From Candidatus Nitrosocaldus sp. (GTDB taxonomy: Archaea; Thermoproteota; Nitrososphaeria; Nitrososphaerales; Nitrosocaldaceae), in NCBI GenBank assembly GCA_025054855.1, contig JANWZS010000006.1, forward strand, positions 1 to 64,000: DNA of 64,000 nucleotides, read 5' to 3'. The notes beneath the pieces are model-generated. The model did not search any database. It had not been told where the DNA came from and saw nothing but the letters and a program-made list of their open reading frames with translations. A program made the translations under genes and the position numbers. Of the stretch, positions 1 to 64,000 are shown one piece after another (within the stretch, counting starts at the first letter, position 1; each line of letters begins with the position of its first letter).

Positions 1-1503
1 CACATAGGGCATGTCCGCAACCTTGTGCTTGGGGACACTATATACAGGATACTGAGGTTCACCAACCACGACGTGCTGGTACTCAACTACATAGACGACT
101 CTGGTCTGCAGGTTGCTGATATAGTGGTTGGGTTCAGGTACCTAGGCTTCCCCTTGGAGAGCAGCAAGAAGTTCGACCACTACTGTGGGGATGATGTGTA
201 CGTTAGGGTGAACGAGATGTACGAGCATGATCCTTCCCTGATGGAGAGGAGGAGGGAGGTGCTGAAGGCCATGGAGGATTACGACTCCGATACGGCAAGG
301 TTTGCTAGAGAGGTTACACACAGGGTACTGGATGAGCAGTTGAAGACGTGCTGGAGGCTTAATGCAAGGTACGACTGCCTTAACTTCGAGTCACAGATCA
401 TAGCATCGAGGCTCTGGGATAGGGCGTTGGGGTTGATGGAGGCTAGGGATATAGTCAAGGTAGAGGATGATCCAGGCTCGAAGTACCATGGCTGCCTGGT
501 GGTGAAGGCTGGTATAGAGGGCGAGGAGAAGGTACTCGTTAGGAGTGATGGTACATCCACATACATAGCAAAGGATATACCGTATGCTATGTGGAAGATT
601 GGCCTGCTCGATGATCCATTCAAGTACGTGAAGTACGTTGAGCAGCCAGATGGGAGTGTGCTGTGGGCAACATCTCTGCATGAAGGTTCTAAACTGCACA
701 TGCGTGCTGCGGATGAGGCTATAACAGTTATAGATGTGAGGCAGAGCAGGCTGCAGAGGATAATAAGCAAGATACTCTCCATGCTCGATGGGAGAGGTAG
801 GTACACTCATCTAGCCTATGAGGTTGTGGCATTGAGCAGCAGCACCGCAAGGCTCTTCAACATAGAGATAGGGGATAGGAGGTTTGCTCACATGAAGGGT
901 AGGGAGGGGATATACATAAATGCCGATGATATGCTGGATATGCTCCATAACAAGGCCTACGAGGAGGTCAAGGCTAGGAATCCAGAGGCCGATGAGCGAT
1001 GGCTCCATGCAACTGCTGAGCATATAGCCGTTGCTGCTATGAGGTACAGCATGCTCAAGCAGGATCTGGATAAGATCATAACGTTCGATGTAGAGGATGC
1101 ACTCAACCTGCAGGGGGAGAGCGGGCAGTACATACAGTATGCATATGCTAGGGCATCAAGGATACTGGAGAGGGCAGCGGGTGCTGTGGGGGATGGTGCT
1201 GTGGAGATAGATCCCTCATGCGCAGATCTGATCTGCATGAGGGAGGAGGTAGCGCTGGTGAAGGCCATGGCAAGGTTCGATCTCGTGGTTGAGGATACGG
1301 TCAGGAGCCTCAACCCCAAGACCATGGCTAGGTACTGCTATAACCTCGCAATGGTATTCAACGAGTTCTACGAGAAGGTTCCCGTACTACACGAGCAGGA
1401 TCATAACATGATTAGGGCAAGGCTCTCACTGGTCAAAGCATTCACCATAACGTTGGGTAACTGCATGTCACTCCTCGGCATACACACACTTGATAGGATG
1501 TAG
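1..1503 (+). CDS. argS: Arginyl-tRNA synthetase, 5'-truncated by the window edge
   Basis: Class I arginyl-tRNA synthetase, charging tRNA-Arg in the cytoplasm. The reading frame is open from base 1, and the first four codons spell the class I HIGH signature, so only the N-terminal tRNA-recognition domain lies outside the window. The KMSKS-equivalent region is MKGREGIYINADD at about codons 297-309. The C-terminal DALR anticodon-binding domain is recognisable from the GESGQYIQYAYARASRI segment. The gene ends with TAG. A GTG at 25 lies inside the catalytic domain and is not a plausible start. No anomaly is seen. Confidence 0.95.
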   Translation, partial: HIGHVRNLVLGDTIYRILRFTNHDVLVLNYIDDSGLQVADIVVGFRYLGFPLESSKKFDHYCGDDVYVRVNEMYEHDPSLMERRREVLKAMEDYDSDTARFAREVTHRVLDEQLKTCWRLNARYDCLNFESQIIASRLWDRALGLMEARDIVKVEDDPGSKYHGCLVVKAGIEGEEKVLVRSDGTSTYIAKDIPYAMWKIGLLDDPFKYVKYVEQPDGSVLWATSLHEGSKLHMRAADEAITVIDVRQSRLQRIISKILSMLDGRGRYTHLAYEVVALSSSTARLFNIEIGDRRFAHMKGREGIYINADDMLDMLHNKAYEEVKARNPEADERWLHATAEHIAVAAMRYSMLKQDLDKIITFDVEDALNLQGESGQYIQYAYARASRILERAAGAVGDGAVEIDPSCADLICMREEVALVKAMARFDLVVEDTVRSLNPKTMARYCYNLAMVFNEFYEKVPVLHEQDHNMIRARLSLVKAFTITLGNCMSLLGIHTLDRM

Positions 1504-1592
1504 CATCGCCATGGCCCTGTAGCATGTTATGACCAACCACCATCATCGTAATTGTAACGAGTGATATCATACTTGTTTGTTTACGGGCACTG

Positions 1593-1665
1593 TCTTCATG
1601 GGTGTGATGGAATGTTGCTGCTACTGCTGATACTACTGTACTGTACATGCTGCAACCCATGGCTA
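1593..1665 (+). ncRNA. Weak small-RNA candidate in the argS 3' intergenic region
   Basis: The 297-nt gap 1504-1800 has no convincing ORF. It contains a 7-bp inverted repeat, CATGGGT (1597-1603) with ACCCATG (1655-1661), enclosing GTGATGG (box C-like) and CTGA (box D-like). A TATA-like stretch, gatatcata, lies about 1563-1571, close to archaeal -26 spacing from the hairpin start. This could be a guide RNA, but C' and D' boxes are not clear. The second TATA-like stretch near 1757-1775 probably serves the next gene. Confidence 0.2.
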
Positions 1666-1800
1666 TGCCCCACTAACTAAGAATGATTGCATGAATGGAT
1701 ACATCGATCGTGCATATAATCTACCTCTTCGTCAATGTGACAACATGCCCAAGGAAAAGAAAATTATTTTTACCAGTACAGCGTAGAGAACTGTAGAGGT

Positions 1801-2103
1801 ATGAAGGTTGAGGGTCCAGATAAGGATGGCATGTGCTGGCCAAAGTGTACCTGGTTCAAGTGTGGCAAGAACGTGCTGAGATTCAGGGGCAACGTACTGT
1901 GGTGTGACTGGCTTGAGCAGGAGTGTGTAGGACCGTCGTGTGCATATGCCAGTTGTGTAAGGAGCAAGCTCCTTGCAGAGGGCAGATGTGGTCTAGTGAT
2001 AAGGAGGCGAACCAGAGACTCTCTATCGCCAGAGGACTTTAGGCTTGACGTGAAGCTGAAGGGCAAGGTAGCAAAGATGGTAAGGGAAGATGATGTGATA
2101 TGA
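1801..2103 (+). CDS. Conserved-looking Cys-rich small protein, function unknown
   Basis: A 100-residue protein that I do not recognise. The first half carries seven cysteines in paired arrangements (CWPKC, CGKN, CDWLEQEC, CAYASC) that look like one or two zinc-binding sites. The second half is basic (RRRTRDS, KLKGKVAK), compatible with nucleic-acid binding. There is no signal peptide or membrane segment. It starts with ATG downstream of an AT-rich promoter-like stretch (gaaaattattttta, about 1758-1771). It stands alone between argS and the trmI-nnrD pair. Alternative: a zinc-ribbon RNA-binding protein; this is inference only. Confidence 0.7.
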   Translation: MKVEGPDKDGMCWPKCTWFKCGKNVLRFRGNVLWCDWLEQECVGPSCAYASCVRSKLLAEGRCGLVIRRRTRDSLSPEDFRLDVKLKGKVAKMVREDDVI

Positions 2104-2202
2104 TCCATACCATACGCAGCCCGCCAGTGAGTCAGCAACACATCCAGGAGCAGGGTACTACCGATAATATTTAATACACTGCTCCCTCCTCTACTCAGAA
2201 AT

Positions 2203-2979
2203 ATGGATGTGGTGAACGAGGGTGCGTACCTGCTGCTGCTCCATGGCAGGAGGTCATGGCTGATCAGGGTTGAGAAGGGGAAGAGGATGCACACGCACCT
2301 GGGCATAATAGATGTGGATGATGCCATAGGAAGGGAGTACGGCTCGTACATAGAGAGCAGTCTTGGGAAGAGGATATACCTACTCAAGCCCATAACCTAC
2401 GATTACGTGATGAAGGGAGAAAGGAGGACGCAGATAGTCTACCCGAAGGATATGGGCTATATAGCATCGAGGTTGGGGATATGCTCTGGTGCCAACGTGC
2501 TTGAGATAGGCATGGGGAGTGGAGCACTGACCACATTCATAGCAAGCATAGTCAGGCCCCATGGACACGTGTACTCCTACGAGGTGAGGGAGGAGTTCAT
2601 ACAGATAGCAAGGAGGAACCTGAGCAGGCTGGGGTTGGAGGATCACGTCACCATAATCAACAGGGATGCCAGTGCTGGGATGCTGGAGGTGAGCAACATG
2701 GATGCTGCAGTGATAGATGTTGGTGACCCATGGAGTGTGCTGGATAATGTGTACCATGCAATGAAGGGTAGCGCACCACTCTGCGCCATATGCCCTACCA
2801 TGAACCAGTTGGAGAGGCTATCTGTAGCGTTCAGGGATAGGTTTGTGGATGTTGAGTTCACCGAACTCATGATAAGGCATATGGAGGCTAGGGAGGGTAT
2901 GACCAGACCTATGTTCAGGATGATAGGGCATACAGCGTATCTGGCCTTTGGGAGGAAGGTAGTACATGGATGCTGCTAA
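2203..2979 (+). CDS. trmI: tRNA (adenine-N1)-methyltransferase, TrmI type
   Basis: SAM-dependent Rossmann methyltransferase of the TrmI/Gcd14 family, which makes m1A57/58 in the tRNA T-loop and in archaea stabilises tRNA at high temperature. Seen: an N-terminal beta domain (residues 1-75), the family linker YPKDMGYIASRLGI (about 85-98), and motif I VLEIGMGSGALT (about 104-115) followed by the acidic YEVREEF motif II. Length 258 is normal for the family. The end overlaps the start of nnrD by 14 nt, so the two are probably co-transcribed and translationally coupled. Confidence 0.93.
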   Translation: MDVVNEGAYLLLLHGRRSWLIRVEKGKRMHTHLGIIDVDDAIGREYGSYIESSLGKRIYLLKPITYDYVMKGERRTQIVYPKDMGYIASRLGICSGANVLEIGMGSGALTTFIASIVRPHGHVYSYEVREEFIQIARRNLSRLGLEDHVTIINRDASAGMLEVSNMDAAVIDVGDPWSVLDNVYHAMKGSAPLCAICPTMNQLERLSVAFRDRFVDVEFTELMIRHMEAREGMTRPMFRMIGHTAYLAFGRKVVHGCC

Positions 2980-3853
2980 TGCTGAAGGTGTGGTTGTAGA
3001 GGTTGATGATCAGTACGTAGGAGGGCTCATACCTGCGAGGCTGAGCAGGTCCAAGAAGGGGGATAACGGTGTTGTGCTTGTGGTTGGGGGGAGCAAGATA
3101 TACCATGGTGCACCCTTGCTTGCATCGTTGGCAGCGTACAGGAGCGGTGTTGACCTTGTTTATGTCGCTGTGCCAGAGGGCATCTCGCCAGCATTGAGAG
3201 CCTACAGCCCTAGCCTTATAGTACTACCATTACCAGATGCCAAGCTCACAAAGGGTGCAGTGAACAGGCTGAAGGGGATGCTACCCAAGAGGGTAGATGC
3301 AGCAGCCATAGGCATGGGCTTGAGCGTATCAAGGGTAGATGCACTCAAGGAACTGGTTATGTACCTTGCTGAGTCGAAGAGCAGTATAGTGCTCGATGCA
3401 GGTGCACTCATACCAGAGATACTCCCAGTGATCAAGGGCAGGAGGGTTGTGGTCACACCACATGCAGGGGAGTTCAGGAGGCTCTTTGGTTGTGATGCTG
3501 GTGCAGATGAGCAGGAGAGGGTCGAGAGTGTCAGGAGGGAGGCGGAGAGGCATGGCATAACAATACTCCTGAAGGGATGGGTCGATGTGATCTCCGATGG
3601 CTCTAGGGTTGCGGTCAACAGGACACATACATCTGCCATGACCGTGGGAGGCACGGGTGACCTGCTCTCAGGGCTTCTTGCAGGTCTGCTCGCCAAGGGT
3701 CTAGAGCCATTCCATGCTGCTGCATCTGCTGCATACATAAACGGTTCTGCTGGCATGAATGCGTACAGAAGGCTTGGTCTACATATAATGCCAACGGATA
3801 TGGTGGATGAGATAGCATATGTAATGAAGGAGTATGATCGGATACTCGAATGA
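2966..3853 (+). CDS. nnrD: ADP/ATP-dependent NAD(P)H-hydrate dehydratase
   Basis: Ribokinase-fold repair enzyme (YjeF C-terminal domain) that dehydrates damaged NAD(P)H hydrates. Seen: GDNGVVLVVGGSKIYHGAP at the N-terminal edge, VVVTPHAGEFRRLFG in the middle (the TPHxGE signature), and the nucleotide/catalytic motif MTVGGTGDLLSGLLAG near residue 228 with the catalytic Asp. The N-terminal epimerase domain (NnrE) found in fused bacterial forms is absent; 295 aa fits the dehydratase alone. It starts inside the 3' end of trmI. Confidence 0.92.
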   Translation: MDAANAEGVVVEVDDQYVGGLIPARLSRSKKGDNGVVLVVGGSKIYHGAPLLASLAAYRSGVDLVYVAVPEGISPALRAYSPSLIVLPLPDAKLTKGAVNRLKGMLPKRVDAAAIGMGLSVSRVDALKELVMYLAESKSSIVLDAGALIPEILPVIKGRRVVVTPHAGEFRRLFGCDAGADEQERVESVRREAERHGITILLKGWVDVISDGSRVAVNRTHTSAMTVGGTGDLLSGLLAGLLAKGLEPFHAAASAAYINGSAGMNAYRRLGLHIMPTDMVDEIAYVMKEYDRILE

Positions 3854-3985
3854 GTAGATCGGATTGTGAGTATGGGCGATAATAGATAAATGCATATAGA
3901 TGGGTGGGGTATATGTTATATTTCAAAGTATAGAGACTAAAATCTATCTTCCTAGATTGAGTATTTAAGCCTTATGGTACAAAAA

Positions 3986-3997
3986 TCTTATATATCG
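3986..3997 (+). promoter_or_regulatory. TATA box of the cupredoxin-propeller gene
   Basis: The sequence atcttatatatc is centred about 26 nt before the ATG at 4018, implying a leaderless transcript. The 160 bp upstream (3854-4014) is AT-rich and holds no ORF. This is one of the best TATA matches in the window. Confidence 0.7.
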
Positions 3998-4017
3998 TGT
4001 GATGGTAGAGCTAGGTG

Positions 4018-6168
4018 ATGAACAAGGCTGTACTAGGTGCAATTATAGCTGCAGTTGCAGTGTTTGGATTCATTATAGCGCCAATAAGCCTTCAGAACGT
4101 AGATGCTGCAAGGATCAAGCGATCCATAGAGACCAAGCAGCTTGAATCTGAGCCCCATGCATGGTTAGTAGGCCATGAGTCACACCAGGCTGTTAAGGTT
4201 CTTCCAGCACAGGACAATGTGATATACTCTGGAAGGCTAACGTTCACAGCAAACAAGCCTGTGGATGTTGTTATACTGCACCCAAGGAACACATTCCCAG
4301 CAGGTACAGCAGTAACTGGGCAGAATGAGTTTGCTGGTAAGGAGTTCGATGCGGAGATATACAGGAGTGTAGGTACATCAGGCACATGGGTATTCAACAA
4401 CGCCGTCCAGGTGGAGTTGCATAACACACAGGGTGAGCGGTTCAATGCTACAGTAACCGTGTACTATCAGGCTAGGGCGGTAACTGGAGAGTTACCTCAG
4501 CCTCAGGTTGAGATGCCAAGGGCAATAATCGTTAGCGAGTTCGTTCCATGGTTCGTGCCATCAGCTCTCCAGATAGAGCCTGGAACACCTATACAGTGGG
4601 ATGCAAGTGAAGCAGCGAGTGTACACACGATAACATTCGTGACCAGGATAACAGATCTGCAGTTGAACATGGACAAGGAGTACACAGCAAAGACCCTAGC
4701 AATCCTCAACCCAGGGGATAGGTCACAGATATGGAGGCCAGATCCTGGTGTGTACGTGTATGTATGTGCAATACACCCATACATGGTCGGTGTGATATCT
4801 GCTGGCGTACCATACAATGCCATAACCCATGACAGCGATCCAGCGAATGATATAACGACACAGAAGTTCGCATCCTGGATATGGGGTCCAGGTCCCTGGG
4901 AGAGGCCTGAGAGCATACTACCAAAGCCAGCAACACCAGGTGTTGGTGAGGTATGGGTAGATGCACAGTTCGATAGCATGAAGGACAAGTACCTTGGCAA
5001 TCTACTTGGCAAGTTCGCAAAGCCATGGCCAGGGAGCATAAACGTTATAGATGCGAAGACCTGGGAGAGGAAGGCAAAGATAGGGCAGGGTCTCAACAAC
5101 CCACACAACCTATGGGAGTCTGCAGATGGCAAGTTCGTTGTGCAGACCAACTGGCATGACAACTACCTAACGGTTATAGATGCTGAGAAGCATGAGATAT
5201 TCAAGAACTACATCACAACGGGTATGGACCCAGCACACATTGCGGTTACTCCAGATAACAAGTGGGTCATAACTGGCATAAATGCTGGATCAGAGTTCCA
5301 GGTATTCGATGCTAGTCAGATGTTCGATCCAAATGTCAAGGCAGAGGATATAAAGCCAGCATTCTCCATAAGGGCTAGTGTGCCTCTTGCTGGTCCACAC
5401 GGGTTCTGGCTGACTCCAGATGGGCTCATAGCAGGGCCATACCACATGGCCAACCACATAGCAGTACTCTCGATAAACGAGAGGAAGGAGATGCACAGGC
5501 CGATCAACGCTGCTACACTCGATGATCCAGCAGCTCCAGGCAAGAAGCTTGGTGCAGGTATACCCATAGCCTCATACATAGGGCCAGAGATAAACGGGCA
5601 TAGGTACTGGGTCACAGCATTCGTTATGCTTGAGCAGGATAGGCTTCTACAGGGCAGGCTCCTGATATACGATATAGGGAGTGCGGTTGGAGGACCATCG
5701 AACCCAACACTCGTCAAGATCCTCAAGGTGAATGGCACACCCATCCAGAGCCCGATAACCCCAGATGGTAGGTACGTGATCAGCGCAAACTCTGGAGGAT
5801 TATTCGTGATAGATGATGAGAACCATGCAAAGGCAGCCATAACAGTTGTGAAGTTGGACTACAACGATCCAAGCAAGACCCATGTTGCACTGGTGATACC
5901 TGGATATGCAGGGACACATGGTGTCTCCTATGGCTACAAGGAGGGTGGAGGGCTGTACGCATATGTGACGGCAAAGTTCGCTCCAGTACTCAGGGTTATA
6001 GATGTTGAGAAGATAGAGGAAGCGATAGCAAAGAACGATCCTATGATAGCAGTTGCTGGAGATGTTGACCTAGGCGACTCATGGGGAGGCATGGGTGTGA
6101 TAGCGATACCGAATGCAAACTGGTATCCAACACTGGATGAGAACCCTGCAAAGGGTAGGTTCCAGTGA
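4018..6168 (+). CDS. Secreted type-1 copper (cupredoxin) plus beta-propeller protein
   Basis: A 716-aa exported protein (numbering below counts a GTG at 4015 as residue 1; the ATG at 4018 fits the TATA spacing better). A signal peptide spans 1-31, ending at DA/A. Residues about 35-155 form a beta-rich domain of unknown type. Residues about 165-265 form a cupredoxin with a complete type-1 site: H204 and the amicyanin-like C251-x2-H254-x2-M257 loop. Residues about 300-700 form a YVTN-like propeller with repeated TPDG/TPDN blade motifs and conserved-looking histidines H364, H381, H408, H462, H477, H481 and H635. The domain set resembles nitrous-oxide reductase in reverse order, without a CuA site. 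I infer a periplasmic electron-transfer or copper enzyme; the substrate is unknown. There is no membrane anchor. Confidence 0.85.
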   Translation: MNKAVLGAIIAAVAVFGFIIAPISLQNVDAARIKRSIETKQLESEPHAWLVGHESHQAVKVLPAQDNVIYSGRLTFTANKPVDVVILHPRNTFPAGTAVTGQNEFAGKEFDAEIYRSVGTSGTWVFNNAVQVELHNTQGERFNATVTVYYQARAVTGELPQPQVEMPRAIIVSEFVPWFVPSALQIEPGTPIQWDASEAASVHTITFVTRITDLQLNMDKEYTAKTLAILNPGDRSQIWRPDPGVYVYVCAIHPYMVGVISAGVPYNAITHDSDPANDITTQKFASWIWGPGPWERPESILPKPATPGVGEVWVDAQFDSMKDKYLGNLLGKFAKPWPGSINVIDAKTWERKAKIGQGLNNPHNLWESADGKFVVQTNWHDNYLTVIDAEKHEIFKNYITTGMDPAHIAVTPDNKWVITGINAGSEFQVFDASQMFDPNVKAEDIKPAFSIRASVPLAGPHGFWLTPDGLIAGPYHMANHIAVLSINERKEMHRPINAATLDDPAAPGKKLGAGIPIASYIGPEINGHRYWVTAFVMLEQDRLLQGRLLIYDIGSAVGGPSNPTLVKILKVNGTPIQSPITPDGRYVISANSGGLFVIDDENHAKAAITVVKLDYNDPSKTHVALVIPGYAGTHGVSYGYKEGGGLYAYVTAKFAPVLRVIDVEKIEEAIAKNDPMIAVAGDVDLGDSWGGMGVIAIPNANWYPTLDENPAKGRFQ

Positions 6169-6214
6169 GGCAGACAGATAGCACCATAACACCCCTTCCT
6201 TATTTTGTTCTTGC

Positions 6215-7489
6215 ATGATCAGTATGTTTAAATACTCTGTGCCTGGAATTGGCAGCATGTATATACCTGCATTATTACTGCTGATACTACTACCATCAAT
6301 GCTAGTAACTGGTGTATATGCCTCATCATCCCCATCACAACCATACGCCATCACACTGTATAGGATCATAAATGGTTACAACGACTCCGATGGTAGATTC
6401 AATACACCATACGGTGCAGTGATAGACAGGAGTGGTAGGATCATAGTGACAGATAACCTGAACAACAGGATACAGGTGTTCGACAGCAGTGGTAACTTCC
6501 TATTCAAGTTCGGTGTACCAGGGTACGATCCTGGGGGATTCACCCACCCATCTGGTGTCAGTGTGGACAGTAACGGGAATATAGTGGTTGCTGACCTGCA
6601 CAACTACAGGGTACAGGTATTCGACAGCAACGGTGTATACAGATTCCAGTTCAATAAGCTTGGCCCATCAGATGGGCAGTTCACGTACCCCATAAGCGTC
6701 GCAGTAGACAACAGGGACAGGATAATAGTGGTTGATACATACATGCATAGCGTTCATGTGTTCGACAGCAACGGTAACTTCCTATTCAAGTTCGGCAGGG
6801 AGGGCTCTGGGGATGGGGAGTTCAGCTTCCCTACTGGTGTTGCAGTAGATGGCAGGGATAGGATAATGGTCGCTGATGTATGGAACAACAGGATACAGGT
6901 GTTCGACAGCAGTGGTAACTTCCTATTCAAGTTCGGCAGGGAGGGCTCTGGGGATGGGGAGTTCATGTTCCCAACGGGGGTTGCTGCACGTGGTGATGTG
7001 CTTGCTGTTGTGGATACGGGGAACAACAGGGTCCAGTTATTCAGGCTCATCGATGCTATTGGTGGTTCTAGACTCCAACTCATAGATGGTAGTGATGGCA
7101 TTATAGATGTTGGGCAGAGCATAAGAGCGGTGGTACATTCCAGCATGGGTAGTGCAAGGTTCATGTGGATAGACCCAGATGGCAATATAGCAAGGGATGT
7201 GAGCAAGGGTATCAGCGATGGCACTGCAGAGGATGAGTTCGCACCCAGCATCATGGGCCAGTGGAGGATAGAGGTAGAGCTAAGCGATGGTTCTAGGACC
7301 GAGAGGCTCACGGCTGATGCAGTGGTGGTACCAGAGTTCCCCATCGCATTACTTGTACTTGCAGGGCTCATCGCTACGATGCTTGTACTACTGCACAGCA
7401 GAGCCAGTGTAGAAAAGACTAAATTTACCCAGGGGGTGGATAGTAGGGTATGGCATTCGAGCAGTTCATGCCAGGGGCAACGGCAGTAG
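6215..7489 (+). CDS. Secreted NHL-repeat beta-propeller with C-terminal PEF-type anchor
   Basis: Cell-surface protein. The N-terminal hydrophobic segment (about residues 14-36) ends in VYA and acts as signal peptide; the true start may be the Met at 6224 or 6257. At least five NHL blades follow, each with an NRIQVFDSSGNFLFKFG-type unit and near-identical DNA in places (recent blade duplication, e.g. about 6763-6825 and 6895-6960). A C-terminal Ig-like region precedes VVVPEFP and a 17-residue hydrophobic helix, a PEF-CTERM-like sorting tail. About 35 residues then run on and overlap psmB by 40 nt. It follows the cupredoxin protein and may share surface functions. Confidence 0.85.
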   Translation: MISMFKYSVPGIGSMYIPALLLLILLPSMLVTGVYASSSPSQPYAITLYRIINGYNDSDGRFNTPYGAVIDRSGRIIVTDNLNNRIQVFDSSGNFLFKFGVPGYDPGGFTHPSGVSVDSNGNIVVADLHNYRVQVFDSNGVYRFQFNKLGPSDGQFTYPISVAVDNRDRIIVVDTYMHSVHVFDSNGNFLFKFGREGSGDGEFSFPTGVAVDGRDRIMVADVWNNRIQVFDSSGNFLFKFGREGSGDGEFMFPTGVAARGDVLAVVDTGNNRVQLFRLIDAIGGSRLQLIDGSDGIIDVGQSIRAVVHSSMGSARFMWIDPDGNIARDVSKGISDGTAEDEFAPSIMGQWRIEVELSDGSRTERLTADAVVVPEFPIALLVLAGLIATMLVLLHSRASVEKTKFTQGVDSRVWHSSSSCQGQRQ

Positions 7490-8061
7490 GGATAGCGTTT
7501 GCTGATGGTGTGGTACTTGCTGCCGAGAAGAGGGTATCATTCGGCACGTACGTTGTAAGTAGATCTGGCAAGAAGGTATTCAAGATAACCGAGAGGGTAG
7601 GTGCAGCATGTGCTGGTATGGTTGCTGATATGCAGATACTTATGAGGCAGGTGGAGTCGCTAGCAAGGCTCAAGGCATTCGAGATAAGGAGAGAGGTGCC
7701 TCCAAACTCCATAGGCAAGTTGGTATCTGTACTGCTCTTCGAGAGGAGGTACTTCCCATTGCTGACCCAGATCATAATAGGGGGGATAGATGTGTACACT
7801 GAGAAGCCAGCGATATACACCCTAGATCCATTAGGTTCTATACTCCCAGATGACTATGCAGCAGTAGGCACAGGGGCGGAGATGGCTATAGGTGTGATAG
7901 AGGGCCTATACAGGGCAGAGATGAGCGAGCAGGAGGCAAGGGAACTCGCCATTAGAGCAATAAGGGCTGCAGTAGCAAGAGATGCTGCGAGTGGGGATGG
8001 TGTAGATATGCTGATAATAACCAGGAATGGGTGCAAGGAAGAGTCTCTTAGGTTGAGTTAG
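7450..8061 (+). CDS. psmB: 20S proteasome beta subunit, probably catalytically inactive type
   Basis: Ntn-hydrolase fold beta subunit of the 20S core particle. Family landmarks are GKKVFKI, AGMVADMQ, IIGGID and RDAASGDGVDM. Aligning the start with active archaeal beta subunits puts Ala10 where the N-terminal nucleophile Thr1 should be (GATAVGI instead of G-TTTVGI). The Glu17 and Lys33 equivalents (E26, K42) remain. This matches the PATAIG start of the inactive beta1 of Sulfolobus, which pairs with an active beta2. A TATA-like aaattta (7421-7427) lies 26 nt before the ATG, inside the preceding gene. Confidence 0.9.
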   Translation: MAFEQFMPGATAVGIAFADGVVLAAEKRVSFGTYVVSRSGKKVFKITERVGAACAGMVADMQILMRQVESLARLKAFEIRREVPPNSIGKLVSVLLFERRYFPLLTQIIIGGIDVYTEKPAIYTLDPLGSILPDDYAAVGTGAEMAIGVIEGLYRAEMSEQEARELAIRAIRAAVARDAASGDGVDMLIITRNGCKEESLRLS

Positions 8062-8136
8062 GAGAACAGATGGAAGATATTAAAAAATCTCAAACGAGCA
8101 GTTGAGCAAGCGATTAAGCATGAGCCCATAAATAAT

Positions 8137-8631
8137 TTATATTAGAGCACGCCTCTTACACTCCTCCCAGAACCTGTCGCCTACATAGTGCTTGTTCTCC
8201 ACTATTACACCCTTGCTCATAGGAATAGCCTCATCACTGCTCACCCTTGCTACACCAACTGCTATATACTTGCCGTGCCTCTCATCCTTGACGGTTACTA
8301 TGCTACCCTTATCGAACCCATCCATCCTTATTATACCAGGGCGCATGATATCTGCCCCATTGCATACATGCCTTACAGCCCCCATATCCACGGTGATGCT
8401 TGGGAACGATCCAAGAATGTGCATGGTCAAGAATGGCAGTATGATGCCATCCTTCACAACGAGTATCATCTCCTCACATATCAATATGGAGTTGTCATCT
8501 ATACTACCATCATCCATCTCTATTATCTTCAGTGCCTTGGGCCTACTCACGCCTACATCCTTGGGCCACCCATCCCTTATCCTCTGCATGATCCTCTCTA
8601 TATCTGTCTTGGATAGATGGTACTCCCTCAT
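8137..8631 (-). CDS. PUA-domain RNA-binding protein (MCT-1/Tma20-like)
   Basis: A 164-aa archaeal protein with an N-terminal pre-PUA region and a C-terminal PUA domain (about residues 78-155; signature GAVRHVCNGADIMRPGI). Homologues bind rRNA or tRNA and act in ribosome recycling or initiation; the eukaryotic relatives are MCT-1 and eIF2D. The final VGDRFWEECKRR is typical of the family. It lies 7 nt downstream of the homoserine dehydrogenase gene, so they likely share a transcript. Confidence 0.85.
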   Translation of the reverse strand: MREYHLSKTDIERIMQRIRDGWPKDVGVSRPKALKIIEMDDGSIDDNSILICEEMILVVKDGIILPFLTMHILGSFPSITVDMGAVRHVCNGADIMRPGIIRMDGFDKGSIVTVKDERHGKYIAVGVARVSSDEAIPMSKGVIVENKHYVGDRFWEECKRRALI

Positions 8632-8638
8632 GCCAACC

Positions 8639-9718
8639 CTACCCTACGCTCATGGCCTCCCTCACCTCTATGAGGTCCCGCAGTATTGCGCTTGCAGTCT
8701 CCATGCCCCCAGCACCCTTGCCTATAACCGTCAGTTCACCAGAGTGCTCTGATTTGAACGTAACAGCATTGAGCGTACCGTTAACGCATAGAGGCTCACT
8801 CTTCTCTACACGCATGGGCTCAACTGATAGCCTCCTACTCTCATCACACGATGCCAACAGTTTGATGACGCTACCATGACTCTTGGCCTCAAGTATATCG
8901 TCTAGGCTGACATCCCTTATGCCTCTGAACCTGACATCCCTTATCGTTACCTTCATACCCATTATCCAGTTCGCCATGATGGCCAACTTTGCTGCTGCAT
9001 CGTATCCATCCACATCTAGACTAGGATCTGCCTCTGCATAACCCTTCCTCCTAGCATCCTCTAACGCATCATCGAACGTGAGCCCCTCTTCCATCATGCT
9101 GAGTATGTAGTTGGTAGTTCCATTGAGTATGCCCCTGAACGATAGTATCCTGTCACCCTTGAGGCAGTGTCTCGCAAACTCCAGGATGGGAGTGCCCCCT
9201 CCAACCGTACCACTGAACCTCAGCATCACACCATTGTACTCTGCAAGCTCTAGTAGGGATGGCATGGCAAGTGCTAGAGGGCCTTTGTTCACAGTAACAA
9301 CGTTCTTGCCATGCTTTATAGCAGTGATTATGTTGCTAAGCCCTGGCTCACCATCCCTAAGATTTGTTGGTGTTGCCTCTACAAGTACCTCAGCATCCAT
9401 ACCCCTTATTATCTCATCGACCACCGAGCCAGTGCTCCTATCCCTACCTACTACATCCATACCAGTATGCATCACATCCCCATCCTCATCCTGCTTGCTC
9501 TCATCGTTGTACACCCCCACTGTACCGTACAGCCTCTTGACCTCCAGCAGTCTCTGGAGATCTAGGCCGGATGAGCATACGGCTGCACCCCTGCTATCTA
9601 TGGCAGCGACTATCCTAGGCTTCATGCCATACCTTGCATATACATCATCAGTCCTCGATAGCAGGAGCTTCGCTAGGTTCTGTCCAACCACCCCAAACCC
9701 CACGAGGATGATCCTCAA
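8639..9718 (-). CDS. hom: Homoserine dehydrogenase
   Basis: NAD(P)-dependent reduction of aspartate semialdehyde to homoserine in threonine/methionine synthesis; partner of the aspartokinase at 22.3 kb. Seen: the Rossmann start RIILVGFGVVGQNLA, GKNVVTVNKGPLA, FSGTVGGGTPIL, the signature GILNGTTNYILS and YAEADPSLDVDGYDAAAK. No ACT domain, so about 359 aa. The start is TTG at 9718; the frame stays open further upstream, but that part overlaps the divergent gene and its promoter. The TATA at 9755-9767 supports TTG. Confidence 0.93.
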   Translation of the reverse strand: MRIILVGFGVVGQNLAKLLLSRTDDVYARYGMKPRIVAAIDSRGAAVCSSGLDLQRLLEVKRLYGTVGVYNDESKQDEDGDVMHTGMDVVGRDRSTGSVVDEIIRGMDAEVLVEATPTNLRDGEPGLSNIITAIKHGKNVVTVNKGPLALAMPSLLELAEYNGVMLRFSGTVGGGTPILEFARHCLKGDRILSFRGILNGTTNYILSMMEEGLTFDDALEDARRKGYAEADPSLDVDGYDAAAKLAIMANWIMGMKVTIRDVRFRGIRDVSLDDILEAKSHGSVIKLLASCDESRRLSVEPMRVEKSEPLCVNGTLNAVTFKSEHSGELTVIGKGAGGMETASAILRDLIEVREAMSVG

Positions 9719-9753
9719 ACAGACCGACCTTCTTCCTCTATCAATCCATACCC

Positions 9754-9768
9754 TTTCTTTATATATTA
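9754..9768. promoter_or_regulatory. Shared divergent TATA region between hom and tauE
   Basis: The stretch tttctttatatatta reads as a TATA element on both strands. It sits about 26-30 nt before the ATG at 9792 on the plus strand and about 40 nt before the TTG at 9718 on the minus strand. The two genes may therefore compete for factor binding. Confidence 0.6.
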
Positions 9769-9791
9769 TGCTTGGATTGCTGGTTAGAGGC

Positions 9792-10685
9792 ATGGATCTG
9801 GTGACTGGTATAGTGGTGGTTATGGTGAGCATATCTGCAGGGATACTCGGCTCCCTGCTGGGGCTTGGTGGTGGCTTCATAATAGTGCCAGCACTAGCAT
9901 TCATGGGCATAGAGCCGAGCAGGATCGCTGGCACGAGTATGTTCACCGTACTCTCAACATCCACATCCTCGACCATATCGTATGCGATGCAGGGAAGGGG
10001 CAGTGGTAGAAGAGGAGAGGGGGAGGAGAAGGAGGGAGGGGAGGGTGGTAGTGATGTTGGTGGTGATGGTGATAATAGCATGGGTGAAGGAGATGGTAGT
10101 AATGACAGCAGGAGGAAGGGTATGAGAGGAGGAATGGGCAGGATAGACTATGCAACAGCACTTGGATTAGCCGTCTTCGCATCCCCTGGTGCTGTGCTTG
10201 GTGCATACTCATCATCCCTGCTAGACCTCTCATCGTTCAAGCTGTACTTTGCGCTCTTGCTTGTAGGAGTTGCAGTGCACATACTCATGAGACCATACTA
10301 CCATATAGGGGGGGAGCGCTACCCGAGGCAGATATCTTATGCTGTGAGCTTCTTCTCTGGGTTCGTAGCGAGTCTATTTGGTGTTGGTGGGGGAGCGATA
10401 CTCGTGCCTATGATGCTCATGGTACTCAGGATGGATATGCATGTTACGGTGCCTACAGTGCACCTCATCATAGTGGTATCATCAATCTCGGGTGTGATCA
10501 CGCATGTCATGCTTGGGCATCCAGAGTACATGCTTGCAGCCGTGCTGGTTGGGGGCACGTTCATGGGTGCACAGATAGGCTCTAGGCTGCTGGGCAGGAT
10601 AAGGGATAGGCTATTGAGGAGGCTGGTAGCCATAGCGATGATCATGGTGGCAGCAAGGCTTATCTACGACAGCGTAATGGGATAA
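9792..10685 (+). CDS. TauE/SafE-family anion exporter
   Basis: Multi-pass membrane protein of the sulfite/sulfonate exporter family. Two repeats of the family motif are visible: LLGLGGGFIIVPAL near the N-terminus and SLFGVGGGAILVPMM in the second half, with about eight hydrophobic helices. Between helix 2 and helix 3 (about residues 62-112) lies an unusual hydrophilic loop of Gly, Glu, Asp, Ser and Arg, coded by purine-rich DNA. The substrate is unknown; a sulfur oxyanion is the usual assignment. ATG 9792 fits the TATA box; a longer reading of the frame runs antisense to hom and is rejected. Confidence 0.88.
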   Translation: MDLVTGIVVVMVSISAGILGSLLGLGGGFIIVPALAFMGIEPSRIAGTSMFTVLSTSTSSTISYAMQGRGSGRRGEGEEKEGGEGGSDVGGDGDNSMGEGDGSNDSRRKGMRGGMGRIDYATALGLAVFASPGAVLGAYSSSLLDLSSFKLYFALLLVGVAVHILMRPYYHIGGERYPRQISYAVSFFSGFVASLFGVGGGAILVPMMLMVLRMDMHVTVPTVHLIIVVSSISGVITHVMLGHPEYMLAAVLVGGTFMGAQIGSRLLGRIRDRLLRRLVAIAMIMVAARLIYDSVMG

Positions 10686-10725
10686 CTACCCGCAATAAGA
10701 GCATGAAGTTAATGCCATGCTGCAA

Positions 10726-12531
10726 TCATAACCTTGCATCCCTGACCTCGTCTGGATAGTATACAACCTCTACCCTGTTGACCGCTCCACCAGATGCCAG
10801 ATACAGGCATGTATCCACAAGCCTCCCATCATCAGGCTCCTTACCGTCTATGCTCCCAGGGAGCACGAGGTATATGCGCATGTTGGAGTTTAGAACCTCG
10901 CTCAGCTCCTGTGTTGCAGTGACTGCAAATGGTCTCAATGCTCCCCTGAAGACCTCCCCCCTGGCCCTGATGAGGTTGGATACCTTCTTGCCAGATGGTG
11001 CGTCTGGGCCAACGATTATCACCAGCCCGTTGCTGTTCCTGAACCTGCTGGGCTCCCTATCCCCATCCTGCACTATAGCGTTGAGTGTCTCCTTGCTGAT
11101 CAGTGCTGGGGTGTTTATGAACCTATCTACAAGTGCATCCCACTCATCCCTTGCTAGTGATGTGATATCCCTAGTGTAGTCGTAGTTGCCAGTGAAGTGT
11201 ATAGTCACATCTGGCCTTATCTTCCTTATCGCACCCCTAACCTCATCCTCATCCATCATGCTCCTCACCACAGTATGTGTATCTACTCCATCATCATCAT
11301 CGTCAACAACAACCCTAACCCCATCTGGTGCAAGCACTGTGTACCCTGCGCCTGCGCTAGAGAGTGCAGATGCAAGGCGTCTAACCCTTCTAAGTGTGGC
11401 ATCATCACCACCTGCTATGGAGAGCAACACTCTCTTGCCATGCATGCTGGGAGTGCCATCAGTATGGTGCTGGTAGGTTGCTATCAGTGGCTTAACAGGG
11501 TAGAAGACCCTGTCAGATGGCATTATCCTGCCATTCACCAGCCTGCTGACCTCCACATCTGCGAGGTTGAGGACTATCTCTGCCGTCTCATCCTGTGTGA
11601 GGAAGTTCCCATCGACTATCATGTTCTTGGTGTTGTTCTGTATCTTCTCCGCAACCTCCCTTATCTTATCTAGGCATGATCTGATGGTAGATGCTATGCT
11701 CGAGACGTCATGGGTCTGTGTGCTGCCTTCGGTGCTACGCTCCTCTGCTATCCTTGCTGCCAATCCATATATAGCCTTCTCTAGCATCTCATCATCCTCA
11801 CCCACATACGGGAGTACATCGCTCGCTACCCTCTCCACATCCACTGCGCTCAGCCCTGGGAAGCCACCTATCCTTATGAACTCAGCGGCGGCCTTGGGGT
11901 ACACGGTCTTGTATATCCTGTCGGAGTGTACTGGACCAGGGTTGCTGACTATGAAGTATACCCTCTTGCCCTTCTCTGCGAGCTCCCATGCGAGCGCTTC
12001 AGATAGCCTGTTCTTCGCACCCTGTGCGCTAGTGTACGGTGTCCTGAACCTGTATGGTCTCTGCTCATACGCCCTCTCCTCTGTGAAGTATGTCGCTATG
12101 GTTATAACCCTCCCGCCATCGTTCATGTACCTCAGAGCATTAACACTCATCCAGAATGTACCAGTCAGATGGATGCTCACACACTCCCTGAACTCCCTGA
12201 ATGGCTGTGATGCTAGTATCTTCACTGGCCCAGAGACACCAGCGTTGTTGACTAGCACATCTATGCCATTGAACTCCCTGCCTATGGCACTGAACATATC
12301 GAGTACCTCACCAACACTGCTCACATCCACCCCAGGGAACATCCTGATCCTTCCATTGCTGTTACTACTCCTCACTATAGCCTCCAGCTCCCTTGCTGTA
12401 GCCTCCAGAGGCTCCCTCCTCCTGCCCATTATTATCACGCTGGCACCCTCTGATGCGAACCTCTTTGCTATAGCCTGCCCTATACCTGTTCCACTACCAG
12501 TGACCAGTACAACCTTGCCATCAAACCTCAT
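10726..12531 (-). CDS. Double-SDR protein resembling the N-terminal half of malonyl-CoA reductase
   Basis: A 601-aa cytoplasmic protein. The N-terminal SDR domain (1-250) has cofactor motif TGSGTGIG (11-18), NNAG (95-98) and a PGPVHSDRI stretch like Chloroflexus Mcr. A linker (250-365) and a second, degenerate SDR-like domain (368-601, starting KRVLLSIAGGDD) follow, the same order as Mcr residues 1-550. In the first domain the catalytic Ser is Ala146, and Y166 is followed at +4 by Gln170 rather than Lys. Activity is therefore uncertain. It may act in malonate-semialdehyde/3-hydroxypropionate metabolism (inference), or be a pseudo-enzyme. It stands alone. Confidence 0.75.
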   Translation of the reverse strand: MRFDGKVVLVTGSGTGIGQAIAKRFASEGASVIIMGRRREPLEATARELEAIVRSSNSNGRIRMFPGVDVSSVGEVLDMFSAIGREFNGIDVLVNNAGVSGPVKILASQPFREFRECVSIHLTGTFWMSVNALRYMNDGGRVITIATYFTEERAYEQRPYRFRTPYTSAQGAKNRLSEALAWELAEKGKRVYFIVSNPGPVHSDRIYKTVYPKAAAEFIRIGGFPGLSAVDVERVASDVLPYVGEDDEMLEKAIYGLAARIAEERSTEGSTQTHDVSSIASTIRSCLDKIREVAEKIQNNTKNMIVDGNFLTQDETAEIVLNLADVEVSRLVNGRIMPSDRVFYPVKPLIATYQHHTDGTPSMHGKRVLLSIAGGDDATLRRVRRLASALSSAGAGYTVLAPDGVRVVVDDDDDGVDTHTVVRSMMDEDEVRGAIRKIRPDVTIHFTGNYDYTRDITSLARDEWDALVDRFINTPALISKETLNAIVQDGDREPSRFRNSNGLVIIVGPDAPSGKKVSNLIRARGEVFRGALRPFAVTATQELSEVLNSNMRIYLVLPGSIDGKEPDDGRLVDTCLYLASGGAVNRVEVVYYPDEVRDARL

Positions 12532-12655
12532 GCTGATCTACTACTCGGATGATGGATTCATTAATAAATGTTGAGCCAATAAAAACTCGTGCTCTTCCAT
12601 CTCACCAGTTCCAGTAGTATGGCAGTGTCAGACCCCTCTCCCTACTCCCTACTCC

Positions 12656-12808
12656 CTACTCCTCTTCCTCCTCCTCTTCCTCCTCTTCGAACTCTATCTC
12701 CTTTATGCTAAGCCCAAGTTCATTCGCTGTCCTTGCAAGCTGTGCTATCTTGCTCAGTATCTCAACCTTGTCACTTCCCTTCGCCACGAACTCTATCTCT
12801 ATCTCCAT
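12656..12808 (-). CDS. 50-aa protein with poly-glutamate tail
   Basis: A small ORF starting ATG at 12808: MEIEIEFVAKGSDKVEILSK, then a helix with ARTANELGLSIKEIEFE, then about ten consecutive Glu and a stop. A TATA-like attaata about 26 nt upstream (near 12830) supports it as a gene. The tail is coded by a (cct/ctt)-rich strand next to a tactccc repeat, so its length may vary. I do not recognise a family; the compact alpha/beta head could be a partner-binding domain. Confidence 0.6.
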   Translation of the reverse strand: MEIEIEFVAKGSDKVEILSKIAQLARTANELGLSIKEIEFEEEEEEEEEE

Positions 12809-12849
12809 GCGAGGGTTTACAGGGATGTGGTATTAATATGCTGTGATGA

Positions 12850-12968
12850 TGGCGCCGGGGGTGGGATTCGAACCCACGAGCCCTTGCGGGCACCAGCTCT
12901 CTAGCCAGAATCAAGCCCTATCGTTAGGATCTCGAGGCTGGCGGACTACCTGACTATCCGACCCCGGC
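12850..12968 (-). tRNA. tRNA-Ser(CGA) with a ~32-nt intron
   Basis: Type II tRNA. The acceptor GCCGGGG pairs with CCCCGGC, followed by discriminator G and an encoded CCA. The D-stem is 3 bp (GGA/TCC), the anticodon stem CCAGC/GCTGG, the loop CTCGAGA (anticodon CGA), the long variable arm GCCC-gcaa-GGGC, and the T-arm GTGGG-TTCGAAT-CCCAC. The intron (about 32 nt) sits at the canonical 37/38 position. Discriminator G and the variable arm indicate Ser rather than Leu. The 5' 58 nt overlap the 3' end of the CDF gene on the same strand. Confidence 0.9.
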
Positions 12969-13960
12969 CTAGACTCTAGTCTACTGTCTAGTCTACCGTC
13001 CAGTCTTATCAGATCCTCCTCCTCTATCTGTATTGTGCTATGCTTTATACCATGCCTGGCAAGCACGTCGTTGATCCTAGCCATGACAGCCTTTGCATCA
13101 GCACCGCCATTGATGGTCACGTGTGCACTCACGGTGGGCATATCTGGTGCTATACTCCATACATGTATATCATGCACATCTACCACACCGCCTACAGACT
13201 TGATCTCATCAACTATACCAACCACATCCATACCCTCAGGTGTACCCTCCAGCAGTATGAGTATGCACCTCTTGCACATCTGCAGTGCTACCTTGAGTAT
13301 GAGCCCGACTATGATCATGCTCGCTATAACATCAACTATGCTGAGTGATGTCAGTGCTATAATGATACCTGAAGAGATCACCGCTATAGAGCCAAGGATA
13401 TCGCTTGCTATATGCAACCTCACGCTCCCAATGAGCATCCCCTGCTCACCAGCATCACCATCACCATGCCTACTCTCCTCACCGTGCCCCTGCTCCTCCC
13501 CTACCCCCTCGTGATGATGGAGTATCCTGAGCATGATGAGGTTCACAGCAAGGCCTATCAGTGCTATTATGAGCATGTAACCCCACTCTATTACCCTAGG
13601 CTCGAGGAGGCGCATGTACGCTTCGTAGAGCAGTATTATGGATAATGATATAACGAGTGCTGTATTTATGAATGCTGCAAGAACCTCAACCCTGTGGTAG
13701 CCATAGGTCAATGTTGGTGTATGTGGCCTTACTGCAAGCCTTAACGCTATGATCGCTACTACTATTGCCACAACATCCATGAATACATGTATGGAGTCAC
13801 TGACCAGTGCCAAGCTGTTGCTTACCACTCCTCCAGCAACCTCCAGTACACCAACAATAGTTGCAAGTATGAGTGCCAGAACCAGCCTACGCTCCCTCTT
13901 CCCGTACTCTATTCTATGCACCGACCAAAATACGTAAATCCTATTAATTATCTTAATCAT
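12911..13960 (-). CDS. Cation diffusion facilitator (Zn/Co/Cd exporter)
   Basis: Six-helix CDF transporter. The two metal-site motifs are visible: SDSIHVFMD in TM2 and HIASD in TM5. A cytosolic His/Glu loop (HHHEGVGEEQGHGEESRHGDGD) lies between TM4 and TM5, and the C-terminal metallochaperone-like domain has VHDIHVWSIAPD. The last 19 codons (RPGSDSQ...DPNDRA) are read from inside the tRNA-Ser gene, and the TGA stop is in the tRNA intron. The start is ATG 13960 or GTG 13921; the latter fits a TATA at about 13945 better. It diverges from fen. Confidence 0.9.
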   Translation of the reverse strand: MIKIINRIYVFWSVHRIEYGKRERRLVLALILATIVGVLEVAGGVVSNSLALVSDSIHVFMDVVAIVVAIIALRLAVRPHTPTLTYGYHRVEVLAAFINTALVISLSIILLYEAYMRLLEPRVIEWGYMLIIALIGLAVNLIMLRILHHHEGVGEEQGHGEESRHGDGDAGEQGMLIGSVRLHIASDILGSIAVISSGIIIALTSLSIVDVIASMIIVGLILKVALQMCKRCILILLEGTPEGMDVVGIVDEIKSVGGVVDVHDIHVWSIAPDMPTVSAHVTINGGADAKAVMARINDVLARHGIKHSTIQIEEEDLIRLDGRLDSRLESRPGSDSQVVRQPRDPNDRA

Positions 13961-13966
13961 GCAGGT

Positions 13967-14998
13967 ATGGGTACAGACCTCAAACCACTGGTCAAGGCGA
14001 GGGAGATCAGGCTGGAGAATCTTGCGGGTAAGGTGATCGCTGTGGATGCCTACAACACACTCTACCAGTTCCTAGCGACTATACGGGGGTATACGGGGGA
14101 GCCACTGATGGATTCGCATGGCAGGGTTACGAGCCACCTCAGCGGGCTCTTCTACAGGAATGCGAACCTGCTGAGTACTGGGGTGAAGCCTGTGTACGTG
14201 TTCGATGGCAGACCTCCAGCACTCAAGCAGGCTGAGTTGGAGAGCAGGAGGAGGAGCAAGGAGGAGGCACGGGCAAGGTACGAGCAGGCACTGGAGGAGG
14301 GTAGGCTTGAGGATGCAAGGAAGTATGCACAGGCTACATCCATGCTCAGGGATTACATGATCGAGGGTGCGAAGAGACTGCTCACACTGATGGGCATACC
14401 ATACATAGATGCGCCATCTGAAGGGGAGGCCACTGCAGCACACATGACAATTACAGGATCAGCATACGCAACAGCAAGCCAGGATTACGACTCCCTGCTC
14501 TTCGGTGCGAGGAGGCTCGTGAGGAACCTGGCCATAAGCGGGAGGAGGAAGTTACCCAACAGGAACGTGTACATAGATGTCAACCCAGAGGTTATAGAGT
14601 TGGATGAGATGCTGAGGGATCTGGGTATAAGTAGGGAAGCGTTGGTGGATGTAGCGATACTCATAGGCACTGACTTCAACCCCGACGGCTTCAAGGGCAT
14701 AGGTGCAAAGAAGGCACTGCAGTTGATAAGGAGGTATGGGAGGCTTGAGGATATAGATGTTGAAGGGCTGAGGGATGAGTTGAAGGGTATAGACTACGAG
14801 GCGATAAGGGGGATATTCCTGAGACCAGAGGTTGCTGAAGATGTTAGGATAGAGTTCAGGGATGTGGATGAGCAAGGGATAATCGGTTTCCTCTGCGATG
14901 AGCATGACTTCTCCAGGGATAGGGTCAGCAATACAATCAAGAGGTTGAAGGAGTCTATGAGGGCAAGGAGTAGCAGTCTGGAGCAGTGGTTCACCTAA
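13967..14998 (+). CDS. fen: Flap endonuclease 1
   Basis: Structure-specific 5' flap nuclease used in Okazaki fragment maturation and repair. The N-terminal XPG domain has the catalytic VIAVDAYNTLYQF and VYVFDGRPP; the XPG-I region has DAPSEGEATAAHM and ATASQDYDSLLFGA; the helix-hairpin-helix has IGTDFNPDGFKGIGAKKAL. The C-terminal SLEQWF is a PCNA-binding box. Length 343 is typical. ATG 13967 lies about 22 nt after a TATA element (attaatta, 13943-13950) shared with the divergent CDF gene. Confidence 0.95.
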   Translation: MGTDLKPLVKAREIRLENLAGKVIAVDAYNTLYQFLATIRGYTGEPLMDSHGRVTSHLSGLFYRNANLLSTGVKPVYVFDGRPPALKQAELESRRRSKEEARARYEQALEEGRLEDARKYAQATSMLRDYMIEGAKRLLTLMGIPYIDAPSEGEATAAHMTITGSAYATASQDYDSLLFGARRLVRNLAISGRRKLPNRNVYIDVNPEVIELDEMLRDLGISREALVDVAILIGTDFNPDGFKGIGAKKALQLIRRYGRLEDIDVEGLRDELKGIDYEAIRGIFLRPEVAEDVRIEFRDVDEQGIIGFLCDEHDFSRDRVSNTIKRLKESMRARSSSLEQWFT

Positions 14999-15023
14999 GG
15001 AAGGCACTACCTGAATCCACAGA

Positions 15024-15287
15024 TCAGTCGAAGTCGAATATCTCGCCCCAGAAAGATCTCTTCCTCTTACGATGCCCCTCCTCACTCCTATCACTATACT
15101 CATCGTAACTGGTCTTAATCTCTTCATCATCCCCGTATCTACCTGCCTCATACCTTGATGCCCTCTCTATTATCTTGTCGAGCTCACCTCTATCCAGCCA
15201 TACGCCCCTGCACTTTGGGCAGTAATCCACCTCTATACCATGCCTCTCGGTTATATGCAGATCAACATCACATATAGGGCACTTCAT
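15024..15287 (-). CDS. Zinc-ribbon (zf-TFIIB type) small protein
   Basis: An 87-aa protein. CPICDVDL...YCPKCRGVWLDRGELDKI forms a four-cysteine ribbon followed by the WLDRGEL helix typical of the zf-TFIIB/COG3809 family. The C-terminal half is charged, with an acidic/basic linker and a terminal WGEIFDFD. Function is unknown; membrane-associated relatives exist but no TM is seen here. The start is ATG 15287, about 30 nt from a TATA-like ggataaatag; an upstream TTG at 15293 is in frame. Confidence 0.8.
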   Translation of the reverse strand: MKCPICDVDLHITERHGIEVDYCPKCRGVWLDRGELDKIIERASRYEAGRYGDDEEIKTSYDEYSDRSEEGHRKRKRSFWGEIFDFD

Positions 15288-15309
15288 ACACAATCAATCG
15301 CCCCTCTAT

Positions 15310-16953
15310 CTATTTATCCTTTAACTTGGCAGCCTTCCTCTTCTCTGCCTCTATACGTGATGAGTAATCCCTCATATCCACGAACCTCATACCCCTTGCC
15401 AGGTTTGGATGCACCAATTCTATAGCCCTATACATCTCCTGTGCTACCCTCCTGTACGCTGGGTGCCCCTGTGGTGATGTCCTCAACTCTATCATGTGAT
15501 AGGCCTCCCTGAGGTTCAGCCTTATCATGTACCTGTACCTGTAAGCCATGCTCACAACGTACTGTGCCAGAAGGGGCTTACCCTCATCGTAAGCGATATA
15601 CTCGTAGACCTCCCTGCTCTTGTACATGCAGTCATCGAACTCCTTCTCAAGCCCAGCATCGACGATCTCCCTTGGCTTGTAGTAGCCATGCTTGACGGTG
15701 AGCAGCTGCCTCTGTACAGTCACTATCCTATGCCTGTGCAGATCCCTGAATATCCCAAAGTTCGTACACAGATCGAAGGTGTAGTACGGTAACTCGAATG
15801 CCCTGAGCGGTCTATGCCTCCTGTTCGCTCTATACCTACAGTACTCCTCTATCACCCCTGCTCTCTCCTCCCTGCTCATCCGCCCTGCTATCTGAAGGAG
15901 GTAGCCGTAGGATGCGTCTGCATGCTCGTAGAGTATGGATGCTACCACCTTCACCTCTGCTGAGTCGTTATCCTCATAGTCCACGAGCCTCACCTCATCC
16001 TCATGATTCATACTGTATCTACCTGTACCAGCAGCATCACGGTCCATCTGTAGGTACCTGGATGCGATCCTTGCTATACCATCTCTGGTCGAGTTCAGGT
16101 ACTCCCTGAACGACTCCCCGTGCCTTGACACTACCCTCTTTATGAACGGCCCTATGTGATGCCTCAACTCATCGTACAGCATCCTTGCTGTATCCTGCTC
16201 CTCCTTCAGCCTCGATGCAAGGAGTATGTTGAGCATGTACTCGAACGCTCTAGCATTCCCCGCTATGCCCAGATTGGTCAGTGTTGATGCGGGTAGCAGT
16301 GCTCTCAGCACATCCAGTGCCCTGGCCCTTATGCTCGCCTCATACACCCTCTCAGCCCTCCTAATATCCTCGCTGCTCTTAAGTTCACTGAACGGTACAT
16401 CTATGCCCTTGCTGCTATCGAGGAAGCGCATGGAGTCTATCGGCTCAGCCTCCCTCAGATACCTCATCATGGGCTCCATGCATCTACTGTACGTGCTGAA
16501 CGCAAGGTCGCATGCCTCTATGTAGGCATCTGCATGCCTCAACTCCATGATATCGCTGCCCCTGTAGTATGGGTATGCACCATCTACCCTCTGATCGAAC
16601 CTAACGTACCTGGTGGACTTTTCAAGGTAGGAGAGGCCTATCCTCCTATCCTCTATGCTCTGCGCTGCTATCTGGGATACACCCTCTATACCAACCTGCA
16701 CCAGCCCAAGCTCAGCCACGCTATCATCCCCGTACTCCACCAGTACACGCTCGTAGAACTCCTCTCCCCTGCTTGGGTTGTTGAGGAACTCATCCAGGAA
16801 GACCCTCCTCATGCTCTTGCTCGATCTGCTGTACCTTGACATCAACGCTCCTCTATCCACCTGCCTTGGGGTGGTTATCACGAATACAGGCCTATCTGTG
16901 TTGGAGAAGTGCTGCCTGAGCAACTCCCTCTCATGATCTGTGAACTCATCCAT
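15310..16953 (-). CDS. thyX: Tandem ThyX-like protein (FAD-dependent thymidylate synthase family)
   Basis: A 547-aa protein made of two ThyX-like halves. Half 1 (about 1-250) keeps VEYGDDSVAELG and an EKSTRYVRFD element (the Ser-x-Arg-Tyr end of the ThyX motif) but reads EDRRIGLS where RHR should be. Half 2 (about 300-530) keeps LHRHRIVTVQRQLL (the RHR element) and LNLREAYHMIELRTSPQGHPAYR near the end. ThyX makes dTMP from dUMP with FAD and methylene-folate. Whether the fused form has that activity is inferred. It is about twice the usual length and lies upstream of the zinc-ribbon gene. Confidence 0.8.
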   Translation of the reverse strand: MDEFTDHERELLRQHFSNTDRPVFVITTPRQVDRGALMSRYSRSSKSMRRVFLDEFLNNPSRGEEFYERVLVEYGDDSVAELGLVQVGIEGVSQIAAQSIEDRRIGLSYLEKSTRYVRFDQRVDGAYPYYRGSDIMELRHADAYIEACDLAFSTYSRCMEPMMRYLREAEPIDSMRFLDSSKGIDVPFSELKSSEDIRRAERVYEASIRARALDVLRALLPASTLTNLGIAGNARAFEYMLNILLASRLKEEQDTARMLYDELRHHIGPFIKRVVSRHGESFREYLNSTRDGIARIASRYLQMDRDAAGTGRYSMNHEDEVRLVDYEDNDSAEVKVVASILYEHADASYGYLLQIAGRMSREERAGVIEEYCRYRANRRHRPLRAFELPYYTFDLCTNFGIFRDLHRHRIVTVQRQLLTVKHGYYKPREIVDAGLEKEFDDCMYKSREVYEYIAYDEGKPLLAQYVVSMAYRYRYMIRLNLREAYHMIELRTSPQGHPAYRRVAQEMYRAIELVHPNLARGMRFVDMRDYSSRIEAEKRKAAKLKDK

Positions 16954-17002
16954 ACCTGCTATAGTATAGTAGATATAAACTAATTATGTTAACTGATTTG
17001 GA

Positions 17003-17494
17003 TTGCGGCTGAAGCATCTGTTGATAGCAGTGGGGGTAGGTGCGGTAGCGTACGGGATGACTGCACTGCTGCTACCCTACATCACTGGTGCTGGGGATGG
17101 TGACAGGGAGTATGAGGTGATGAGGATAACCGTGGATGGTGTGCCATTGGAGGTTGAGGTAGCAGATACAGATCAGAAGAGGGCCCTGGGGCTTATGCAT
17201 AGGGAGAGGTTGGATGAGGGTAAGGGTATGCTCTTCATCTTCCCCATGGAGGGTAGGTACTCATTCTGGATGATGAACATGAGGTTCAACATAGATATAC
17301 TATGGATAGACTCCTCTGGGAGGGTAGTGTACATAGTAGAGGATGCGGAACCCTGCAGGGGTACCAGTGAGAAGGATATAGAGGAGTGCACATACGATCC
17401 AGATGTCACTGCAAGGTACGTGCTTGAGGTGAACTCTGGATTCGTCAGGGAGCATGGGATAGGTATAGGCTCTAGGATGGTTATACTGGAGTGA
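17003..17494 (+). CDS. Membrane-anchored DUF192 protein
   Basis: One N-terminal membrane helix (about residues 5-29) is followed by an extracytoplasmic DUF192/COG1430 beta-barrel with ADTDQKRALGLMHRERL, GMLFIFP, YSFWMMNMRFNIDILWID and YVLEVNSGFVREHGI. The family has no firm function. The region EPCRGTSEKDIEECTYD adds two cysteines, perhaps a disulfide. The start is TTG at 17003; a TATA-like ctaattatg lies about 22 nt upstream and no ATG/GTG is available before the conserved part. Confidence 0.85.
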   Translation: MRLKHLLIAVGVGAVAYGMTALLLPYITGAGDGDREYEVMRITVDGVPLEVEVADTDQKRALGLMHRERLDEGKGMLFIFPMEGRYSFWMMNMRFNIDILWIDSSGRVVYIVEDAEPCRGTSEKDIEECTYDPDVTARYVLEVNSGFVREHGIGIGSRMVILE

Positions 17495-17535
17495 GTACAA
17501 TCAATTTAATATAGGTGCTCATGGAGCATACAGTG

Positions 17536-18117
17536 ATGAGCGATTCGAGCGCAGGGATCGATGCAAAGGCGCTGCTCTACTCCGTGCTAGAGAGACTGGG
17601 TAGGGATAACCTCAGGATGGAGATGGCTGGGGATAGCAGAGGGGCGATATCAAGGGTGCTACGCTCATGTATGGATGGGCTCAGGGGTAGTGGTGCTTCT
17701 GATGCGGGTACATTACAAACCCTCGTAACCGCACTGATGCACTACCTGCTCACGGAGTGCATGATCCAGAGCGAGAGGAAGATAGCACTTGATGGAGAGG
17801 TGCTCGATATAGTGATACCATCGATGAGGATGCTCAGGGTGAACCCAGATGGTGCACTCGTCATACTCATAGCTAGGGGCGATGATGGCTTGCTTGCCCA
17901 TAGACTGGAGAGGGTGTACACACTGCAGCCAGAGAGAAGGAATGTATGGGCTGTATTGGGTACTGGTGGAGTGGATTACAGCAGTGTAGATGGTGTAAGG
18001 ATCTATCTCCCTGATGAGTATGCATACCCTCCAGCTCGCCCATTATCCTCGATAATCGAGGATATAAGGGGGTTCATGGACTCGAAGGGTATAAGACCGT
18101 TCAAGATAGTTGCATAG
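17536..18117 (+). CDS. Hypothetical soluble protein
   Basis: About 193 aa, not recognised. It is alpha-rich in the first half, with a central beta region (DGEVLDIVIPSMRMLRVN, GALVILIARG) that looks like a core alpha/beta fold, and ends with a GIRPFKIVA strand. There is no signal peptide, TM or Cys motif. The central part (DGEVLDIVIPS followed by hydrophobic strands) is loosely like a PD-(D/E)XK core, but I would not call it. ATG 17536 is 28 nt from a TATA (atttaata, 17504-17511); GTG 17515 and ATG 17521 are also in frame. Confidence 0.65.
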   Translation: MSDSSAGIDAKALLYSVLERLGRDNLRMEMAGDSRGAISRVLRSCMDGLRGSGASDAGTLQTLVTALMHYLLTECMIQSERKIALDGEVLDIVIPSMRMLRVNPDGALVILIARGDDGLLAHRLERVYTLQPERRNVWAVLGTGGVDYSSVDGVRIYLPDEYAYPPARPLSSIIEDIRGFMDSKGIRPFKIVA

Positions 18118-18174
18118 CCAGTCGGTCAGTCAGTTGGTTGGTGTGAATTAGAATATCATATATCCGAGCTACTC

Positions 18175-18196
18175 ACTTGCTTGCTTGCTTGCTTAC
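18175..18196. repeat. Short TTGC tandem repeat
   Basis: About five copies of the tetranucleotide cttg/ttgc run into the 3' end of the rhodanese gene, just after a looser gtcg/gtca/gtta run (18121-18141). They sit at the convergent junction of two genes, so length change here would be mostly harmless. This looks like slippage DNA rather than a site. Confidence 0.6.
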
Positions 18197-19053
18197 TCTA
18201 CTGGGAGTTCATGCCTGTTACCCCATTCATACCATGAACCAAGGTATACCCGGACATGGTTTATGCCGAGCAGTCTGAGTGCTAGATATGCATGGGCAGC
18301 CCTGTAGCCTCCCTGGCAGTAGCAGATGATCTCATGCTCATACTCATAGTCATCCCTCCCCTTCCTGCCTTCATCACCTCCCTGCCCGCCCACTCCAGAG
18401 TATAGGATGGAAGAGTATACCCGCCTAAGCTGCTCTACTGGCTTCATCCTCCCATCCCTCATCACATTCATCTCCCAGTTTACGTTCACCGCCCCTGGTA
18501 TATGCCCTCCCCTGGATGCCCTAACGTACAGGCCATGGTACTCCTCACTGCTCCTCGCATCGACCATCCTAACATTAGGATCGCCTAACCTCTCCAGTAT
18601 GTATCTGTAGGTAGCGAGCACATCTCCATTGAACCTGTATGTATAACCTCCATGCACTGGGCTTGGTCTAGAGGGTTCATCCTCCAACTCGTAACCCTGC
18701 CTAACCCACCAGCTCAGCCCACCATCCAGGACCATGGCATCGTTATGGGATATGTAGTGCATGAGCCATAACCCCCTGGCTGCAAGGGTTCCAGTGATAT
18801 CATCGTAGAATACTATACGCTTATCGTATGTTACGCCAGTACTCCTGAGCAGCATCTCAAGGCTAGAGTTGAACCCCTCTATACCCTCAGGGGATGTATC
18901 TGCCCAGTGGAACGCAAAGAGGTCCATGTTCACCGCACCAGGTACATGCCCAGATCTGTACTCATGCCATGATCTAGCATCCACGATGAGCACCTTATCC
19001 CTATCCCTATCCCTCTCCAGCATCTGCCTCAGCTCGACTGGGGTTATGAGCAC
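18193..19053 (-). CDS. Tandem rhodanese sulfurtransferase
   Basis: Thiosulfate/3-mercaptopyruvate sulfurtransferase family with two rhodanese domains. Domain 1 (1-130) has VDARSWHEYRSGHVPGAVNMD but no catalytic Cys. Domain 2 (145-286) has MVDARSSEEY, GHIPGAVNVNW and the active loop CYCQGGYRAAH, with the catalytic Cys. A charged Gly/Asp/Lys insertion precedes the active-site strand. The start is GTG at 19053, supported by a TATA on the minus strand (acttatatac) within the 49-bp region shared with the divergent DtxR gene. Confidence 0.9.
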   Translation of the reverse strand: MLITPVELRQMLERDRDRDKVLIVDARSWHEYRSGHVPGAVNMDLFAFHWADTSPEGIEGFNSSLEMLLRSTGVTYDKRIVFYDDITGTLAARGLWLMHYISHNDAMVLDGGLSWWVRQGYELEDEPSRPSPVHGGYTYRFNGDVLATYRYILERLGDPNVRMVDARSSEEYHGLYVRASRGGHIPGAVNVNWEMNVMRDGRMKPVEQLRRVYSSILYSGVGGQGGDEGRKGRDDYEYEHEIICYCQGGYRAAHAYLALRLLGINHVRVYLGSWYEWGNRHELPVE

Positions 19054-19102
19054 TGCCTTACTTGCATAAAGTGTATATAAGTAGGTTCTGTCAGATTATA
19101 CA

Positions 19103-19564
19103 GTGAAGCCTCGGGATAGGCTCGAGTCAATAAAGGCTGCACAGAGCAGGGGTACGAGGAAGGGGAGGACGGAGCGTATGGAGGATTACCTTGAGGTCAT
19201 ATACGAGCTCATGGAGGAGAAGGGTTACGTAAGCATGAGCGATATATCGAACTACCTGAACGTGAGCTCTGCCAGCGTAACAAAGATGGTCCAGAGGCTG
19301 CACGAGTCAGGCTACATAGAGTATGAGAAGTACAGGGGGATAAGGATGAAGGAGAAGGGCCTGGAGGTTGCAAGGATGATAAGGGAGAGGCACAGCATAC
19401 TTACTGAGTTCCTGCTACTCCTAGGCATAGAGGAGGGTGATGCGCACAGGATAACGGAAGGTATAGAGCACTACTTCGATAACAGATCGCTCAAGAGGCT
19501 GGAGCAGCTCATGCAGATAATAAGGAGTGATGAGAGCATATCGAGGAGGATCAGCGACCTATAA
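19103..19564 (+). CDS. DtxR/MntR-family metal-dependent repressor
   Basis: A 153-aa regulator with an N-terminal winged helix (MEDYLEVIYELMEEKGYVSMSDIS, then SSASVTKMVQRLHESGYIEYEKYRGI) and a C-terminal dimerisation/metal-binding domain (ERHSILTEFLLLLGI...HRITEGIEHYFD). These are the His/Glu/Asp ligands typical of MntR/IdeR-type proteins. It lacks the SH3-like third domain. It likely controls Mn or Fe homeostasis and perhaps itself, as promoter overlap with the divergent rhodanese gene would allow. The start is GTG 19103 about 26 nt after TATA (gtatataag); ATG 19178 is an alternative. Confidence 0.88.
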   Translation: MKPRDRLESIKAAQSRGTRKGRTERMEDYLEVIYELMEEKGYVSMSDISNYLNVSSASVTKMVQRLHESGYIEYEKYRGIRMKEKGLEVARMIRERHSILTEFLLLLGIEEGDAHRITEGIEHYFDNRSLKRLEQLMQIIRSDESISRRISDL

Positions 19565-19662
19565 TATAACCTCCATAACCTTACGACTCCAATCAATCAA
19601 ACAAATCGAGGGTATGTATAGATGGTGATGGTAGTTGTGGCAGTGAGGGCTACAGGTGACAC

Positions 19663-20277
19663 TCATCTGTTTCTCACAGTGATGAGTTGCTCCAGCCTGA
19701 TCACCTTCACTCCCTTGGACTTCATCTCCTCTATCGCAGCTGTGCTGTTGGTCAACCCCTTCGTAGCATCCTCCAGCAGGATGACCTCGAACCCATGTCC
19801 AAGTGCATCCAGTACAGTATTCTTCACACAGTAATCCGTTGCAACCCCTGCTACGAAGAGCCTCTTGATGCCCTTGGCCCTCAGCATATCTGCAAGTTCT
19901 GTCCTATCGAATGCAGAGTATGCCTCCCTGTTGGGGTCTGTTGCCTTGGATACGACAGTGGCGCTCCTTGGTAGTTTGAGATCGGGGTGGAACTTCGCAC
20001 CGAACGTATTCCTGACACAGTGGACGGGCCATATGCCTCCCCTCTGCCTGAACGATATGTGGTTTGGTGGATGCCAGTCCCTGCTAGCGAATATAGGTAG
20101 CCCTTTAGCCATGAATATCTCTATGTACTTGTTCACTACGGGTATGATCTTGTCCGCCTCTGGCACTGGTAGAGAGCCTCCTGGCATGAAGTCGTTCTGC
20201 ATATCAACTATGATTAGTGCTGAACCATCACCAAGCGTATCATTACTACTACTACTATTACTACTCCTATTACTCAT
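19663..20277 (-). CDS. pncA: Nicotinamidase
   Basis: Isochorismatase-fold amidohydrolase converting nicotinamide to nicotinate in NAD salvage. The catalytic triad is visible: Asp in ALIIVDMQNDFMPGGSL, Lys in VVSKATDP and Cys in VAGVATDYCVKNTV. The metal-site residues lie in SRDWHPPNHISF. The N-terminal 18 residues are a Ser/Asn-rich low-complexity leader coded partly by an ACT/AGT triplet run (20243-20270); the conserved domain begins at about residue 19, so the leader may be dispensable or a start misread. Confidence 0.93.
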   Translation of the reverse strand: MSNRSSNSSSSNDTLGDGSALIIVDMQNDFMPGGSLPVPEADKIIPVVNKYIEIFMAKGLPIFASRDWHPPNHISFRQRGGIWPVHCVRNTFGAKFHPDLKLPRSATVVSKATDPNREAYSAFDRTELADMLRAKGIKRLFVAGVATDYCVKNTVLDALGHGFEVILLEDATKGLTNSTAAIEEMKSKGVKVIRLEQLITVRNR

Positions 20278-20345
20278 GCCGATAGTTATGTTATCATATG
20301 ATATAATGTTATCTCTCCTTCCCTGCTGATATCATGATGCCCACG

Positions 20346-22166
20346 CTACCTCTTCTGTGATACCAGCACATGTATCCTGCTATTTGCTAGCAGTGCTTGG
20401 AGCAGCCTCTTACCCACATCAGAGTCCTTGGATACCTTTATCCTAGCCTTCTTGCCCACCATGGCTGAGAATAGGTACTGGTCATCAACATACACATCCA
20501 CACTCCTGTTGGTAACACCATCCTCGAATGCAATGTATATGGAGTTGCCCTGCTCACTTATATCGAACCTTAGACTCTCGCCAGTAGACCTTATCCTCGG
20601 CTCTACATCTATGCTTATACCGAGCATCCTCTCAAGCTCCTTTACCGTAGAACCGCTCTTGCCTATGAGCATGGGTATGGCTGAGCGGTCCACCCTGACC
20701 AGTGCGCTGTTACTGCCCGTTATCCTAACCTCAGCACCCTTGTCGAACCTCCTCACAACCTCCAGTATCCTCTCCTCGGCGAGCCTCCTCACACCATCAT
20801 CCTTGTACACATCACCACCAACCCCTGCATTCACAGGCACTATGACGTTCTCCTCACCGAATGTGTATATCTCATACTCCAACCTGCCATCCTCAAAGTC
20901 CCTAACCTCTATAACCGGCCTGGCAAGGTCCTGCTCGACCATGCCAGTAGGTACCCTGACCGTTAGGCTTAACTCGTACACCTTCACTATCTCTCCAGCA
21001 CTGACGAATATTATCGTGTCTAGTATATGGGGTATCATACCCAGTTCGACCCTGCCTATGAACCTCTGTATTGCATCCAATGGGCTCGATGCATGCACTA
21101 CACCAACCATACCTACACCAGCAAGCCTCATATCTGCGAACACCTCAAAGTCCTCGCTCCTCCTCACTTCATCGAATATTGTGTAGTCTGGCCTAACGAG
21201 CAGGAGTATCTCTGCAGCCTTCTTGAAGCTGCCCTCAAGTGGTGCATACTGTGTCACAGCATCACTCACCTGTAGGTCCCTTGGGGACTCGAATGTCTTG
21301 ACTATCTTGCCCTGCTGCATGTAGAACTCCGCTAGGCTACTCGCTAGTGTACTCTTGCCAGAGCCTGGGGGCCCCGCTATGAGCACGCCCTCAGCCTTGC
21401 TCTTCAGCCTCTCCATCAACCTGCTAGATACCCTGTAATCATCCAGCGTCAACCTGACAGTCGGCCTAACCACAGTTATCTCGAGTTTGTCAGAGAATGG
21501 AGGCCTGGTTATTGCTATCCTGTAGTTGCCCAACTGGATGACCATTGCACCATTCATGCTTATCTCATTTGCTCCATGTGTCAGCCTTGCAGCATCGGAT
21601 ATCTCCCTTATCATGCTCATCAGCTCTGCACGTGTGCACTGCTCCTCCCTAACCTTCACCAGCTCGAACCTTCCAGGCCTGCCCCTCTTCGCTAGTATAC
21701 CAACATTCTCTATCATGTGTAGGCTCATCGTCTGCTCATCTATGTACCTCTCGAAGGATAGGCTCACCCTCGCTTCCTTCTGTATGTGCCTAACGTTGAT
21801 ACCCTCCGCCTCTGCTACGAGTGCCTGAACGTAATCTGCAGTAATTAGTGTAGCACCCTCACTCTTCGCAACATCCTTTATTATGGAGTCTATCCTGCCG
21901 TGCCTTGCCAGCCTTATATCATCCATGCTCGGCCTCTCACCCTCGAACCTCAACTTTATCCCCCTGCTCGAGCACATCTCCCTTATCCTCTTAACCTCGT
22001 TGAGGCCAAGGAAGCCCTGCTCCCTGCTGAGCGATGCCTGTGCCTGCAACTCATCCAGAACAGCGACTGGTATGATCATCTCGCATCCATCGAACTCTCC
22101 AGCCTCCAGCATCCTGCTGATCTTCCCATCTATCACTATGCTCGTATCCAGTACAAACCTATCCAT
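20346..22166 (-). CDS. PIN domain-PilT-like ATPase-KH domain protein
   Basis: A 606-aa archaeal protein of the COG1855 type. The N-terminal PIN nuclease domain (1-135) has LDTSIVIDG, PVAVLDELQ and LITADYVQALVA, with its acidic residues. The central PilT/VirB11-like ATPase has Walker A IAGPPGSGKSTLA and Walker B-like YTIFDEVRR. The C-terminal KH domain is around AIPMLIGKSGSTVKELERML. A role in RNA quality control or ribosome-associated processing is often proposed but not proven. It stands alone and is divergent from the aspartokinase. Confidence 0.9.
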   Translation of the reverse strand: MDRFVLDTSIVIDGKISRMLEAGEFDGCEMIIPVAVLDELQAQASLSREQGFLGLNEVKRIREMCSSRGIKLRFEGERPSMDDIRLARHGRIDSIIKDVAKSEGATLITADYVQALVAEAEGINVRHIQKEARVSLSFERYIDEQTMSLHMIENVGILAKRGRPGRFELVKVREEQCTRAELMSMIREISDAARLTHGANEISMNGAMVIQLGNYRIAITRPPFSDKLEITVVRPTVRLTLDDYRVSSRLMERLKSKAEGVLIAGPPGSGKSTLASSLAEFYMQQGKIVKTFESPRDLQVSDAVTQYAPLEGSFKKAAEILLLVRPDYTIFDEVRRSEDFEVFADMRLAGVGMVGVVHASSPLDAIQRFIGRVELGMIPHILDTIIFVSAGEIVKVYELSLTVRVPTGMVEQDLARPVIEVRDFEDGRLEYEIYTFGEENVIVPVNAGVGGDVYKDDGVRRLAEERILEVVRRFDKGAEVRITGSNSALVRVDRSAIPMLIGKSGSTVKELERMLGISIDVEPRIRSTGESLRFDISEQGNSIYIAFEDGVTNRSVDVYVDDQYLFSAMVGKKARIKVSKDSDVGKRLLQALLANSRIHVLVSQKR

Positions 22167-22269
22167 ACGGATGCTCTAACCCCTATACAGCTTATAAACC
22201 AATCTAGGGTATATATTACCAATGGGAGAGCGGTTATAATTTTATTAGTTGGTTCATGCTACCTTGCTT

Positions 22270-23706
22270 ATGCCTAGGCTAGCGATAGCGAAGTTTGGAG
22301 GCAACACACTGGGCGTGGATGGTAGCAACATACCCTTGGTAGTGAAGAGGGTGAGGGATATGCTTGCTGAGCATGGCAAGGTACTGGCAGTGTTCTCTGC
22401 ACCATTCACCGTGTACAATGGCAAGGCAAGGTCACTGACAGATATAGCGATAGAGATAGGGAGGGGTTATGCAGCATCTGAACCAGTGGATATAGATGTG
22501 CTCAAGGGTGTGTATGAGCATATAGCAGGTAGGTACATGGATGAGCAGAACAGGGCTGAGTTCCTCCAGAGGCTCGACAGGTTCCACAGGCAGGTCATAA
22601 TAGCACTGAAGCAGGCAGCAGAGTACAGGAGGTTTGTGGATGTTACGAGGGCTAGGGTACTGGCCTATAGCGGGGAACTGGTCATGGCATATGCAATGTA
22701 TCACATAATGAGGAGCAACAGACTGAGAGCATGCAACATAGAGTTTGGCGAGTGGCCGATAATAACGGATGAGAACTTTGAGGCTGCGAACTTCATGCTG
22801 GATGCCAGTAGGAGCAGTAGCAGGGCACTCACAAGCATGCTCAACGAGCATGACGTTGTATGCATAGGGGGGTTCATAGGCAAGACGCTGGATGGGTTGG
22901 AGACTACGTACGAGAGGGGAGGCTCAGACAGGACTGCTGCGGATCTGGCTGTGCTACTGCACGATTCATACTCCATAACCCTGAGCTTCGAGAAGGACAG
23001 TTCTGTACTCAGTGCTGATCCAAAGATAGTTAGGGATGGTCTAGAGCATGTACCAGTACTCTCATACAACGAGGCAGAACTCGCCGGGATGTTTGGGATG
23101 AAGATACTCGATCCCATAGCGATCAAGGATATTGGGGATGCTGGTGTGGATGTTGAGATCAGGGTTACCAACATGAACAGGCCAGATGACTATACGAGGA
23201 TAGTCAGGCATCCAGATAAGGGGAGCAGCAAGGGCAACCCAATAAAGATAGTTACAGGGAGGAAGAGGTGCTGCATGGTGAGGATGCAGGGCGAGATGGC
23301 ATGGCACCTCAAGGTGCACCTGCTCAAGGATAGGAGGTACAACGAGTTCGTTCAGTTGAGCCCATACACCAAGGACCATGTAGAGCATGCAAGACTGCTC
23401 TTCCTGGATGCGGAGTTCGTGAGGAGGAGTGAGAGGCATATAAGGGCTTATGACAGCAGCGCATCGATAGTCTATGGGAGGGGTGTCATAACGCTCATAG
23501 GGGATGAGATGTGGAGGGTTCCCAACGTTGCTGCAATGGCAAGCAGCACCCTAGGGGAGCATGGGATAAACATACTCAACATGGATGCGCAGGAGGAGAC
23601 ATCTAGGATAGTTATAGTGGTGGAGGACTCTGGTAGCAATGTAGAGGATGCGATAAGGGCTATACATGCCAAGAGGGCCATGTACTCTACAGTCGCTACA
23701 GACTAA
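22270..23706 (+). CDS. Aspartate kinase
   Basis: First step of the aspartate family pathway (Lys/Thr/Met). Seen: the N-terminal kinase signature IAKFGGNTLG, FIGKTLDGLETTYERGGSDRTAADLAVLL, and FEKDSSVLSADPKIV. The C-terminal ACT pair (about 330-478) ends in RVPNVAAMASSTLGEHGINILNMDAQ, indicating amino-acid feedback control. ATG 22270 is about 30 nt from a TATA (ttataatttt); an in-frame start at 22249 falls inside the promoter. The next gene starts 31 nt after the stop. It complements hom at 8.6 kb. Confidence 0.92.
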   Translation: MPRLAIAKFGGNTLGVDGSNIPLVVKRVRDMLAEHGKVLAVFSAPFTVYNGKARSLTDIAIEIGRGYAASEPVDIDVLKGVYEHIAGRYMDEQNRAEFLQRLDRFHRQVIIALKQAAEYRRFVDVTRARVLAYSGELVMAYAMYHIMRSNRLRACNIEFGEWPIITDENFEAANFMLDASRSSSRALTSMLNEHDVVCIGGFIGKTLDGLETTYERGGSDRTAADLAVLLHDSYSITLSFEKDSSVLSADPKIVRDGLEHVPVLSYNEAELAGMFGMKILDPIAIKDIGDAGVDVEIRVTNMNRPDDYTRIVRHPDKGSSKGNPIKIVTGRKRCCMVRMQGEMAWHLKVHLLKDRRYNEFVQLSPYTKDHVEHARLLFLDAEFVRRSERHIRAYDSSASIVYGRGVITLIGDEMWRVPNVAAMASSTLGEHGINILNMDAQEETSRIVIVVEDSGSNVEDAIRAIHAKRAMYSTVATD

Positions 23707-23737
23707 AGTTTATTTTGCCTGCTATGGAAGCATAGTC

Positions 23738-24688
23738 GTGAGTGTAGGCAAGGGAATGAAGATATGGATGAACGGTAGCCTAGTCGATGCTGAGGATGCC
23801 AAGGTGCATGTCCTGACTCATGCACTCCACTACGCCACTGGCATATTCGAGGGGATAAGATGTTATGAATCTGGCGGTGGCGGTAATGGCTCATACATAT
23901 TCAGGCTGCACGATCATGTGAAGAGGTTCTTCTCGAGCGCAAAGATATACATGATGGATGTTCAGTATGGCTTCGATGATATAGTTGATGCGATAATAGA
24001 TACTGTAAAGGCCAATGGGATGAGGAACTGTTACATAAGGCCTATAGCATACTACTCATACGGGAGGATGGGCGTCAACCCGTTACCCAACAAGGTCGAT
24101 GTTGCCATAGCAGTATGGAAGTGGGATGAGTACCTGAGCGCTGAGCAGGGGATAAGGTGCATGGTCTCCTCATGGCGTAGAATAGATGCCAGAACCATGC
24201 CTGTAGGTGCAAAGGCAACGGCCAACTACGCCAATTCAGCACTAGCAAGGATAGAGGCGCTCAAGAATGGCTTCGATGAGGCCATAATGCTCAACATAAA
24301 CGGGATGGTTGCTGAGGCTAGTGCGGAGAACGTGTTCATGGTTAGGGATGGTGTGCTCTGCACCCCTCCAACTACTGATGGTGCACTTGCAGGGATAACA
24401 AGGGATACAGTGCTCCAGATAGCGAAGCATGAGGGTATCATGTGTGAGGTTAGGAGCATAAGCAGGGATGAGCTCTACCTTGCGGATGAGGCGTTCCTGA
24501 CTGGTACTGCTGCAGGGATAAAGCCCATAGTCATGATAGACAACAGGAAGGTTGGGGATGGGGGTGTAGGAGTAATAACGAAGAGGCTCAAGGGTATATA
24601 CGAGGATGTTGTGAGGGGCAGGGATGAGAGGTTCGTGAAGTGGTTAACGTACGTTGAGATGGATAGCAGCACTGCAACTAAACCATAA
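23738..24688 (+). CDS. ilvE: Branched-chain amino acid aminotransferase
   Basis: Fold-type IV PLP aminotransferase. Seen: MKIWMNGSLVDAEDAKVHVLTHALHYATGIFEGIR at the start, YIRPIAYYSYGRMGVNP, the Lys-bearing segment MPVGAKATANYANSALAR, NGMVAEASAENVFMVRDG and LADEAFLTGTAAGIKPI. It converts branched keto acids and glutamate to Ile/Leu/Val. GTG 23738 matches a TATA centred at about 23712 (aagtttattt); ATG 23756 is the alternative and would lose six residues. It is close behind the aspartokinase but has its own promoter. Confidence 0.92.
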   Translation: MSVGKGMKIWMNGSLVDAEDAKVHVLTHALHYATGIFEGIRCYESGGGGNGSYIFRLHDHVKRFFSSAKIYMMDVQYGFDDIVDAIIDTVKANGMRNCYIRPIAYYSYGRMGVNPLPNKVDVAIAVWKWDEYLSAEQGIRCMVSSWRRIDARTMPVGAKATANYANSALARIEALKNGFDEAIMLNINGMVAEASAENVFMVRDGVLCTPPTTDGALAGITRDTVLQIAKHEGIMCEVRSISRDELYLADEAFLTGTAAGIKPIVMIDNRKVGDGGVGVITKRLKGIYEDVVRGRDERFVKWLTYVEMDSSTATKP

Positions 24689-24692
24689 TAAC

Positions 24693-24881
24693 TCACTTCC
24701 TGTACGTATGGTACCTCCTTGCATGCTCCCTCAACTCATTCCCGCTGCTGAAGCCCATGTTGCACTCCATGCACCAGTATGGAGTATCGCTGTTGTGCAC
24801 AACCTGTACATGCTGCATCAGCTCCTCGACCTTGGCAAATGCCTTGCCACACTGCTCACACCTGTGCCTCTTCCAGAATAT
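24693..24881 (-). CDS. Two-finger C2H2 protein with apparent AUA start
   Basis: A 62-residue frame with two perfect C2H2 fingers: [22 protein letters not shown] and [22 protein letters not shown], then a basic tail. No ATG, GTG or TTG exists before finger 1: a TGA lies three codons upstream of an ATA at 24879-24881. That ATA is preceded by a perfect Shine-Dalgarno GGAGGTGA with a 6-nt spacer. It overlaps the last 26 nt of the YyaL-like gene in another frame, so translation is likely coupled to it. Alternatives are a -1 frameshift fusion, or a sequencing or real ATG-to-ATA change. The product probably binds DNA or RNA. Confidence 0.75.
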
Positions 24882-26922
24882 GCCTCCTCACCTCCTCGAT
24901 GCTATGCAATGGCAGGGAGCATCTGAACCCCTTGCATACGTATGCCGTGAACCCTCCATCGCTGGGTACCCTGCCAGAGAAGAAAGGTACACCCTCAAGC
25001 CCATCGAGTTCCTCCCTGCTTGCGATGACTGCCATGCACTCTGGCATGAACTCTCTCCACAAGTGCTTTGCACTCATGAGATCATCCGTAGTGCTGGTTA
25101 TCATTGTCACCTCCACTGGCCTCCTCAGGTAGAGGTATAGTGCGTTGAGCATGTTACCATATGCGTATGGATTCTCCGCTGCATGCACTGCATGTGCCTT
25201 CATTATGCTCTCTGCAGCAGAGATGTACTCCTGCTTGTGCGTGTAATGGTAGAGTCTGATGAGTGCAAGCACGGTCATGGAGTTACCAGATGGCGTAGAC
25301 AGATCGTACGGGCTCTTGCTCCTCACTATGAGTTGCTCATGCTCATCCGATGTGTAGTAGAGGTCATTGCTATCATCATCCCAGAAGTGCTTAAGCATGT
25401 GGTCAGCATATGCTGCTGCCCTATCCAGATACATGCGCCTTGGGCGCACCTCGAAGAGATCGAGCAGTGCGTTCATGTACGATGCGTAATCATCCAGGTA
25501 TGCATCGACCTTGGCTATACCATCCTTGTATATCCTCTTCAGCCTAGAGCCATCGACCATCCTAGCCTCTACCATATCCACAGCATTGAGTGCAGCATCC
25601 AGGTACCTAGAATCATCTGATACCCTGTAACCCTTGACCATCGCAGAGATCATCAACCCGTTCCATGCAAGTATGACCTTCTCATCCCTTCCTGGCTTGA
25701 CCCTTGCTTCTCTAGCATTGAATAGAAGTGCCCTGCACCTCTCCAGTATGCTCTTGACCTCGTCCACGCTCTTATTGAACCTTGATGCTAGAGCATCTAT
25801 GCTCATGCTCACATGCAGTACATTCCTACCCTCGAAGTTGCCCTGCTCGCTTATACCATAGTATGCGCAGAGGATATCTGTGTACTCATCACTGCCTATT
25901 AGCCTTCTAACCTCATCCTTACTCCAGGTGTAGTACCTACCCTCCTCGCCCTCAGAGTCTGCATCCTGCGATGAGCAGAACCCGTTCTCACTGCTCACCA
26001 TCTCCCTGAGCACGTAATCCAGTATGCCCTTCATAACCCCCATGTACCTCTCATCCCTGCTCACCTGATACGCCTCTGCATAGAGCAGTGCAAGCATAGC
26101 ATTATCGTACAGCATCTTCTCGAAGTGAGGCACCATCCATCTCGCATCAACAGAATACCTATGGAATCCTCCTCCTATCTGGTCATGTATGCCCCCATCT
26201 GCCATCCTGTTCAGAGTGAACAGGACGAAGTTCAGGAACCTGCTCATACCCTTCATCCTGTGGTATCTGAGGAGGAACATGAGGTTCATGGCATTCGGGA
26301 ACTTTGGTGCACCACCAAACCCACCGTTCACCATGTCAGCATCATCCAGCAGGTGTACAGCCGCCTCATCCAGCAACGTCCCATCTAGACTCTCAGTAGC
26401 CCTTGGCCTAACCTCCAGCATGGATAAGCCATTCATGATCATCTCAACCTGCCTCTTAACCCTCTCCCTATCGTTCCTGTAGAGCTCAGCAAGGTAGGTT
26501 AGCAGCCTAGGGAACCCTGGAAGCCCATACCTATCCTCCTTCGGGAAGTAGGTTCCAACGTAGAATGGCTTCAGATCAGGTGTTAGGAATACGCTTAGAG
26601 GCCATCCTCCAGTGCCAGTGACGAGTTGGCATACCCTCTGGTACACATCATCTATATCTGGCCTCTCCTCCCTGTCGACCTTTATGTTTATGTAGTGCTC
26701 ATTCATTATCCTTGCTACCTCCTCATCCTCGAAGCACTCATGCTCCATCACATGGCACCAGTGGCATGCGCTGTAGCCTATGCTGAGGAAGATGGGCTTA
26801 TCCTCCTCCCTAGCCCTTCTTAACGCCTCTTCAGACCAAGGGTACCAGTCCACGGGGTTGTCTGCATGCTGAAGTAGGTATGGACTGGTCTCACTGGCAA
26901 GCCTGTTCAGCCTCCTGCCCAT
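24856..26922 (-). CDS. Thioredoxin-fold/alpha-barrel protein, YyaL/SSP411 (DUF255) family
   Basis: A 688-aa protein. The N-terminal thioredoxin-like domain (1-165) has the CxxC motif in [18 protein letters not shown], preceded by [13 protein letters not shown]. The rest is an (alpha/alpha)6 barrel resembling N-acylglucosamine epimerase/glycoside-hydrolase folds ([15 protein letters not shown]-type region; [10 protein letters not shown]). Cellular role is unknown; redox or sugar-related functions are suggested for relatives. Length is full for the family. The gene is monocistronic apart from the overlapping zinc-finger frame at its 3' end. Confidence 0.9.
24888..24895 (-). promoter_or_regulatory. 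Shine-Dalgarno site deciding the AUA start
   Basis: On the minus strand this reads GGAGGTGA, an exact match to the archaeal anti-SD core, six bases upstream of ATA 24881-24879. It lies inside the 3' end of the preceding gene. It is the main argument for initiation at the ATA. Confidence 0.7.
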
Positions 26923-27381
26923 GCTTAACCATTGATGATGATCATATTTGTAACTTCCTGAATGGTATGTATGAAAGGCATGAAAGGTATCTATGCCATA
27001 CTAATAACCATAGATTATGGGTGTAGACATAGAATACGTATAGTCTCGCTAAGCGTAGTTAGGCTTACCTTGGCTGTATGCGTATGTAGGATCTGCAATG
27101 GACTCGCTACATGCTAGGATACATAGGCATATATCATCGCAGAAGGGGTTGAGGTGGCATATAGATTAACTAATAATGCATGGATGCTCAAGGGTTGTAA
27201 GCGCCGTCTATGCAGTAACTGATAGCAGGTGCATGGAGTGCATGCTGAGCAGTAGTATAGCAGAGCACCATATGCACCATTCAAGGGCTTGTGCATCTGA
27301 CCGCTCATGCTACTCACACCTCTACTCCGTTGATTGGCTTGCTTGCATAATCTACGCATTCATGAGGTGCAACATCTACCA
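26923..27381. other. Intergenic region without a supported gene
   Basis: A 459-bp stretch between the YyaL-like gene and a zinc-ribbon gene. Short frames exist on both strands (e.g. 27176-27454 plus, 27114-27359 minus), but their composition is Cys/His/Tyr-rich in the manner of chance frames and they lack promoters. AT-rich blocks near 26941-27020 may hold the promoter of the minus gene. I see no tRNA, repeat array or convincing hairpin. Confidence 0.5.
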
Positions 27382-27552
27382 TCAGTATGAGATTTCAGAA
27401 CTCGGCCTGAGCCCTCTCTTCCAACTGGTCTTGCCGCATACTGAGCATCTGTAGAGCCTCCTCCTCTTGTACGTTGCCATCTCTGGCTCCATTACTATAT
27501 CATGCTTGGTACGCTTCATGCACCTATCGCAGAACCTCATCTCAGCGTACAT
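27382..27552 (-). CDS. 56-aa zinc-ribbon protein
   Basis: MYAEMRFCDRCMKRTKHDIV is followed by a basic stretch (ATYKRRRLYRC) and CSVCGKTSWKRG. The pairs C8-x2-C11 and C39-x2-C42 form a rubredoxin/ribosomal-protein-like zinc ribbon with a strongly basic middle, suggesting RNA or ribosome binding. ATG 27552 is about 28 nt from a TATA (gtttatttatta) shared with the divergent gene at 27602. A longer reading of the frame would run across that promoter and is rejected. Confidence 0.7.
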   Translation of the reverse strand: MYAEMRFCDRCMKRTKHDIVMEPEMATYKRRRLYRCSVCGKTSWKRGLRPSSEISY

Positions 27553-27601
27553 GGCATGATAGAATAGAAAAGGTAATAAATAAACTCTATCTAGAGAGGG
27601 T

Positions 27602-28036
27602 ATGAGCACTACTCTAGGCTGGATCGTTGTTAGGGAGGATATCCAGTACTACATATACGATGAGCATAGGAATACTATAGGGTACTTCGTACCTGACTAT
27701 GGTACGAATGAGGAGGACAGGATAATAGACCTCATCACCGATGAGGCTAGCGTGAGGGGAGGCAGGCTCATGCTCTACATAAGTGCCCTACCAAAGGATG
27801 AGATGGACTATGCTGGGTTCATGGGATGGATGGGTTCGCTGAGCGAGAGGCTGGCAAAGATCAAAGCATACCAGGATAGGAGAGGGTTGGGTGCACCAAC
27901 GGTGAGGATAGAGCACAACAGCATCGGCGTAGGCATGGATGTGAGGTTCGATAGGAGGGTTGAGCTCACGAAGAGGAGCCTTACCAGTGCACTGAGCACC
28001 ATACTGGATGAGATGCGTGCAATGAACGTGATATAG
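27602..28036 (+). CDS. Hypothetical protein
   Basis: A 144-aa soluble protein that I do not recognise. It has an alternating beta/alpha pattern: GWIVVREDIQYYIYD and NTIGYFVPD strands, an acidic helix EEDRIIDLI, VRIEHNSIGVGMDVRFDRR strands and a C-terminal helix TSALSTILDEMRAMNV. No cysteines and no TM. The start is ATG 27602, about 26 nt after a TATA-like aataaataaac. It is separate from the decayed cluster that follows. Confidence 0.65.
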   Translation: MSTTLGWIVVREDIQYYIYDEHRNTIGYFVPDYGTNEEDRIIDLITDEASVRGGRLMLYISALPKDEMDYAGFMGWMGSLSERLAKIKAYQDRRGLGAPTVRIEHNSIGVGMDVRFDRRVELTKRSLTSALSTILDEMRAMNVI

Positions 28037-28128
28037 TAAGCATAGATACATAATATGTGCTCTCTATTGTGACCAATTTAGTATATAACTAATATTTGAT
28101 AGTGAATAAGCTATAAAAATATGGATGG

Positions 28129-29695
28129 TTAAGTAGTTGTTCTATCGAACCATATCCTGAGCTTCGAGTCAAGATTTACGGTTCTGTTATCTAGCCATAG
28201 ATTGTATGCTTCCCTAGCACTTGTTGATGTGACGCTATAGTATGAGCCTATATACTCATGTGTCTTGGTTTGAGTACCCTCTGTATCAGAATTGGTTGAC
28301 TGTGGCCCTTGCTGCTCGTACTCCAATGGCTAGATGACTCACATGTATTAACATCAAGATGGCAGTGATACGATCTCGGCCTCCATAGTGTGTTATCTGT
28401 GCTATCCCTCCTATCGAATGCTGTTACTACAAGTGTACTTGTTCTGCTTGAGAATGTTATAGAAGGCAGGAACTGGTCCTTGTTTGCTGTACCCTCATTG
28501 ACTATATTCACTGCAGCGTTCACATCGCTAGGGCTCGTACTGCAGTTCTGTCCTTGTGTTGTACAGTTGGTTATCTTCTTGTACATTATGTTTGTGTTTG
28601 GTGGAGATGCTGTTGGTGCATATCCTATCCTGTCCATACAACATGCAGATTGTTTGAACTATCTATTGCTAGATAGGGGAAGTTATTTGCTTTAAAGCCA
28701 CTCTGTTGGCCATTTATGGTTATTCCTATGACGCAACCAAATGCATCCCTACAATAATTACTAGTACCAGCAGTAGTAGGTATTCTATGAGTATTTGCAA
28801 TTATCTGTGTGCTATCAAATGTACCACCATTATCGAATGACCTCTTAAACCTTATCGATGCAGTAGTATCCCCAGTCAACTTTGCCCATGCAACGTATAT
28901 TATGCCATTGCTACCATTAACGACTATATTGCAGCCGTGAACAGATGTATCACTTACTATTATTTGCCTGCCATGCAGTACCAGAGTCTAGTTGAACAGG
29001 ACTTCCAGTGCTACCAACCCTCTTGAAGAATAAAGCAATTGATGTTGAGTATGGGTAGTTACCACTACTATCCTTATAGTCCCATCTCCTTACATCGTTC
29101 ATTTTAGCCCAGCATAGATACACATTGCTTCCATTAACAGCTATCCATGGCTTATCAACTATTGACAATCATTATCTGTGCTTGGATCATCATTTGTGCA
29201 TGTAGCCTCTTCTACAACTGTAGGAGTGCTCCATGTCTGACCATTATCTGTTGATGTAGAGTAGTATATCTTCGATACATCCCCTCTATTATAGAATCTT
29301 ATGCTATCAGATAATGCTAGGCATGCTACATACCATGTCACAGTATTGCCTACCTTGCTTACAGCAACTACTGGATCTGCTGATATATATGTGCCAGTTG
29401 GTAGAGGCAGATACCCTCTATCAGTCCATGTTGCTCCTCCATCCGTGCTAGTTGCTACCCTGCATCTAGCTGCTGAGCCAGAGTATGCAGCAAAGTCCAT
29501 GAATGCTGCCATCAGTATGTTGCTGTCAGTTGGATGCCTCATTATATATGCCTCTATCTTACGGTATCCAGTATCTGCATTGCTGACAAGCACATCGTTG
29601 TAGAACTCCCATGATAGTGTATGTGCATACACAGTAGTGCTGCTAGCAACCAATGCTGCTACCATAATCAATGCTGTTATCGCTCTCTTCTGCAT
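28129..29695 (-). pseudogene. Decayed secreted sialidase-like (BNR/Asp-box) protein
   Basis: Five reading-frame pieces of one ancestral protein lie in order on this strand. An intact signal peptide (MQKRAITALIMVAALVASSTTVYA) begins at 29695. Asp-box motifs S-x-D-x-G-x-T-W occur as STDGGATW, STDNGQTW and a weaker SFDNGGTF. Frame changes fall near 29165 (stop after DNDC; the next frame continues SIVDKPW), near 28970, near 28640 and near 28300. Each is explained by a single-base indel. The C-terminus ends KLRIWFDRTTT. About 515 codons originally. Either a real pseudogene or a locally poor assembly. Confidence 0.8.
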
Positions 29696-29793
29696 TAATC
29701 ATAGCAATTCTGGTCATATCTGATAAGATTATTTGTCAAAAAAGACAAAAAAGTTTAGATTTATATCTTGGGATATGGATATAGAGATGTGTG

Positions 29794-30443
29794 ATGATGG
29801 GTAGCGTGAATATAAGCAAGAGGCAGATGCTCATGTATGCTGGTGCATTCATAATGCTAGGTATAGCAGTTACGCTACTGGTTACAAGCCCATATATAAT
29901 GGGCTCAACACCTACATTTGGTAGAGCAGAGGTATCTATACAAGCATTATCAAGCGTTGAATATATAGAGAAGCTTCCAGAGAGAATCAAGGCTATATAA
30001 AGAGAGGTCGGGACTGAAGCCTGCTACTACCATCGTATATGTGGTAGCGAGATTGCCAACTACAATGATATAGCCATTCCAATAGATGATAGCATAATAG
30101 CAAAGTTCCCAAGATCGGATGAGTTCATGAAGGCATTCAAGACTCTTGAAGAACGCCATCTTGATCCTGATGAGTGTAGTACTGGACCGATCTATGGAAG
30201 CGCATGGATATGTGATGTTACCAACGTATATGAGTTCGAGATAGGCAAGGGCGATGCTGATGCGCTCAAGAGCATACTTAGAGAGTTGGCAATGCAGCAT
30301 AACAAATCAAAGGATGAGAGAGATCCGCTGTTGTAAGGGACTATGGCCTCGACAGGGATATAGTAACAACGGGTACTGTAGTGACTGTTAGGTATGGCAA
30401 CATATACTATTGGATAGGGGTTGCTACATACTCTATACCATAA
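29794..30443 (+). pseudogene. Decayed membrane-anchored protein, in-frame stop plus frameshift
   Basis: The frame starts ATG 29794 (TATA agatttatatc upstream). It encodes an N-terminal membrane helix (LMYAGAFIMLGIAVTLLV), reaches TAA at 29998-30000, then continues in the same frame (REVGTEACYYHRICG...) to 30336, where a second stop occurs. The next frame continues VRDYGLDRDIVTTGTVVTVRYGN to TAA at 30443. One nonsense and one single-base shift thus repair to a ~215-aa protein. The family is not recognised; the helix plus YIMGS region is vaguely like the protein at 39087. Confidence 0.7.
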
Positions 30444-30523
30444 GAGCCAGATCGAAGTCATTTTATTTTTATCAAATACAGCTCTTCACTTCTTTATTAT
30501 TCTTTATTAAAGGCTAACAGGGA

Positions 30524-31492
30524 CTAAAAGTTGTACGCCTGTGCGCCTATGCTCTTCCTCCAGTCAGCCTTTATCCCTGGCTTGCCAGCGAGCCTCTGCA
30601 GGTAGTTGTATGCTGATATCCCTGCCTTTGCACCCTCTCCAGCAGCGACTATGACCTGCTTGTATGGAACGCTGGTAGCATCACCAGCAGCGAATATACC
30701 CTTGTAGGAGGTCTCACAGTACTCATTCACCTCAACCTCACCCCTCTGGTTCAACTTCACTAGATGCTTGATGAAATCAGTGTATATCTTGTAGCCCATC
30801 TCAACGAATAGCCCATCAACCTCTATCCTCCTAGTGCCTCCAGATGCATCCCTTACAGTTATGCTGCTAAGCCTCTCATTACCATCGAGTGCTATAACCT
30901 CACTGTTGGGAACGTACTCTATGTTATCCTTCCTCTCTAGCGCATCTATCATCTCCTTGTCCCCTGCCATCTTGCTCGTCCTGTATATGACGTAGATCTT
31001 CCTTGCAAACCTGCTCAGCAGTAGTGCAGACTCTACGAGGTAGTTGCCTACTCCAGTTGTAGCAACTACCCTGCCCTGATAGAATGGTGCCTCTGACTTG
31101 GTAGCATATGTCAAGCCCCTCCCAAGGAACCTCCTCTCCCCCTCCAGCCCAAGCTCTCTGGGCACCTTGCCCAGAGCAAGTACAAGTGCCTTGCATGTGT
31201 ACTCCCTCTCGTTGCTTGCTACTCTGAACTCACCATCCATAGCATCGATTCTCTCAACCCTCTCATACCTCACCTTGCCACCAAATGTGAGTACCTGCTG
31301 CTCTAGTGTTCTAGCGAGCAACTCCCCACTAGTCAGTATTATCCCAGGGTAGTTCTCAAGCCTAGGGATGAGGTTCAGTTGCCCTCCAAGGTCCTGTGAG
31401 AGCACTAGTACATCAGAGCCCTGCCTTGCGATGAAGAGTGCAGCAGATAGCCCTGCTACGCCACCACCTATCACTATAACATCATGGTGCAT
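30524..31492 (-). CDS. TrxB-fold NAD(P)H/FAD oxidoreductase lacking the redox CxxC
   Basis: A 322-aa two-dinucleotide-domain flavoprotein like thioredoxin reductase: FAD motif DVIVIGGGVAGLSAAL (4-19), GKVPRELGLEGERRFLGRGLTYA, and the FAD C-terminal motif GIFAAGDATS. The canonical CATC dithiol (E. coli 135/138) aligns to A130 and S133, so it cannot reduce thioredoxin directly. The NADPH motif is also altered (GVGNYLVESA for GxGxxAxE). Likely a ferredoxin-NADP reductase or other electron carrier reductase; this is inference. It stands alone. Confidence 0.88.
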   Translation of the reverse strand: MHHDVIVIGGGVAGLSAALFIARQGSDVLVLSQDLGGQLNLIPRLENYPGIILTSGELLARTLEQQVLTFGGKVRYERVERIDAMDGEFRVASNEREYTCKALVLALGKVPRELGLEGERRFLGRGLTYATKSEAPFYQGRVVATTGVGNYLVESALLLSRFARKIYVIYRTSKMAGDKEMIDALERKDNIEYVPNSEVIALDGNERLSSITVRDASGGTRRIEVDGLFVEMGYKIYTDFIKHLVKLNQRGEVEVNEYCETSYKGIFAAGDATSVPYKQVIVAAGEGAKAGISAYNYLQRLAGKPGIKADWRKSIGAQAYNF

Positions 31493-31586
31493 GTGTGCAT
31501 CTTACTAACTGCTTATTTAAATACTGCTCTATAGCATTATAGATGATAAATCTTGGTTTTTATTACCAGCACTGATACCCTCTGCC

Positions 31587-32399
31587 ATGGATAGGATGAT
31601 GCTACTACACGATATATGCATGAATGTGAGGGAGAAGGTGATCAGGATGAGCAGGGAGGAGGCAGGTATATCCCTTACAAGGGGTGCTGGAGGAGATATA
31701 ACAAAGATGATAGACAAGGTTGGCGAGGATGCCGCATTAGAGATCATCAAGGGGTATGGGATCGAGTGCACTGTACTGAGCGAAGAGGCTGGCATGCTCT
31801 ACATTGGTGATGAGCATACAGATGAGCATGGTTACATAGTGCTCGATGCTATAGATGGTACTACCAACGCAGTTAGAGGCATACCATTCTACTCATGCTC
31901 AGTAGCATACTCCACATCCAATAGGCTTAACGGGGTAACACATGCAGCAGTCATGGATATTGCAAGTGGCGAGGTATACCATGCCATCAAGGGTAATGGC
32001 GCATACCTGAACGGTTCAAGGATAAGGACGGCAACAGTGGGCAGAGATAGAGCAGGTTACATAATAGGCATGAACCTCTCTGGCATAAGCATAGATAGGC
32101 TTGGCAGGATGAGTAAACTGCTTGCAATGACCAACCATATAAGGCAGTTGGGCTCAAATGCGCTTGAGATGTGCCTACTTGCCAGAGGGCTTCTGGATGC
32201 GTACATAGATGCCAGGGGCAAGATAAGGGTTACGGACATTGCTGCTGCATGCCTAATAATAAGGGAGGCTGGAGGCATGGTGGTTGATGAGCATCGCAAT
32301 GCACTCGATGCACCTCTAAGCCTTGATGCTAGGTTATCATTCGTAGCATCAGCAGATGAGCATATGCTTGACTACATATTCGATAACATCAAGGATTAA
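31587..32399 (+). CDS. Inositol monophosphatase-family phosphatase (IMPase/FBPase)
   Basis: Metal-dependent sugar phosphatase. Seen: SEEAG (first metal Glu), YIVLDAIDGTTNAVRG (the WxxDPIDGT-type motif) and, near the C-terminus, IRVTDIAAACLIIREAGG (third metal Asp). Archaeal members act on inositol-1-phosphate and fructose-1,6-bisphosphate. Length 270 is normal. ATG 31587 is about 28 nt after a TATA-like gtttttatt. A small membrane protein follows 36 nt later. Confidence 0.9.
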   Translation: MDRMMLLHDICMNVREKVIRMSREEAGISLTRGAGGDITKMIDKVGEDAALEIIKGYGIECTVLSEEAGMLYIGDEHTDEHGYIVLDAIDGTTNAVRGIPFYSCSVAYSTSNRLNGVTHAAVMDIASGEVYHAIKGNGAYLNGSRIRTATVGRDRAGYIIGMNLSGISIDRLGRMSKLLAMTNHIRQLGSNALEMCLLARGLLDAYIDARGKIRVTDIAAACLIIREAGGMVVDEHRNALDAPLSLDARLSFVASADEHMLDYIFDNIKD

Positions 32400-32435
32400 T
32401 TTTATATCGGATCATGATGAGATGACTGGTAGTAG

Positions 32436-32825
32436 ATGGTAAATATGAGGCATGGTGTAGGGATAACCATAATAATGGCGCTTCTAGCTCTAGGCTCACT
32501 CTACAACCTATACATTGGTATGCTCACGCTTTATGAGTACCATGGTAGCGAGATCTTCACCTCCGCAGGTACTGGTGCATCGCTCAAGTTCGCACTGGCA
32601 TCATTTGCCTTGCTCCTTATCTACGGGCTGTATAGGAGGAGGGGTTGGGCACTGTTCTTCTCAATAGTATTCATGTGCTTCGGCCTACTGGACTCTGTAT
32701 GGACACTGTACATGCAGATACTTCTTGGCTATCCATACACCATAGCGATTATAGCGATAGCACTCTTCTCCCTAGGTATATACTACCTAAGCAGGAGGAG
32801 TGTAAGGGAGGAGTTCTATCAGTGA
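32436..32825 (+). CDS. Small four-helix membrane protein
   Basis: A 129-aa protein with about four hydrophobic segments (GITIIMALLALGSLYNLYIGML; LKFALASFALLLIYGLY; WALFFSIVFMCFGLLDSVW; TIAIIAIALFSLGIYYL) and a positively charged RRRG turn. No family recognised. The TATA-like ttttatatc is 30 nt before ATG 32436; ATG 32445 is also possible. It may be a partner of a neighbouring enzyme, but nothing proves it. Confidence 0.7.
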   Translation: MVNMRHGVGITIIMALLALGSLYNLYIGMLTLYEYHGSEIFTSAGTGASLKFALASFALLLIYGLYRRRGWALFFSIVFMCFGLLDSVWTLYMQILLGYPYTIAIIAIALFSLGIYYLSRRSVREEFYQ

Positions 32826-32895
32826 GCCATCTACTACTACTACCACCGCTACTCCTTCTAGTACCAATAAATAACTGGGATGCATTAATTACTAT

Positions 32896-34161
32896 ATGAA
32901 AGGGGAGTTTGGATCGCTCTGGGTATGGAGGGATAGCAGGGTCAAGGATAGGCTGAGCTGGTACTACTCTGTAGCAACGAACAGCATGCCAGCAAAGTAC
33001 CTCATATGCAAGAGGGTACCTGTTGATCCTAGTGTATTCAGCATGGATATCGATGGTCTATGGAAGGAGTACGAGCACTCACTCACTCGGTTCCTTGCCC
33101 TATGGGATGATGTGAGAAGAGGGAGGGTTAAGATAAGTGATATGCAGGTAGTAGAGCCTAACATACTGGACCTCCTACTTGCCATCGTGAAGGGTTCGCT
33201 TAGAGCATGTAACTTCTGCAGATGGCAATGCAGGGTTGACAGGTTATCTGGAGGTAAGTTGGGGGCATGCAAGTTGGAGGCAGAGAGCAGAGTAAGCACG
33301 TTCTTCCACCATCAAGGGGAGGAGATGGTATTCAGGGGTAGCAAGGGCTCTGGCACTATATTCTTCACCAGTTGCAATATGAGGTGCGCCTTTTGCCAGA
33401 ACAGCGATATAAGCACTGATAGGTTCAATGGGAGCATAGCAACACCATACATGATCGCTCTGATGGCATACAAGTTGAGGCTTGAGGGCTGCCATAACAT
33501 AAACTGGGTCGGTGGTGAGCCAACCATACACCTGCACAGCATAGTTGAGGCTATACGTGAGATGAGTAGGTTCAGCATAAAGAGAGCATCAGGGATAGGA
33601 AAGGACCTCTTCATGATCAAGCCAATGAATGCAGATATGCCATACGAGTACTCTATGAATGCTAGCAATGCATACCATGGCGATGAGTTCAATGCACCAC
33701 AGTTATGGAACTCTAACTTCTTCATGAGTAGAGAGGCACTCAACATACTCAGGTGCATAATGGATGTATGGCTACCAGACCTGAAGTTTGGCTCGAATAG
33801 ATGTGCGCTGAGACTGGCAAGGACACCATGGTACTGGGAGACCGTAACCAGTAACATAAAGCAGATACATGAATGGCATGAGGATACGGTGATAAGGCAT
33901 CTGATAATGCCTGGGCATGTGGAGTGCTGCACAAAGCCAGTGCTTGAATGGGTAGCAGGCAATATGCCAGAAGTGTTGATCAACATCATGGACCAGTACA
34001 GGCCAGAGAACTACTGCGATCCATGCTCACCAAACTACGATCCAGCATACAGGGATATGGCTAGGTTTCCAAGCGATGAGGAGATATATGAAGCGTATAG
34101 ATATGCACGGTCTCTAAACCTGAACTTTGAGATCATAACATTTGAGAAGCGTATATCTTAA
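32896..34161 (+). CDS. Radical SAM protein, PflA/PflX-like (COG1313)
   Basis: A 421-aa radical SAM enzyme. The SAM-cluster motif is SCNMRCAFCQNSDIS; the GGEPT motif is NWVGGEPTIHLH. Upstream, RACNFCRWQCRVDRLSGGKLGACKLE supplies four more cysteines, characteristic of this family. The region at about 235-275 (ASGIGKDLFMIKPMNADMPYEYS...) is an insertion between strands. It probably activates a glycyl-radical or other enzyme; the target is not adjacent. ATG 32896 is 26 nt from TATA-like caataaataac. Confidence 0.85.
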   Translation: MKGEFGSLWVWRDSRVKDRLSWYYSVATNSMPAKYLICKRVPVDPSVFSMDIDGLWKEYEHSLTRFLALWDDVRRGRVKISDMQVVEPNILDLLLAIVKGSLRACNFCRWQCRVDRLSGGKLGACKLEAESRVSTFFHHQGEEMVFRGSKGSGTIFFTSCNMRCAFCQNSDISTDRFNGSIATPYMIALMAYKLRLEGCHNINWVGGEPTIHLHSIVEAIREMSRFSIKRASGIGKDLFMIKPMNADMPYEYSMNASNAYHGDEFNAPQLWNSNFFMSREALNILRCIMDVWLPDLKFGSNRCALRLARTPWYWETVTSNIKQIHEWHEDTVIRHLIMPGHVECCTKPVLEWVAGNMPEVLINIMDQYRPENYCDPCSPNYDPAYRDMARFPSDEEIYEAYRYARSLNLNFEIITFEKRIS

Positions 34162-34222
34162 CTATACATACATCATAGATGGAGAGTAAAAATAACCTTG
34201 CTAAGCATGGTAATACACTACA

Positions 34223-35248
34223 CTACTCTACTCCCCTGTATTCCTTTATCCTCTTAACCAATTCATTAATATCTATCCCGTATCTGAACTCCATACCATA
34301 CGCCTTACCATCGATCACCTTGTAGTAACCATCAGTAGACCAGTACGTGTGAATGTAGTAATATGGGGCTATCCTATCCTTGAACTCATCGTATTTGTAG
34401 CCATGCTTAAGGAATACTAGGCATCTATCACCTATGTTGCACTTCATCTGATCCTTGTAGGCAAGAAATGTTATACTCTTCTCTCTATACTTGTTGGTTA
34501 ACTCCTGCTCAACATCAACAGTTATGTTAGCTGTTATGGTATACTCGTCAGCCTCCGGCTTATCAGGATCTGTGCTTACAGGCACTATATCGCTTATCTT
34601 TCCTAGAACTATGTAATCTGCCTTCATAGTTATCTCTTTTATCCTCTCACCCCTTGCTAGATCGATCATCTTCATGAGCTCCTCCAACTCTATCCCATCA
34701 TGATAGTAGCCATATGCCTTACCATCGACTATCTTGTATACCCCTACGCTACCCATCACCATGAAATAATCTCCCTGGAATGGGTCCAACTCTCCCTTCT
34801 CCTCTCTTGCTATAAATACAAGGATTCTATCTCCAGGCATCAGACCTATAAGCTCACTAGGCCATGTCCTAAATGTTATCTCCTTATCGTTGTAGTAACC
34901 TGCAAGATCACGTTCAACCTCAACCGTTACACTGCTGAGTGAGAGGATTAGGTTAGGAGTCAGCCTCTCGGATATCCCTCCAAAGTCCTTTATCTTGCCT
35001 AGTATTATATGGTTTGATATCCTTGCGGTGTAATCGAAGGGGAATGGTTCACCTTCAATCGTACTATTAAGTATAGCCTCCTTAGAATGGGTCCTCCTAA
35101 AGTACTCCAGTTGATCCTCAATTACATCAGTATTACTATTCATGTTACCAGAAGGGATAGTAGTAGTGCTGTCTATGGTCATGTACACAATGATGGCTAA
35201 TACTGTTATGGGAATGCTTACCAGAATAACCCTCTTGTCAACATGCAT
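34223..35248 (-). CDS. Membrane-anchored protein with a duplicated domain
   Basis: A 341-aa protein with an N-terminal hydrophobic anchor (ILVSIPITVLAIIVYM) followed by two copies of one beta-rich domain. Copy 1 (about 75-200) and copy 2 (about 210-335) share the path: a strand HIILGKI/YIVLGKI, VEVE(R)DL/VDVEQEL, EITF/SITF, GDRILVFI/GDRCLVFL, YKIVDGKAYG/YKVIDGKAYG and a final LKxMI/VKRI helix. Copy 2 has a CNIGDRC cysteine pair. Extracytoplasmic and not recognised. It lies 17 nt from a metalloprotease remnant. Confidence 0.7.
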   Translation of the reverse strand: MHVDKRVILVSIPITVLAIIVYMTIDSTTTIPSGNMNSNTDVIEDQLEYFRRTHSKEAILNSTIEGEPFPFDYTARISNHIILGKIKDFGGISERLTPNLILSLSSVTVEVERDLAGYYNDKEITFRTWPSELIGLMPGDRILVFIAREEKGELDPFQGDYFMVMGSVGVYKIVDGKAYGYYHDGIELEELMKMIDLARGERIKEITMKADYIVLGKISDIVPVSTDPDKPEADEYTITANITVDVEQELTNKYREKSITFLAYKDQMKCNIGDRCLVFLKHGYKYDEFKDRIAPYYYIHTYWSTDGYYKVIDGKAYGMEFRYGIDINELVKRIKEYRGVE

Positions 35249-35265
35249 CTTACATCACCCTTATA

Positions 35266-35469
35266 TCACCCATATATACTACTCAGTTCAGTACTATCAG
35301 CTGGCTTTACAGAATTTCTACTGTTGCAATTGTATTGATAGTACATTACGGATTCTTCGGGCAAGCCATATGTATGGCCGAACGATACCCAGTGTCCAAA
35401 TTCATGCCTTGCAACATAGCTTAGCGTTCTTTCATTGCTCTCAAAGACTATTGTTGGTATTCCCTTCAT
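35266..35469 (-). pseudogene. Remnant of a metzincin-type zinc protease
   Basis: A 67-codon frame retaining the catalytic core only: YVARHEFGHWVSFGHTYG (HExxHxxxxxH zinc motif), the Met-turn ESVMYY and the closing STELSSIYG, as in matrixin-like archaeal secreted proteases. No signal peptide, propeptide or N-terminal catalytic half is present upstream, where the DNA is AT-rich. A start at ATG 35469 would give a free mini-protease; more likely it is the 3' fragment of a lost gene. Confidence 0.6.
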
Positions 35470-35559
35470 AAATATATTTAGATTCTTGTTAGCAATAAAA
35501 GTTTTATGATCAATTTTTTTACAAATTGCCCTAATATATTGTGACTGATACCAATAATA

Positions 35560-35853
35560 TTATAACTCGTTCCAAAGTTGTTTAATCTCTATCGATAGCA
35601 TTTTCTTCATTACACCATTTATATCAAATGCATTATTGGATCTTATCCATGCTTCTTCTGCCAAGTACATTAACGCAACTGCTAGGGCATGATCATCTAT
35701 ACTTATAACATCTCGCTTGAGAAGAAGGTTATCAATGCTAGTGCTTCTGCAATGCCTTCTCTAACCTCAAAGAGTATCCTCCTGCTCTCCCCATACGCTC
35801 TATTATGGTAACTGTTGCATCCCTTATCCTATCCCTACCATATCCTCAGCCAT
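35560..35853 (-). pseudogene. Frameshifted remnant of a small helical protein
   Basis: Three frames join into one plausible ~97-aa helical protein: MAEDMV, then RDRIRDATVTIIER, then YGESRRILFEVREGIAEALAL, then DNLLLKRDVISIDDHALAVALMYLAEEAWIRS...KQLWNEL and TAA at 35560-35562. Each junction needs a one-base change. The family is unknown. The remaining DNA 35470-35952 is AT-rich and holds no other gene. Confidence 0.5.
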
Positions 35854-35952
35854 AACCGGTCTAGGCTTGTGACTCCTGATCGATAGACTGCCCTACTGTA
35901 CAGCAAAGCGGAGTACCATCTGGGACTATATGAGTGAATAAATGAGAAGAAA

Positions 35953-38259
35953 TTAAAGAATGGTCTCGCAGCTTGATACTATGTCCTGTTGATCTTTAGT
36001 ACACGAATCCGTACCAGCATTCCCATGTATTATATCGTTCCTTGCTACACCATCTGAACCCAACAATTGATCATCGTTGCTATCGCCAAATGCGTGGTCG
36101 TTCCCACTGCCAAGATTTAGCACATCATTACCTGCAGCACCCGACAAGTAATCATTCCCATTACCGCCATCTAACTGCTCATTGCCTCTTCCCCCATCTA
36201 ACCAATCATCGCCCTCATCGCCATAGATGATATCGTCGCCTGCACCACCTCTAAGCACATCTGCACCATCACCACCATAGACCTCATCGTTCCCATCTCC
36301 ACCTGATATATAATCATCACCATTCCCTCCATACGTATAATCTACTGGTGTGATACCACTGATATGTTCACTATCTCCTGGATAGAGTACATCATCACCG
36401 TCTCCTCCATAGATTATATCGCCGCCAAAACCTGCAAATACAATATCGTTCCCATCATCACAGTGGATTATATCATCACCATTCCCTCCATTGATTATAT
36501 CGTTACCCTCTCCAGCATAGATACTGTCGATGCCAGCATCTCCATAGATTATGTCATTACCACCTGCGGCACAGATGATATCGTCCCCTCCTCTACCGAA
36601 TATTACCTCATTGTTGTCTGTTGCTAGAATTATATCATTATTATATGTACCAAATATAACTCTACGTCCATCTCCTATTATGGTTGGATCTGCACATGGA
36701 TCGCCCATAGTCATTGATTCTATAGGCCCTCCAACCCATTCGCAGTTTATCTCAGGATCTGGATCACTAGAACATCTATCGATACCATCTCCTCCATCTA
36801 TATAGTCATTGTTGACTATACCATCTATAGAGTTTAGACCTGTATCATCGCCATCACCTCCATACAGTTCATCATTACCACGATCGCCTGGCCCGTCACC
36901 AAATAGTCTGTCACTTCCATTCTCTCCGTAAAGCTTATCATTACCATCCTTACCATATAGTGTATCATCTCCCTCCCCCCCATATAGTATATCATCGCCC
37001 TCTGCCCCTAGTAATTTATCGTTTCCAGCATTGCCATGGAGTGTATCATTACCAGCATTGCCGTAAACCCTATCATCTCCATCACCTCCACTTAATATGT
37101 CATTCCCACCGCTTCCAGCAACCTCATCATTTCCCCCTTCTCCATCTGCGGTATCTATACCACCTCCTCCCACAATTACATCATTTCCATCTCCTCCATA
37201 TATCACATCGTTATCAGCATTGCCATGAAGTTCATCATTATCAGCATTGCCATGAAGTTCATCATTACCTTCATCCCCTTGTAATTTATCCTTGCCATTT
37301 CCTCCGTAGATTATATCATTCCCTGTACCACCACATATTACATCATCTCCATCATAACCATAGATAATGTCATTTCCACCTAGACCCAGTATCACATCAG
37401 GGTTATTGGTACCATGAATCTCATTATCGCCATTATCGCCATATATTGCACCTGCAGGAGGATTGCTACATATATTCTCTGGAGCAGCAAAGATCTCACA
37501 GTCAACAACCTCGTCAGGATCGCCCATACATCTGTCATTCACTACCTGCTTTCCTCCATCCATCACGTCGTTACTTACTATACCATCCATTCCATCTATG
37601 TTATCATCACCAATCCAACCAGTCATTATGTCATCACCAGCTCCCCCAACGATGGTATCATCACCAGCCTCGCCTAGCAATATATCGTCTCCATCTTCGC
37701 CATATATCCTATCATTCCCAGCAGAACCTGCTACATAATCGTTACCGCTACCTCCGTAGATCCAATCCGATCCTCTACCGCCCTCTACCCAATCATTACC
37801 TCCCTCTCCATATATCACATCGTTACCTGTACCGCCACGTATCCTATCTCTTCCATCCCCCCCATATATGCTATCATCTCCAGCACCTACAGATATGCTA
37901 TCATTATCATCTCCTCCATAAACGATATCATTACCAATTCCATCTATTATGCTATCATTACCACTTCCCCCATAGATAGCATCATTTCCATCCCCCCCAT
38001 AGATAACATCATCTCCACCTAGAGCACAGATGATATCGTTTCCTCCCAATCCTAATATCATCTCAGCATTATCTGTTCCTAGGATTACATCATCGCCAGC
38101 AGTACCATATATCTTGGATTGCCCAGTACCCTGTATAGTTGGATTCTCGCATGGATCCTGTGCGTATACGGAACTAACTGGTATGAGAATTGCTATACCG
38201 CCTATGTTGAGTAGTAAGACTGCTATCCAAACTGCAGAGATACGTTTTAGAGCGTTCAT
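35953..38259 (-). CDS. Secreted RTX (hemolysin-type Ca2+-binding repeat) protein
   Basis: A 768-aa protein: signal peptide (1-33, ending VYA), then dozens of nonapeptide GGxGxDxhx repeats that fold as Ca2+-stabilised parallel beta-rolls outside the cell. Three modules are seen, each opening with a Cys/Pro start (CENPTIQG, CSNPPAGAI, CADPTIIG) and DVILGLGGNDII-like units. Each closes with a paired-cysteine end (DRCMGDPDEVVDCE, DRCSSDPDPEINCE, DSCTKDQQDIVSSCE). No enzymatic domain and no type I secretion neighbours; a Sec signal is used instead. Likely surface structure or adhesion. Possibly horizontally acquired. Confidence 0.9.
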   Translation of the reverse strand: MNALKRISAVWIAVLLLNIGGIAILIPVSSVYAQDPCENPTIQGTGQSKIYGTAGDDVILGTDNAEMILGLGGNDIICALGGDDVIYGGDGNDAIYGGSGNDSIIDGIGNDIVYGGDDNDSISVGAGDDSIYGGDGRDRIRGGTGNDVIYGEGGNDWVEGGRGSDWIYGGSGNDYVAGSAGNDRIYGEDGDDILLGEAGDDTIVGGAGDDIMTGWIGDDNIDGMDGIVSNDVMDGGKQVVNDRCMGDPDEVVDCEIFAAPENICSNPPAGAIYGDNGDNEIHGTNNPDVILGLGGNDIIYGYDGDDVICGGTGNDIIYGGNGKDKLQGDEGNDELHGNADNDELHGNADNDVIYGGDGNDVIVGGGGIDTADGEGGNDEVAGSGGNDILSGGDGDDRVYGNAGNDTLHGNAGNDKLLGAEGDDILYGGEGDDTLYGKDGNDKLYGENGSDRLFGDGPGDRGNDELYGGDGDDTGLNSIDGIVNNDYIDGGDGIDRCSSDPDPEINCEWVGGPIESMTMGDPCADPTIIGDGRRVIFGTYNNDIILATDNNEVIFGRGGDDIICAAGGNDIIYGDAGIDSIYAGEGNDIINGGNGDDIIHCDDGNDIVFAGFGGDIIYGGDGDDVLYPGDSEHISGITPVDYTYGGNGDDYISGGDGNDEVYGGDGADVLRGGAGDDIIYGDEGDDWLDGGRGNEQLDGGNGNDYLSGAAGNDVLNLGSGNDHAFGDSNDDQLLGSDGVARNDIIHGNAGTDSCTKDQQDIVSSCETIL

Positions 38260-38275
38260 GTTAGATCGTCAGCAC

Positions 38276-38330
38276 ATTAGTACTTAAATCTTATGTGGCT
38301 AAATCATAGTATTGGTATACCATAATACTA
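38276..38330 (-). promoter_or_regulatory. RTX promoter with a 24-bp imperfect palindrome upstream
   Basis: TATA-like agatttaagta (minus strand, about 38282-38292) is about 27 nt before the RTX ATG. At 38307-38330, TAGTATTGGTAT pairs with ATACCATAATACTA: an inverted repeat around GGTATACC with a 2-nt bulge, about 50-70 nt upstream of the start. This suggests an operator or activator site. The rest of 38331-38660 is AT-rich with no gene seen. Confidence 0.5.
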
Positions 38331-38660
38331 GATAATCGTTGGTAATATATACGCTTATTATTGATAACCAAGTTGTATATGTATATCTTGCCTATTTAGC
38401 CCCTTACTAAACCCGCTCAAATGTAAAGAATCCAGTATGTATAAAAAGTGATAGGAGATAGTAGCTGTTTACCGATGAGCCTAAGATCTAACAATACTAC
38501 CGCTAATTCTCCGCTCATTTTCACATCTATACCTACCAACAGAACCACTAATAATGTTAAGATAAAGATCTAACCGTAATCATCCATTGCCACCAATCTG
38601 GATGGGTCCATGGCAATGACCAAGCTTAAGGTATAACAACGCAGTTAAGATGGTAGATGA

Positions 38661-38810
38661 TGGGGTCGAGGGGACTTGAACCCCTGGCCTACGGGTCACT
38701 GCAGCTCCAGAGCCACATCATCTTTGCATCAGATGACCCGTATACCTCTGGAGCCCTTTGCGGTTCCCTTATGTTATAACTGTCGCCCTACCTTGCTAGG
38801 CTACGACCCC
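38661..38810 (-). tRNA. tRNA-Trp(CCA) with two introns
   Basis: The acceptor GGGGTCG/CGACCCC, D-arm GCCT-AGCAAGGTA-GGGC, T-arm AGGGG-TTCAAGT-CCCCT and discriminator A are clear; CCA is not encoded. A normal anticodon arm (ACGGG-CTCCAGA-CCCGT, anticodon CCA) appears only if two introns are removed: about 25 nt between positions 28/29 (38757-38781) and about 51 nt at 37/38 (38697-38747). The mature length is 74 nt. The larger intron has a 9-nt stretch (CTCTGGAGC) complementary to the anticodon region. Splice points are inferred from base pairing, to within a base or two. Confidence 0.8.
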
Positions 38811-38875
38811 CACTTGATGATACCATCTCCCTTGATATTAACCTTAACAGGCTACTATATGGCTAGATGATGCCA

Positions 38876-38995
38876 TCAACGACCCTTCCTGTGCGCTACC
38901 TTCTTATGCCTCTCCAGATGCTCCTTGTCCTGAAACTCCATGTTGCAGTACTCACATACATTGCCACTGCTTGGCTTGCGCTTGAATAGGTTCAA
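38876..38995 (-). CDS. 39-aa single C2H2 zinc-finger protein
   Basis: One finger, CEYCNMEFQDKEHLERHKKVAH, between basic ends (LFKRKPSS and RKGR). The start is TTG at 38995, about 29 nt after a TATA-like catttattac on the minus strand; no ATG exists before the finger. It is the same style as the two-finger gene at 24.7 kb. Probably a small nucleic-acid-binding protein. Confidence 0.7.
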   Translation of the reverse strand: MNLFKRKPSSGNVCEYCNMEFQDKEHLERHKKVAHRKGR

Positions 38996-39086
38996 GTGAT
39001 TCTACTCACTGCAGAGATGTAATAAATGTTTATCTAACCGGCATAGGCTACGTTTTTATCTCCTGCCCTGCTAATACAGTAGGGTT

Positions 39087-39674
39087 ATGATACTCTACAA
39101 GAAGGCTGTATTCGCAGTCATAATCGCTGCCATAGTAGTCATAGCCATCTTCGCCATACAGATAATCACACCATACATGGGCAGTAGCACAACACCACTG
39201 GAGAGGGGTAACATAGCCATCACATTCACCAAAGAAGAGGTTAGGCGTGTGAGCTTCGGTGTCGTAGAGAGGTTTGCTGCAGAGAGGGTTGAGAGTATGA
39301 GCATACAGGCCGATGGTAGGGCGCTATACAGCATGCAGCAGGGCATCAACACCATGCAGAAGGAGTTCAGGGTCCCAGGCGAGAGGCTGAGGGGCATACA
39401 GTCGTTCATAAGCGATACTGGGCTCTTAGATACCATGTTCAACCTCAGGGATGAGGTCGAGGGGAGCGATACCTTCACCAGGTATACCGTTACTGCATAC
39501 GTGGATGGCTCTAGCAGGAGTATCCGCTGGGCGGAGGTTGTAAGGACCGATGAGTTTGCTCCATCAGATGTGCCTCCACTACTGATAAGGCTGAGATGCA
39601 TGCTCATGCAGGTAATGAGCGAGCCTGCTGGTGAAGAGTTCGAGATGGCTAGGTGCCTTCAGGGTGTATCATGA
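39087..39674 (+). CDS. Membrane-anchored extracytoplasmic protein, unknown
   Basis: A 195-aa protein. One N-terminal helix (AVFAVIIAAIVVIAIFAIQIITPYM) is followed by a soluble domain with EEVRRVSFGVVERF, a helical middle, SDTFTRYTVTAYVDGSSRSIRWAEVVRTDEF (beta hairpin) and a C-terminal helix with two Cys (RCMLMQ, ARCLQG). Not recognised. The start is ATG 39087; the TATA-like gtttttatc is about 36 nt upstream. Confidence 0.7.
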   Translation: MILYKKAVFAVIIAAIVVIAIFAIQIITPYMGSSTTPLERGNIAITFTKEEVRRVSFGVVERFAAERVESMSIQADGRALYSMQQGINTMQKEFRVPGERLRGIQSFISDTGLLDTMFNLRDEVEGSDTFTRYTVTAYVDGSSRSIRWAEVVRTDEFAPSDVPPLLIRLRCMLMQVMSEPAGEEFEMARCLQGVS

Positions 39675-39741
39675 ACATCGATAGCCTATGAGTCATTTAT
39701 GACTACCCCTACCGTTTCCATGATATACCCCCTGGCCATAT

Positions 39742-39930
39742 GTGTGTATAGCAGGCATAAAGGTATGGTCGTATAGGTACCCAACTCTACCCCCAGGCAT
39801 GGAGGTTAGATTGGAGCAGGGAGCCAGGTACGGCTGGTCTAGCGATAAGGGATCTACATATGAGGCTGAGATGCCAGGCATATACTACATACACTCATGT
39901 GCAGAGTGGTTCCTACAATGCGACGTGTAG
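39742..39930 (+). CDS. Possible small protein or remnant
   Basis: A 62-aa frame with a GTG start. The part PPGMEVRLEQGARYGWSSDKGSTYEAEMPGIYYIHSCAEWFLQCDV reads like the end of a small beta-sandwich domain with two cysteines, so it may be real or the tail of a lost gene. A weak TATA (gatatac, about 39720) is present. Upstream 39675-39741 has nothing else. Low confidence. Confidence 0.35.
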   Translation: MCIAGIKVWSYRYPTLPPGMEVRLEQGARYGWSSDKGSTYEAEMPGIYYIHSCAEWFLQCDV

Positions 39931-40033
39931 GCCCCTCCGATACACATGCCATATTGGTAGTGGTACCATGGTGAGGTTAACCTGAGGTTAACTAAATATA
40001 TCTGGATGGGATGGTAGTCATAGGATAGAATAG

Positions 40034-41020
40034 ATGAGCACAAGCACTAGCACTATCTCACTGGTCTCGACGGAGTCGAATGCTAGGGGTATCAGGCTGG
40101 ATAGGATAGATGTTCTACCAGTTACAAAGGGTACGACGCTCCTCAAGCGTGGTTTTGCGCACATGCAGAAGCATGGGGTGATAATGGATGTTACGAGCGT
40201 TGAGCAGGCACAGATTGCAGAGGATGCTGGTGCCGTAGCAGTCATGGTACTGGATAAGCTGCCATACGATGTCAGGAAGGCTGGAGGTGTTGCTAGAACA
40301 GCAAGCATAAAGGTGATAGAGGAGATCAGGGATCACATAACCATACCCATAATGGCCAAATGCAGGATAGGGCATGTTGAGGAGGCTAGAGTCCTTGAGG
40401 CTGCCGGTGTCGACATGATAGATGAGTCTGAGGTACTTACACCTGCAGATGAGGAGAGGCATATATGGAAGTGGGACTTTACGGTGCCATTCGTGAACGG
40501 TGCGAGGAACCTAGGTGAAGCGCTCAGGAGGATAGAGGAGGGTGCATCCATGATAAGAACCAAGGGGGAGCCTGGGACTGGGAACGTTGCCGAGGCGATC
40601 AAGCATATCAGAATAGTCAACAATGAGATAAGGAGGATAAGGGCTGCATACCAGGATGGGGATATGCAGGAGCTCGTGAGGGCGGCAAGGGAACTCAAGG
40701 TCTCATATGCATACGTGCTGGAGACTGCGAGGCTTGGAAGATTGCCAGTGGTGAACTTTGCTGCTGGAGGCATAACCACTCCAGCAGATGCTGCCATGCT
40801 CATGAGCCTTGGCTGTGATGGTGTCTTCGTGGGCTCTGGCATATTCAAGAGCCAGGACCCCATGGAGAGGGCTAGGGCGATAGTTATAGCAACAGCATAC
40901 TGGGACGATCCTAAAGCCGTTATGGAGGCACAGAGGATGGTCGATGAGGGCAAGTCCATGCTAGGAATGGATGTGAAGAGTCTGGAGTTGAGGATGCAGG
41001 AGAGGGGGAGTGAGGCATGA
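40034..41020 (+). CDS. pdxS: Pyridoxal 5'-phosphate synthase, synthase subunit
   Basis: Pdx1/SNZ (beta/alpha)8 barrel that makes PLP from ribose-5-phosphate, glyceraldehyde-3-phosphate and PdxT-supplied ammonia. Seen: [34 protein letters not shown] at the N-terminus, [33 protein letters not shown], the phosphate loop [35 protein letters not shown] 40034 follows a TATA (taaatatatc). PdxT follows 33 nt later, forming the standard pair. Confidence 0.97.
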
Positions 41021-41053
41021 GGAGAATGCTGTTGGTGTAGGTAGGTGTTGCAT

Positions 41054-41731
41054 ATGGGCATAACCGTAGGCGTACTGGCACTCCAAGGGGATGTTGAGGA
41101 GAATGTGAGTGCAGCAAAGACTGCGCTGAATAACCTTGGCATGCAGGGTAATGTTATACAGGTGAAGTACCCAGAGCATCTAGCCAGCATAGATGGGCTC
41201 ATAATACCTGGAGGGGAGAGTACCGTTATAGGTACGCTCGCCATGCTCAACGGCTCGCTCAAGGTCATAAGGGATAGGATAAATGCTGGTATGCCAGTCC
41301 TTGGGACATGTGCAGGCATGATAGTGCTTGCCAAGAGGGCCTATGACAGGGTTGTGGGGGAGACCAGACAGCAACTACTCAACCTGCTCGATGTGACAGT
41401 GGAGAGGAACGCATTCGGGAGGCAGATAGACTCTTTCGAGGCTGATCTGAGGATAGGCGTGCTTGGCGAGAAGCCGTTCAGGGGTGTATTCATAAGGGCA
41501 CCAGTAGTCAGGAGCGTTGGCAGCGGTGTGGATGTACTTGCAAGGCTGGAGGGTGATGGCAGAGATGGCTCTGGGGATGGTGGTAGTGCTGCTAGTAGTA
41601 GTAGTAGTAGTAGTAGGATAGTTGCCGTGCAGCAGGGCAACATGATAGGCACATCGTTCCATCCTGAACTCTCGGATACAAGATTGCATGAGTACTTCCT
41701 GAGACTGGTCAGAGAGTATAGGCAGAGATGA
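41054..41731 (+). CDS. pdxT: Pyridoxal 5'-phosphate synthase, glutaminase subunit
   Basis: Class I glutamine amidotransferase partner of PdxS. GVLALQGDVEENV at the start, LIIPGGESTVI, the nucleophile in LGTCAGMIVLA, and the His/Glu of TSFHPELSDT complete the triad. An insertion of Gly/Asp then seven consecutive Ser lies just before the final strand, coded by an (AGT)n run at 41594-41616; the family normally has a short turn there. ATG 41054 is chosen as the first conserved residue (MGITVG); TTG 41045 is in frame. Confidence 0.95.
   Translation: MGITVGVLALQGDVEENVSAAKTALNNLGMQGNVIQVKYPEHLASIDGLIIPGGESTVIGTLAMLNGSLKVIRDRINAGMPVLGTCAGMIVLAKRAYDRVVGETRQQLLNLLDVTVERNAFGRQIDSFEADLRIGVLGEKPFRGVFIRAPVVRSVGSGVDVLARLEGDGRDGSGDGGSAASSSSSSSRIVAVQQGNMIGTSFHPELSDTRLHEYFLRLVREYRQR
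41594..41616. repeat. (AGT)n microsatellite inside pdxT
   Basis: Seven to eight tandem AGT units encode the Ser run. Similar AGT/ACT runs occur inside pncA (20243-20270), cbtA (51883-51908) and at the 5' end of the nucleotidyltransferase (60485-60496). Confidence 0.8.
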
Positions 41732-41830
41732 CGTCTGCTGCTGATTGATTATTATATACAAGCGATATGGTGCTATCCGTATGTATCAGTGTTGAGAACA
41801 AAATAATAAAGGGTTGGATCGTAGGTCGTA

Positions 41831-44170
41831 CTACTGTATGCCAGCTCTGCGCCTCATCCTGTATGCCAGTGCAGCAAGTGACCCTGCGACTATACCAGCT
41901 ACACCTATCATCGACTCTGGAATGACGTTGAATGTCACAGAGAGACTGAGCACTATCATACCTCCCCTAGTAAAGTCAGCAACTATGCTCCATTCCCCTG
42001 CCTGCGTCATTGGAATCGGTGGGCTGAGCCATATGAACGGATCTGGTATGGTTCCTGGAGCCCAGTTCCAGATCTGCACTGGTACTGTACCAGTTGGTGC
42101 ATTGGCATACACGTGCAGGTCATCTATTGTAACCGGTGAGCCTAGACCCAAGAAGAGTACGAGGCACTGCACAGTATCTGTTATGTTCAGTGGTGGCTCA
42201 TGCGGCAGTATGCAGGCGAATGCGTAGAGGCTACCCCTCCTAGCCTCCATGATGAGTACTCCATCGTCATCGGGCAGGTCACTGTACACCTCACTATCCT
42301 GTATGGTACTAATAGCATGCTGAACCTCATCAGCACTGAAGCCGGAGTTGGATAGCGCCCTTCCTATAGCATCTATCAGACCATCCCTACCATCGAATGT
42401 GTAGGAGTTGCCTACATGGAATGGTACCTCGATCCTCGTACCATTGCTGTACTCGGTCACAAGGGTCCATAGCCCTTCCTTATCCACATCTACAGCAAAA
42501 GCCTCCCAGTAGAATGCTGCCCTACCATCTATGCTCATATTCCTTATACCCTCATGCCTACCAGCAGTTGTGTAGTAGTAGACATCCCTCTCCTCACCAT
42601 CTGGGTCTATGAAGTATGCACTCACACTGCTCACGCCTATGGTTGCGCTTGAACCGTAGAGTGCTGCTGCAGTAGTGGAGCAGTATAGCGTATCACCAAC
42701 CTGCACTGGTGGGGGATGGTAACTCCTGGGATCGCTTATGCCAGTGGAGCCCTGCTTGCCTATGGTGCAGCCAGACCTGAAGAGCACCTCCCCGACCAGA
42801 GTAGTATCACCCTTCATGTGACTGCTCCATGGTATATTGAGTCTAGCATTCTCTGGCATTGTCCTTATCTGCACAAGCACCTCCTCAAGCTCCTTTGCAG
42901 TGGTCTGTATACCTGTCCTTACAGCAACACCATCATCTATACCACGCTCCACCAGCTCTGTGTACAGTGATCTAGCCATGATATCGAACATCTCCCTGTG
43001 GGAGGAGAATGAGTACCACTCGCTCTCCTCCAGAGGCTCCATCCTGGGCTCATCCGCATCATTCGGTATGCTCTCATCCAGCGTTAGGATGACCACTCTA
43101 CCATTGCTACCATCGGCAAGGTACACATTGCCATCATTGCCTACTATCACCTTCCTTGGGACATTGAGCTGCCTCTCGCCATCCCCTGCTATCCCTGAGC
43201 CGTAGTAGAAGACCGGGCTTACTATACTGGATGATGATGAGAGTACATCGCTGTAGTTGAATACCTGCACCCTATTGTTCAGGTTATCACTTACTATAAG
43301 GTAACCATTCTCTGCATCGTGTGCAACACCTCTAGGCTCGTTGAAGTACCCTAGATCAGTGCCATGCTGCCCTATGGTCGCTATCCTCTCAACGCCCATC
43401 GAATCGGCATCTATCCTGTATATGCTTATCATCCCATTCTTGTATGCAACGATCACATTGCCATATGCATCCACCTTGATATCGTGTATGCTGGGCCATG
43501 GTGATATGCTCAACCCGTTCACAACATCCCCTATCCTGTTGTTGCTGGAGTCGTAGACCTCTGCGTTGTTGAATGAGAATGATAGTCTCATCCTATCATC
43601 ATCGCCTATGGCATAAACCTGTACCCTCCTGCTCATGTTATCGCCTATAAGCACTAGGTCACGTGTATGGGTATAACCTTCATGCTCCTCCTCCACAGTC
43701 TTCACTGCAAGACCATGGGGGTGCCTGAATAGTGTACGTTCTGGAGTGGAGCCCTGCACCTGATCGACTATCTCAGCACTAGCAAGTGTACCATCCTCAT
43801 TGTATGTGAGCCTATACCTGTATATCGCCCCTTCAGGGTGCACGTGCGTGAGCACCACCAGGTTGCCAGAGCTGTCGAAACCTAGATCCACAGCACTCCT
43901 CCTATCGAAGAAGCCAAGTATACGCCACTCTCCATCTGAGCCCTTACCAAGGATGTATACCTTCTGTAGCATTGTATCTGTAACTATCAGTCTACCCTCA
44001 GCATCCCTTGCTATACCATATAGGAACTGAAAGTCCGTGCCATCTGCACCATATATGAACTCTATAGGCCTATAGTTCAGTGCGTATGCGCTGTTGGTGT
44101 ACATCGATGCCATGATGATCGTCAGGGTTATTGCAAGTGCACCTGTTCTCATCATATCACAGCACTGCAT
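41831..44170 (-). CDS. Secreted NHL-propeller protein with C-terminal membrane tail
   Basis: About 779 aa. The N-terminal signal segment TGALAITLTIIMASMYTNSAYA leads to an NHL/6-bladed propeller (about 30-330; NRVQVFNYSDV, GNVYLADGSNGRVVIL), a middle alpha region, and one or two Ig-like beta domains with a possible disulfide. The C-terminus VIPESMIGVAGIVAGSLAALAYRMRRR is a PEF-CTERM-like sorting or anchoring tail. It is related in plan to the 6.2-kb protein. Start 44170 fits the TATA (aaatattttta) best; 44155 and 44212 are in frame. Probably an S-layer-associated surface protein. Confidence 0.8.
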   Translation of the reverse strand: MQCCDMMRTGALAITLTIIMASMYTNSAYALNYRPIEFIYGADGTDFQFLYGIARDAEGRLIVTDTMLQKVYILGKGSDGEWRILGFFDRRSAVDLGFDSSGNLVVLTHVHPEGAIYRYRLTYNEDGTLASAEIVDQVQGSTPERTLFRHPHGLAVKTVEEEHEGYTHTRDLVLIGDNMSRRVQVYAIGDDDRMRLSFSFNNAEVYDSSNNRIGDVVNGLSISPWPSIHDIKVDAYGNVIVAYKNGMISIYRIDADSMGVERIATIGQHGTDLGYFNEPRGVAHDAENGYLIVSDNLNNRVQVFNYSDVLSSSSSIVSPVFYYGSGIAGDGERQLNVPRKVIVGNDGNVYLADGSNGRVVILTLDESIPNDADEPRMEPLEESEWYSFSSHREMFDIMARSLYTELVERGIDDGVAVRTGIQTTAKELEEVLVQIRTMPENARLNIPWSSHMKGDTTLVGEVLFRSGCTIGKQGSTGISDPRSYHPPPVQVGDTLYCSTTAAALYGSSATIGVSSVSAYFIDPDGEERDVYYYTTAGRHEGIRNMSIDGRAAFYWEAFAVDVDKEGLWTLVTEYSNGTRIEVPFHVGNSYTFDGRDGLIDAIGRALSNSGFSADEVQHAISTIQDSEVYSDLPDDDGVLIMEARRGSLYAFACILPHEPPLNITDTVQCLVLFLGLGSPVTIDDLHVYANAPTGTVPVQIWNWAPGTIPDPFIWLSPPIPMTQAGEWSIVADFTRGGMIVLSLSVTFNVIPESMIGVAGIVAGSLAALAYRMRRRAGIQ

Positions 44171-44260
44171 ACCCCTATCCATCCTTATTAAAAATATTTT
44201 ATGGTACACCATTCTAACCTATAATTATTCTATCATAGATCAATGTACTATGAATATTCT

Positions 44261-45349
44261 CTAAAGTGAGTGACTATCAGCAACCCTGAGCAGTATCTTG
44301 CCAAAGTGCTGGTTCATCTCCATCCTCGCATGTGCAAGCATTGCATCCTCTAGTGCAAATACGGAGTCTATGACTGGTCTTATACCATGCTCATCCATGA
44401 ACCTAATCATCCCTTCCAGTTCCCTCTTGCTACCTAGGTATGCACCGAACATGTATGCAAGTCTGTTGTAGAATGGTCTGATCTCAGCACTAGCATGCTC
44501 CGATGCAGTTGCCCCGCACACAGCAACCACACCACTCCTCCTCAGGCACTTTATGCTAGTATCCCATGTACCGACATGGTCTATGACGAGATCCGCACCT
44601 TCATCACCCGTGAAGTTCATCACCTCCCTCACGATATCCTGCTTACTCCTATCTATGACAAGATCACAGCCGAGGGAGTAGGACCTCTCAACCTTGCTAC
44701 CATCCCCAACTGTTGCCATGACTCTATAGCCCATGGCCTTTGCTAACTGTATGCTTGCAACCCCTATACCGCTCCCAGCACCATAGACCAGAAGTGATGG
44801 GCTGTAGTCACTCTCAATTGAACCATGTACATCTTGCATGATCCCTCCTGCCTGCATGAGCATACTGTAGACTGTGAGGTATGCAACGTTTATCGATGCA
44901 GCATCATCCATGCTTAGATTGGATTGCGGTGGTATGGGTACGATATTCCTTGCTGGTACCCTGACATACTCTGCGTATCCTCCATGCCATCTGCTGAACC
45001 CTCCGATTATTGATACGCTACTACACCTATTCTCCTTGCCCATTCTGCAGAACCTGCACACTCCACAGTGTATCGCTGGATAGATCACGACCCTGCTACC
45101 CTTAACCATACCTGTATCTGGAGAGTCGCTCGCAAGATAGCCAGAGATGTCACAGCCGAGTATGTGTGGGAATACAACCTCCCTCCCTGGCAGACCCCGC
45201 CTGACCCAGAGGTCTAACCTGTTCACAGAGCATGCATGGACCCTTACCAGTACCTCACCCCTATCGCATACTGGTTCAGGGAAGTCCTGGTACCTGAGCA
45301 TATCCACACTACCATGTCCATGGAGTACTACAGCCCTCATGCCCATCAC
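44261..45349 (-). CDS. Zinc-dependent MDR alcohol dehydrogenase/quinone-type reductase
   Basis: Medium-chain dehydrogenase (362 aa). The N-terminal catalytic domain has HILGCDISGYL and the structural-zinc cysteines HCGVCRFCRMGKENRC. The NAD(P)-binding domain has LLVYGAGSGIGVASIQLAKAMGYRV. The substrate is unknown; relatives include crotonyl/acryloyl-CoA reductases, so a role in the 3-hydroxypropionate/4-hydroxybutyrate cycle is possible but unproven. The start overlaps the valS stop by 4 nt, so they are co-transcribed. Confidence 0.88.
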   Translation of the reverse strand: MMGMRAVVLHGHGSVDMLRYQDFPEPVCDRGEVLVRVHACSVNRLDLWVRRGLPGREVVFPHILGCDISGYLASDSPDTGMVKGSRVVIYPAIHCGVCRFCRMGKENRCSSVSIIGGFSRWHGGYAEYVRVPARNIVPIPPQSNLSMDDAASINVAYLTVYSMLMQAGGIMQDVHGSIESDYSPSLLVYGAGSGIGVASIQLAKAMGYRVMATVGDGSKVERSYSLGCDLVIDRSKQDIVREVMNFTGDEGADLVIDHVGTWDTSIKCLRRSGVVAVCGATASEHASAEIRPFYNRLAYMFGAYLGSKRELEGMIRFMDEHGIRPVIDSVFALEDAMLAHARMEMNQHFGKILLRVADSHSL

Positions 45350-47691
45350 CCAACTATGTTGTGCATCGCTCTAAGATCCCTGCTGAACTCCCCCAGGTCA
45401 TCTGGTATGCTCACACTTATCGGGTCCTTGAGTGATCTGCCAGAGCCCTTCTTCATGCTCCATACCTTGGAGTTGAACTCGACTATGGCACTTGTATACC
45501 TGCTCATCTCTCTGCTCCATCGTGCCTCTGGGAACCTCTCAAGGTGTATGCTACGGGAGTAGAGCTCCCTCCATAGGTGATCCGTTATGAAAGGTGTTAT
45601 TGGTGCTAGAAGCAGCAGCACCGTCGATAGGCACTCGTAGAGTGTGTAGCATGCCGACTCCTGCTCATCCCTGCTGAACCCCTGTCCATAAGCCCTTGCC
45701 TTGACCATCTCTATGTAATGAGGAGCAAAGAGGTTCCACACGAACTCCCTTATTGCGTTGGATGGTATGAAGAAGTTGAACTCCTTGTAGCCCTGCATGC
45801 ACCTCTCAACCAGTGATGAGAGCTCTGCAAGTATCCATCTATCGCTAGCCTGCAGTGAGCCATTATCGATCTCAGCCCTTGGGAACGATGATATGAACCT
45901 TGCTATATTCCACAGCTTGGTTAGGAACTTCTGCATCCCTGCTATCCTCTGCTCGGAGCATCTAAAGTCGTAGCCGAGGTTGACCTCGCTCGCACTCCAC
46001 AGCCTGAACGTATCTGCACCGTACCTTCCTATAACTGGGAATGGGTCTATCACGTTGCCCCTGCTCTTGCTCATCCTCTCACCCTTCTCATCAAGCCCAT
46101 AGCCCATTATCCATGCATGCTTGAACGGTGCCCTGCCAGTCAGCTGGTAGCATCTGAGGATTGTGTAGTGGAGCCATGTCCTGACTATATCCTTTGCCTG
46201 TGGCCTCAGAGTTGCTGGATACGTGTGGCTGAAGAACCTCTCATCGTTCCCATACTTGGATATGAAGAGTGGTGATATGCTCGAGTCCATCCACGTATCG
46301 AACGTCCTCTCTTCCCCTATGAACTCGGTGCCACCACAGTGCACACACCTGCTGAATGGAGGCTTATCCTTCCATGGTCTGTAGTATCTCCCCTTCTCTG
46401 GGAGGTTGGCTCTGCCACACCTCCTACAGTACCATATGGGTATCTCTGTGGCATAGAACCTCCTCCTCGATATGGGCCAGTCTATGGCTATTGAGTTGAG
46501 CCAGTTGAGGAGTATCTGCCTGTGCATCTCTGGATGGAATACCATGCTTCCTGCTATCTCCTTCAACTCATCTATGAACTGCATCTGCTTCACATAGAAC
46601 TCGTTCATGGGTATTATCTCTATTGGCGTGTTGCTCCTCTCGCACACAGGTGTCCTGTGCATTATGCTCTCAACCTTGACCACGAGACCAGCACTGTTCA
46701 GATCCTCTATTATCGCATCCCTGGCATCTCTAACCCGCATCCCTGCATACTTGCCTGCATTGGTGGTCATCAACCCGTTGGTATCCAAGGCTATGACCTC
46801 CTGCAGACCCAGCTCCCTGAAGAGTTGAACATCCGTGTGGTCACCGTAACTGCACACCATCACCGCACCAGAACCAAACTCCATACTTGCGTATGGATGT
46901 GGTACTATCCTTACCCTTGTATCGTAGAGAGGTACGACCGCTGTCTTACCGTGGAGATGCCTGTACCTTGCATCATCTGGGTTGACTATTACGGCCCTGC
47001 ATGAGCAGAGGAGTTCTGGTCTGGTAGTTGCTATGACCATCTCACCTGCATCAGAGCCATAACCATCATCAACTCTGAACCTTATGTATACGAGTCTGGA
47101 CTGTAGATCCTTGTATACCACCTCTGCATCTGCTATGGTTGTACCACAGTCTGGGCAGTAGTTGTTGGGTCTGGTAGCCTCATACACCAACCCCTTATGC
47201 CAGAGCTCTATGAACGTAGCCTGTGTTAGCGCTCTATACTCCTCAGAGTCAGTCCTGTAGTAGTTAGCGAGATCGGCGCTCAGCCCGAGCCTCCTCATTA
47301 TCGCAACCATCTCCCTCTCGAGTTCATCCAGTGCCTCCCTGCACATCTCAATGAACCTCTCCCTCCCTATGCTCCTCATGCTCACCTTCCTAGTGCGCTC
47401 CGTGTATATCTCAACTGGTAGACCGTTCCTGTCTATACCTATAGGGAAGTACACGTTATGGTTGAGCATCCTTGCAGTTCTAGCGATCATATCTATCTGG
47501 GCATAGTGTGCTGCAGCACCTATGTGCCATGGCCTCCCGGATGGGTATGGTGGAGGAGTATCTATTATGAATGGCTCCCTACCATCGTCCAGCCTGAACT
47601 CGTAGAGCCTCTCCCTACTCCATATATCGAGCAACTTCTCCTCTATGCTTGGGTCCCAGACCTTCTCCCTTATCCTTGGCTCACCGTTCAT
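45346..47691 (-). CDS. valS: Valyl-tRNA synthetase
   Basis: Class I synthetase for valine. The HIGH-equivalent is PYPSGRPWHIGAAAH; the KMSKS loop is GERMSKSRGNVIDPFPVI; editing-domain elements include ATTRPELLCSCRAVIVN. Zinc knuckles NYCPDCG and WYCRRCGR...SRCVHCGG are seen. The anticodon-binding domain follows (ASDRWILAELS). 781 aa is typical for archaeal ValS without the C-terminal coiled coil. ATG 47691 is preferred over an in-frame TTG at 47700. Confidence 0.95.
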   Translation of the reverse strand: MNGEPRIREKVWDPSIEEKLLDIWSRERLYEFRLDDGREPFIIDTPPPYPSGRPWHIGAAAHYAQIDMIARTARMLNHNVYFPIGIDRNGLPVEIYTERTRKVSMRSIGRERFIEMCREALDELEREMVAIMRRLGLSADLANYYRTDSEEYRALTQATFIELWHKGLVYEATRPNNYCPDCGTTIADAEVVYKDLQSRLVYIRFRVDDGYGSDAGEMVIATTRPELLCSCRAVIVNPDDARYRHLHGKTAVVPLYDTRVRIVPHPYASMEFGSGAVMVCSYGDHTDVQLFRELGLQEVIALDTNGLMTTNAGKYAGMRVRDARDAIIEDLNSAGLVVKVESIMHRTPVCERSNTPIEIIPMNEFYVKQMQFIDELKEIAGSMVFHPEMHRQILLNWLNSIAIDWPISRRRFYATEIPIWYCRRCGRANLPEKGRYYRPWKDKPPFSRCVHCGGTEFIGEERTFDTWMDSSISPLFISKYGNDERFFSHTYPATLRPQAKDIVRTWLHYTILRCYQLTGRAPFKHAWIMGYGLDEKGERMSKSRGNVIDPFPVIGRYGADTFRLWSASEVNLGYDFRCSEQRIAGMQKFLTKLWNIARFISSFPRAEIDNGSLQASDRWILAELSSLVERCMQGYKEFNFFIPSNAIREFVWNLFAPHYIEMVKARAYGQGFSRDEQESACYTLYECLSTVLLLLAPITPFITDHLWRELYSRSIHLERFPEARWSREMSRYTSAIVEFNSKVWSMKKGSGRSLKDPISVSIPDDLGEFSRDLRAMHNIVG

Positions 47692-47742
47692 ATACTGCAA
47701 GACTCACGAACGAGCAGGTATATGTACCTTCATACTTGCTAG

Positions 47743-48471
47743 TCACTGCTCGTACTCCACAGTATCCATAATGCCTATAGCGTTGAAGACATCCTTCCTC
47801 GATCTGCAACCATGGCACCTGCCACAGTGCCTCTCTGCCCTTGTATGGCAGCTCCATGTATGCTCCAGTGGAACTCCTAGATGCAGTGCAAGTCTGATGA
47901 CATCAACCTTGCTCAGATCTAGGAGTGGTGTAACTATCTCTGCTGGCTCGTTGAGCATGAACCCCTGCCTGAATAGCCTGTTTATGCCATCTATGTACTC
48001 CCTCCTCGTATCTGTGAAGAACAGCGTATCATCCCTGTTATGCCCCCCAACTATCCATCTCACACGCATGTACTCTGCCAGATGTGCTGCTATGGAGTAG
48101 AATAGAAGGTTCTTCGAGGGGATGTAGGATGACCATCGCATATCACCATCCCTGTACTCCCTATAGCCATAGATATCGAACGCCTCCTTCACGAACGGGA
48201 TATCCAGCTCTATGAGCCTTGTATCTGCTTCTCTAGCGATGAGTCTGGTAGCCTCTATCTCCTTGACCCATCTGTTGTAGTAGTTTAGTGTAAGTGCGTG
48301 TACATCATAACCCTTACTCTTTGCCCAGTAGAGGCATGTAGCAGAGTCTATGCCCCCAGAGAGTAGTACCAGTGCCCTCTCTCCTCGATCGTGTATATCT
48401 CCATCATACCTCATGCGATACATCACTTGCCTAAGTGCAAGGCTCTTATCCACCGCTACCTGTACCCTCAT
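47743..48471 (-). CDS. queC: 7-cyano-7-deazaguanine synthase
   Basis: PP-loop ATPase that makes preQ0 for archaeosine in tRNA. LVLLSGGIDSATCLYWAK is the PP-loop; VGGHNRDDT and the zinc cysteines SCHTRAERHCGRCHGCRSRKD complete the family pattern. The start is uncertain: ATG 48471 (with an upstream GGAGTG) or ATG 48495. Both overlap the 3' end of queD, so the genes are coupled. Confidence 0.92.
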   Translation of the reverse strand: MRVQVAVDKSLALRQVMYRMRYDGDIHDRGERALVLLSGGIDSATCLYWAKSKGYDVHALTLNYYNRWVKEIEATRLIAREADTRLIELDIPFVKEAFDIYGYREYRDGDMRWSSYIPSKNLLFYSIAAHLAEYMRVRWIVGGHNRDDTLFFTDTRREYIDGINRLFRQGFMLNEPAEIVTPLLDLSKVDVIRLALHLGVPLEHTWSCHTRAERHCGRCHGCRSRKDVFNAIGIMDTVEYEQ

Positions 48472-49288
48472 CACTGCCACTCCTGCTATAACCATCGCCT
48501 ATCCTCGAAACCACGTGTGCGCCCTTGCTTACACCCTCGTATATGTACACGCCTATGGCCTTTACGTTCTCTGGCATCCTTGCTGCTACCAGCGCTATTA
48601 TCTCCTTCGCTAGGTTCTCTGCAGTAGCCTCTCCTTCGAAGAGGTACGTTGTGTGCTTTGGTACCCTGAGATCGAACCTGCCATTAGGGCCATCGAATGC
48701 AACCCTGTAGTGCAGTTCATCCTCCTCAACGAGGTACTTCCTGCTTATGAAGAACTTGTGATCCAGAGCGTTCAGAGCCTGCTTTATGAGCCTCTTGGCC
48801 TCCCCAAAGTCTATTATCATATCACTCTTCTCATCCTTCACACCCATCAGTTCGATGACAACGCTTGCAGTGTGGCCATGGAGTACTGAGCACTTGTTCA
48901 CGAGAGGGAGTATGTGGGAGTAGTCGAATGAGAGCGATGGGTCCTCAAATACAAGGGCAGCATACTCGCCATCCCCATAAGTTGATATGGAGTCGAGCTC
49001 ATCCATGCTCGCTGCAGATAGTGCCTTACCAACGCCTATAACTCTTCTTCCAGACCTCCTCAACCTCCTCAACTTCTCCAGATCACTAGCATCATCTACA
49101 ACCTCTATGTAACCATGCTCGGTCCTGAAGTCTATGCTTATGCTAGAGCCATCATCAAGCGCCAACATTGCATCGTACTCATAGTCTATGTTGAGAAACC
49201 TGAGCAGTTCCGCTACGGTCATCTCGTTCCTGCTCCTGAGAAGGTTACCCTTGCCATCCACATACCTCACATGTCTATCTGCGAGCAT
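48446..49288 (-). CDS. queD: QueD-family 6-carboxytetrahydropterin synthase with an extra N-terminal domain
   Basis: C-terminal half (about 105-270): PTPS/QueD fold with zinc ligands H125 (FDYSHIL) and H137/H139 (LHGHT), catalytic C133, DHKFF and a terminal YIYEG Glu. N-terminal half (1-90) is an extra domain: RSRNEMTVAELLRFLN, YEYDAMLAL, SISIDF (D53) and YIEVVD (E62), the order of a PD-(D/E)XK fold but with Val in place of the catalytic Lys. QueD normally has about 120-160 aa. The partner queC overlaps it, so the product enters preQ0/archaeosine synthesis. Confidence 0.85.
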   Translation of the reverse strand: MLADRHVRYVDGKGNLLRSRNEMTVAELLRFLNIDYEYDAMLALDDGSSISIDFRTEHGYIEVVDDASDLEKLRRLRRSGRRVIGVGKALSAASMDELDSISTYGDGEYAALVFEDPSLSFDYSHILPLVNKCSVLHGHTASVVIELMGVKDEKSDMIIDFGEAKRLIKQALNALDHKFFISRKYLVEEDELHYRVAFDGPNGRFDLRVPKHTTYLFEGEATAENLAKEIIALVAARMPENVKAIGVYIYEGVSKGAHVVSRIGDGYSRSGSDEGTGSGG

Positions 49289-49381
49289 ATGGTGATCATG
49301 GTGAGCCCATATTTATTCATCATGCTGGTGATGGCAAAATAATAAAAGCAAGCAAGTGTATAGCTAGTGTGGTGATGGCAT

Positions 49382-49660
49382 GTGTCCAACATAAGATCAG
49401 GTGCAAGGAGAAGGGTCACTATACAACTCTACATAGATGCTGAGCTCTACGAGGCACTCTACCTTCTCTCTATTCAGCTGAACAAGAGCGTAGGCAGTAT
49501 CATCAGGGAGATCGTTGACCACTCTGCTGTGCCCGTTAATGCTGATGGTGTTGAAGCGCTACTTCTAGAGCATCCTATGGTCAAGAGAGCCATGGAGATC
49601 ATCAGGAGTGAGCCAGATGACTGTGTGATAGCATTAGGGTCTAGAGGAACTTCCTCTTAG
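49382..49660 (+). CDS. Ribbon-helix-helix-like small protein
   Basis: A 92-aa protein. ARRRVTIQLYIDAELYEALYLLSIQLNKSVGSIIREIVDHS fits a ribbon-helix-helix DNA-binding domain (a beta strand followed by two helices). The C-terminal part (EALLLEHPMVKRAMEIIRS) is a further helix. It may be an antitoxin-like or metal regulator. No toxin is adjacent. GTG 49382 is the only reasonable start. Its 3' end overlaps the convergent GNAT gene by 20 nt. Confidence 0.75.
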   Translation: MSNIRSGARRRVTIQLYIDAELYEALYLLSIQLNKSVGSIIREIVDHSAVPVNADGVEALLLEHPMVKRAMEIIRSEPDDCVIALGSRGTSS

Positions 49661-50096
49661 GTGTCAGCATACCAAAGACAGGATCAACGTAGCTGGGCAT
49701 GTACTGCTCATAACGCATAGTCTCATTCCACCATCTGTGCGAGCCTTGCATGGCCTCAAGTCTTATCTCCCTCTTACCAAGTTCTCTTGCTATGCTCTCT
49801 GCAAGCACTGCAAGCATCGAACCAACCTTCCTGTGCCTTGCCCTTCTGTAATCCTTCGCAAGAACCACTATCTCCATATACTCATCGTGTACTTGAAGCA
49901 CCATCAACCCCAGTATATCCCTCTCACCATATACTATAGCAATATATCTATCGTAATAGTCCACCAGCCATGCCCTCATACTGCTCCTTATGTACGAGTC
50001 TATTACAGCGCTGTTGGATGAGAAAGATGATAGATCATCGTTAACTGTAAGGTACCTGAATCCCCGTGGGAGTCTAGGTCTATGTCTGTAATCCAT
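49641..50096 (-). CDS. GNAT-family acetyltransferase
   Basis: 151 aa. Strand IAIVYGERDILGLMVLQVHDEYMEIVVLAKDYRRARHRKVGSMLAVLAESIA matches the GNAT core: beta4, then the acetyl-CoA pyrophosphate loop (variant R-R-A-R-H-R-K-V-G-S), then helix 3. It ends with a YEQYMPSYVDPVFGMLTPKRK tail. The substrate is unknown. It is the last gene of a run with the asparagine-synthase-like protein and cbtAB. Confidence 0.75.
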   Translation of the reverse strand: MDYRHRPRLPRGFRYLTVNDDLSSFSSNSAVIDSYIRSSMRAWLVDYYDRYIAIVYGERDILGLMVLQVHDEYMEIVVLAKDYRRARHRKVGSMLAVLAESIARELGKREIRLEAMQGSHRWWNETMRYEQYMPSYVDPVFGMLTPKRKFL

Positions 50097-50129
50097 GTAC
50101 TCTACACCCCATCCATCCTCTTCTTCTTC

Positions 50130-51443
50130 TCATCTGCCCCGTATACGCCCATCCCTGAGCAGTCCCTTCACTATCCTGAATATTCCAGTGCTGAACTGCA
50201 TGGCCTTCTTCTCCCTGTACACTACATCCCCTGCAAGACCCATGCTCTCTGCAACCCTTCTGAGCAGGAGCTTCCTCACTCCATGCTTGATATCGACCTT
50301 CAGTTCTGCTGGTAGGTTGGTGACGTACGATGCCAGATCTGTCGATGCATAAGGTAGCACGACATCCACCATCATGGATGATGCAACACCAACATCCCTG
50401 CATAGATCATGCCTTGCATTCTTCACGTCGTTGAAGAGCATCAGGTTCAGACTGTCAAGCCCATAGATGCTGGCATGTCGCATGTACCTGGCATACCCTC
50501 CAAACAGTTCATCTGCCAGTTGACCAAGCATTATGGCATCTGCACCATCATCCCTTGCGAACCTTGCCAATGCATACACCACACATGCTATGCTGAGGTC
50601 CATGGCATCGGTGAAGTCGAGATCGATGTTGAGTGAGTAGAGTTCATCCAGTATGGTGAGTATCTCTCCCTCATCCAGCACCACCACGTGAATATCTAGG
50701 CCAGTACGATCACGAATGTAATTGGCGTTGATCTCATCATATGACCCCCTGGTACATACGGTCACAGGTACCACACTTGAGATACGCTCAGATAGCAGTG
50801 CAAGGATTATGCTGTCTATGCCAGATACCCCAGCCACTACCCTACTCCTCCCAGCAAGCCTCAGCCTCAGGGATCTAATGATGAGGTGCCTTGTACGCTC
50901 AATTACCCCATCCATATACATGGTATCCATGGCAGTATATGGTTCATACACCAGTGGGGAGAATCTTGTACTCTCCATATTGCTATGCTCGAACACATAC
51001 AGGGTACCTGGCTCAACCTCCAGACCATCGTCAAGTACCCTCCTATCACTTGCTACTACCACACCATTACTATCGTGTTGATAGTAGAGCGGTCTACTCC
51101 CAAGTGGGTCCCTGGCAAATGCTATAGATGCTCTGGAGTCAGTGTAGATGCATGCAAGTGCATAGTTCCCATCACTGTGCAGCATATCATGAAGGTTGTG
51201 TACAGATCCACACAGGGAATCTGTGCGTATGTTGCTGGTGTTTGGATAGACCTCGCCAGAGATGAGCATCCTGAACCCTCCTCTAGAGGAAGGGGTATCC
51301 CTGCAGTAGCATAATACTGTGAATCCATGCTCGTGAAGTACTACCTCGCTGTACTTGCTGTACCCCATTAACCTCCTGCACTTCTCTACATCCAGATGCA
51401 TGCCATTACCTACCACTACAAATCTATCACACCTGATGATCAA
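50130..51443 (-). CDS. Asparagine synthase-like protein without glutaminase Cys
   Basis: 437 aa. The N-terminal Ntn-amidohydrolase-like half (1-170; ARDPLGSRPLYYQ and VEPGTLYVFE are conserved) lacks Cys at position 2, so it cannot hydrolyse glutamine. The C-terminal AANH/PP-loop half has VVAGVSGIDSIIL (207-211 SGIDS, a variant of SGGxDS) and GQLADELFGGYARY. It likely forms an amide with free ammonia or a different donor; an asparagine or other amide product is inferred. cbtA ends 3 nt upstream of its ATG, so it belongs to the cobalt-transport operon. Confidence 0.8.
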   Translation of the reverse strand: MIIRCDRFVVVGNGMHLDVEKCRRLMGYSKYSEVVLHEHGFTVLCYCRDTPSSRGGFRMLISGEVYPNTSNIRTDSLCGSVHNLHDMLHSDGNYALACIYTDSRASIAFARDPLGSRPLYYQHDSNGVVVASDRRVLDDGLEVEPGTLYVFEHSNMESTRFSPLVYEPYTAMDTMYMDGVIERTRHLIIRSLRLRLAGRSRVVAGVSGIDSIILALLSERISSVVPVTVCTRGSYDEINANYIRDRTGLDIHVVVLDEGEILTILDELYSLNIDLDFTDAMDLSIACVVYALARFARDDGADAIMLGQLADELFGGYARYMRHASIYGLDSLNLMLFNDVKNARHDLCRDVGVASSMMVDVVLPYASTDLASYVTNLPAELKVDIKHGVRKLLLRRVAESMGLAGDVVYREKKAMQFSTGIFRIVKGLLRDGRIRGR

Positions 51444-51446
51444 CAG

Positions 51447-52169
51447 CTATGTTGTGGGCATCCTGCGCCTTATCAACCCTGTCCTGCTCCACAGCAGTGA
51501 TGTCATGAACCCAATCATCAGCCATAACGCAAGGGATGTTGCTGCACTTGTCACCCTGAACCCTGTGAGTATATCCTCAGCCATATCTATTGCATCTGGG
51601 TTTGGTGGCATGAGCATGTACGCTCCAAGCATTATAACTGCGTATGCAGCAATCATAGCGATATTCCTACTCAACACCCCTACGAGCCTCATACGCAGAA
51701 GCGCCAAGGCAAGGGCTGCTATACCTGATATGAGCATGTATGCTATGTATATCCCCTGCCTGTAGTATATCGTCTCTGGATCGCCAACCGCAGGTGGGTT
51801 CGCAGGGTACTTGAGGGCTGGCATGAGGTAGAGCACTACCCATATTATGAGTGCTAGAATGATACCACTGCTGATTGTGGTTCTAGTAGTAGTACTACTA
51901 CTACTACTCCTGCTTGCCATGTAAGCGTATACTATGGAGAAGAGTGAGGAGTATGCTACACCCGCAATTAGCCCTGCAAGGATCGCACCCTGCTTCTGCC
52001 ATACCCTGAATGCGATATCAACAGACTCTCCAAGCCTGGATGCCTCTATCTCTACTGCCCTATCTATGTAGGGGGTGACCAGCGCTAGGTTCATCAGCCC
52101 ATATAATGCCCCGCCTACGACTCCAGCAAGTAGTGCAACTGCAATTATATTCAGTATCATCTCAACCAC
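51447..52169 (-). CDS. cbtA: CbtA-like predicted cobalt transporter
   Basis: A 240-aa membrane protein with about five helices. CbtA features are seen: an N-terminal helix VALLAGVVGGALYGLMN, PYIDRAVEIE, GAILAGLIAGVAYSSLFSIVYAY, LKYPANPPAVGDPETIYYRQ (the conserved PPA-x-GDP region) and a C-terminal helix. A Ser/Thr loop SRSSSSSTTTRTT coded by AGT/ACT triplets interrupts helices 2 and 3. It works with CbtB to bring cobalt for B12 synthesis. Confidence 0.88.
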   Translation of the reverse strand: MVEMILNIIAVALLAGVVGGALYGLMNLALVTPYIDRAVEIEASRLGESVDIAFRVWQKQGAILAGLIAGVAYSSLFSIVYAYMASRSSSSSTTTRTTISSGIILALIIWVVLYLMPALKYPANPPAVGDPETIYYRQGIYIAYMLISGIAALALALLRMRLVGVLSRNIAMIAAYAVIMLGAYMLMPPNPDAIDMAEDILTGFRVTSAATSLALWLMIGFMTSLLWSRTGLIRRRMPTT

Positions 52170-52189
52170 TCAGGATCCCATTCCATTCA

Positions 52190-52426
52190 TCAGTGACAGG
52201 GGAAGCCTAGGGCATGCCTCGTATCATGGAAGAGCTCGTGCAGGAAGTTCTCCTCATATGCCTGCTCCCCAGATACGATGCTGAGCAACTGACCCTGATC
52301 GTAGCCTAGTGCAAACGATGCGAATGCGAATATCGCAGCAAGTACTGCAACCGCAAGCAATGGATACCTGAACTCGACCTTTGTTATCTGCCTATCGTTA
52401 CCATCGCCATTACCACCATGATGCAT
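52190..52426 (-). CDS. cbtB: CbtB-like cobalt transporter subunit
   Basis: 78 aa. One membrane helix (LLAVAVLAAIFAFASFALGYDQGQLLS) is followed by the CbtB C-terminal metal tail FLHELFHDTRHALGFPCH, rich in His with a terminal Cys. It is 20 nt upstream of cbtA on the same strand, the canonical pair. Its position behind a SDR gene (52481) leaves 54 nt, probably with its own promoter (tttaaatagt-like on the minus strand). Confidence 0.88.
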   Translation of the reverse strand: MHHGGNGDGNDRQITKVEFRYPLLAVAVLAAIFAFASFALGYDQGQLLSIVSGEQAYEENFLHELFHDTRHALGFPCH

Positions 52427-52480
52427 GCATTAACCTCTCCCCGGTCACTATTTAAACATTTGGATGGTTTATCCAACCTC

Positions 52481-53275
52481 TCATGCTCTGACTTCTCCAC
52501 CATCCACAACAACAACCTGCCCAGTTATGTAGCTCGCATCGTCTGATGCGAGGAATACTATGGCCTTGGCAGCCTCTTCTGGGGTACCGAACCTGCGCAT
52601 GGGTATACCTCTGATCATGGTATTCAGATAGTCCTCATCGTAGCCCCTCATGTTTGCGTCCGTGCTTATGCTACCTAGTGCTACACAGTTTATCCTTATG
52701 GATGGTGCGAGGGCCAGTGCAAGTGATCTGGTCAGTGCTATGATTGCCGCCTTTGCCAAGGTGTATGCTAGGCCATGTACATCCCCTGATATGGCTGGTG
52801 TTGATGATACTAGCACTATACTCCCACTGCCCTGCCTCCTCATGTATGGTATAACAGCCTTTATGCAGTTGTATGAGCCCTTGAGGTCTACACGCCATGG
52901 TCTATCGAGCATATCATCATCCAACTCCAATGGGTCTGTGAACCACATATCCCTACTCATGGGGTATCCTGCTGCTGCTACAAGCACATCTATGCCATCG
53001 AACCTCTCCACCACACTGCCCACCATTGCCTTGACCTCCTCATACCTTGCAACATCAGCCCTGACCTTCACTGCATAACACATATCGTCACCACCATCAC
53101 CAACATGCCTCCCCCTCTTCCCCTCGATCTCTCCAAGTAGGGAGTCTATACCCTCTTCATTGCTGAAGTAGTGCAATGCCAGTCTAGAGCCCATATCGGC
53201 AAGGAGTAGTGCCGTTGCCCTCCCTATGCCCCCGCTCGCACCAGTCACCAGTACCCTCTTACCCCTCATCCCCAT
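52481..53275 (-). CDS. SDR-family oxidoreductase (FabG-like)
   Basis: 264 aa, complete [13 protein letters not shown] (cofactor), VAAAGYP, catalytic Ser in [11 protein letters not shown] and Y-x3-K in YTLAKAAI; the C-terminal [17 protein letters not shown] is typical of FabG-type reductases. The start overlaps the 3' end of the pterin dehydratase gene by 17 nt, so they are translationally coupled. This suggests reduction of a pterin or an acyl-thioester; the former is favoured by context but unproven. Confidence 0.88.
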
Positions 53276-53561
53276 GTATCCTGTTTATCCTCTCTGCAAG
53301 TTTAAAGTCGTAGTTGCTTATCCCATTGACATCATGGGTCACAAGATCTATCCTGACCCTGTTGTACACGTTGAACCACTCTGGGTGGTGGTTGAGCCTC
53401 TCAGCCTCCAGTGCAACCCTGGTCATGAACCCGAACGCCTCGTTGAAGTCCTTGAATACGAATGTTCTAGTCAGCTTACCATTCTCCACCCTCCAGCCCC
53501 TCAACCTTGCAAGATTCGCACCTATCTGCTCCTCAGTAAGCCTGGTGTAATCCTCTTCCAT
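53259..53561 (-). CDS. Pterin-4a-carbinolamine dehydratase
   Basis: 100 aa PCD/PhhB family. The catalytic motif is in [30 protein letters not shown] (E-x2-x-HHP and THD). It dehydrates 4a-hydroxytetrahydropterins. Its promoter (ataataaaag about 26 nt upstream) gives a leaderless start at ATG 53561. It overlaps the SDR gene by 17 nt. No aromatic-amino-acid hydroxylase is visible nearby. Confidence 0.92.
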
Positions 53562-53623
53562 AGAGGAGGATCACAGTCTACACTTTTATTATTTGTGTCG
53601 TGTTGTATTATATTGTATTATGG

Positions 53624-53697
53624 TGTCCCCCGCATCTGACCCACAAGGGTTCATGGGAAGCCACCTGCTAACCTCACCCTGCACCCTCTGCGGGGGT
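53624..53697 (-). ncRNA. Candidate structured small RNA B
   Basis: On the minus strand an 8-bp stem CCCCCGCA/TGCGGGGG (53689-53696 with 53627-53634) closes a GC-rich ~70-nt element with an inner hairpin. A TATA-like attataaat (53717-53726) lies 26 nt before base 53697, so transcription would start at the stem. The 3' base of the stem is followed by ACA, as in archaeal H/ACA guide RNAs. No ORF. Inference from pairing and promoter spacing only. Confidence 0.5.
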
Positions 53698-53756
53698 CGA
53701 TACATATACACCATCCATTTATAATATCGTTGTGCCACTGCTAGAGCATTACATAT

Positions 53757-53834
53757 GCCCGCTGTAGCACGTCTGGGTGAAACCGGGAATCATCATCCTC
53801 ATCCCAGCCCGTCAACGTGCACTTCTGCGGGCAG
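53757..53834 (-). ncRNA. Candidate structured small RNA A
   Basis: A second GC-rich hairpin just downstream of pheT: GCCCGC/GCGGGC closing stem (53827-53832 with 53757-53762), inner stems GCACGT/ACGTGC and CTGGG/CCCAG, and a loop with GGATGATGA (box C- or K-turn-like). TATA aatttaataag (53855-53865, overlapping the pheT stop) is about 26 nt before the stem. Together with element B this accounts for most of 53562-53863. Confidence 0.5.
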
Positions 53835-53863
53835 TGTATTGTACGGCAACCGAACTTATTAAA

Positions 53864-55537
53864 TTAACCTGCCTCCTCCTGCTGGATAAGCGATGATGAT
53901 ATCCTCGATACGATAATCTCGAATGCGGATACTGGCACCCTCAGCCTGAAGTTACCCAGAACGCTAGTCCTAACCTCACCGATGCTGCCTACCCTCTCAT
54001 CCATGAAGAGTACCTCTGCTGCCCTGCCAGCCTCGTATGGTGGTTCATCCGCTGGGAGCGTCCTCACCGCATCAGTACCAATGCCGAAGAGCGAGTAGAG
54101 CAGTGCCTGAAGATAGGACTTCGCCTCCGTGTAGTTGGCCTGGCTATGGGCTATGACTGCTGCTATGCCCCACTCCTCCCTTATACCATCGCCATCCCTA
54201 TGGAATACCCTGCCCACCTCGAAGAGCCTCTGCGGGTAAGGCTCGTGTATGTTCCTTGAGAGCACATCGAGCAGTGATGGTATGAGAGAGTCCCTGAGCA
54301 CCTCATGCTCCCTGCTCTTGCTCTCCTCAACTATTAGAGCATCATTACCCTCCCTCTCGACCATCCTGTACTGAAGGTCCATGCTCACGAGGTTGAAGTT
54401 CATCACCTCTATCATGCCTAGCCCAACCATGACATCCCTTGCATGATCGAGTACCTTGAGCATCCTATCCCTTGAGCCCATGGCCTTCAGCCTGGGATAC
54501 CTTGGCTCCATCAGCGATACGTTGTAGCCTATCGCAACCTCCTCAACTATATCTATCCAGTGCATTATATCCATCCTGTACCTAGGGACTATGCACTCGA
54601 TACGATCATCCACCATGTACGCATCGAGCCTGCACCTCCTCAGACAATCCACAACCTCATCACTACTCATATCAAGCCCTAGGAGGTTGAGTCTCTCCAT
54701 GGGGAGGCTTAACCTCCTGCTCTCCATATCCGGTGTTCTCATAGAGTGACCATCATCGTAGTGTATACTGATACTCCCTATACTGAATCCCATATCCGAG
54801 AGCGTTGCTGCTATGACTGCTAGAGCATCACCTGCAGTCTTGAGGTCTGTGGCCGTAACCTCCACCAGCATATTCCTGGTATGCTCAGTGACCCTTGTGA
54901 GTTCAGCATTTATTATGGGGGGGAATGAGAGCGTATTGCCGTGAGAGTCCTTTATTATGGGATACCTTGCATGGTCCCTTAGCAGGTGCGCATATGCCCT
55001 GCCGACATCCGTGCCCTCGAGTATCTCCTGCATGCTCATCTCCATGCTAGAGTTCAACGGGATGAACCTAAAGTCCCTGCTCTCTGTCGTGTAGTGGAAT
55101 GGCCCCTTCACCCTATCGTAATCGTGGAGTCCTATGGATACCTTGCGCCTCCTCCTCCCAATGCCCATGTGGAGGTCCTCCTGCATACCTATCAGCTGCC
55201 TGAGGTCCTCACCATCCATGCTCCCGCCAAGGGCAAGCAGTGCTAGCACGTATGGCCTTATACCCTTGACGCTGGCATCTACGTAGAATGCAGTGCCGCT
55301 ACCTGCAATATCGAACCTTGGGAGCCCCAACTCCATACCCATCATACCCCTCAACGCTCTCGCAATACCATAGTCAGTAGAGAAGTCCGGCCTGTTGGGG
55401 TTGTACTCCACCTTCACGTAATCGCTACCCTCCTCCTCTATATCCAGTGCTATGTATGGTAGCATGGCGAGTATCTCATCTATACTCTTGCCCACTAGCC
55501 TCTCAAGCCTACTATGCTGTAGCGTCACAACTGGCAT
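53864..55537 (-). CDS. pheT: Phenylalanyl-tRNA synthetase beta subunit
   Basis: 557 aa, the short archaeal/eukaryotic-type beta subunit. It has the IDEILAMLPYIALDIEEEG start, B3/4 domain (FIPLNSSMEMSMQEILEGTDVGRAYAHLL), B5 domain (MERLNLLGLDMSSDEVVDCL) and a catalytic-like core region (RLFEVGRVFHRD). It forms an alpha2-beta2 enzyme with PheS. Its start overlaps the pheS 3' end by 13 nt. Confidence 0.95.
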   Translation of the reverse strand: MPVVTLQHSRLERLVGKSIDEILAMLPYIALDIEEEGSDYVKVEYNPNRPDFSTDYGIARALRGMMGMELGLPRFDIAGSGTAFYVDASVKGIRPYVLALLALGGSMDGEDLRQLIGMQEDLHMGIGRRRRKVSIGLHDYDRVKGPFHYTTESRDFRFIPLNSSMEMSMQEILEGTDVGRAYAHLLRDHARYPIIKDSHGNTLSFPPIINAELTRVTEHTRNMLVEVTATDLKTAGDALAVIAATLSDMGFSIGSISIHYDDGHSMRTPDMESRRLSLPMERLNLLGLDMSSDEVVDCLRRCRLDAYMVDDRIECIVPRYRMDIMHWIDIVEEVAIGYNVSLMEPRYPRLKAMGSRDRMLKVLDHARDVMVGLGMIEVMNFNLVSMDLQYRMVEREGNDALIVEESKSREHEVLRDSLIPSLLDVLSRNIHEPYPQRLFEVGRVFHRDGDGIREEWGIAAVIAHSQANYTEAKSYLQALLYSLFGIGTDAVRTLPADEPPYEAGRAAEVLFMDERVGSIGEVRTSVLGNFRLRVPVSAFEIIVSRISSSLIQQEEAG

Positions 55538-56994
55538 CTCGCAGCACCCCTGAGCATGGAGAGTCTATTGCTGTACAGTTCCCTGACATCATCTATCCCG
55601 TACTTGAGCATGGCTATCCTCTCAAGGCCCCCACCCCATGCCAGCACTGGCCTATCTATGCCTAGGGGCTCCGTAACCTCTGGCCTGAATATGCCCATGC
55701 CAAAGAGCTCCACCCATCTACCCAGCCTCTCATGGTAGACCATAGACTGCAGAGATGGTTCAGTGTATGGGAAGTACGTTGGCCAGAACCTGACCCTGTT
55801 CAGGCCTAACCTCCTGTAGAACTCCTGCTGTATGCCCATCAGATCCCTAAGTGTTGCATCCCTGCTCACAACTATACCCTCAACCTGATGGAACTCTGCT
55901 AGATGCTTGTAGCTCAACTTCTCATTCCTGAATACCCTGCCCACCGAGAATACGTTGGCCTCATCTGGTCTATGATCTGCAAGGTACCTTATGGTGACTG
56001 CCGTGGTATGCGTCCTTAGAACCAGCCTCCTGGCCTCCTCACTACTCCAGGTGTAGCCCCACTCCCTAGCATGTATGGAGGATACCCTATCCACAGTCTG
56101 TGCATCGGCGTCTATGCTGCTGGCATTGATCCCTGCTATGTAGAATGTATCCTGCATCTCCCTTGCTGGGTGATCCTGGGGAGTGAAGAGCGCATCGAAG
56201 TTCCAGAACGAACTCTGCACCATTCTCCCATCTATCTCCTCGAACCCCATCCCTATCAGTATCTCCCTTACCTCATCTATCACATCCTGTAGTATATGCC
56301 TCCTACCAGCGTAGATGATTGGTGCAGGTGCAGCCACATCTATCCTCTTCACAGCAGGTGTACCTTCCCCTCCTACTCTTACCTGCTCATCGAGTATCTG
56401 CTTAAGCACTGAATGACCATGATCGCTCAGCCTAACCGTGATATCCTTCACATCCCTCTCCACTATGTAATCAGGCCTCCTCCTGAGCATCCTGTACGCA
56501 TTCAACTCCTCCCCGCCAAGTTCATCCAGCCTCAGCCATCCTCCCTCGAGCCTAGCTAGAAGCCTGTACTCTGGGAGGCTCTTCAGATCTACACTGCCCT
56601 TCACATACAACCTCCCATTGCTTATGGTTATCAAGCCCTTCTCCCTAGCGTATCTGATGGCAGCGTTGAACTCATCATCTGTAAGATCCACCATCATCCT
56701 AGCATCCCTCAGGCTGACCCCCTCCCCCTCCTCTGCTCCATGCTTCGCAACGGCATCGACCAGCCTCACCTCTGGTAGATTGCCCTTGAGTGCGTTCAAC
56801 CCCTCCCTGCCTATACCTATCTGCTTGACTGCTCTCTCCTCTATGCTGACTATACCCTTGTACCTCAACCACTCTACACCCCTCCTCACCTGATCCATGC
56901 TCAGGCCTGTAACCCTGCTCAGCCCATCTAGCCTACCCTCACTCCCGGCAAGGGCAAGTATGAGCCTCCTCTCTATATCGTGCAGTGCAATCAC
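55525..56994 (-). CDS. pheS: Phenylalanyl-tRNA synthetase alpha subunit
   Basis: 489 aa. The N-terminal part carries winged-helix repeats (about 1-210; LSMDQVRRGVEWLRYKGIVS) as in archaeal/eukaryotic PheS. The class II catalytic core has FWNFDALFTPQDHPAREMQDTFY (motif 1/2), FRNEKLSYKHLAEFHQVEG, FWPTYFPYTEPS and WGGGLERIAML (motif 3). GTG 56994 follows a TATA-like gattaaaaatg. It is upstream of pheT in one operon. Confidence 0.96.
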   Translation of the reverse strand: MIALHDIERRLILALAGSEGRLDGLSRVTGLSMDQVRRGVEWLRYKGIVSIEERAVKQIGIGREGLNALKGNLPEVRLVDAVAKHGAEEGEGVSLRDARMMVDLTDDEFNAAIRYAREKGLITISNGRLYVKGSVDLKSLPEYRLLARLEGGWLRLDELGGEELNAYRMLRRRPDYIVERDVKDITVRLSDHGHSVLKQILDEQVRVGGEGTPAVKRIDVAAPAPIIYAGRRHILQDVIDEVREILIGMGFEEIDGRMVQSSFWNFDALFTPQDHPAREMQDTFYIAGINASSIDADAQTVDRVSSIHAREWGYTWSSEEARRLVLRTHTTAVTIRYLADHRPDEANVFSVGRVFRNEKLSYKHLAEFHQVEGIVVSRDATLRDLMGIQQEFYRRLGLNRVRFWPTYFPYTEPSLQSMVYHERLGRWVELFGMGIFRPEVTEPLGIDRPVLAWGGGLERIAMLKYGIDDVRELYSNRLSMLRGAARCQL

Positions 56995-57054
56995 GTATGC
57001 CTGATACAGGATCGCATTTTTAATCTTTATTAACCTGTAGTCTATAGGTCATCC

Positions 57055-57315
57055 ATGAGCAGCGTGGATACTGCAGTAGAGTACTACAGCAGGAGGTTTG
57101 GAGGTGATATAAACAGTGCGTTCATACACCTCGTCAGGGAGGTTGGGGAGATAGCATTCGCCATAGAGAAGGGTAATGCTGAGCATGCGAAGGTGGAGAT
57201 AGCGGAGAGCATAGCACTGCTCCACTACATGGCAAGGCTATACAACATGGATGTGGATGCAAGCATAGAGAGGATATACAGCAGGAAGCTCGAGGCGCTC
57301 AAGCAGTCCACATGA
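57055..57315 (+). CDS. MazG-like nucleotide pyrophosphohydrolase, short form
   Basis: 86 aa all-alpha protein. VREVGEIAFAIEKGN gives the EvxE-type first metal motif, and VEIAESIALLHYMARLYNMDVDASIERIYSRKLEAL gives the second, where the usual Asp of ExxD reads Ser. It may hydrolyse non-canonical NTPs or be inactive. ATG 57055 follows TATA (tctttattaacc). trpS starts 37 nt after its stop with its own promoter. Confidence 0.8.
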   Translation: MSSVDTAVEYYSRRFGGDINSAFIHLVREVGEIAFAIEKGNAEHAKVEIAESIALLHYMARLYNMDVDASIERIYSRKLEALKQST

Positions 57316-57351
57316 CATAAATAACACTCTTTAAATGCTGATGATGTACTT

Positions 57352-58476
57352 ATGAGTATGAAAGGGAAAGAGGAGTTCACGGTAACACCATGGAAGGTGG
57401 AGGGAGAGGTAGACTATGCCAAGTTGGTCAATGAGTTCGGTACCCAGTTGATAGATGATGTACTGCTAGCAAGGATAAAGAGGCTTGCTGGTAGACTGCA
57501 TCCATTGCTTAGACTCGGGTACTTCTTCAGCCACAGGGACCTTGACTGGGTACTGGATATGTATGAGAAGGGTGAGCAGTTCTACATATACACTGGAAGG
57601 GGGCCATCTGGGAGCATCCATCTGGGGCATATACTACCATGGGTGTTTACAAGGTATCTACAGGAGGTTTTCAATGCAAAGCTGATATTCCAGGTGACGG
57701 ATGATGAGAAGTTCCTCTACCATGATGGGAAGGGCATGGATGAGATAAGCAGGTATACATATGAGAACATCCTGGATATAATTGCTGTTGGCTTCAACCC
57801 AGATAGGAGCAGGATAATAGTCGATACGAAGCATATGAACCATCTCTACCCAATAGCCATAGAGGTGGCGAAGAGGATAACATTCTCAACCGTAAGGGCT
57901 ACATTCGGGTTCACATCCTCAACCAACATAGGTATGATACTCTTCCCCGCCATACAGGCTGCACCATGCTTCCTCCCATCCAAGATAGAGGGTAGACCAA
58001 CACCATGCCTCATACCTGCTGCCATAGATCAGGACCCGTACTGGAGGGTTACTAGGGATGTCGCTGAGAAGTTAGGTTACTACAAGCCAGCACAGATACA
58101 CTCCAAGTTCCTCCCAGGGCTTGGGATGCAGGGGAAGATGTCCTCATCACAGCCAGAGACAGCAATATTCACAACTGATGCGCCAGAGGTTGCAGAGAGG
58201 AAGGTTATGAATGCATACACTGGTGGGCAGCCTACCGTAGCGCTTCAGAGGAGGCTTGGGGCAGATGCATATAGATGCCCCGTATTCTGGTATCTGAGGT
58301 ACATGTTCGAGGATGAGAGGAGTTCGGATGAGCGTTATGTGAGGTGTAGGAGTGGTGAACTTCTCTGCTATGAGTGCAAGCATGCACTTGCAGATGCCGT
58401 GAAGAGGTTCCTGATGGAGTTCCAGGCGAGGAGGGAGAGGGCAAGGGATATGGTAGAGCGGTTCATGTTCGAGTAG
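57352..58476 (+). CDS. trpS: Tryptophanyl-tRNA synthetase
   Basis: Class I synthetase of archaeal/eukaryotic type (374 aa). TGRGPSGSIHLGHILPW is the HIGH motif, VTDDEKFLYHDG is the family loop, and KMSSSQPETAIF is the KMSKS loop. An N-terminal extension (1-60) is present. Cys pairs near the C-terminus (RYVRCRSGELLCYECKHAL) may bind zinc. Start ATG 57352, TATA ctctttaaatg about 24 nt upstream. It charges the tRNA-Trp seen at 38.7 kb. Confidence 0.95.
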   Translation: MSMKGKEEFTVTPWKVEGEVDYAKLVNEFGTQLIDDVLLARIKRLAGRLHPLLRLGYFFSHRDLDWVLDMYEKGEQFYIYTGRGPSGSIHLGHILPWVFTRYLQEVFNAKLIFQVTDDEKFLYHDGKGMDEISRYTYENILDIIAVGFNPDRSRIIVDTKHMNHLYPIAIEVAKRITFSTVRATFGFTSSTNIGMILFPAIQAAPCFLPSKIEGRPTPCLIPAAIDQDPYWRVTRDVAEKLGYYKPAQIHSKFLPGLGMQGKMSSSQPETAIFTTDAPEVAERKVMNAYTGGQPTVALQRRLGADAYRCPVFWYLRYMFEDERSSDERYVRCRSGELLCYECKHALADAVKRFLMEFQARRERARDMVERFMFE

Positions 58477-58511
58477 CTCGCAGATACTCTTCTTGATCAC
58501 CTCTAGATAAT

Positions 58512-58988
58512 TCATCCCATAACCTTCTTCAGTACTCTACCATCAGCATCGATCTCGCCAGCCCTTATCCTGCTCGATGATATCCTCATCCCATCCTCTG
58601 CCATCACAAGATCTATAGCGATAACATGCAGTGGCTTCATCCCATTTGCCTCCCTTACCTCATTCAGCCTCCTGCACTTATGCTCGGTCTCCCTGCTCAC
58701 GACTATGGCCTCTATACTTGGATCGGTTACTGTTGGCCCTAACTCATCATCAAGCATGACCAACGTAAACCCCCTTGATGGGTACCTGCTACTCAAGAAT
58801 CGTGAGAGGTTACTGGCCCTTGTACTGTAACCGTTGAGTATCCTCTTCCCCAGCTTCGCTACCAGAGCATCGCTGGTCACACCGACTACTACATGCTCAC
58901 CAACCTCGAATGCCTTATCTAGTAACGCTACATGCCCCCTATGCAGTATATCGAACGTGCCTCCCACAGCAACCCTCCTATACCTCAT
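58512..58988 (-). CDS. coaD: Phosphopantetheine adenylyltransferase, archaeal type
   Basis: 158 aa nucleotidyltransferase of CoA synthesis. VAVGGTFDILHRGHVALLDKAFEVG holds the TFDxxHxGH motif; VVSRETEHKCRRLNEVR and RISSSRIRAGEID (ISSTxIR-like) complete the family. TATA ggtatataatc lies about 25 nt from ATG 58988. Convergent with trpS. Confidence 0.94.
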   Translation of the reverse strand: MRYRRVAVGGTFDILHRGHVALLDKAFEVGEHVVVGVTSDALVAKLGKRILNGYSTRASNLSRFLSSRYPSRGFTLVMLDDELGPTVTDPSIEAIVVSRETEHKCRRLNEVREANGMKPLHVIAIDLVMAEDGMRISSSRIRAGEIDADGRVLKKVMG

Positions 58989-59050
58989 CCATATAGATTA
59001 TATACCTTACAATAAAAAGATTTAAATGAGATCGCCAGGGGGATTAGCCT

Positions 59051-59383
59051 ATGGAGGCACAGTTAAAGCCATACGTAGGCAAGGCAAAGAATGTGGTTGT
59101 ATACAACACGTATGCAGATGGGAGGAGGATACACTTCGATGTATTCATGCCAACCGAGGCCGAGGATGTAGATGAGGTGCCAGCAGAGTACGATAAGAAG
59201 GCTGTGGAGTATGCCAAGGAGTTCCTGAGGCTCATAGGCAAGCCAGATAAGGATGTGCAGGTGAGCATATGCTACAGATGTCACATAGATAACACTGACT
59301 TTTACACTGGTGAGTTGTGGCAGTTACCAGGCAAGGATGTCTATATATGGCCGATGGAGGGCTGTCCGAAGCCTCAACAGTAA
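59051..59383 (+). CDS. DUF2024-family protein
   Basis: 110 aa small alpha/beta protein: VVVYNTYADGRRIHFDVFMPTE, YAKEFLRLIGK, VSICYRCHIDN and IWPMEGCPK match the DUF2024 pattern (VYDTY..., HFDV, CRFCH, MEGC). Three cysteines may bind metal. Function is unknown. TATA gatttaaatg is about 27 nt upstream, giving a leaderless transcript. Confidence 0.8.
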   Translation: MEAQLKPYVGKAKNVVVYNTYADGRRIHFDVFMPTEAEDVDEVPAEYDKKAVEYAKEFLRLIGKPDKDVQVSICYRCHIDNTDFYTGELWQLPGKDVYIWPMEGCPKPQQ

Positions 59384-59479
59384 CAATTTTTATTTGTATA
59401 CCATAACTGCTGTTTCATAACGTCTGTTATATAATTAACATTACAAAATATTTATTTACTTACCTGCCATACAGCTCGT

Positions 59480-60475
59480 ATGCTGAACGGGGTGCACATG
59501 CTTGGCAAGGTTGCAGACCTTCCATCCCAACTACTCCAATCACTCTCCCTCAAGGATAGCATACCAGCGTTCGATGGTGTTGAGGATGTAGTGGTTATAG
59601 GCATGGGTGGCTCTGGTATAGTTGGGGACTTTATAAGTACGGTTGTGAGGGATCGTTATGTTCACGTAGTGAAGAGCAGTGATATGCCTAGGGTAGATGC
59701 TAGCACGATGGTTATAGCGATAACATACTCTGGGAGCACGAGGGAGACCCTCGCTGCTGTGAGGAAGGCCAGGGAGTATACGGAGAAGGTGGTCATGATA
59801 ACATCGAGCAGGGAGATCGAGGGTCTGTGCAGTGAACTGGGGATAGGGTATGTCAGGGTTGTGAACAATACCTACAGTAGGGCATCCCTCGGGTACATGC
59901 TCGCACCAGCACTGCTGGTACTTGAGAACTCGAGGATACTGAGCAGTGCGTGCAAGGATATAAAGGAGGCGAGTGATCTGCTCTCTACTATAGCAGGTGA
60001 CGGGATGAGGTTGGATATGCTCAAGGTACGCCTGCTCGGGCGATCTCTGGTAGTTGTGTATGGCGATGAGTTCACTAGAGCAGCAGCGATAAGGTGGAAG
60101 CAGATGCTCAATGAGAATGCGAAGTTACAGTGCTACTACGATATATACCCAGAGTTACTTCACAATGAGATAGAGGTATGGCATGGGCAGAGCAGTCATG
60201 AGGATACCGCTCTGGTAATTCTGAGGGATGATGCGTACGAGAGGGAACAGGAAGAGAACGGTTACGACCTATACGCTGCAATAAATAAGAGCAAGAGGCT
60301 CCTGAGCAGTAAGGGCATGAATATCATAGAACTCTGGAGCGTTGGTAGGTCCCCTCTAACAAGACTGCTCTCGCTCAGTTACATAGGTGATCTGCTGAGT
60401 GTCCATCTGGCATATGCTAGGGGTGTTGATCCTACAAGGATACCTAACATAGACTACATCAAGAAGGGTGTCTAG
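59480..60475 (+). CDS. Bifunctional phosphoglucose/phosphomannose isomerase
   Basis: 331 aa. VVVIGMGGSGIVGDF and ITYSGSTRETLAAVRKA are the SIS phosphosugar-binding motifs; LHNEIEVWH carries the catalytic Glu/His of the archaeal PGI/PMI family. It interconverts glucose-6-P/fructose-6-P and mannose-6-P. TATA atatttattta lies about 26 nt before ATG 59480. The next gene begins one base after its stop. Confidence 0.92.
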   Translation: MLNGVHMLGKVADLPSQLLQSLSLKDSIPAFDGVEDVVVIGMGGSGIVGDFISTVVRDRYVHVVKSSDMPRVDASTMVIAITYSGSTRETLAAVRKAREYTEKVVMITSSREIEGLCSELGIGYVRVVNNTYSRASLGYMLAPALLVLENSRILSSACKDIKEASDLLSTIAGDGMRLDMLKVRLLGRSLVVVYGDEFTRAAAIRWKQMLNENAKLQCYYDIYPELLHNEIEVWHGQSSHEDTALVILRDDAYEREQEENGYDLYAAINKSKRLLSSKGMNIIELWSVGRSPLTRLLSLSYIGDLLSVHLAYARGVDPTRIPNIDYIKKGV

Positions 60476-60476
60476 C

Positions 60477-61253
60477 ATGATAGATGGTAGTAGTAGTAGG
60501 GATATGCAGATAGCGCTCCTTGCTGGTGGCATGGGCAAGAGGCTTGGTATAGATGCGCCAAAGTGCCTACTCAAGATAGGCAACTCTACCCTGCTAGATA
60601 TATGCGTGGAGAGGTTGATCAAGGATGGGTTCAGGGAGAAGGATTTCATCATGCTGCTAGGTTACAAGCATGAGATGGTTAGAGAGCATGTGATGGATGG
60701 TGCGAGGTATGGGATAAGGATGAGGTACTCAGTAGACCCAGATAACAACATAGGCTGGGGCAAGGGGAAGGCATTCAAGCATGCACTGCTCAACCATACG
60801 ATAGATAGTAGTAAGAGGACCCTCGTTACATTCCCTGATGATATACTGCTGGAGGATGGTGTATATGCCAGGTTCATGCAGGATCACATTGAGGCTGTTA
60901 GCAGGCATGGTGTATATGCATCGATAGCACTGGTTGATAAGGTTGAGTACCCGTATGGTACAGCAGAGCTCGATGCTAACAACAACATAACCAGATTCGT
61001 GGAGAAGCCTATGCTGAACATACCAACGTCCATAGGCCTTTACGCATTCGAGCCTGAGGTCTACACCATAATAGATGAGCATGTTGATATGAGTAGTCCA
61101 AAGGCCATAGAGCTGGAGTCGGTTATCTTCCCCATACTTGCAGGGAGGGGGCTGCTGCATGGTTTCCTGATCGACCACAGGTCATGGCTGCCCATAAATA
61201 CGCTAAAGGAGTACGAGAAGGCAATAAAGGCACTTGTTAACCGAATCAAGTAA
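60477..61253 (+). CDS. Sugar-phosphate nucleotidyltransferase
   Basis: 258 aa GT-A fold enzyme: QIALLAGGMGKRLGIDAPKCLLKIGNSTLL (nucleotide loop), TLVTFPDDILL (metal Asp), EYPYGTAELDANNNITRFVEKP and SIGLYAFEP. It makes an NDP-sugar for glycan or glycolipid synthesis. An N-terminal IDGSSSRD is coded by an AGT run. It is directly downstream of, and coupled to, the isomerase, whose product it may use. GTG 60468 is in frame upstream. Confidence 0.9.
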   Translation: MIDGSSSRDMQIALLAGGMGKRLGIDAPKCLLKIGNSTLLDICVERLIKDGFREKDFIMLLGYKHEMVREHVMDGARYGIRMRYSVDPDNNIGWGKGKAFKHALLNHTIDSSKRTLVTFPDDILLEDGVYARFMQDHIEAVSRHGVYASIALVDKVEYPYGTAELDANNNITRFVEKPMLNIPTSIGLYAFEPEVYTIIDEHVDMSSPKAIELESVIFPILAGRGLLHGFLIDHRSWLPINTLKEYEKAIKALVNRIK

Positions 61254-61366
61254 TATGGTAATAATGTAAAAACTTATCCAAAAACGGTGATCAAATAACT
61301 ATATACTTTGAGTTACATGTAATCAATCACATAAAATATATAACTTAATACTGCGATAGAGCCCTC

Positions 61367-61624
61367 ATGAGCGTTGCCACACACGAGACAAAGAGAGACA
61401 AGCTGGATATACTGCTCAGGATAGTAGAGGTCACAGCAACTCCTGCGAAGAAGACCCATATACTGTACAAGGCTAACCTTAACTTCTACCAGCTCAACAG
61501 ATACATAGACGAGCTCATAAACCTTGGTTTTATAAAGGAGATGGAGGTACCATTCAAGGGCTACGTAGCTACGGAGAAGGGTAAGCAGTTCCTTACTATG
61601 ATGAGGAATAACATCAGGCCCTGA
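61367..61624 (+). CDS. Winged-helix transcriptional regulator
   Basis: 85 aa: KLDILLRIVEVTATPAKKTHILYKANLNFYQLNRYIDELINLGFIKEM is a winged-helix of the HTH_45/DUF4364-like archaeal type, closing with GYVATEKGKQFL. No sensor domain. TATA taaaatatata is about 30 nt before ATG 61367. The 194-bp space after it (61625-61818) is AT-rich with no gene. Confidence 0.85.
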   Translation: MSVATHETKRDKLDILLRIVEVTATPAKKTHILYKANLNFYQLNRYIDELINLGFIKEMEVPFKGYVATEKGKQFLTMMRNNIRP

Positions 61625-61818
61625 TATATTTATAATTCTGGTGATGCGATAAGGCTAATAATCAGCTGCTGTTGCCGTATTAAGCTCATATTATTTAATA
61701 TATCATTTATCCCTTTTATTCTAGGGTCTTTTATAACATAACCATAAATAATAACCTGAGTTCAACATAATGTGGGTATAGTATACCTTATTAGATACTA
61801 TCTCGTTTTTTCCCCTAA

Positions 61819-62721
61819 ATGGGAGATAAAATACCCATAATATACCGACATAGTTGGAACAACCAACAATTCACCAATTATCTCAAATGCCTCCTGTACT
61901 ACATGAAGCAGAGGTCACAGGTGTACATATTCGTGGCATCTGCGCTACTATCCCTTGCAGTAGCATCCAGAGGGATGGTAGAACCCATACTGGCCATCAA
62001 ACTTGCTTCTGGCACATATATGATAAGCCTTGCAACCTATGCCTATAACGATGTCACCGATACCATAGCGGATAGGGTGAACAAGGTCGATAGAGTCCTC
62101 GCAAGGGGCAGGATGGATGGTAAGACCGTAGAGAGGCTCTCTATTGCGCTCTTCTCTACAGGCATGATCCTCCTGGTGCACATAAACGTGTATACTGCAA
62201 TCATAGCACTCCTCTGCACAGCACTGGCAGTGGTTTACTCCCATCCCAAGACAAACCTGAAGGATAGGTTCCCATACAAGACCATAGTGAACGCATCTGG
62301 TGCAGGGCTTGCAGCGCTTATAGGCGGGTTCGCTGTGGGTGATATTAGTAGTGTTATGGTACTGGCGATAGTATCATTCCTCTTCCTCTTCATACTCGCC
62401 CCACTTGGGGATATACAGGACTACCATGGGGACAGGGTTGCAGGTAAGCGTACATTCCCTGTAGTGCTTGGAATAAATGCGACTATGGCCATGATGCTCC
62501 CTATACCATCCATAGTGACGCTCATGCTCTGGATCAGCATGAGCATCAACATGCTCAGCATGGTAATAACAAGCATCGCAAATGTAGTAAGCACTACTAT
62601 CATACTTGTGGTGTATAAGAAGGTGCATGATAGGGCAGTTGTACGCATATCCAGGCATATACTGAGGCTGATGTACGTGATGAACCAAGTATCCATCATG
62701 CTGAGTTCCAAGACTTGGTAG
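61819..62721 (+). CDS. UbiA-family prenyltransferase
   Basis: 300 aa membrane protein with about eight helices. Two aspartate-rich motifs: YAYNDVTDTIADRVNKVDR and LGDIQDYHGDRVAGKRTFPV. Members make lipid quinones or archaeal ether lipids (DGGGP synthase); which one is undecided. Start ATG 61819 follows a weak TATA (cttattaga); an internal Met about codon 31 is an alternative. Confidence 0.87.
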   Translation: MGDKIPIIYRHSWNNQQFTNYLKCLLYYMKQRSQVYIFVASALLSLAVASRGMVEPILAIKLASGTYMISLATYAYNDVTDTIADRVNKVDRVLARGRMDGKTVERLSIALFSTGMILLVHINVYTAIIALLCTALAVVYSHPKTNLKDRFPYKTIVNASGAGLAALIGGFAVGDISSVMVLAIVSFLFLFILAPLGDIQDYHGDRVAGKRTFPVVLGINATMAMMLPIPSIVTLMLWISMSINMLSMVITSIANVVSTTIILVVYKKVHDRAVVRISRHILRLMYVMNQVSIMLSSKTW

Positions 62722-62833
62722 AGGTGTAGGATGAGGGAGGAAGAGAGGCGGCACAGCATCACTGCTACCATTATTTTTTATTCGTCAGATTGCAATGACA
62801 TCGTTTATATTTGATGAGCATGGAGTCTATACG

Positions 62834-64000
62834 ATGGTAACCCAGATGAGTTATGCTAAGAGGGGTGTTGCTACAGATGAGATGAGGCGTGTAGCAGAGA
62901 GCGAGCAGGTCAGCCTCGATCTCATACTTAGGGGTGTTGCAAATGGCTCTATAATAATACCAAGGAACGTTGCGAGGAAGCAGGATCTTGCAAAGTTGGT
63001 TGGTATAGGAAGGGGCCTGAGCACCAAGGTCAACGTGAACATAGGTACATCGACGCTGAGGGTTAACCTACAGGAGGAGGTGGAGAAGGCTAGGATAGCG
63101 GTCAAGTATGGCGCAGATACCATAATGGATCTGAGTGATGCTGGGGATCTGCCAGCGATAAGGAGGAGGCTCATGGATGAGGCCAGGATACAGTTCGGAT
63201 ATGTGCCAGTGTACCAAGCATACGCTGAGGCTGTGCAGAGGCACAAGAACCCATTGGAGATGGATGAGGATGACTTTCTCGATGCGTTCGAGCAGTGTGC
63301 AAAGGATGGTGTAGATTACACTACCATACATGTTGGGCTCACGAGGGAGCTTGCAGATAGACTCCTCAAGGTGAAGAGGCATGCTGGTATAGTGAGCAAG
63401 GGGGGGACCATAACTGCAGCATGGATGCTCAAGTACGGTAAGGAGAACCCATACTATGAGCACTTCGATTACCTGTGCGAGATAGCAAGGGAGTACGATG
63501 TCACGTTCAGCCTTGGCGATGCTCTACGCCCTGGCTCCATACTGGATTCGCACGATGAACTACAGGTTGCAGAGATGATAAACGTTGCTAGGCTGGCGAA
63601 GAGGGCGTATGCTATGGATGTGCAGGTGATGATAGAGGGCCCAGGGCATGTACCACTGAACGAGGTTGCAGCAAACGTCAGGCTTGCTAAATCGTTGATA
63701 GGCGATGTACCGTACTATGTGCTTGGCCCGTTGGTGACCGATGTGGCAGCAGGGTACGATCATATAGCGAGTGCTATAGGTGCTGCTATAGCAGCGAGCG
63801 AGGGTGCGGATCTGCTCTGCTACCTTACACCATCGGAGCACCTTGGGCTCCCAACACCTGAGGAGGTGAAGGAGGGGCTTATAGCGTACAGGATAGCAGC
63901 ACATGCTGGGGATATAGTGAAGATAAGGGATAGAGCGATAAGGTGGGATGCCGAGATGACCAGAGCAAGGAGGACGCTCGATTGGGCAAAGCAGATCTCA
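62834..64000 (+). CDS. thiC: Phosphomethylpyrimidine synthase ThiC, cut by the window end
   Basis: 389 codons are present and the frame is open at base 64000. It converts aminoimidazole ribotide to HMP-phosphate for thiamin, a radical SAM reaction with a C-terminal [4Fe-4S] (CxxCxxxxC, outside the window). Seen: [78 protein letters not shown] and [29 protein letters not shown] tttatattt is about 26 nt before ATG 62834. No TPP riboswitch fits the 112-nt gap. Confidence 0.95.

Follow-up and report, generated by a model that had tools for sequence, protein, structure and literature searches.

A cupredoxin-propeller protein of Candidatus Nitrosocaldus is a candidate copper oxidoreductase of ammonia-oxidizing archaea

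Gene and domain organization

What might a protein that joins a cupredoxin to a histidine-bearing propeller do in an ammonia-oxidizing archaeon (AOA)? The window analyzed here is a stretch of 64,000 nucleotides from Candidatus Nitrosocaldus sp. (contig JANWZS010000006.1, positions 1 to 64,000), and it contains a gene for such a protein. Archaeal amoA (PF12942) is present in the host genome, which marks the host as an ammonia oxidizer, in keeping with the ammonia-oxidation chemistry raised as possible in a preliminary description of the locus. The gene and its domains are as follows.

3976..3994, + strand: BRE/TATA-like promoter box GGTACAAAAATCTTATATA, conserved without change across six Nitrosocaldus genomes
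4018..6168, + strand: whole gene, 716 amino acids (anchor, beta domain, cupredoxin, propeller), an ORF with conserved orthologues
4018..4110, + strand: signal peptide or N-terminal anchor, residues 1-31 (AlphaFold2 helix 3-24; sequence)
4117..4482, + strand: N-terminal beta domain, residues 34-155, with a GHExHQ motif and a third invariant histidine, H135; an AOA domain family absent from Pfam
4519..4812, + strand: cupredoxin domain, residues 168-265 (Pfam PF00127, 18.7 bits; PDB amicyanin and NirK cupredoxin)
4930..6165, + strand: seven-bladed YVTN/YncE-type propeller, residues 305-716 (Pfam YNCE; AlphaFold2; Foldseek)

Full-length orthologues of the 716-residue protein were found in five other Nitrosocaldus genomes (87-92%; 92% in Ca. 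Nitrosocaldus schleperae and N. tengchongensis) and in two genomes of a second AOA family, here designated f2 (55%). The promoter box lies ~24 bases 5' of the ATG at position 4018. The promoter had been called strong, and its conservation supports the promoter itself but says nothing about strength; the codon usage of the gene, which falls between that of background genes and that of a small reference set, is too weak for a claim about expression. Among the archaeal members, no conserved neighbor and no neighborhood link to copper or nitrogen genes was identified; the gene on the 3' side codes for an NHL protein in Nitrosocaldus, and in f2 it codes for a lyase. The NHL-repeat protein located downstream in the window (6215-7489) has a weak PEFG-CTERM match, and its repeat number differs between Nitrosocaldus species.

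The AlphaFold2 full-length model (mean pLDDT, 77; pTM, 0.80) was used for its secondary structure, that is, for strand positions and not for coordinates. Its helix 3-24 agrees with the signal peptide recognized previously, be it a cleaved signal or an anchor, and the previously proposed order of the domains also holds, as cupredoxin residues 168-265 precede propeller residues 305-716. The propeller scores over the cut-off of the Pfam YNCE model (PF21783; 28.1 bits, with a cut-off of 27.1) and has the YVTN protein 1l0q as a PDB match.

The N-terminal beta domain contains three invariant histidines (H53, H56, and H135) and is confidently predicted to be a beta-sandwich (pLDDT, 91). It had been left without assignment in the preliminary description, and our profile search likewise found no sequence match in Pfam or the PDB; the Foldseek comparison to the PDB gave only low-TM jelly-roll and beta-sandwich matches and no clear relative. 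Among cupredoxin-propeller proteins, only those of Nitrosocaldus and f2 have the domain, and it recurs in unrelated AOA proteins (L014:1573-1977, L018:1159-1872, and L019:1516-1884), one of which has two tandem copies. It is possibly a new metal-binding or surface domain.

Type-1 copper site

Two elements of the cupredoxin domain make up the copper site.

4624..4626, + strand: type-1 copper ligand H203, invariant in 20 sequences
4765..4785, + strand: type-1 copper loop C250-x2-H253-x2-M256, invariant

The complete type-1 ligand set (H203, C250, H253, and M256) is invariant across Archaea and Armatimonadota, in an alignment of 20 sequences from two phyla that includes Nitrosocaldus, f2, three Armatimonadota, and the propellers of other AOA. 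The site had thus been read correctly, with residue numbers (H204, C251, H254, and M257) that are one too high when counted from the ATG at 4018. Its assignment as type 1 and not CuA is also upheld by the His-Cys-His-Met set and by C250 being the sole cysteine of the whole protein. The same C-x2-H-x2-M loop and upstream histidine are found in the type-1 domains of amicyanin, plastocyanin, and NirK, whereas the Nitrosocaldus domain is fused to a propeller and to the new beta domain. The Pfam Copper-bind model (PF00127) matches residues 179-260 of the Nitrosocaldus member with 18.7 bits, under the cut-off of 21.2, and is matched by 6 of the 12 family members scanned.

Conserved histidines of the propeller

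The following propeller residues were considered as ligands or as their neighbors.

5104..5106, + strand: H363, strand A of blade 2 (NNPHN; NPHN), invariant
5155..5157, + strand: H380 (QTNWHDN), second-shell candidate, conserved in the Nitrosocaldus/f2/Armatimonadota clade only
5236..5238, + strand: H407, strand A of blade 3 (DPAH), invariant
5398..5400, + strand: H461, strand A of blade 4 (GPHG), invariant and aligned with a NosZ CuZ histidine
5746..5748, + strand: Q577 (PIQ), strand A of blade 6, invariant in alignments
5917..5919, + strand: H634, strand A of blade 7 (GTHGV), invariant

There are 12 histidines in the propeller and not about seven, as first counted. Only H363, H407, H461, and H634 are invariant in the 20-sequence alignment, and the other eight vary across Archaea and Armatimonadota. 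All four were among the five singled out previously (as H364, H408, H462, and H635), while the remaining one, H481, is in fact H480 and is kept only in the Nitrosocaldus/f2 clade. On the basis of the AlphaFold2 strands, the four invariant histidines are located where the inner strand begins in blades 2, 3, 4, and 7. In the blades aligned by eye, Met, Asn, or Gln (GGxGV) is at the matching place in blade 1, with Gln577 beside it in blade 6. Of the 412 residues of the propeller, 14 are strand-A start positions, and with random placement the chance of all four histidines falling on these is 8e-7.

The invariance and the strand-A register agree with the earlier proposal that conserved histidines occupy the positions where copper-propeller enzymes place their ligands. 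Strand register and homology suggest that these histidines point into the central channel, and, judged from the sequences, the four probably hold a second metal. The PHN and PHG motifs were also found in other YVTN propellers (L047). The histidine set is incomplete in two paralogues of the multi-copy genus g25 that are fused to a multicopper oxidase (MCO), L080 being without one histidine and L078 without two; the two paralogues represent natural variants of the propeller histidine site.

Comparison with NosZ and other copper propellers

The NosZ proteins (clades I and II and L-NosZ, NF052460) resemble the Nitrosocaldus protein in having a seven-bladed propeller, histidines at the inner-strand starts, and a cupredoxin-fold copper domain. 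In a profile comparison that covers one blade at 8% probability, H461 is paired with a CuZ histidine of archaeal NosZ (SPHGCD), and solved NosZ has a matching NPHGLNTSPDGKY pattern at the histidine register. However, in NosZ the propeller is followed by a C-terminal CuA cupredoxin, an order that is also seen in the archaeal NosZ-like proteins L043 to L046 of other Thermoproteota and that is reversed in the Nitrosocaldus protein. Moreover, the CuA site needs two cysteines, of which only C250 is available, and CuZ has seven histidine ligands, in contrast to the four invariant histidines seen here. No match to NosD (TIGR04247), which was found together with NosZ in the genome G125, was detected in six Nitrosocaldus genomes. 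The L-NosZ model was matched weakly by all 12 family members scanned (32.8 bits for the Nitrosocaldus protein, with a cut-off of 700), and none of 151 genomes of the phylum exceeded the cut-off. Membership in L-NosZ was rejected, as the weak matches reflect YVTN repeats. The kinship to the N2O reductase family that had been drawn from the architecture is accordingly not supported, considering the reversed order, four versus seven histidines, one cysteine, no NosD, and 33 versus 700 bits.

The propeller of thiocyanate dehydrogenase (5oex, 6sji, and 8p3m) is likewise seven-bladed, with a central tunnel that contains copper, and blades 2 and 3 of the Nitrosocaldus protein, these two only, align with it in profile comparisons (E values, 4e-4 to 1e-3). 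Unlike the Nitrosocaldus protein, thiocyanate dehydrogenase has no cupredoxin, and it has more histidine ligands than the four-histidine set. Three coppers are located in its propeller tunnel (PMC9456337). The YncE/YVTN propellers (PF21783; 1l0q) and the beta subunit of hydrazine synthase (5c2v; E value, 8e-13) have the propeller sequence family in common with the Nitrosocaldus protein but lack both the four-histidine set and the cupredoxin.

Distribution and gene fusions

In an order-wide search, the cupredoxin-propeller unit was identified in 33 of 250 genomes. Scored with the archaeal Pfam model PF12942, amoA is present in 32 of these 33 carriers versus 150 of the 250 genomes overall (Fisher p, 5e-7, with species that are not phylogenetically independent); the bacterial AMO model PF02461 had no matches in the genomes searched. 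The family is absent from 118 of the 150 amoA-positive genomes. It has no members in most NirK-bearing AOA and in 33 sampled AOA of the group designated f7, which indicates that its reaction is not a step central to every AOA. The idea that it is the universal hydroxylamine oxidase of archaea was also considered and rejected as unlikely, given the 118 amoA-positive genomes without the family.

The unit of other AOA is either stand-alone (630-670 amino acids) or, in many homologues, fused behind an MCO with HxH, HxxHxH, and HCH motifs. These proteins (630-1147 amino acids) share with the Nitrosocaldus protein the cupredoxin-propeller unit, the type-1 site, and, in nearly all cases, the four histidines, but they often have an N-terminal MCO in place of the GHExHQ domain, have Phe at the position of H380, and form a separate clade. 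The split between them and the clade of Nitrosocaldus, f2, and Armatimonadota received support of 100/100, and the program warned that two long branches meet there. In one Nitrosopumilaceae-like genome (family f9; L112:4935-7486), an operon assigned by eye to a nitrate/sulfonate/taurine-type ABC transporter lies directly 5' of an MCO-cupredoxin-propeller gene and is a possible substrate clue.

In all three Armatimonadota genomes in which homologues were found, SCO1/SenC is encoded directly downstream, which favors copper metallation, and a MarR-type regulator is located upstream in two of the three. One bacterial homologue has, ~7 kb away, a second SCO1 along with a copper chaperone of the PCu(A)C type (L042:1402-2621).

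Two conserved peptides scanned against the contigs of 84,980 species, a search in which close pattern matches alone are detectable, matched only six loci of the Nitrosocaldus subfamily. The PDB, Pfam, NCBIfam, and the literature searched gave no functionally assigned homologue with the cupredoxin-first order, and no description of AOA cupredoxin-propeller or YVTN proteins was found in that literature, which covers few subscription journals. The cupredoxin-propeller family is real and uncharacterized, and it is a new variant of the copper-propeller design.

Exchange with NirK

NirK was searched for with a profile made of five AOA NirK sequences at a threshold of 1e-50. All six Nitrosocaldus and both f2 genomes have the cupredoxin-propeller protein and no AOA-type NirK, and Nitrosothermus (G006), a relative of Nitrosocaldus, has NirK and no cupredoxin-propeller protein. 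In f9, NirK is present in 77 of 81 amoA-positive genomes, 9 of which have the cupredoxin-propeller unit as well. Every combination of NirK and the unit was seen in f7 at the threshold used, with divergent f7 NirKs probably missed. Within Nitrosocaldaceae and f2 there are no exceptions to the swap, but it rests on two or three evolutionary events. An NO scavenger inhibits Nitrosocaldus, although nirK and any known NO-forming enzyme are absent (PMC5817080, PMC5797428), and this is why the swap matters. The layout of NirK, with two cupredoxin domains and T1 and T2 copper, was not found in the Nitrosocaldus protein, which has a single cupredoxin.

Proposed function and alternatives

We put at about even the chances that the protein is a two-centre copper oxidoreductase in which a four-histidine metal site in the propeller and a type-1 copper relay would carry electrons from substrate oxidation to an external partner. 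In this model, the protein would be pseudoperiplasmic, and the histidines of blades 2, 3, 4, and 7 would form a metal site at one mouth of the propeller channel, the matching place being occupied by Met/Asn/Gln in blade 1 and by Gln577 in blade 6. The metal is probably copper, and a small substrate may be converted at the channel mouth. The type-1 copper would relay electrons between the propeller site and the external partner, most likely in the direction from substrate oxidation through type-1 copper to plastocyanin or a terminal oxidase; the fusion of the unit to an O2-type MCO in other AOA suggests that electrons leave the substrate by way of type-1 copper and end on O2 or on an acceptor of the respiratory chain. 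The best guess for the substrate, a weak one, would be a nitrogen compound at the NH2OH/NO level in NirK-less ammonia oxidizers. The preliminary description had proposed a copper redox enzyme or carrier, possibly in nitrogen-oxide or ammonia chemistry; the type-1 site and the ammonia-oxidizing host fit this proposal, and the nitrogen-oxide role is circumstantial. It is rather doubtful that the family is a new class of two-centre copper enzymes performing the NO or hydroxylamine step in NirK-less AOA, with the MCO-fused relatives as self-contained oxidases.

A serious rival, albeit an unlikely one, is copper handling, in which the protein would be a Cu(I) oxidase or a copper scavenger with the propeller histidines as its copper-loading site. 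In N. viennensis, the AOA MCO4 proteins, which are MCOs with an extra blue-copper domain, are strongly upregulated under copper limitation (PMC7785015). This induction would be in line with copper handling, the fused MCOs identified here being candidate MCO4 only, as would the MCO fusion itself and the SCO1 genes beside the bacterial homologues; however, ligands buried in a propeller channel are needless for copper binding, and the usual role of SCO1 is to metallate enzymes. Replacement of NirK in the NirK-less Nitrosocaldus and f2, either from nitrite to NO or from hydroxylamine/NO to nitrite at a propeller copper with the type-1 site as relay, also seems unlikely to us. The exact swap in Nitrosocaldaceae, and likewise in f2, speaks for it, as does the NO-scavenger inhibition of Nitrosocaldus without nirK or a known NO generator (PMC5817080, PMC5797428), but the counts come from two or three clades and are not independent, several AOA outside Nitrosocaldaceae have both genes and many f7 have neither at the NirK threshold used, and the cupredoxin is the sole fold common to NirK and the Nitrosocaldus protein.

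Equally unlikely in our view is that the protein has no catalytic activity and serves at the surface as a YVTN scaffold or a module for electron docking, with type-1 copper only and with propeller histidines that bind zinc or nothing. The best PDB matches, to the structural YVTN protein 1l0q and to non-copper lactonase-like propellers, speak for it, while the invariance of exactly four histidines in strict register, the SCO1 linkage, and the MCO fusion all speak against it. We consider improbable a sulfur- or thiocyanate-type oxidase resembling thiocyanate dehydrogenase or methanethiol oxidase. Thiocyanate dehydrogenase tops the other solved copper-site propellers by sequence (E value of 4e-4 versus 4e-3 for NosZ) and appears at Foldseek ranks 22 and 45; yet the match spans only two blades, other, non-copper propellers outscore it, the ligands are not aligned residue by residue, and the enzyme has no cupredoxin. 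An N2O reductase that works like NosZ is highly improbable: the NosZ-like histidine register in one blade, the weak L-NosZ matches in 12 of 12 scanned members, and the low-pH N2O reductase activity reported for a Nitrosocosmicus strain, as cited in PMC11559005, are outweighed by the lack of CuA, the four histidines, the lack of NosD in the six Nitrosocaldus genomes, and a score of 32.8 bits versus 700.

Implications for archaeal ammonia oxidation

The conversion of hydroxylamine to nitrite is a long-standing gap in AOA, and the sharpest case is Nitrosocaldus, which is without nirK and NO dependent (PMC5817080, PMC5797428). The family described here offers an expressible copper protein that combines a predicted second metal site, a NirK presence swap in one family, and testable ligands. 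Should the substrate be something other than a nitrogen compound, the cupredoxin-first unit with a four-histidine propeller, which in some proteins is joined to an O2-reducing copper oxidase, would still represent a new copper oxidoreductase design. The cupredoxin-propeller protein is a testable candidate for a missing copper step in AOA nitrogen chemistry.
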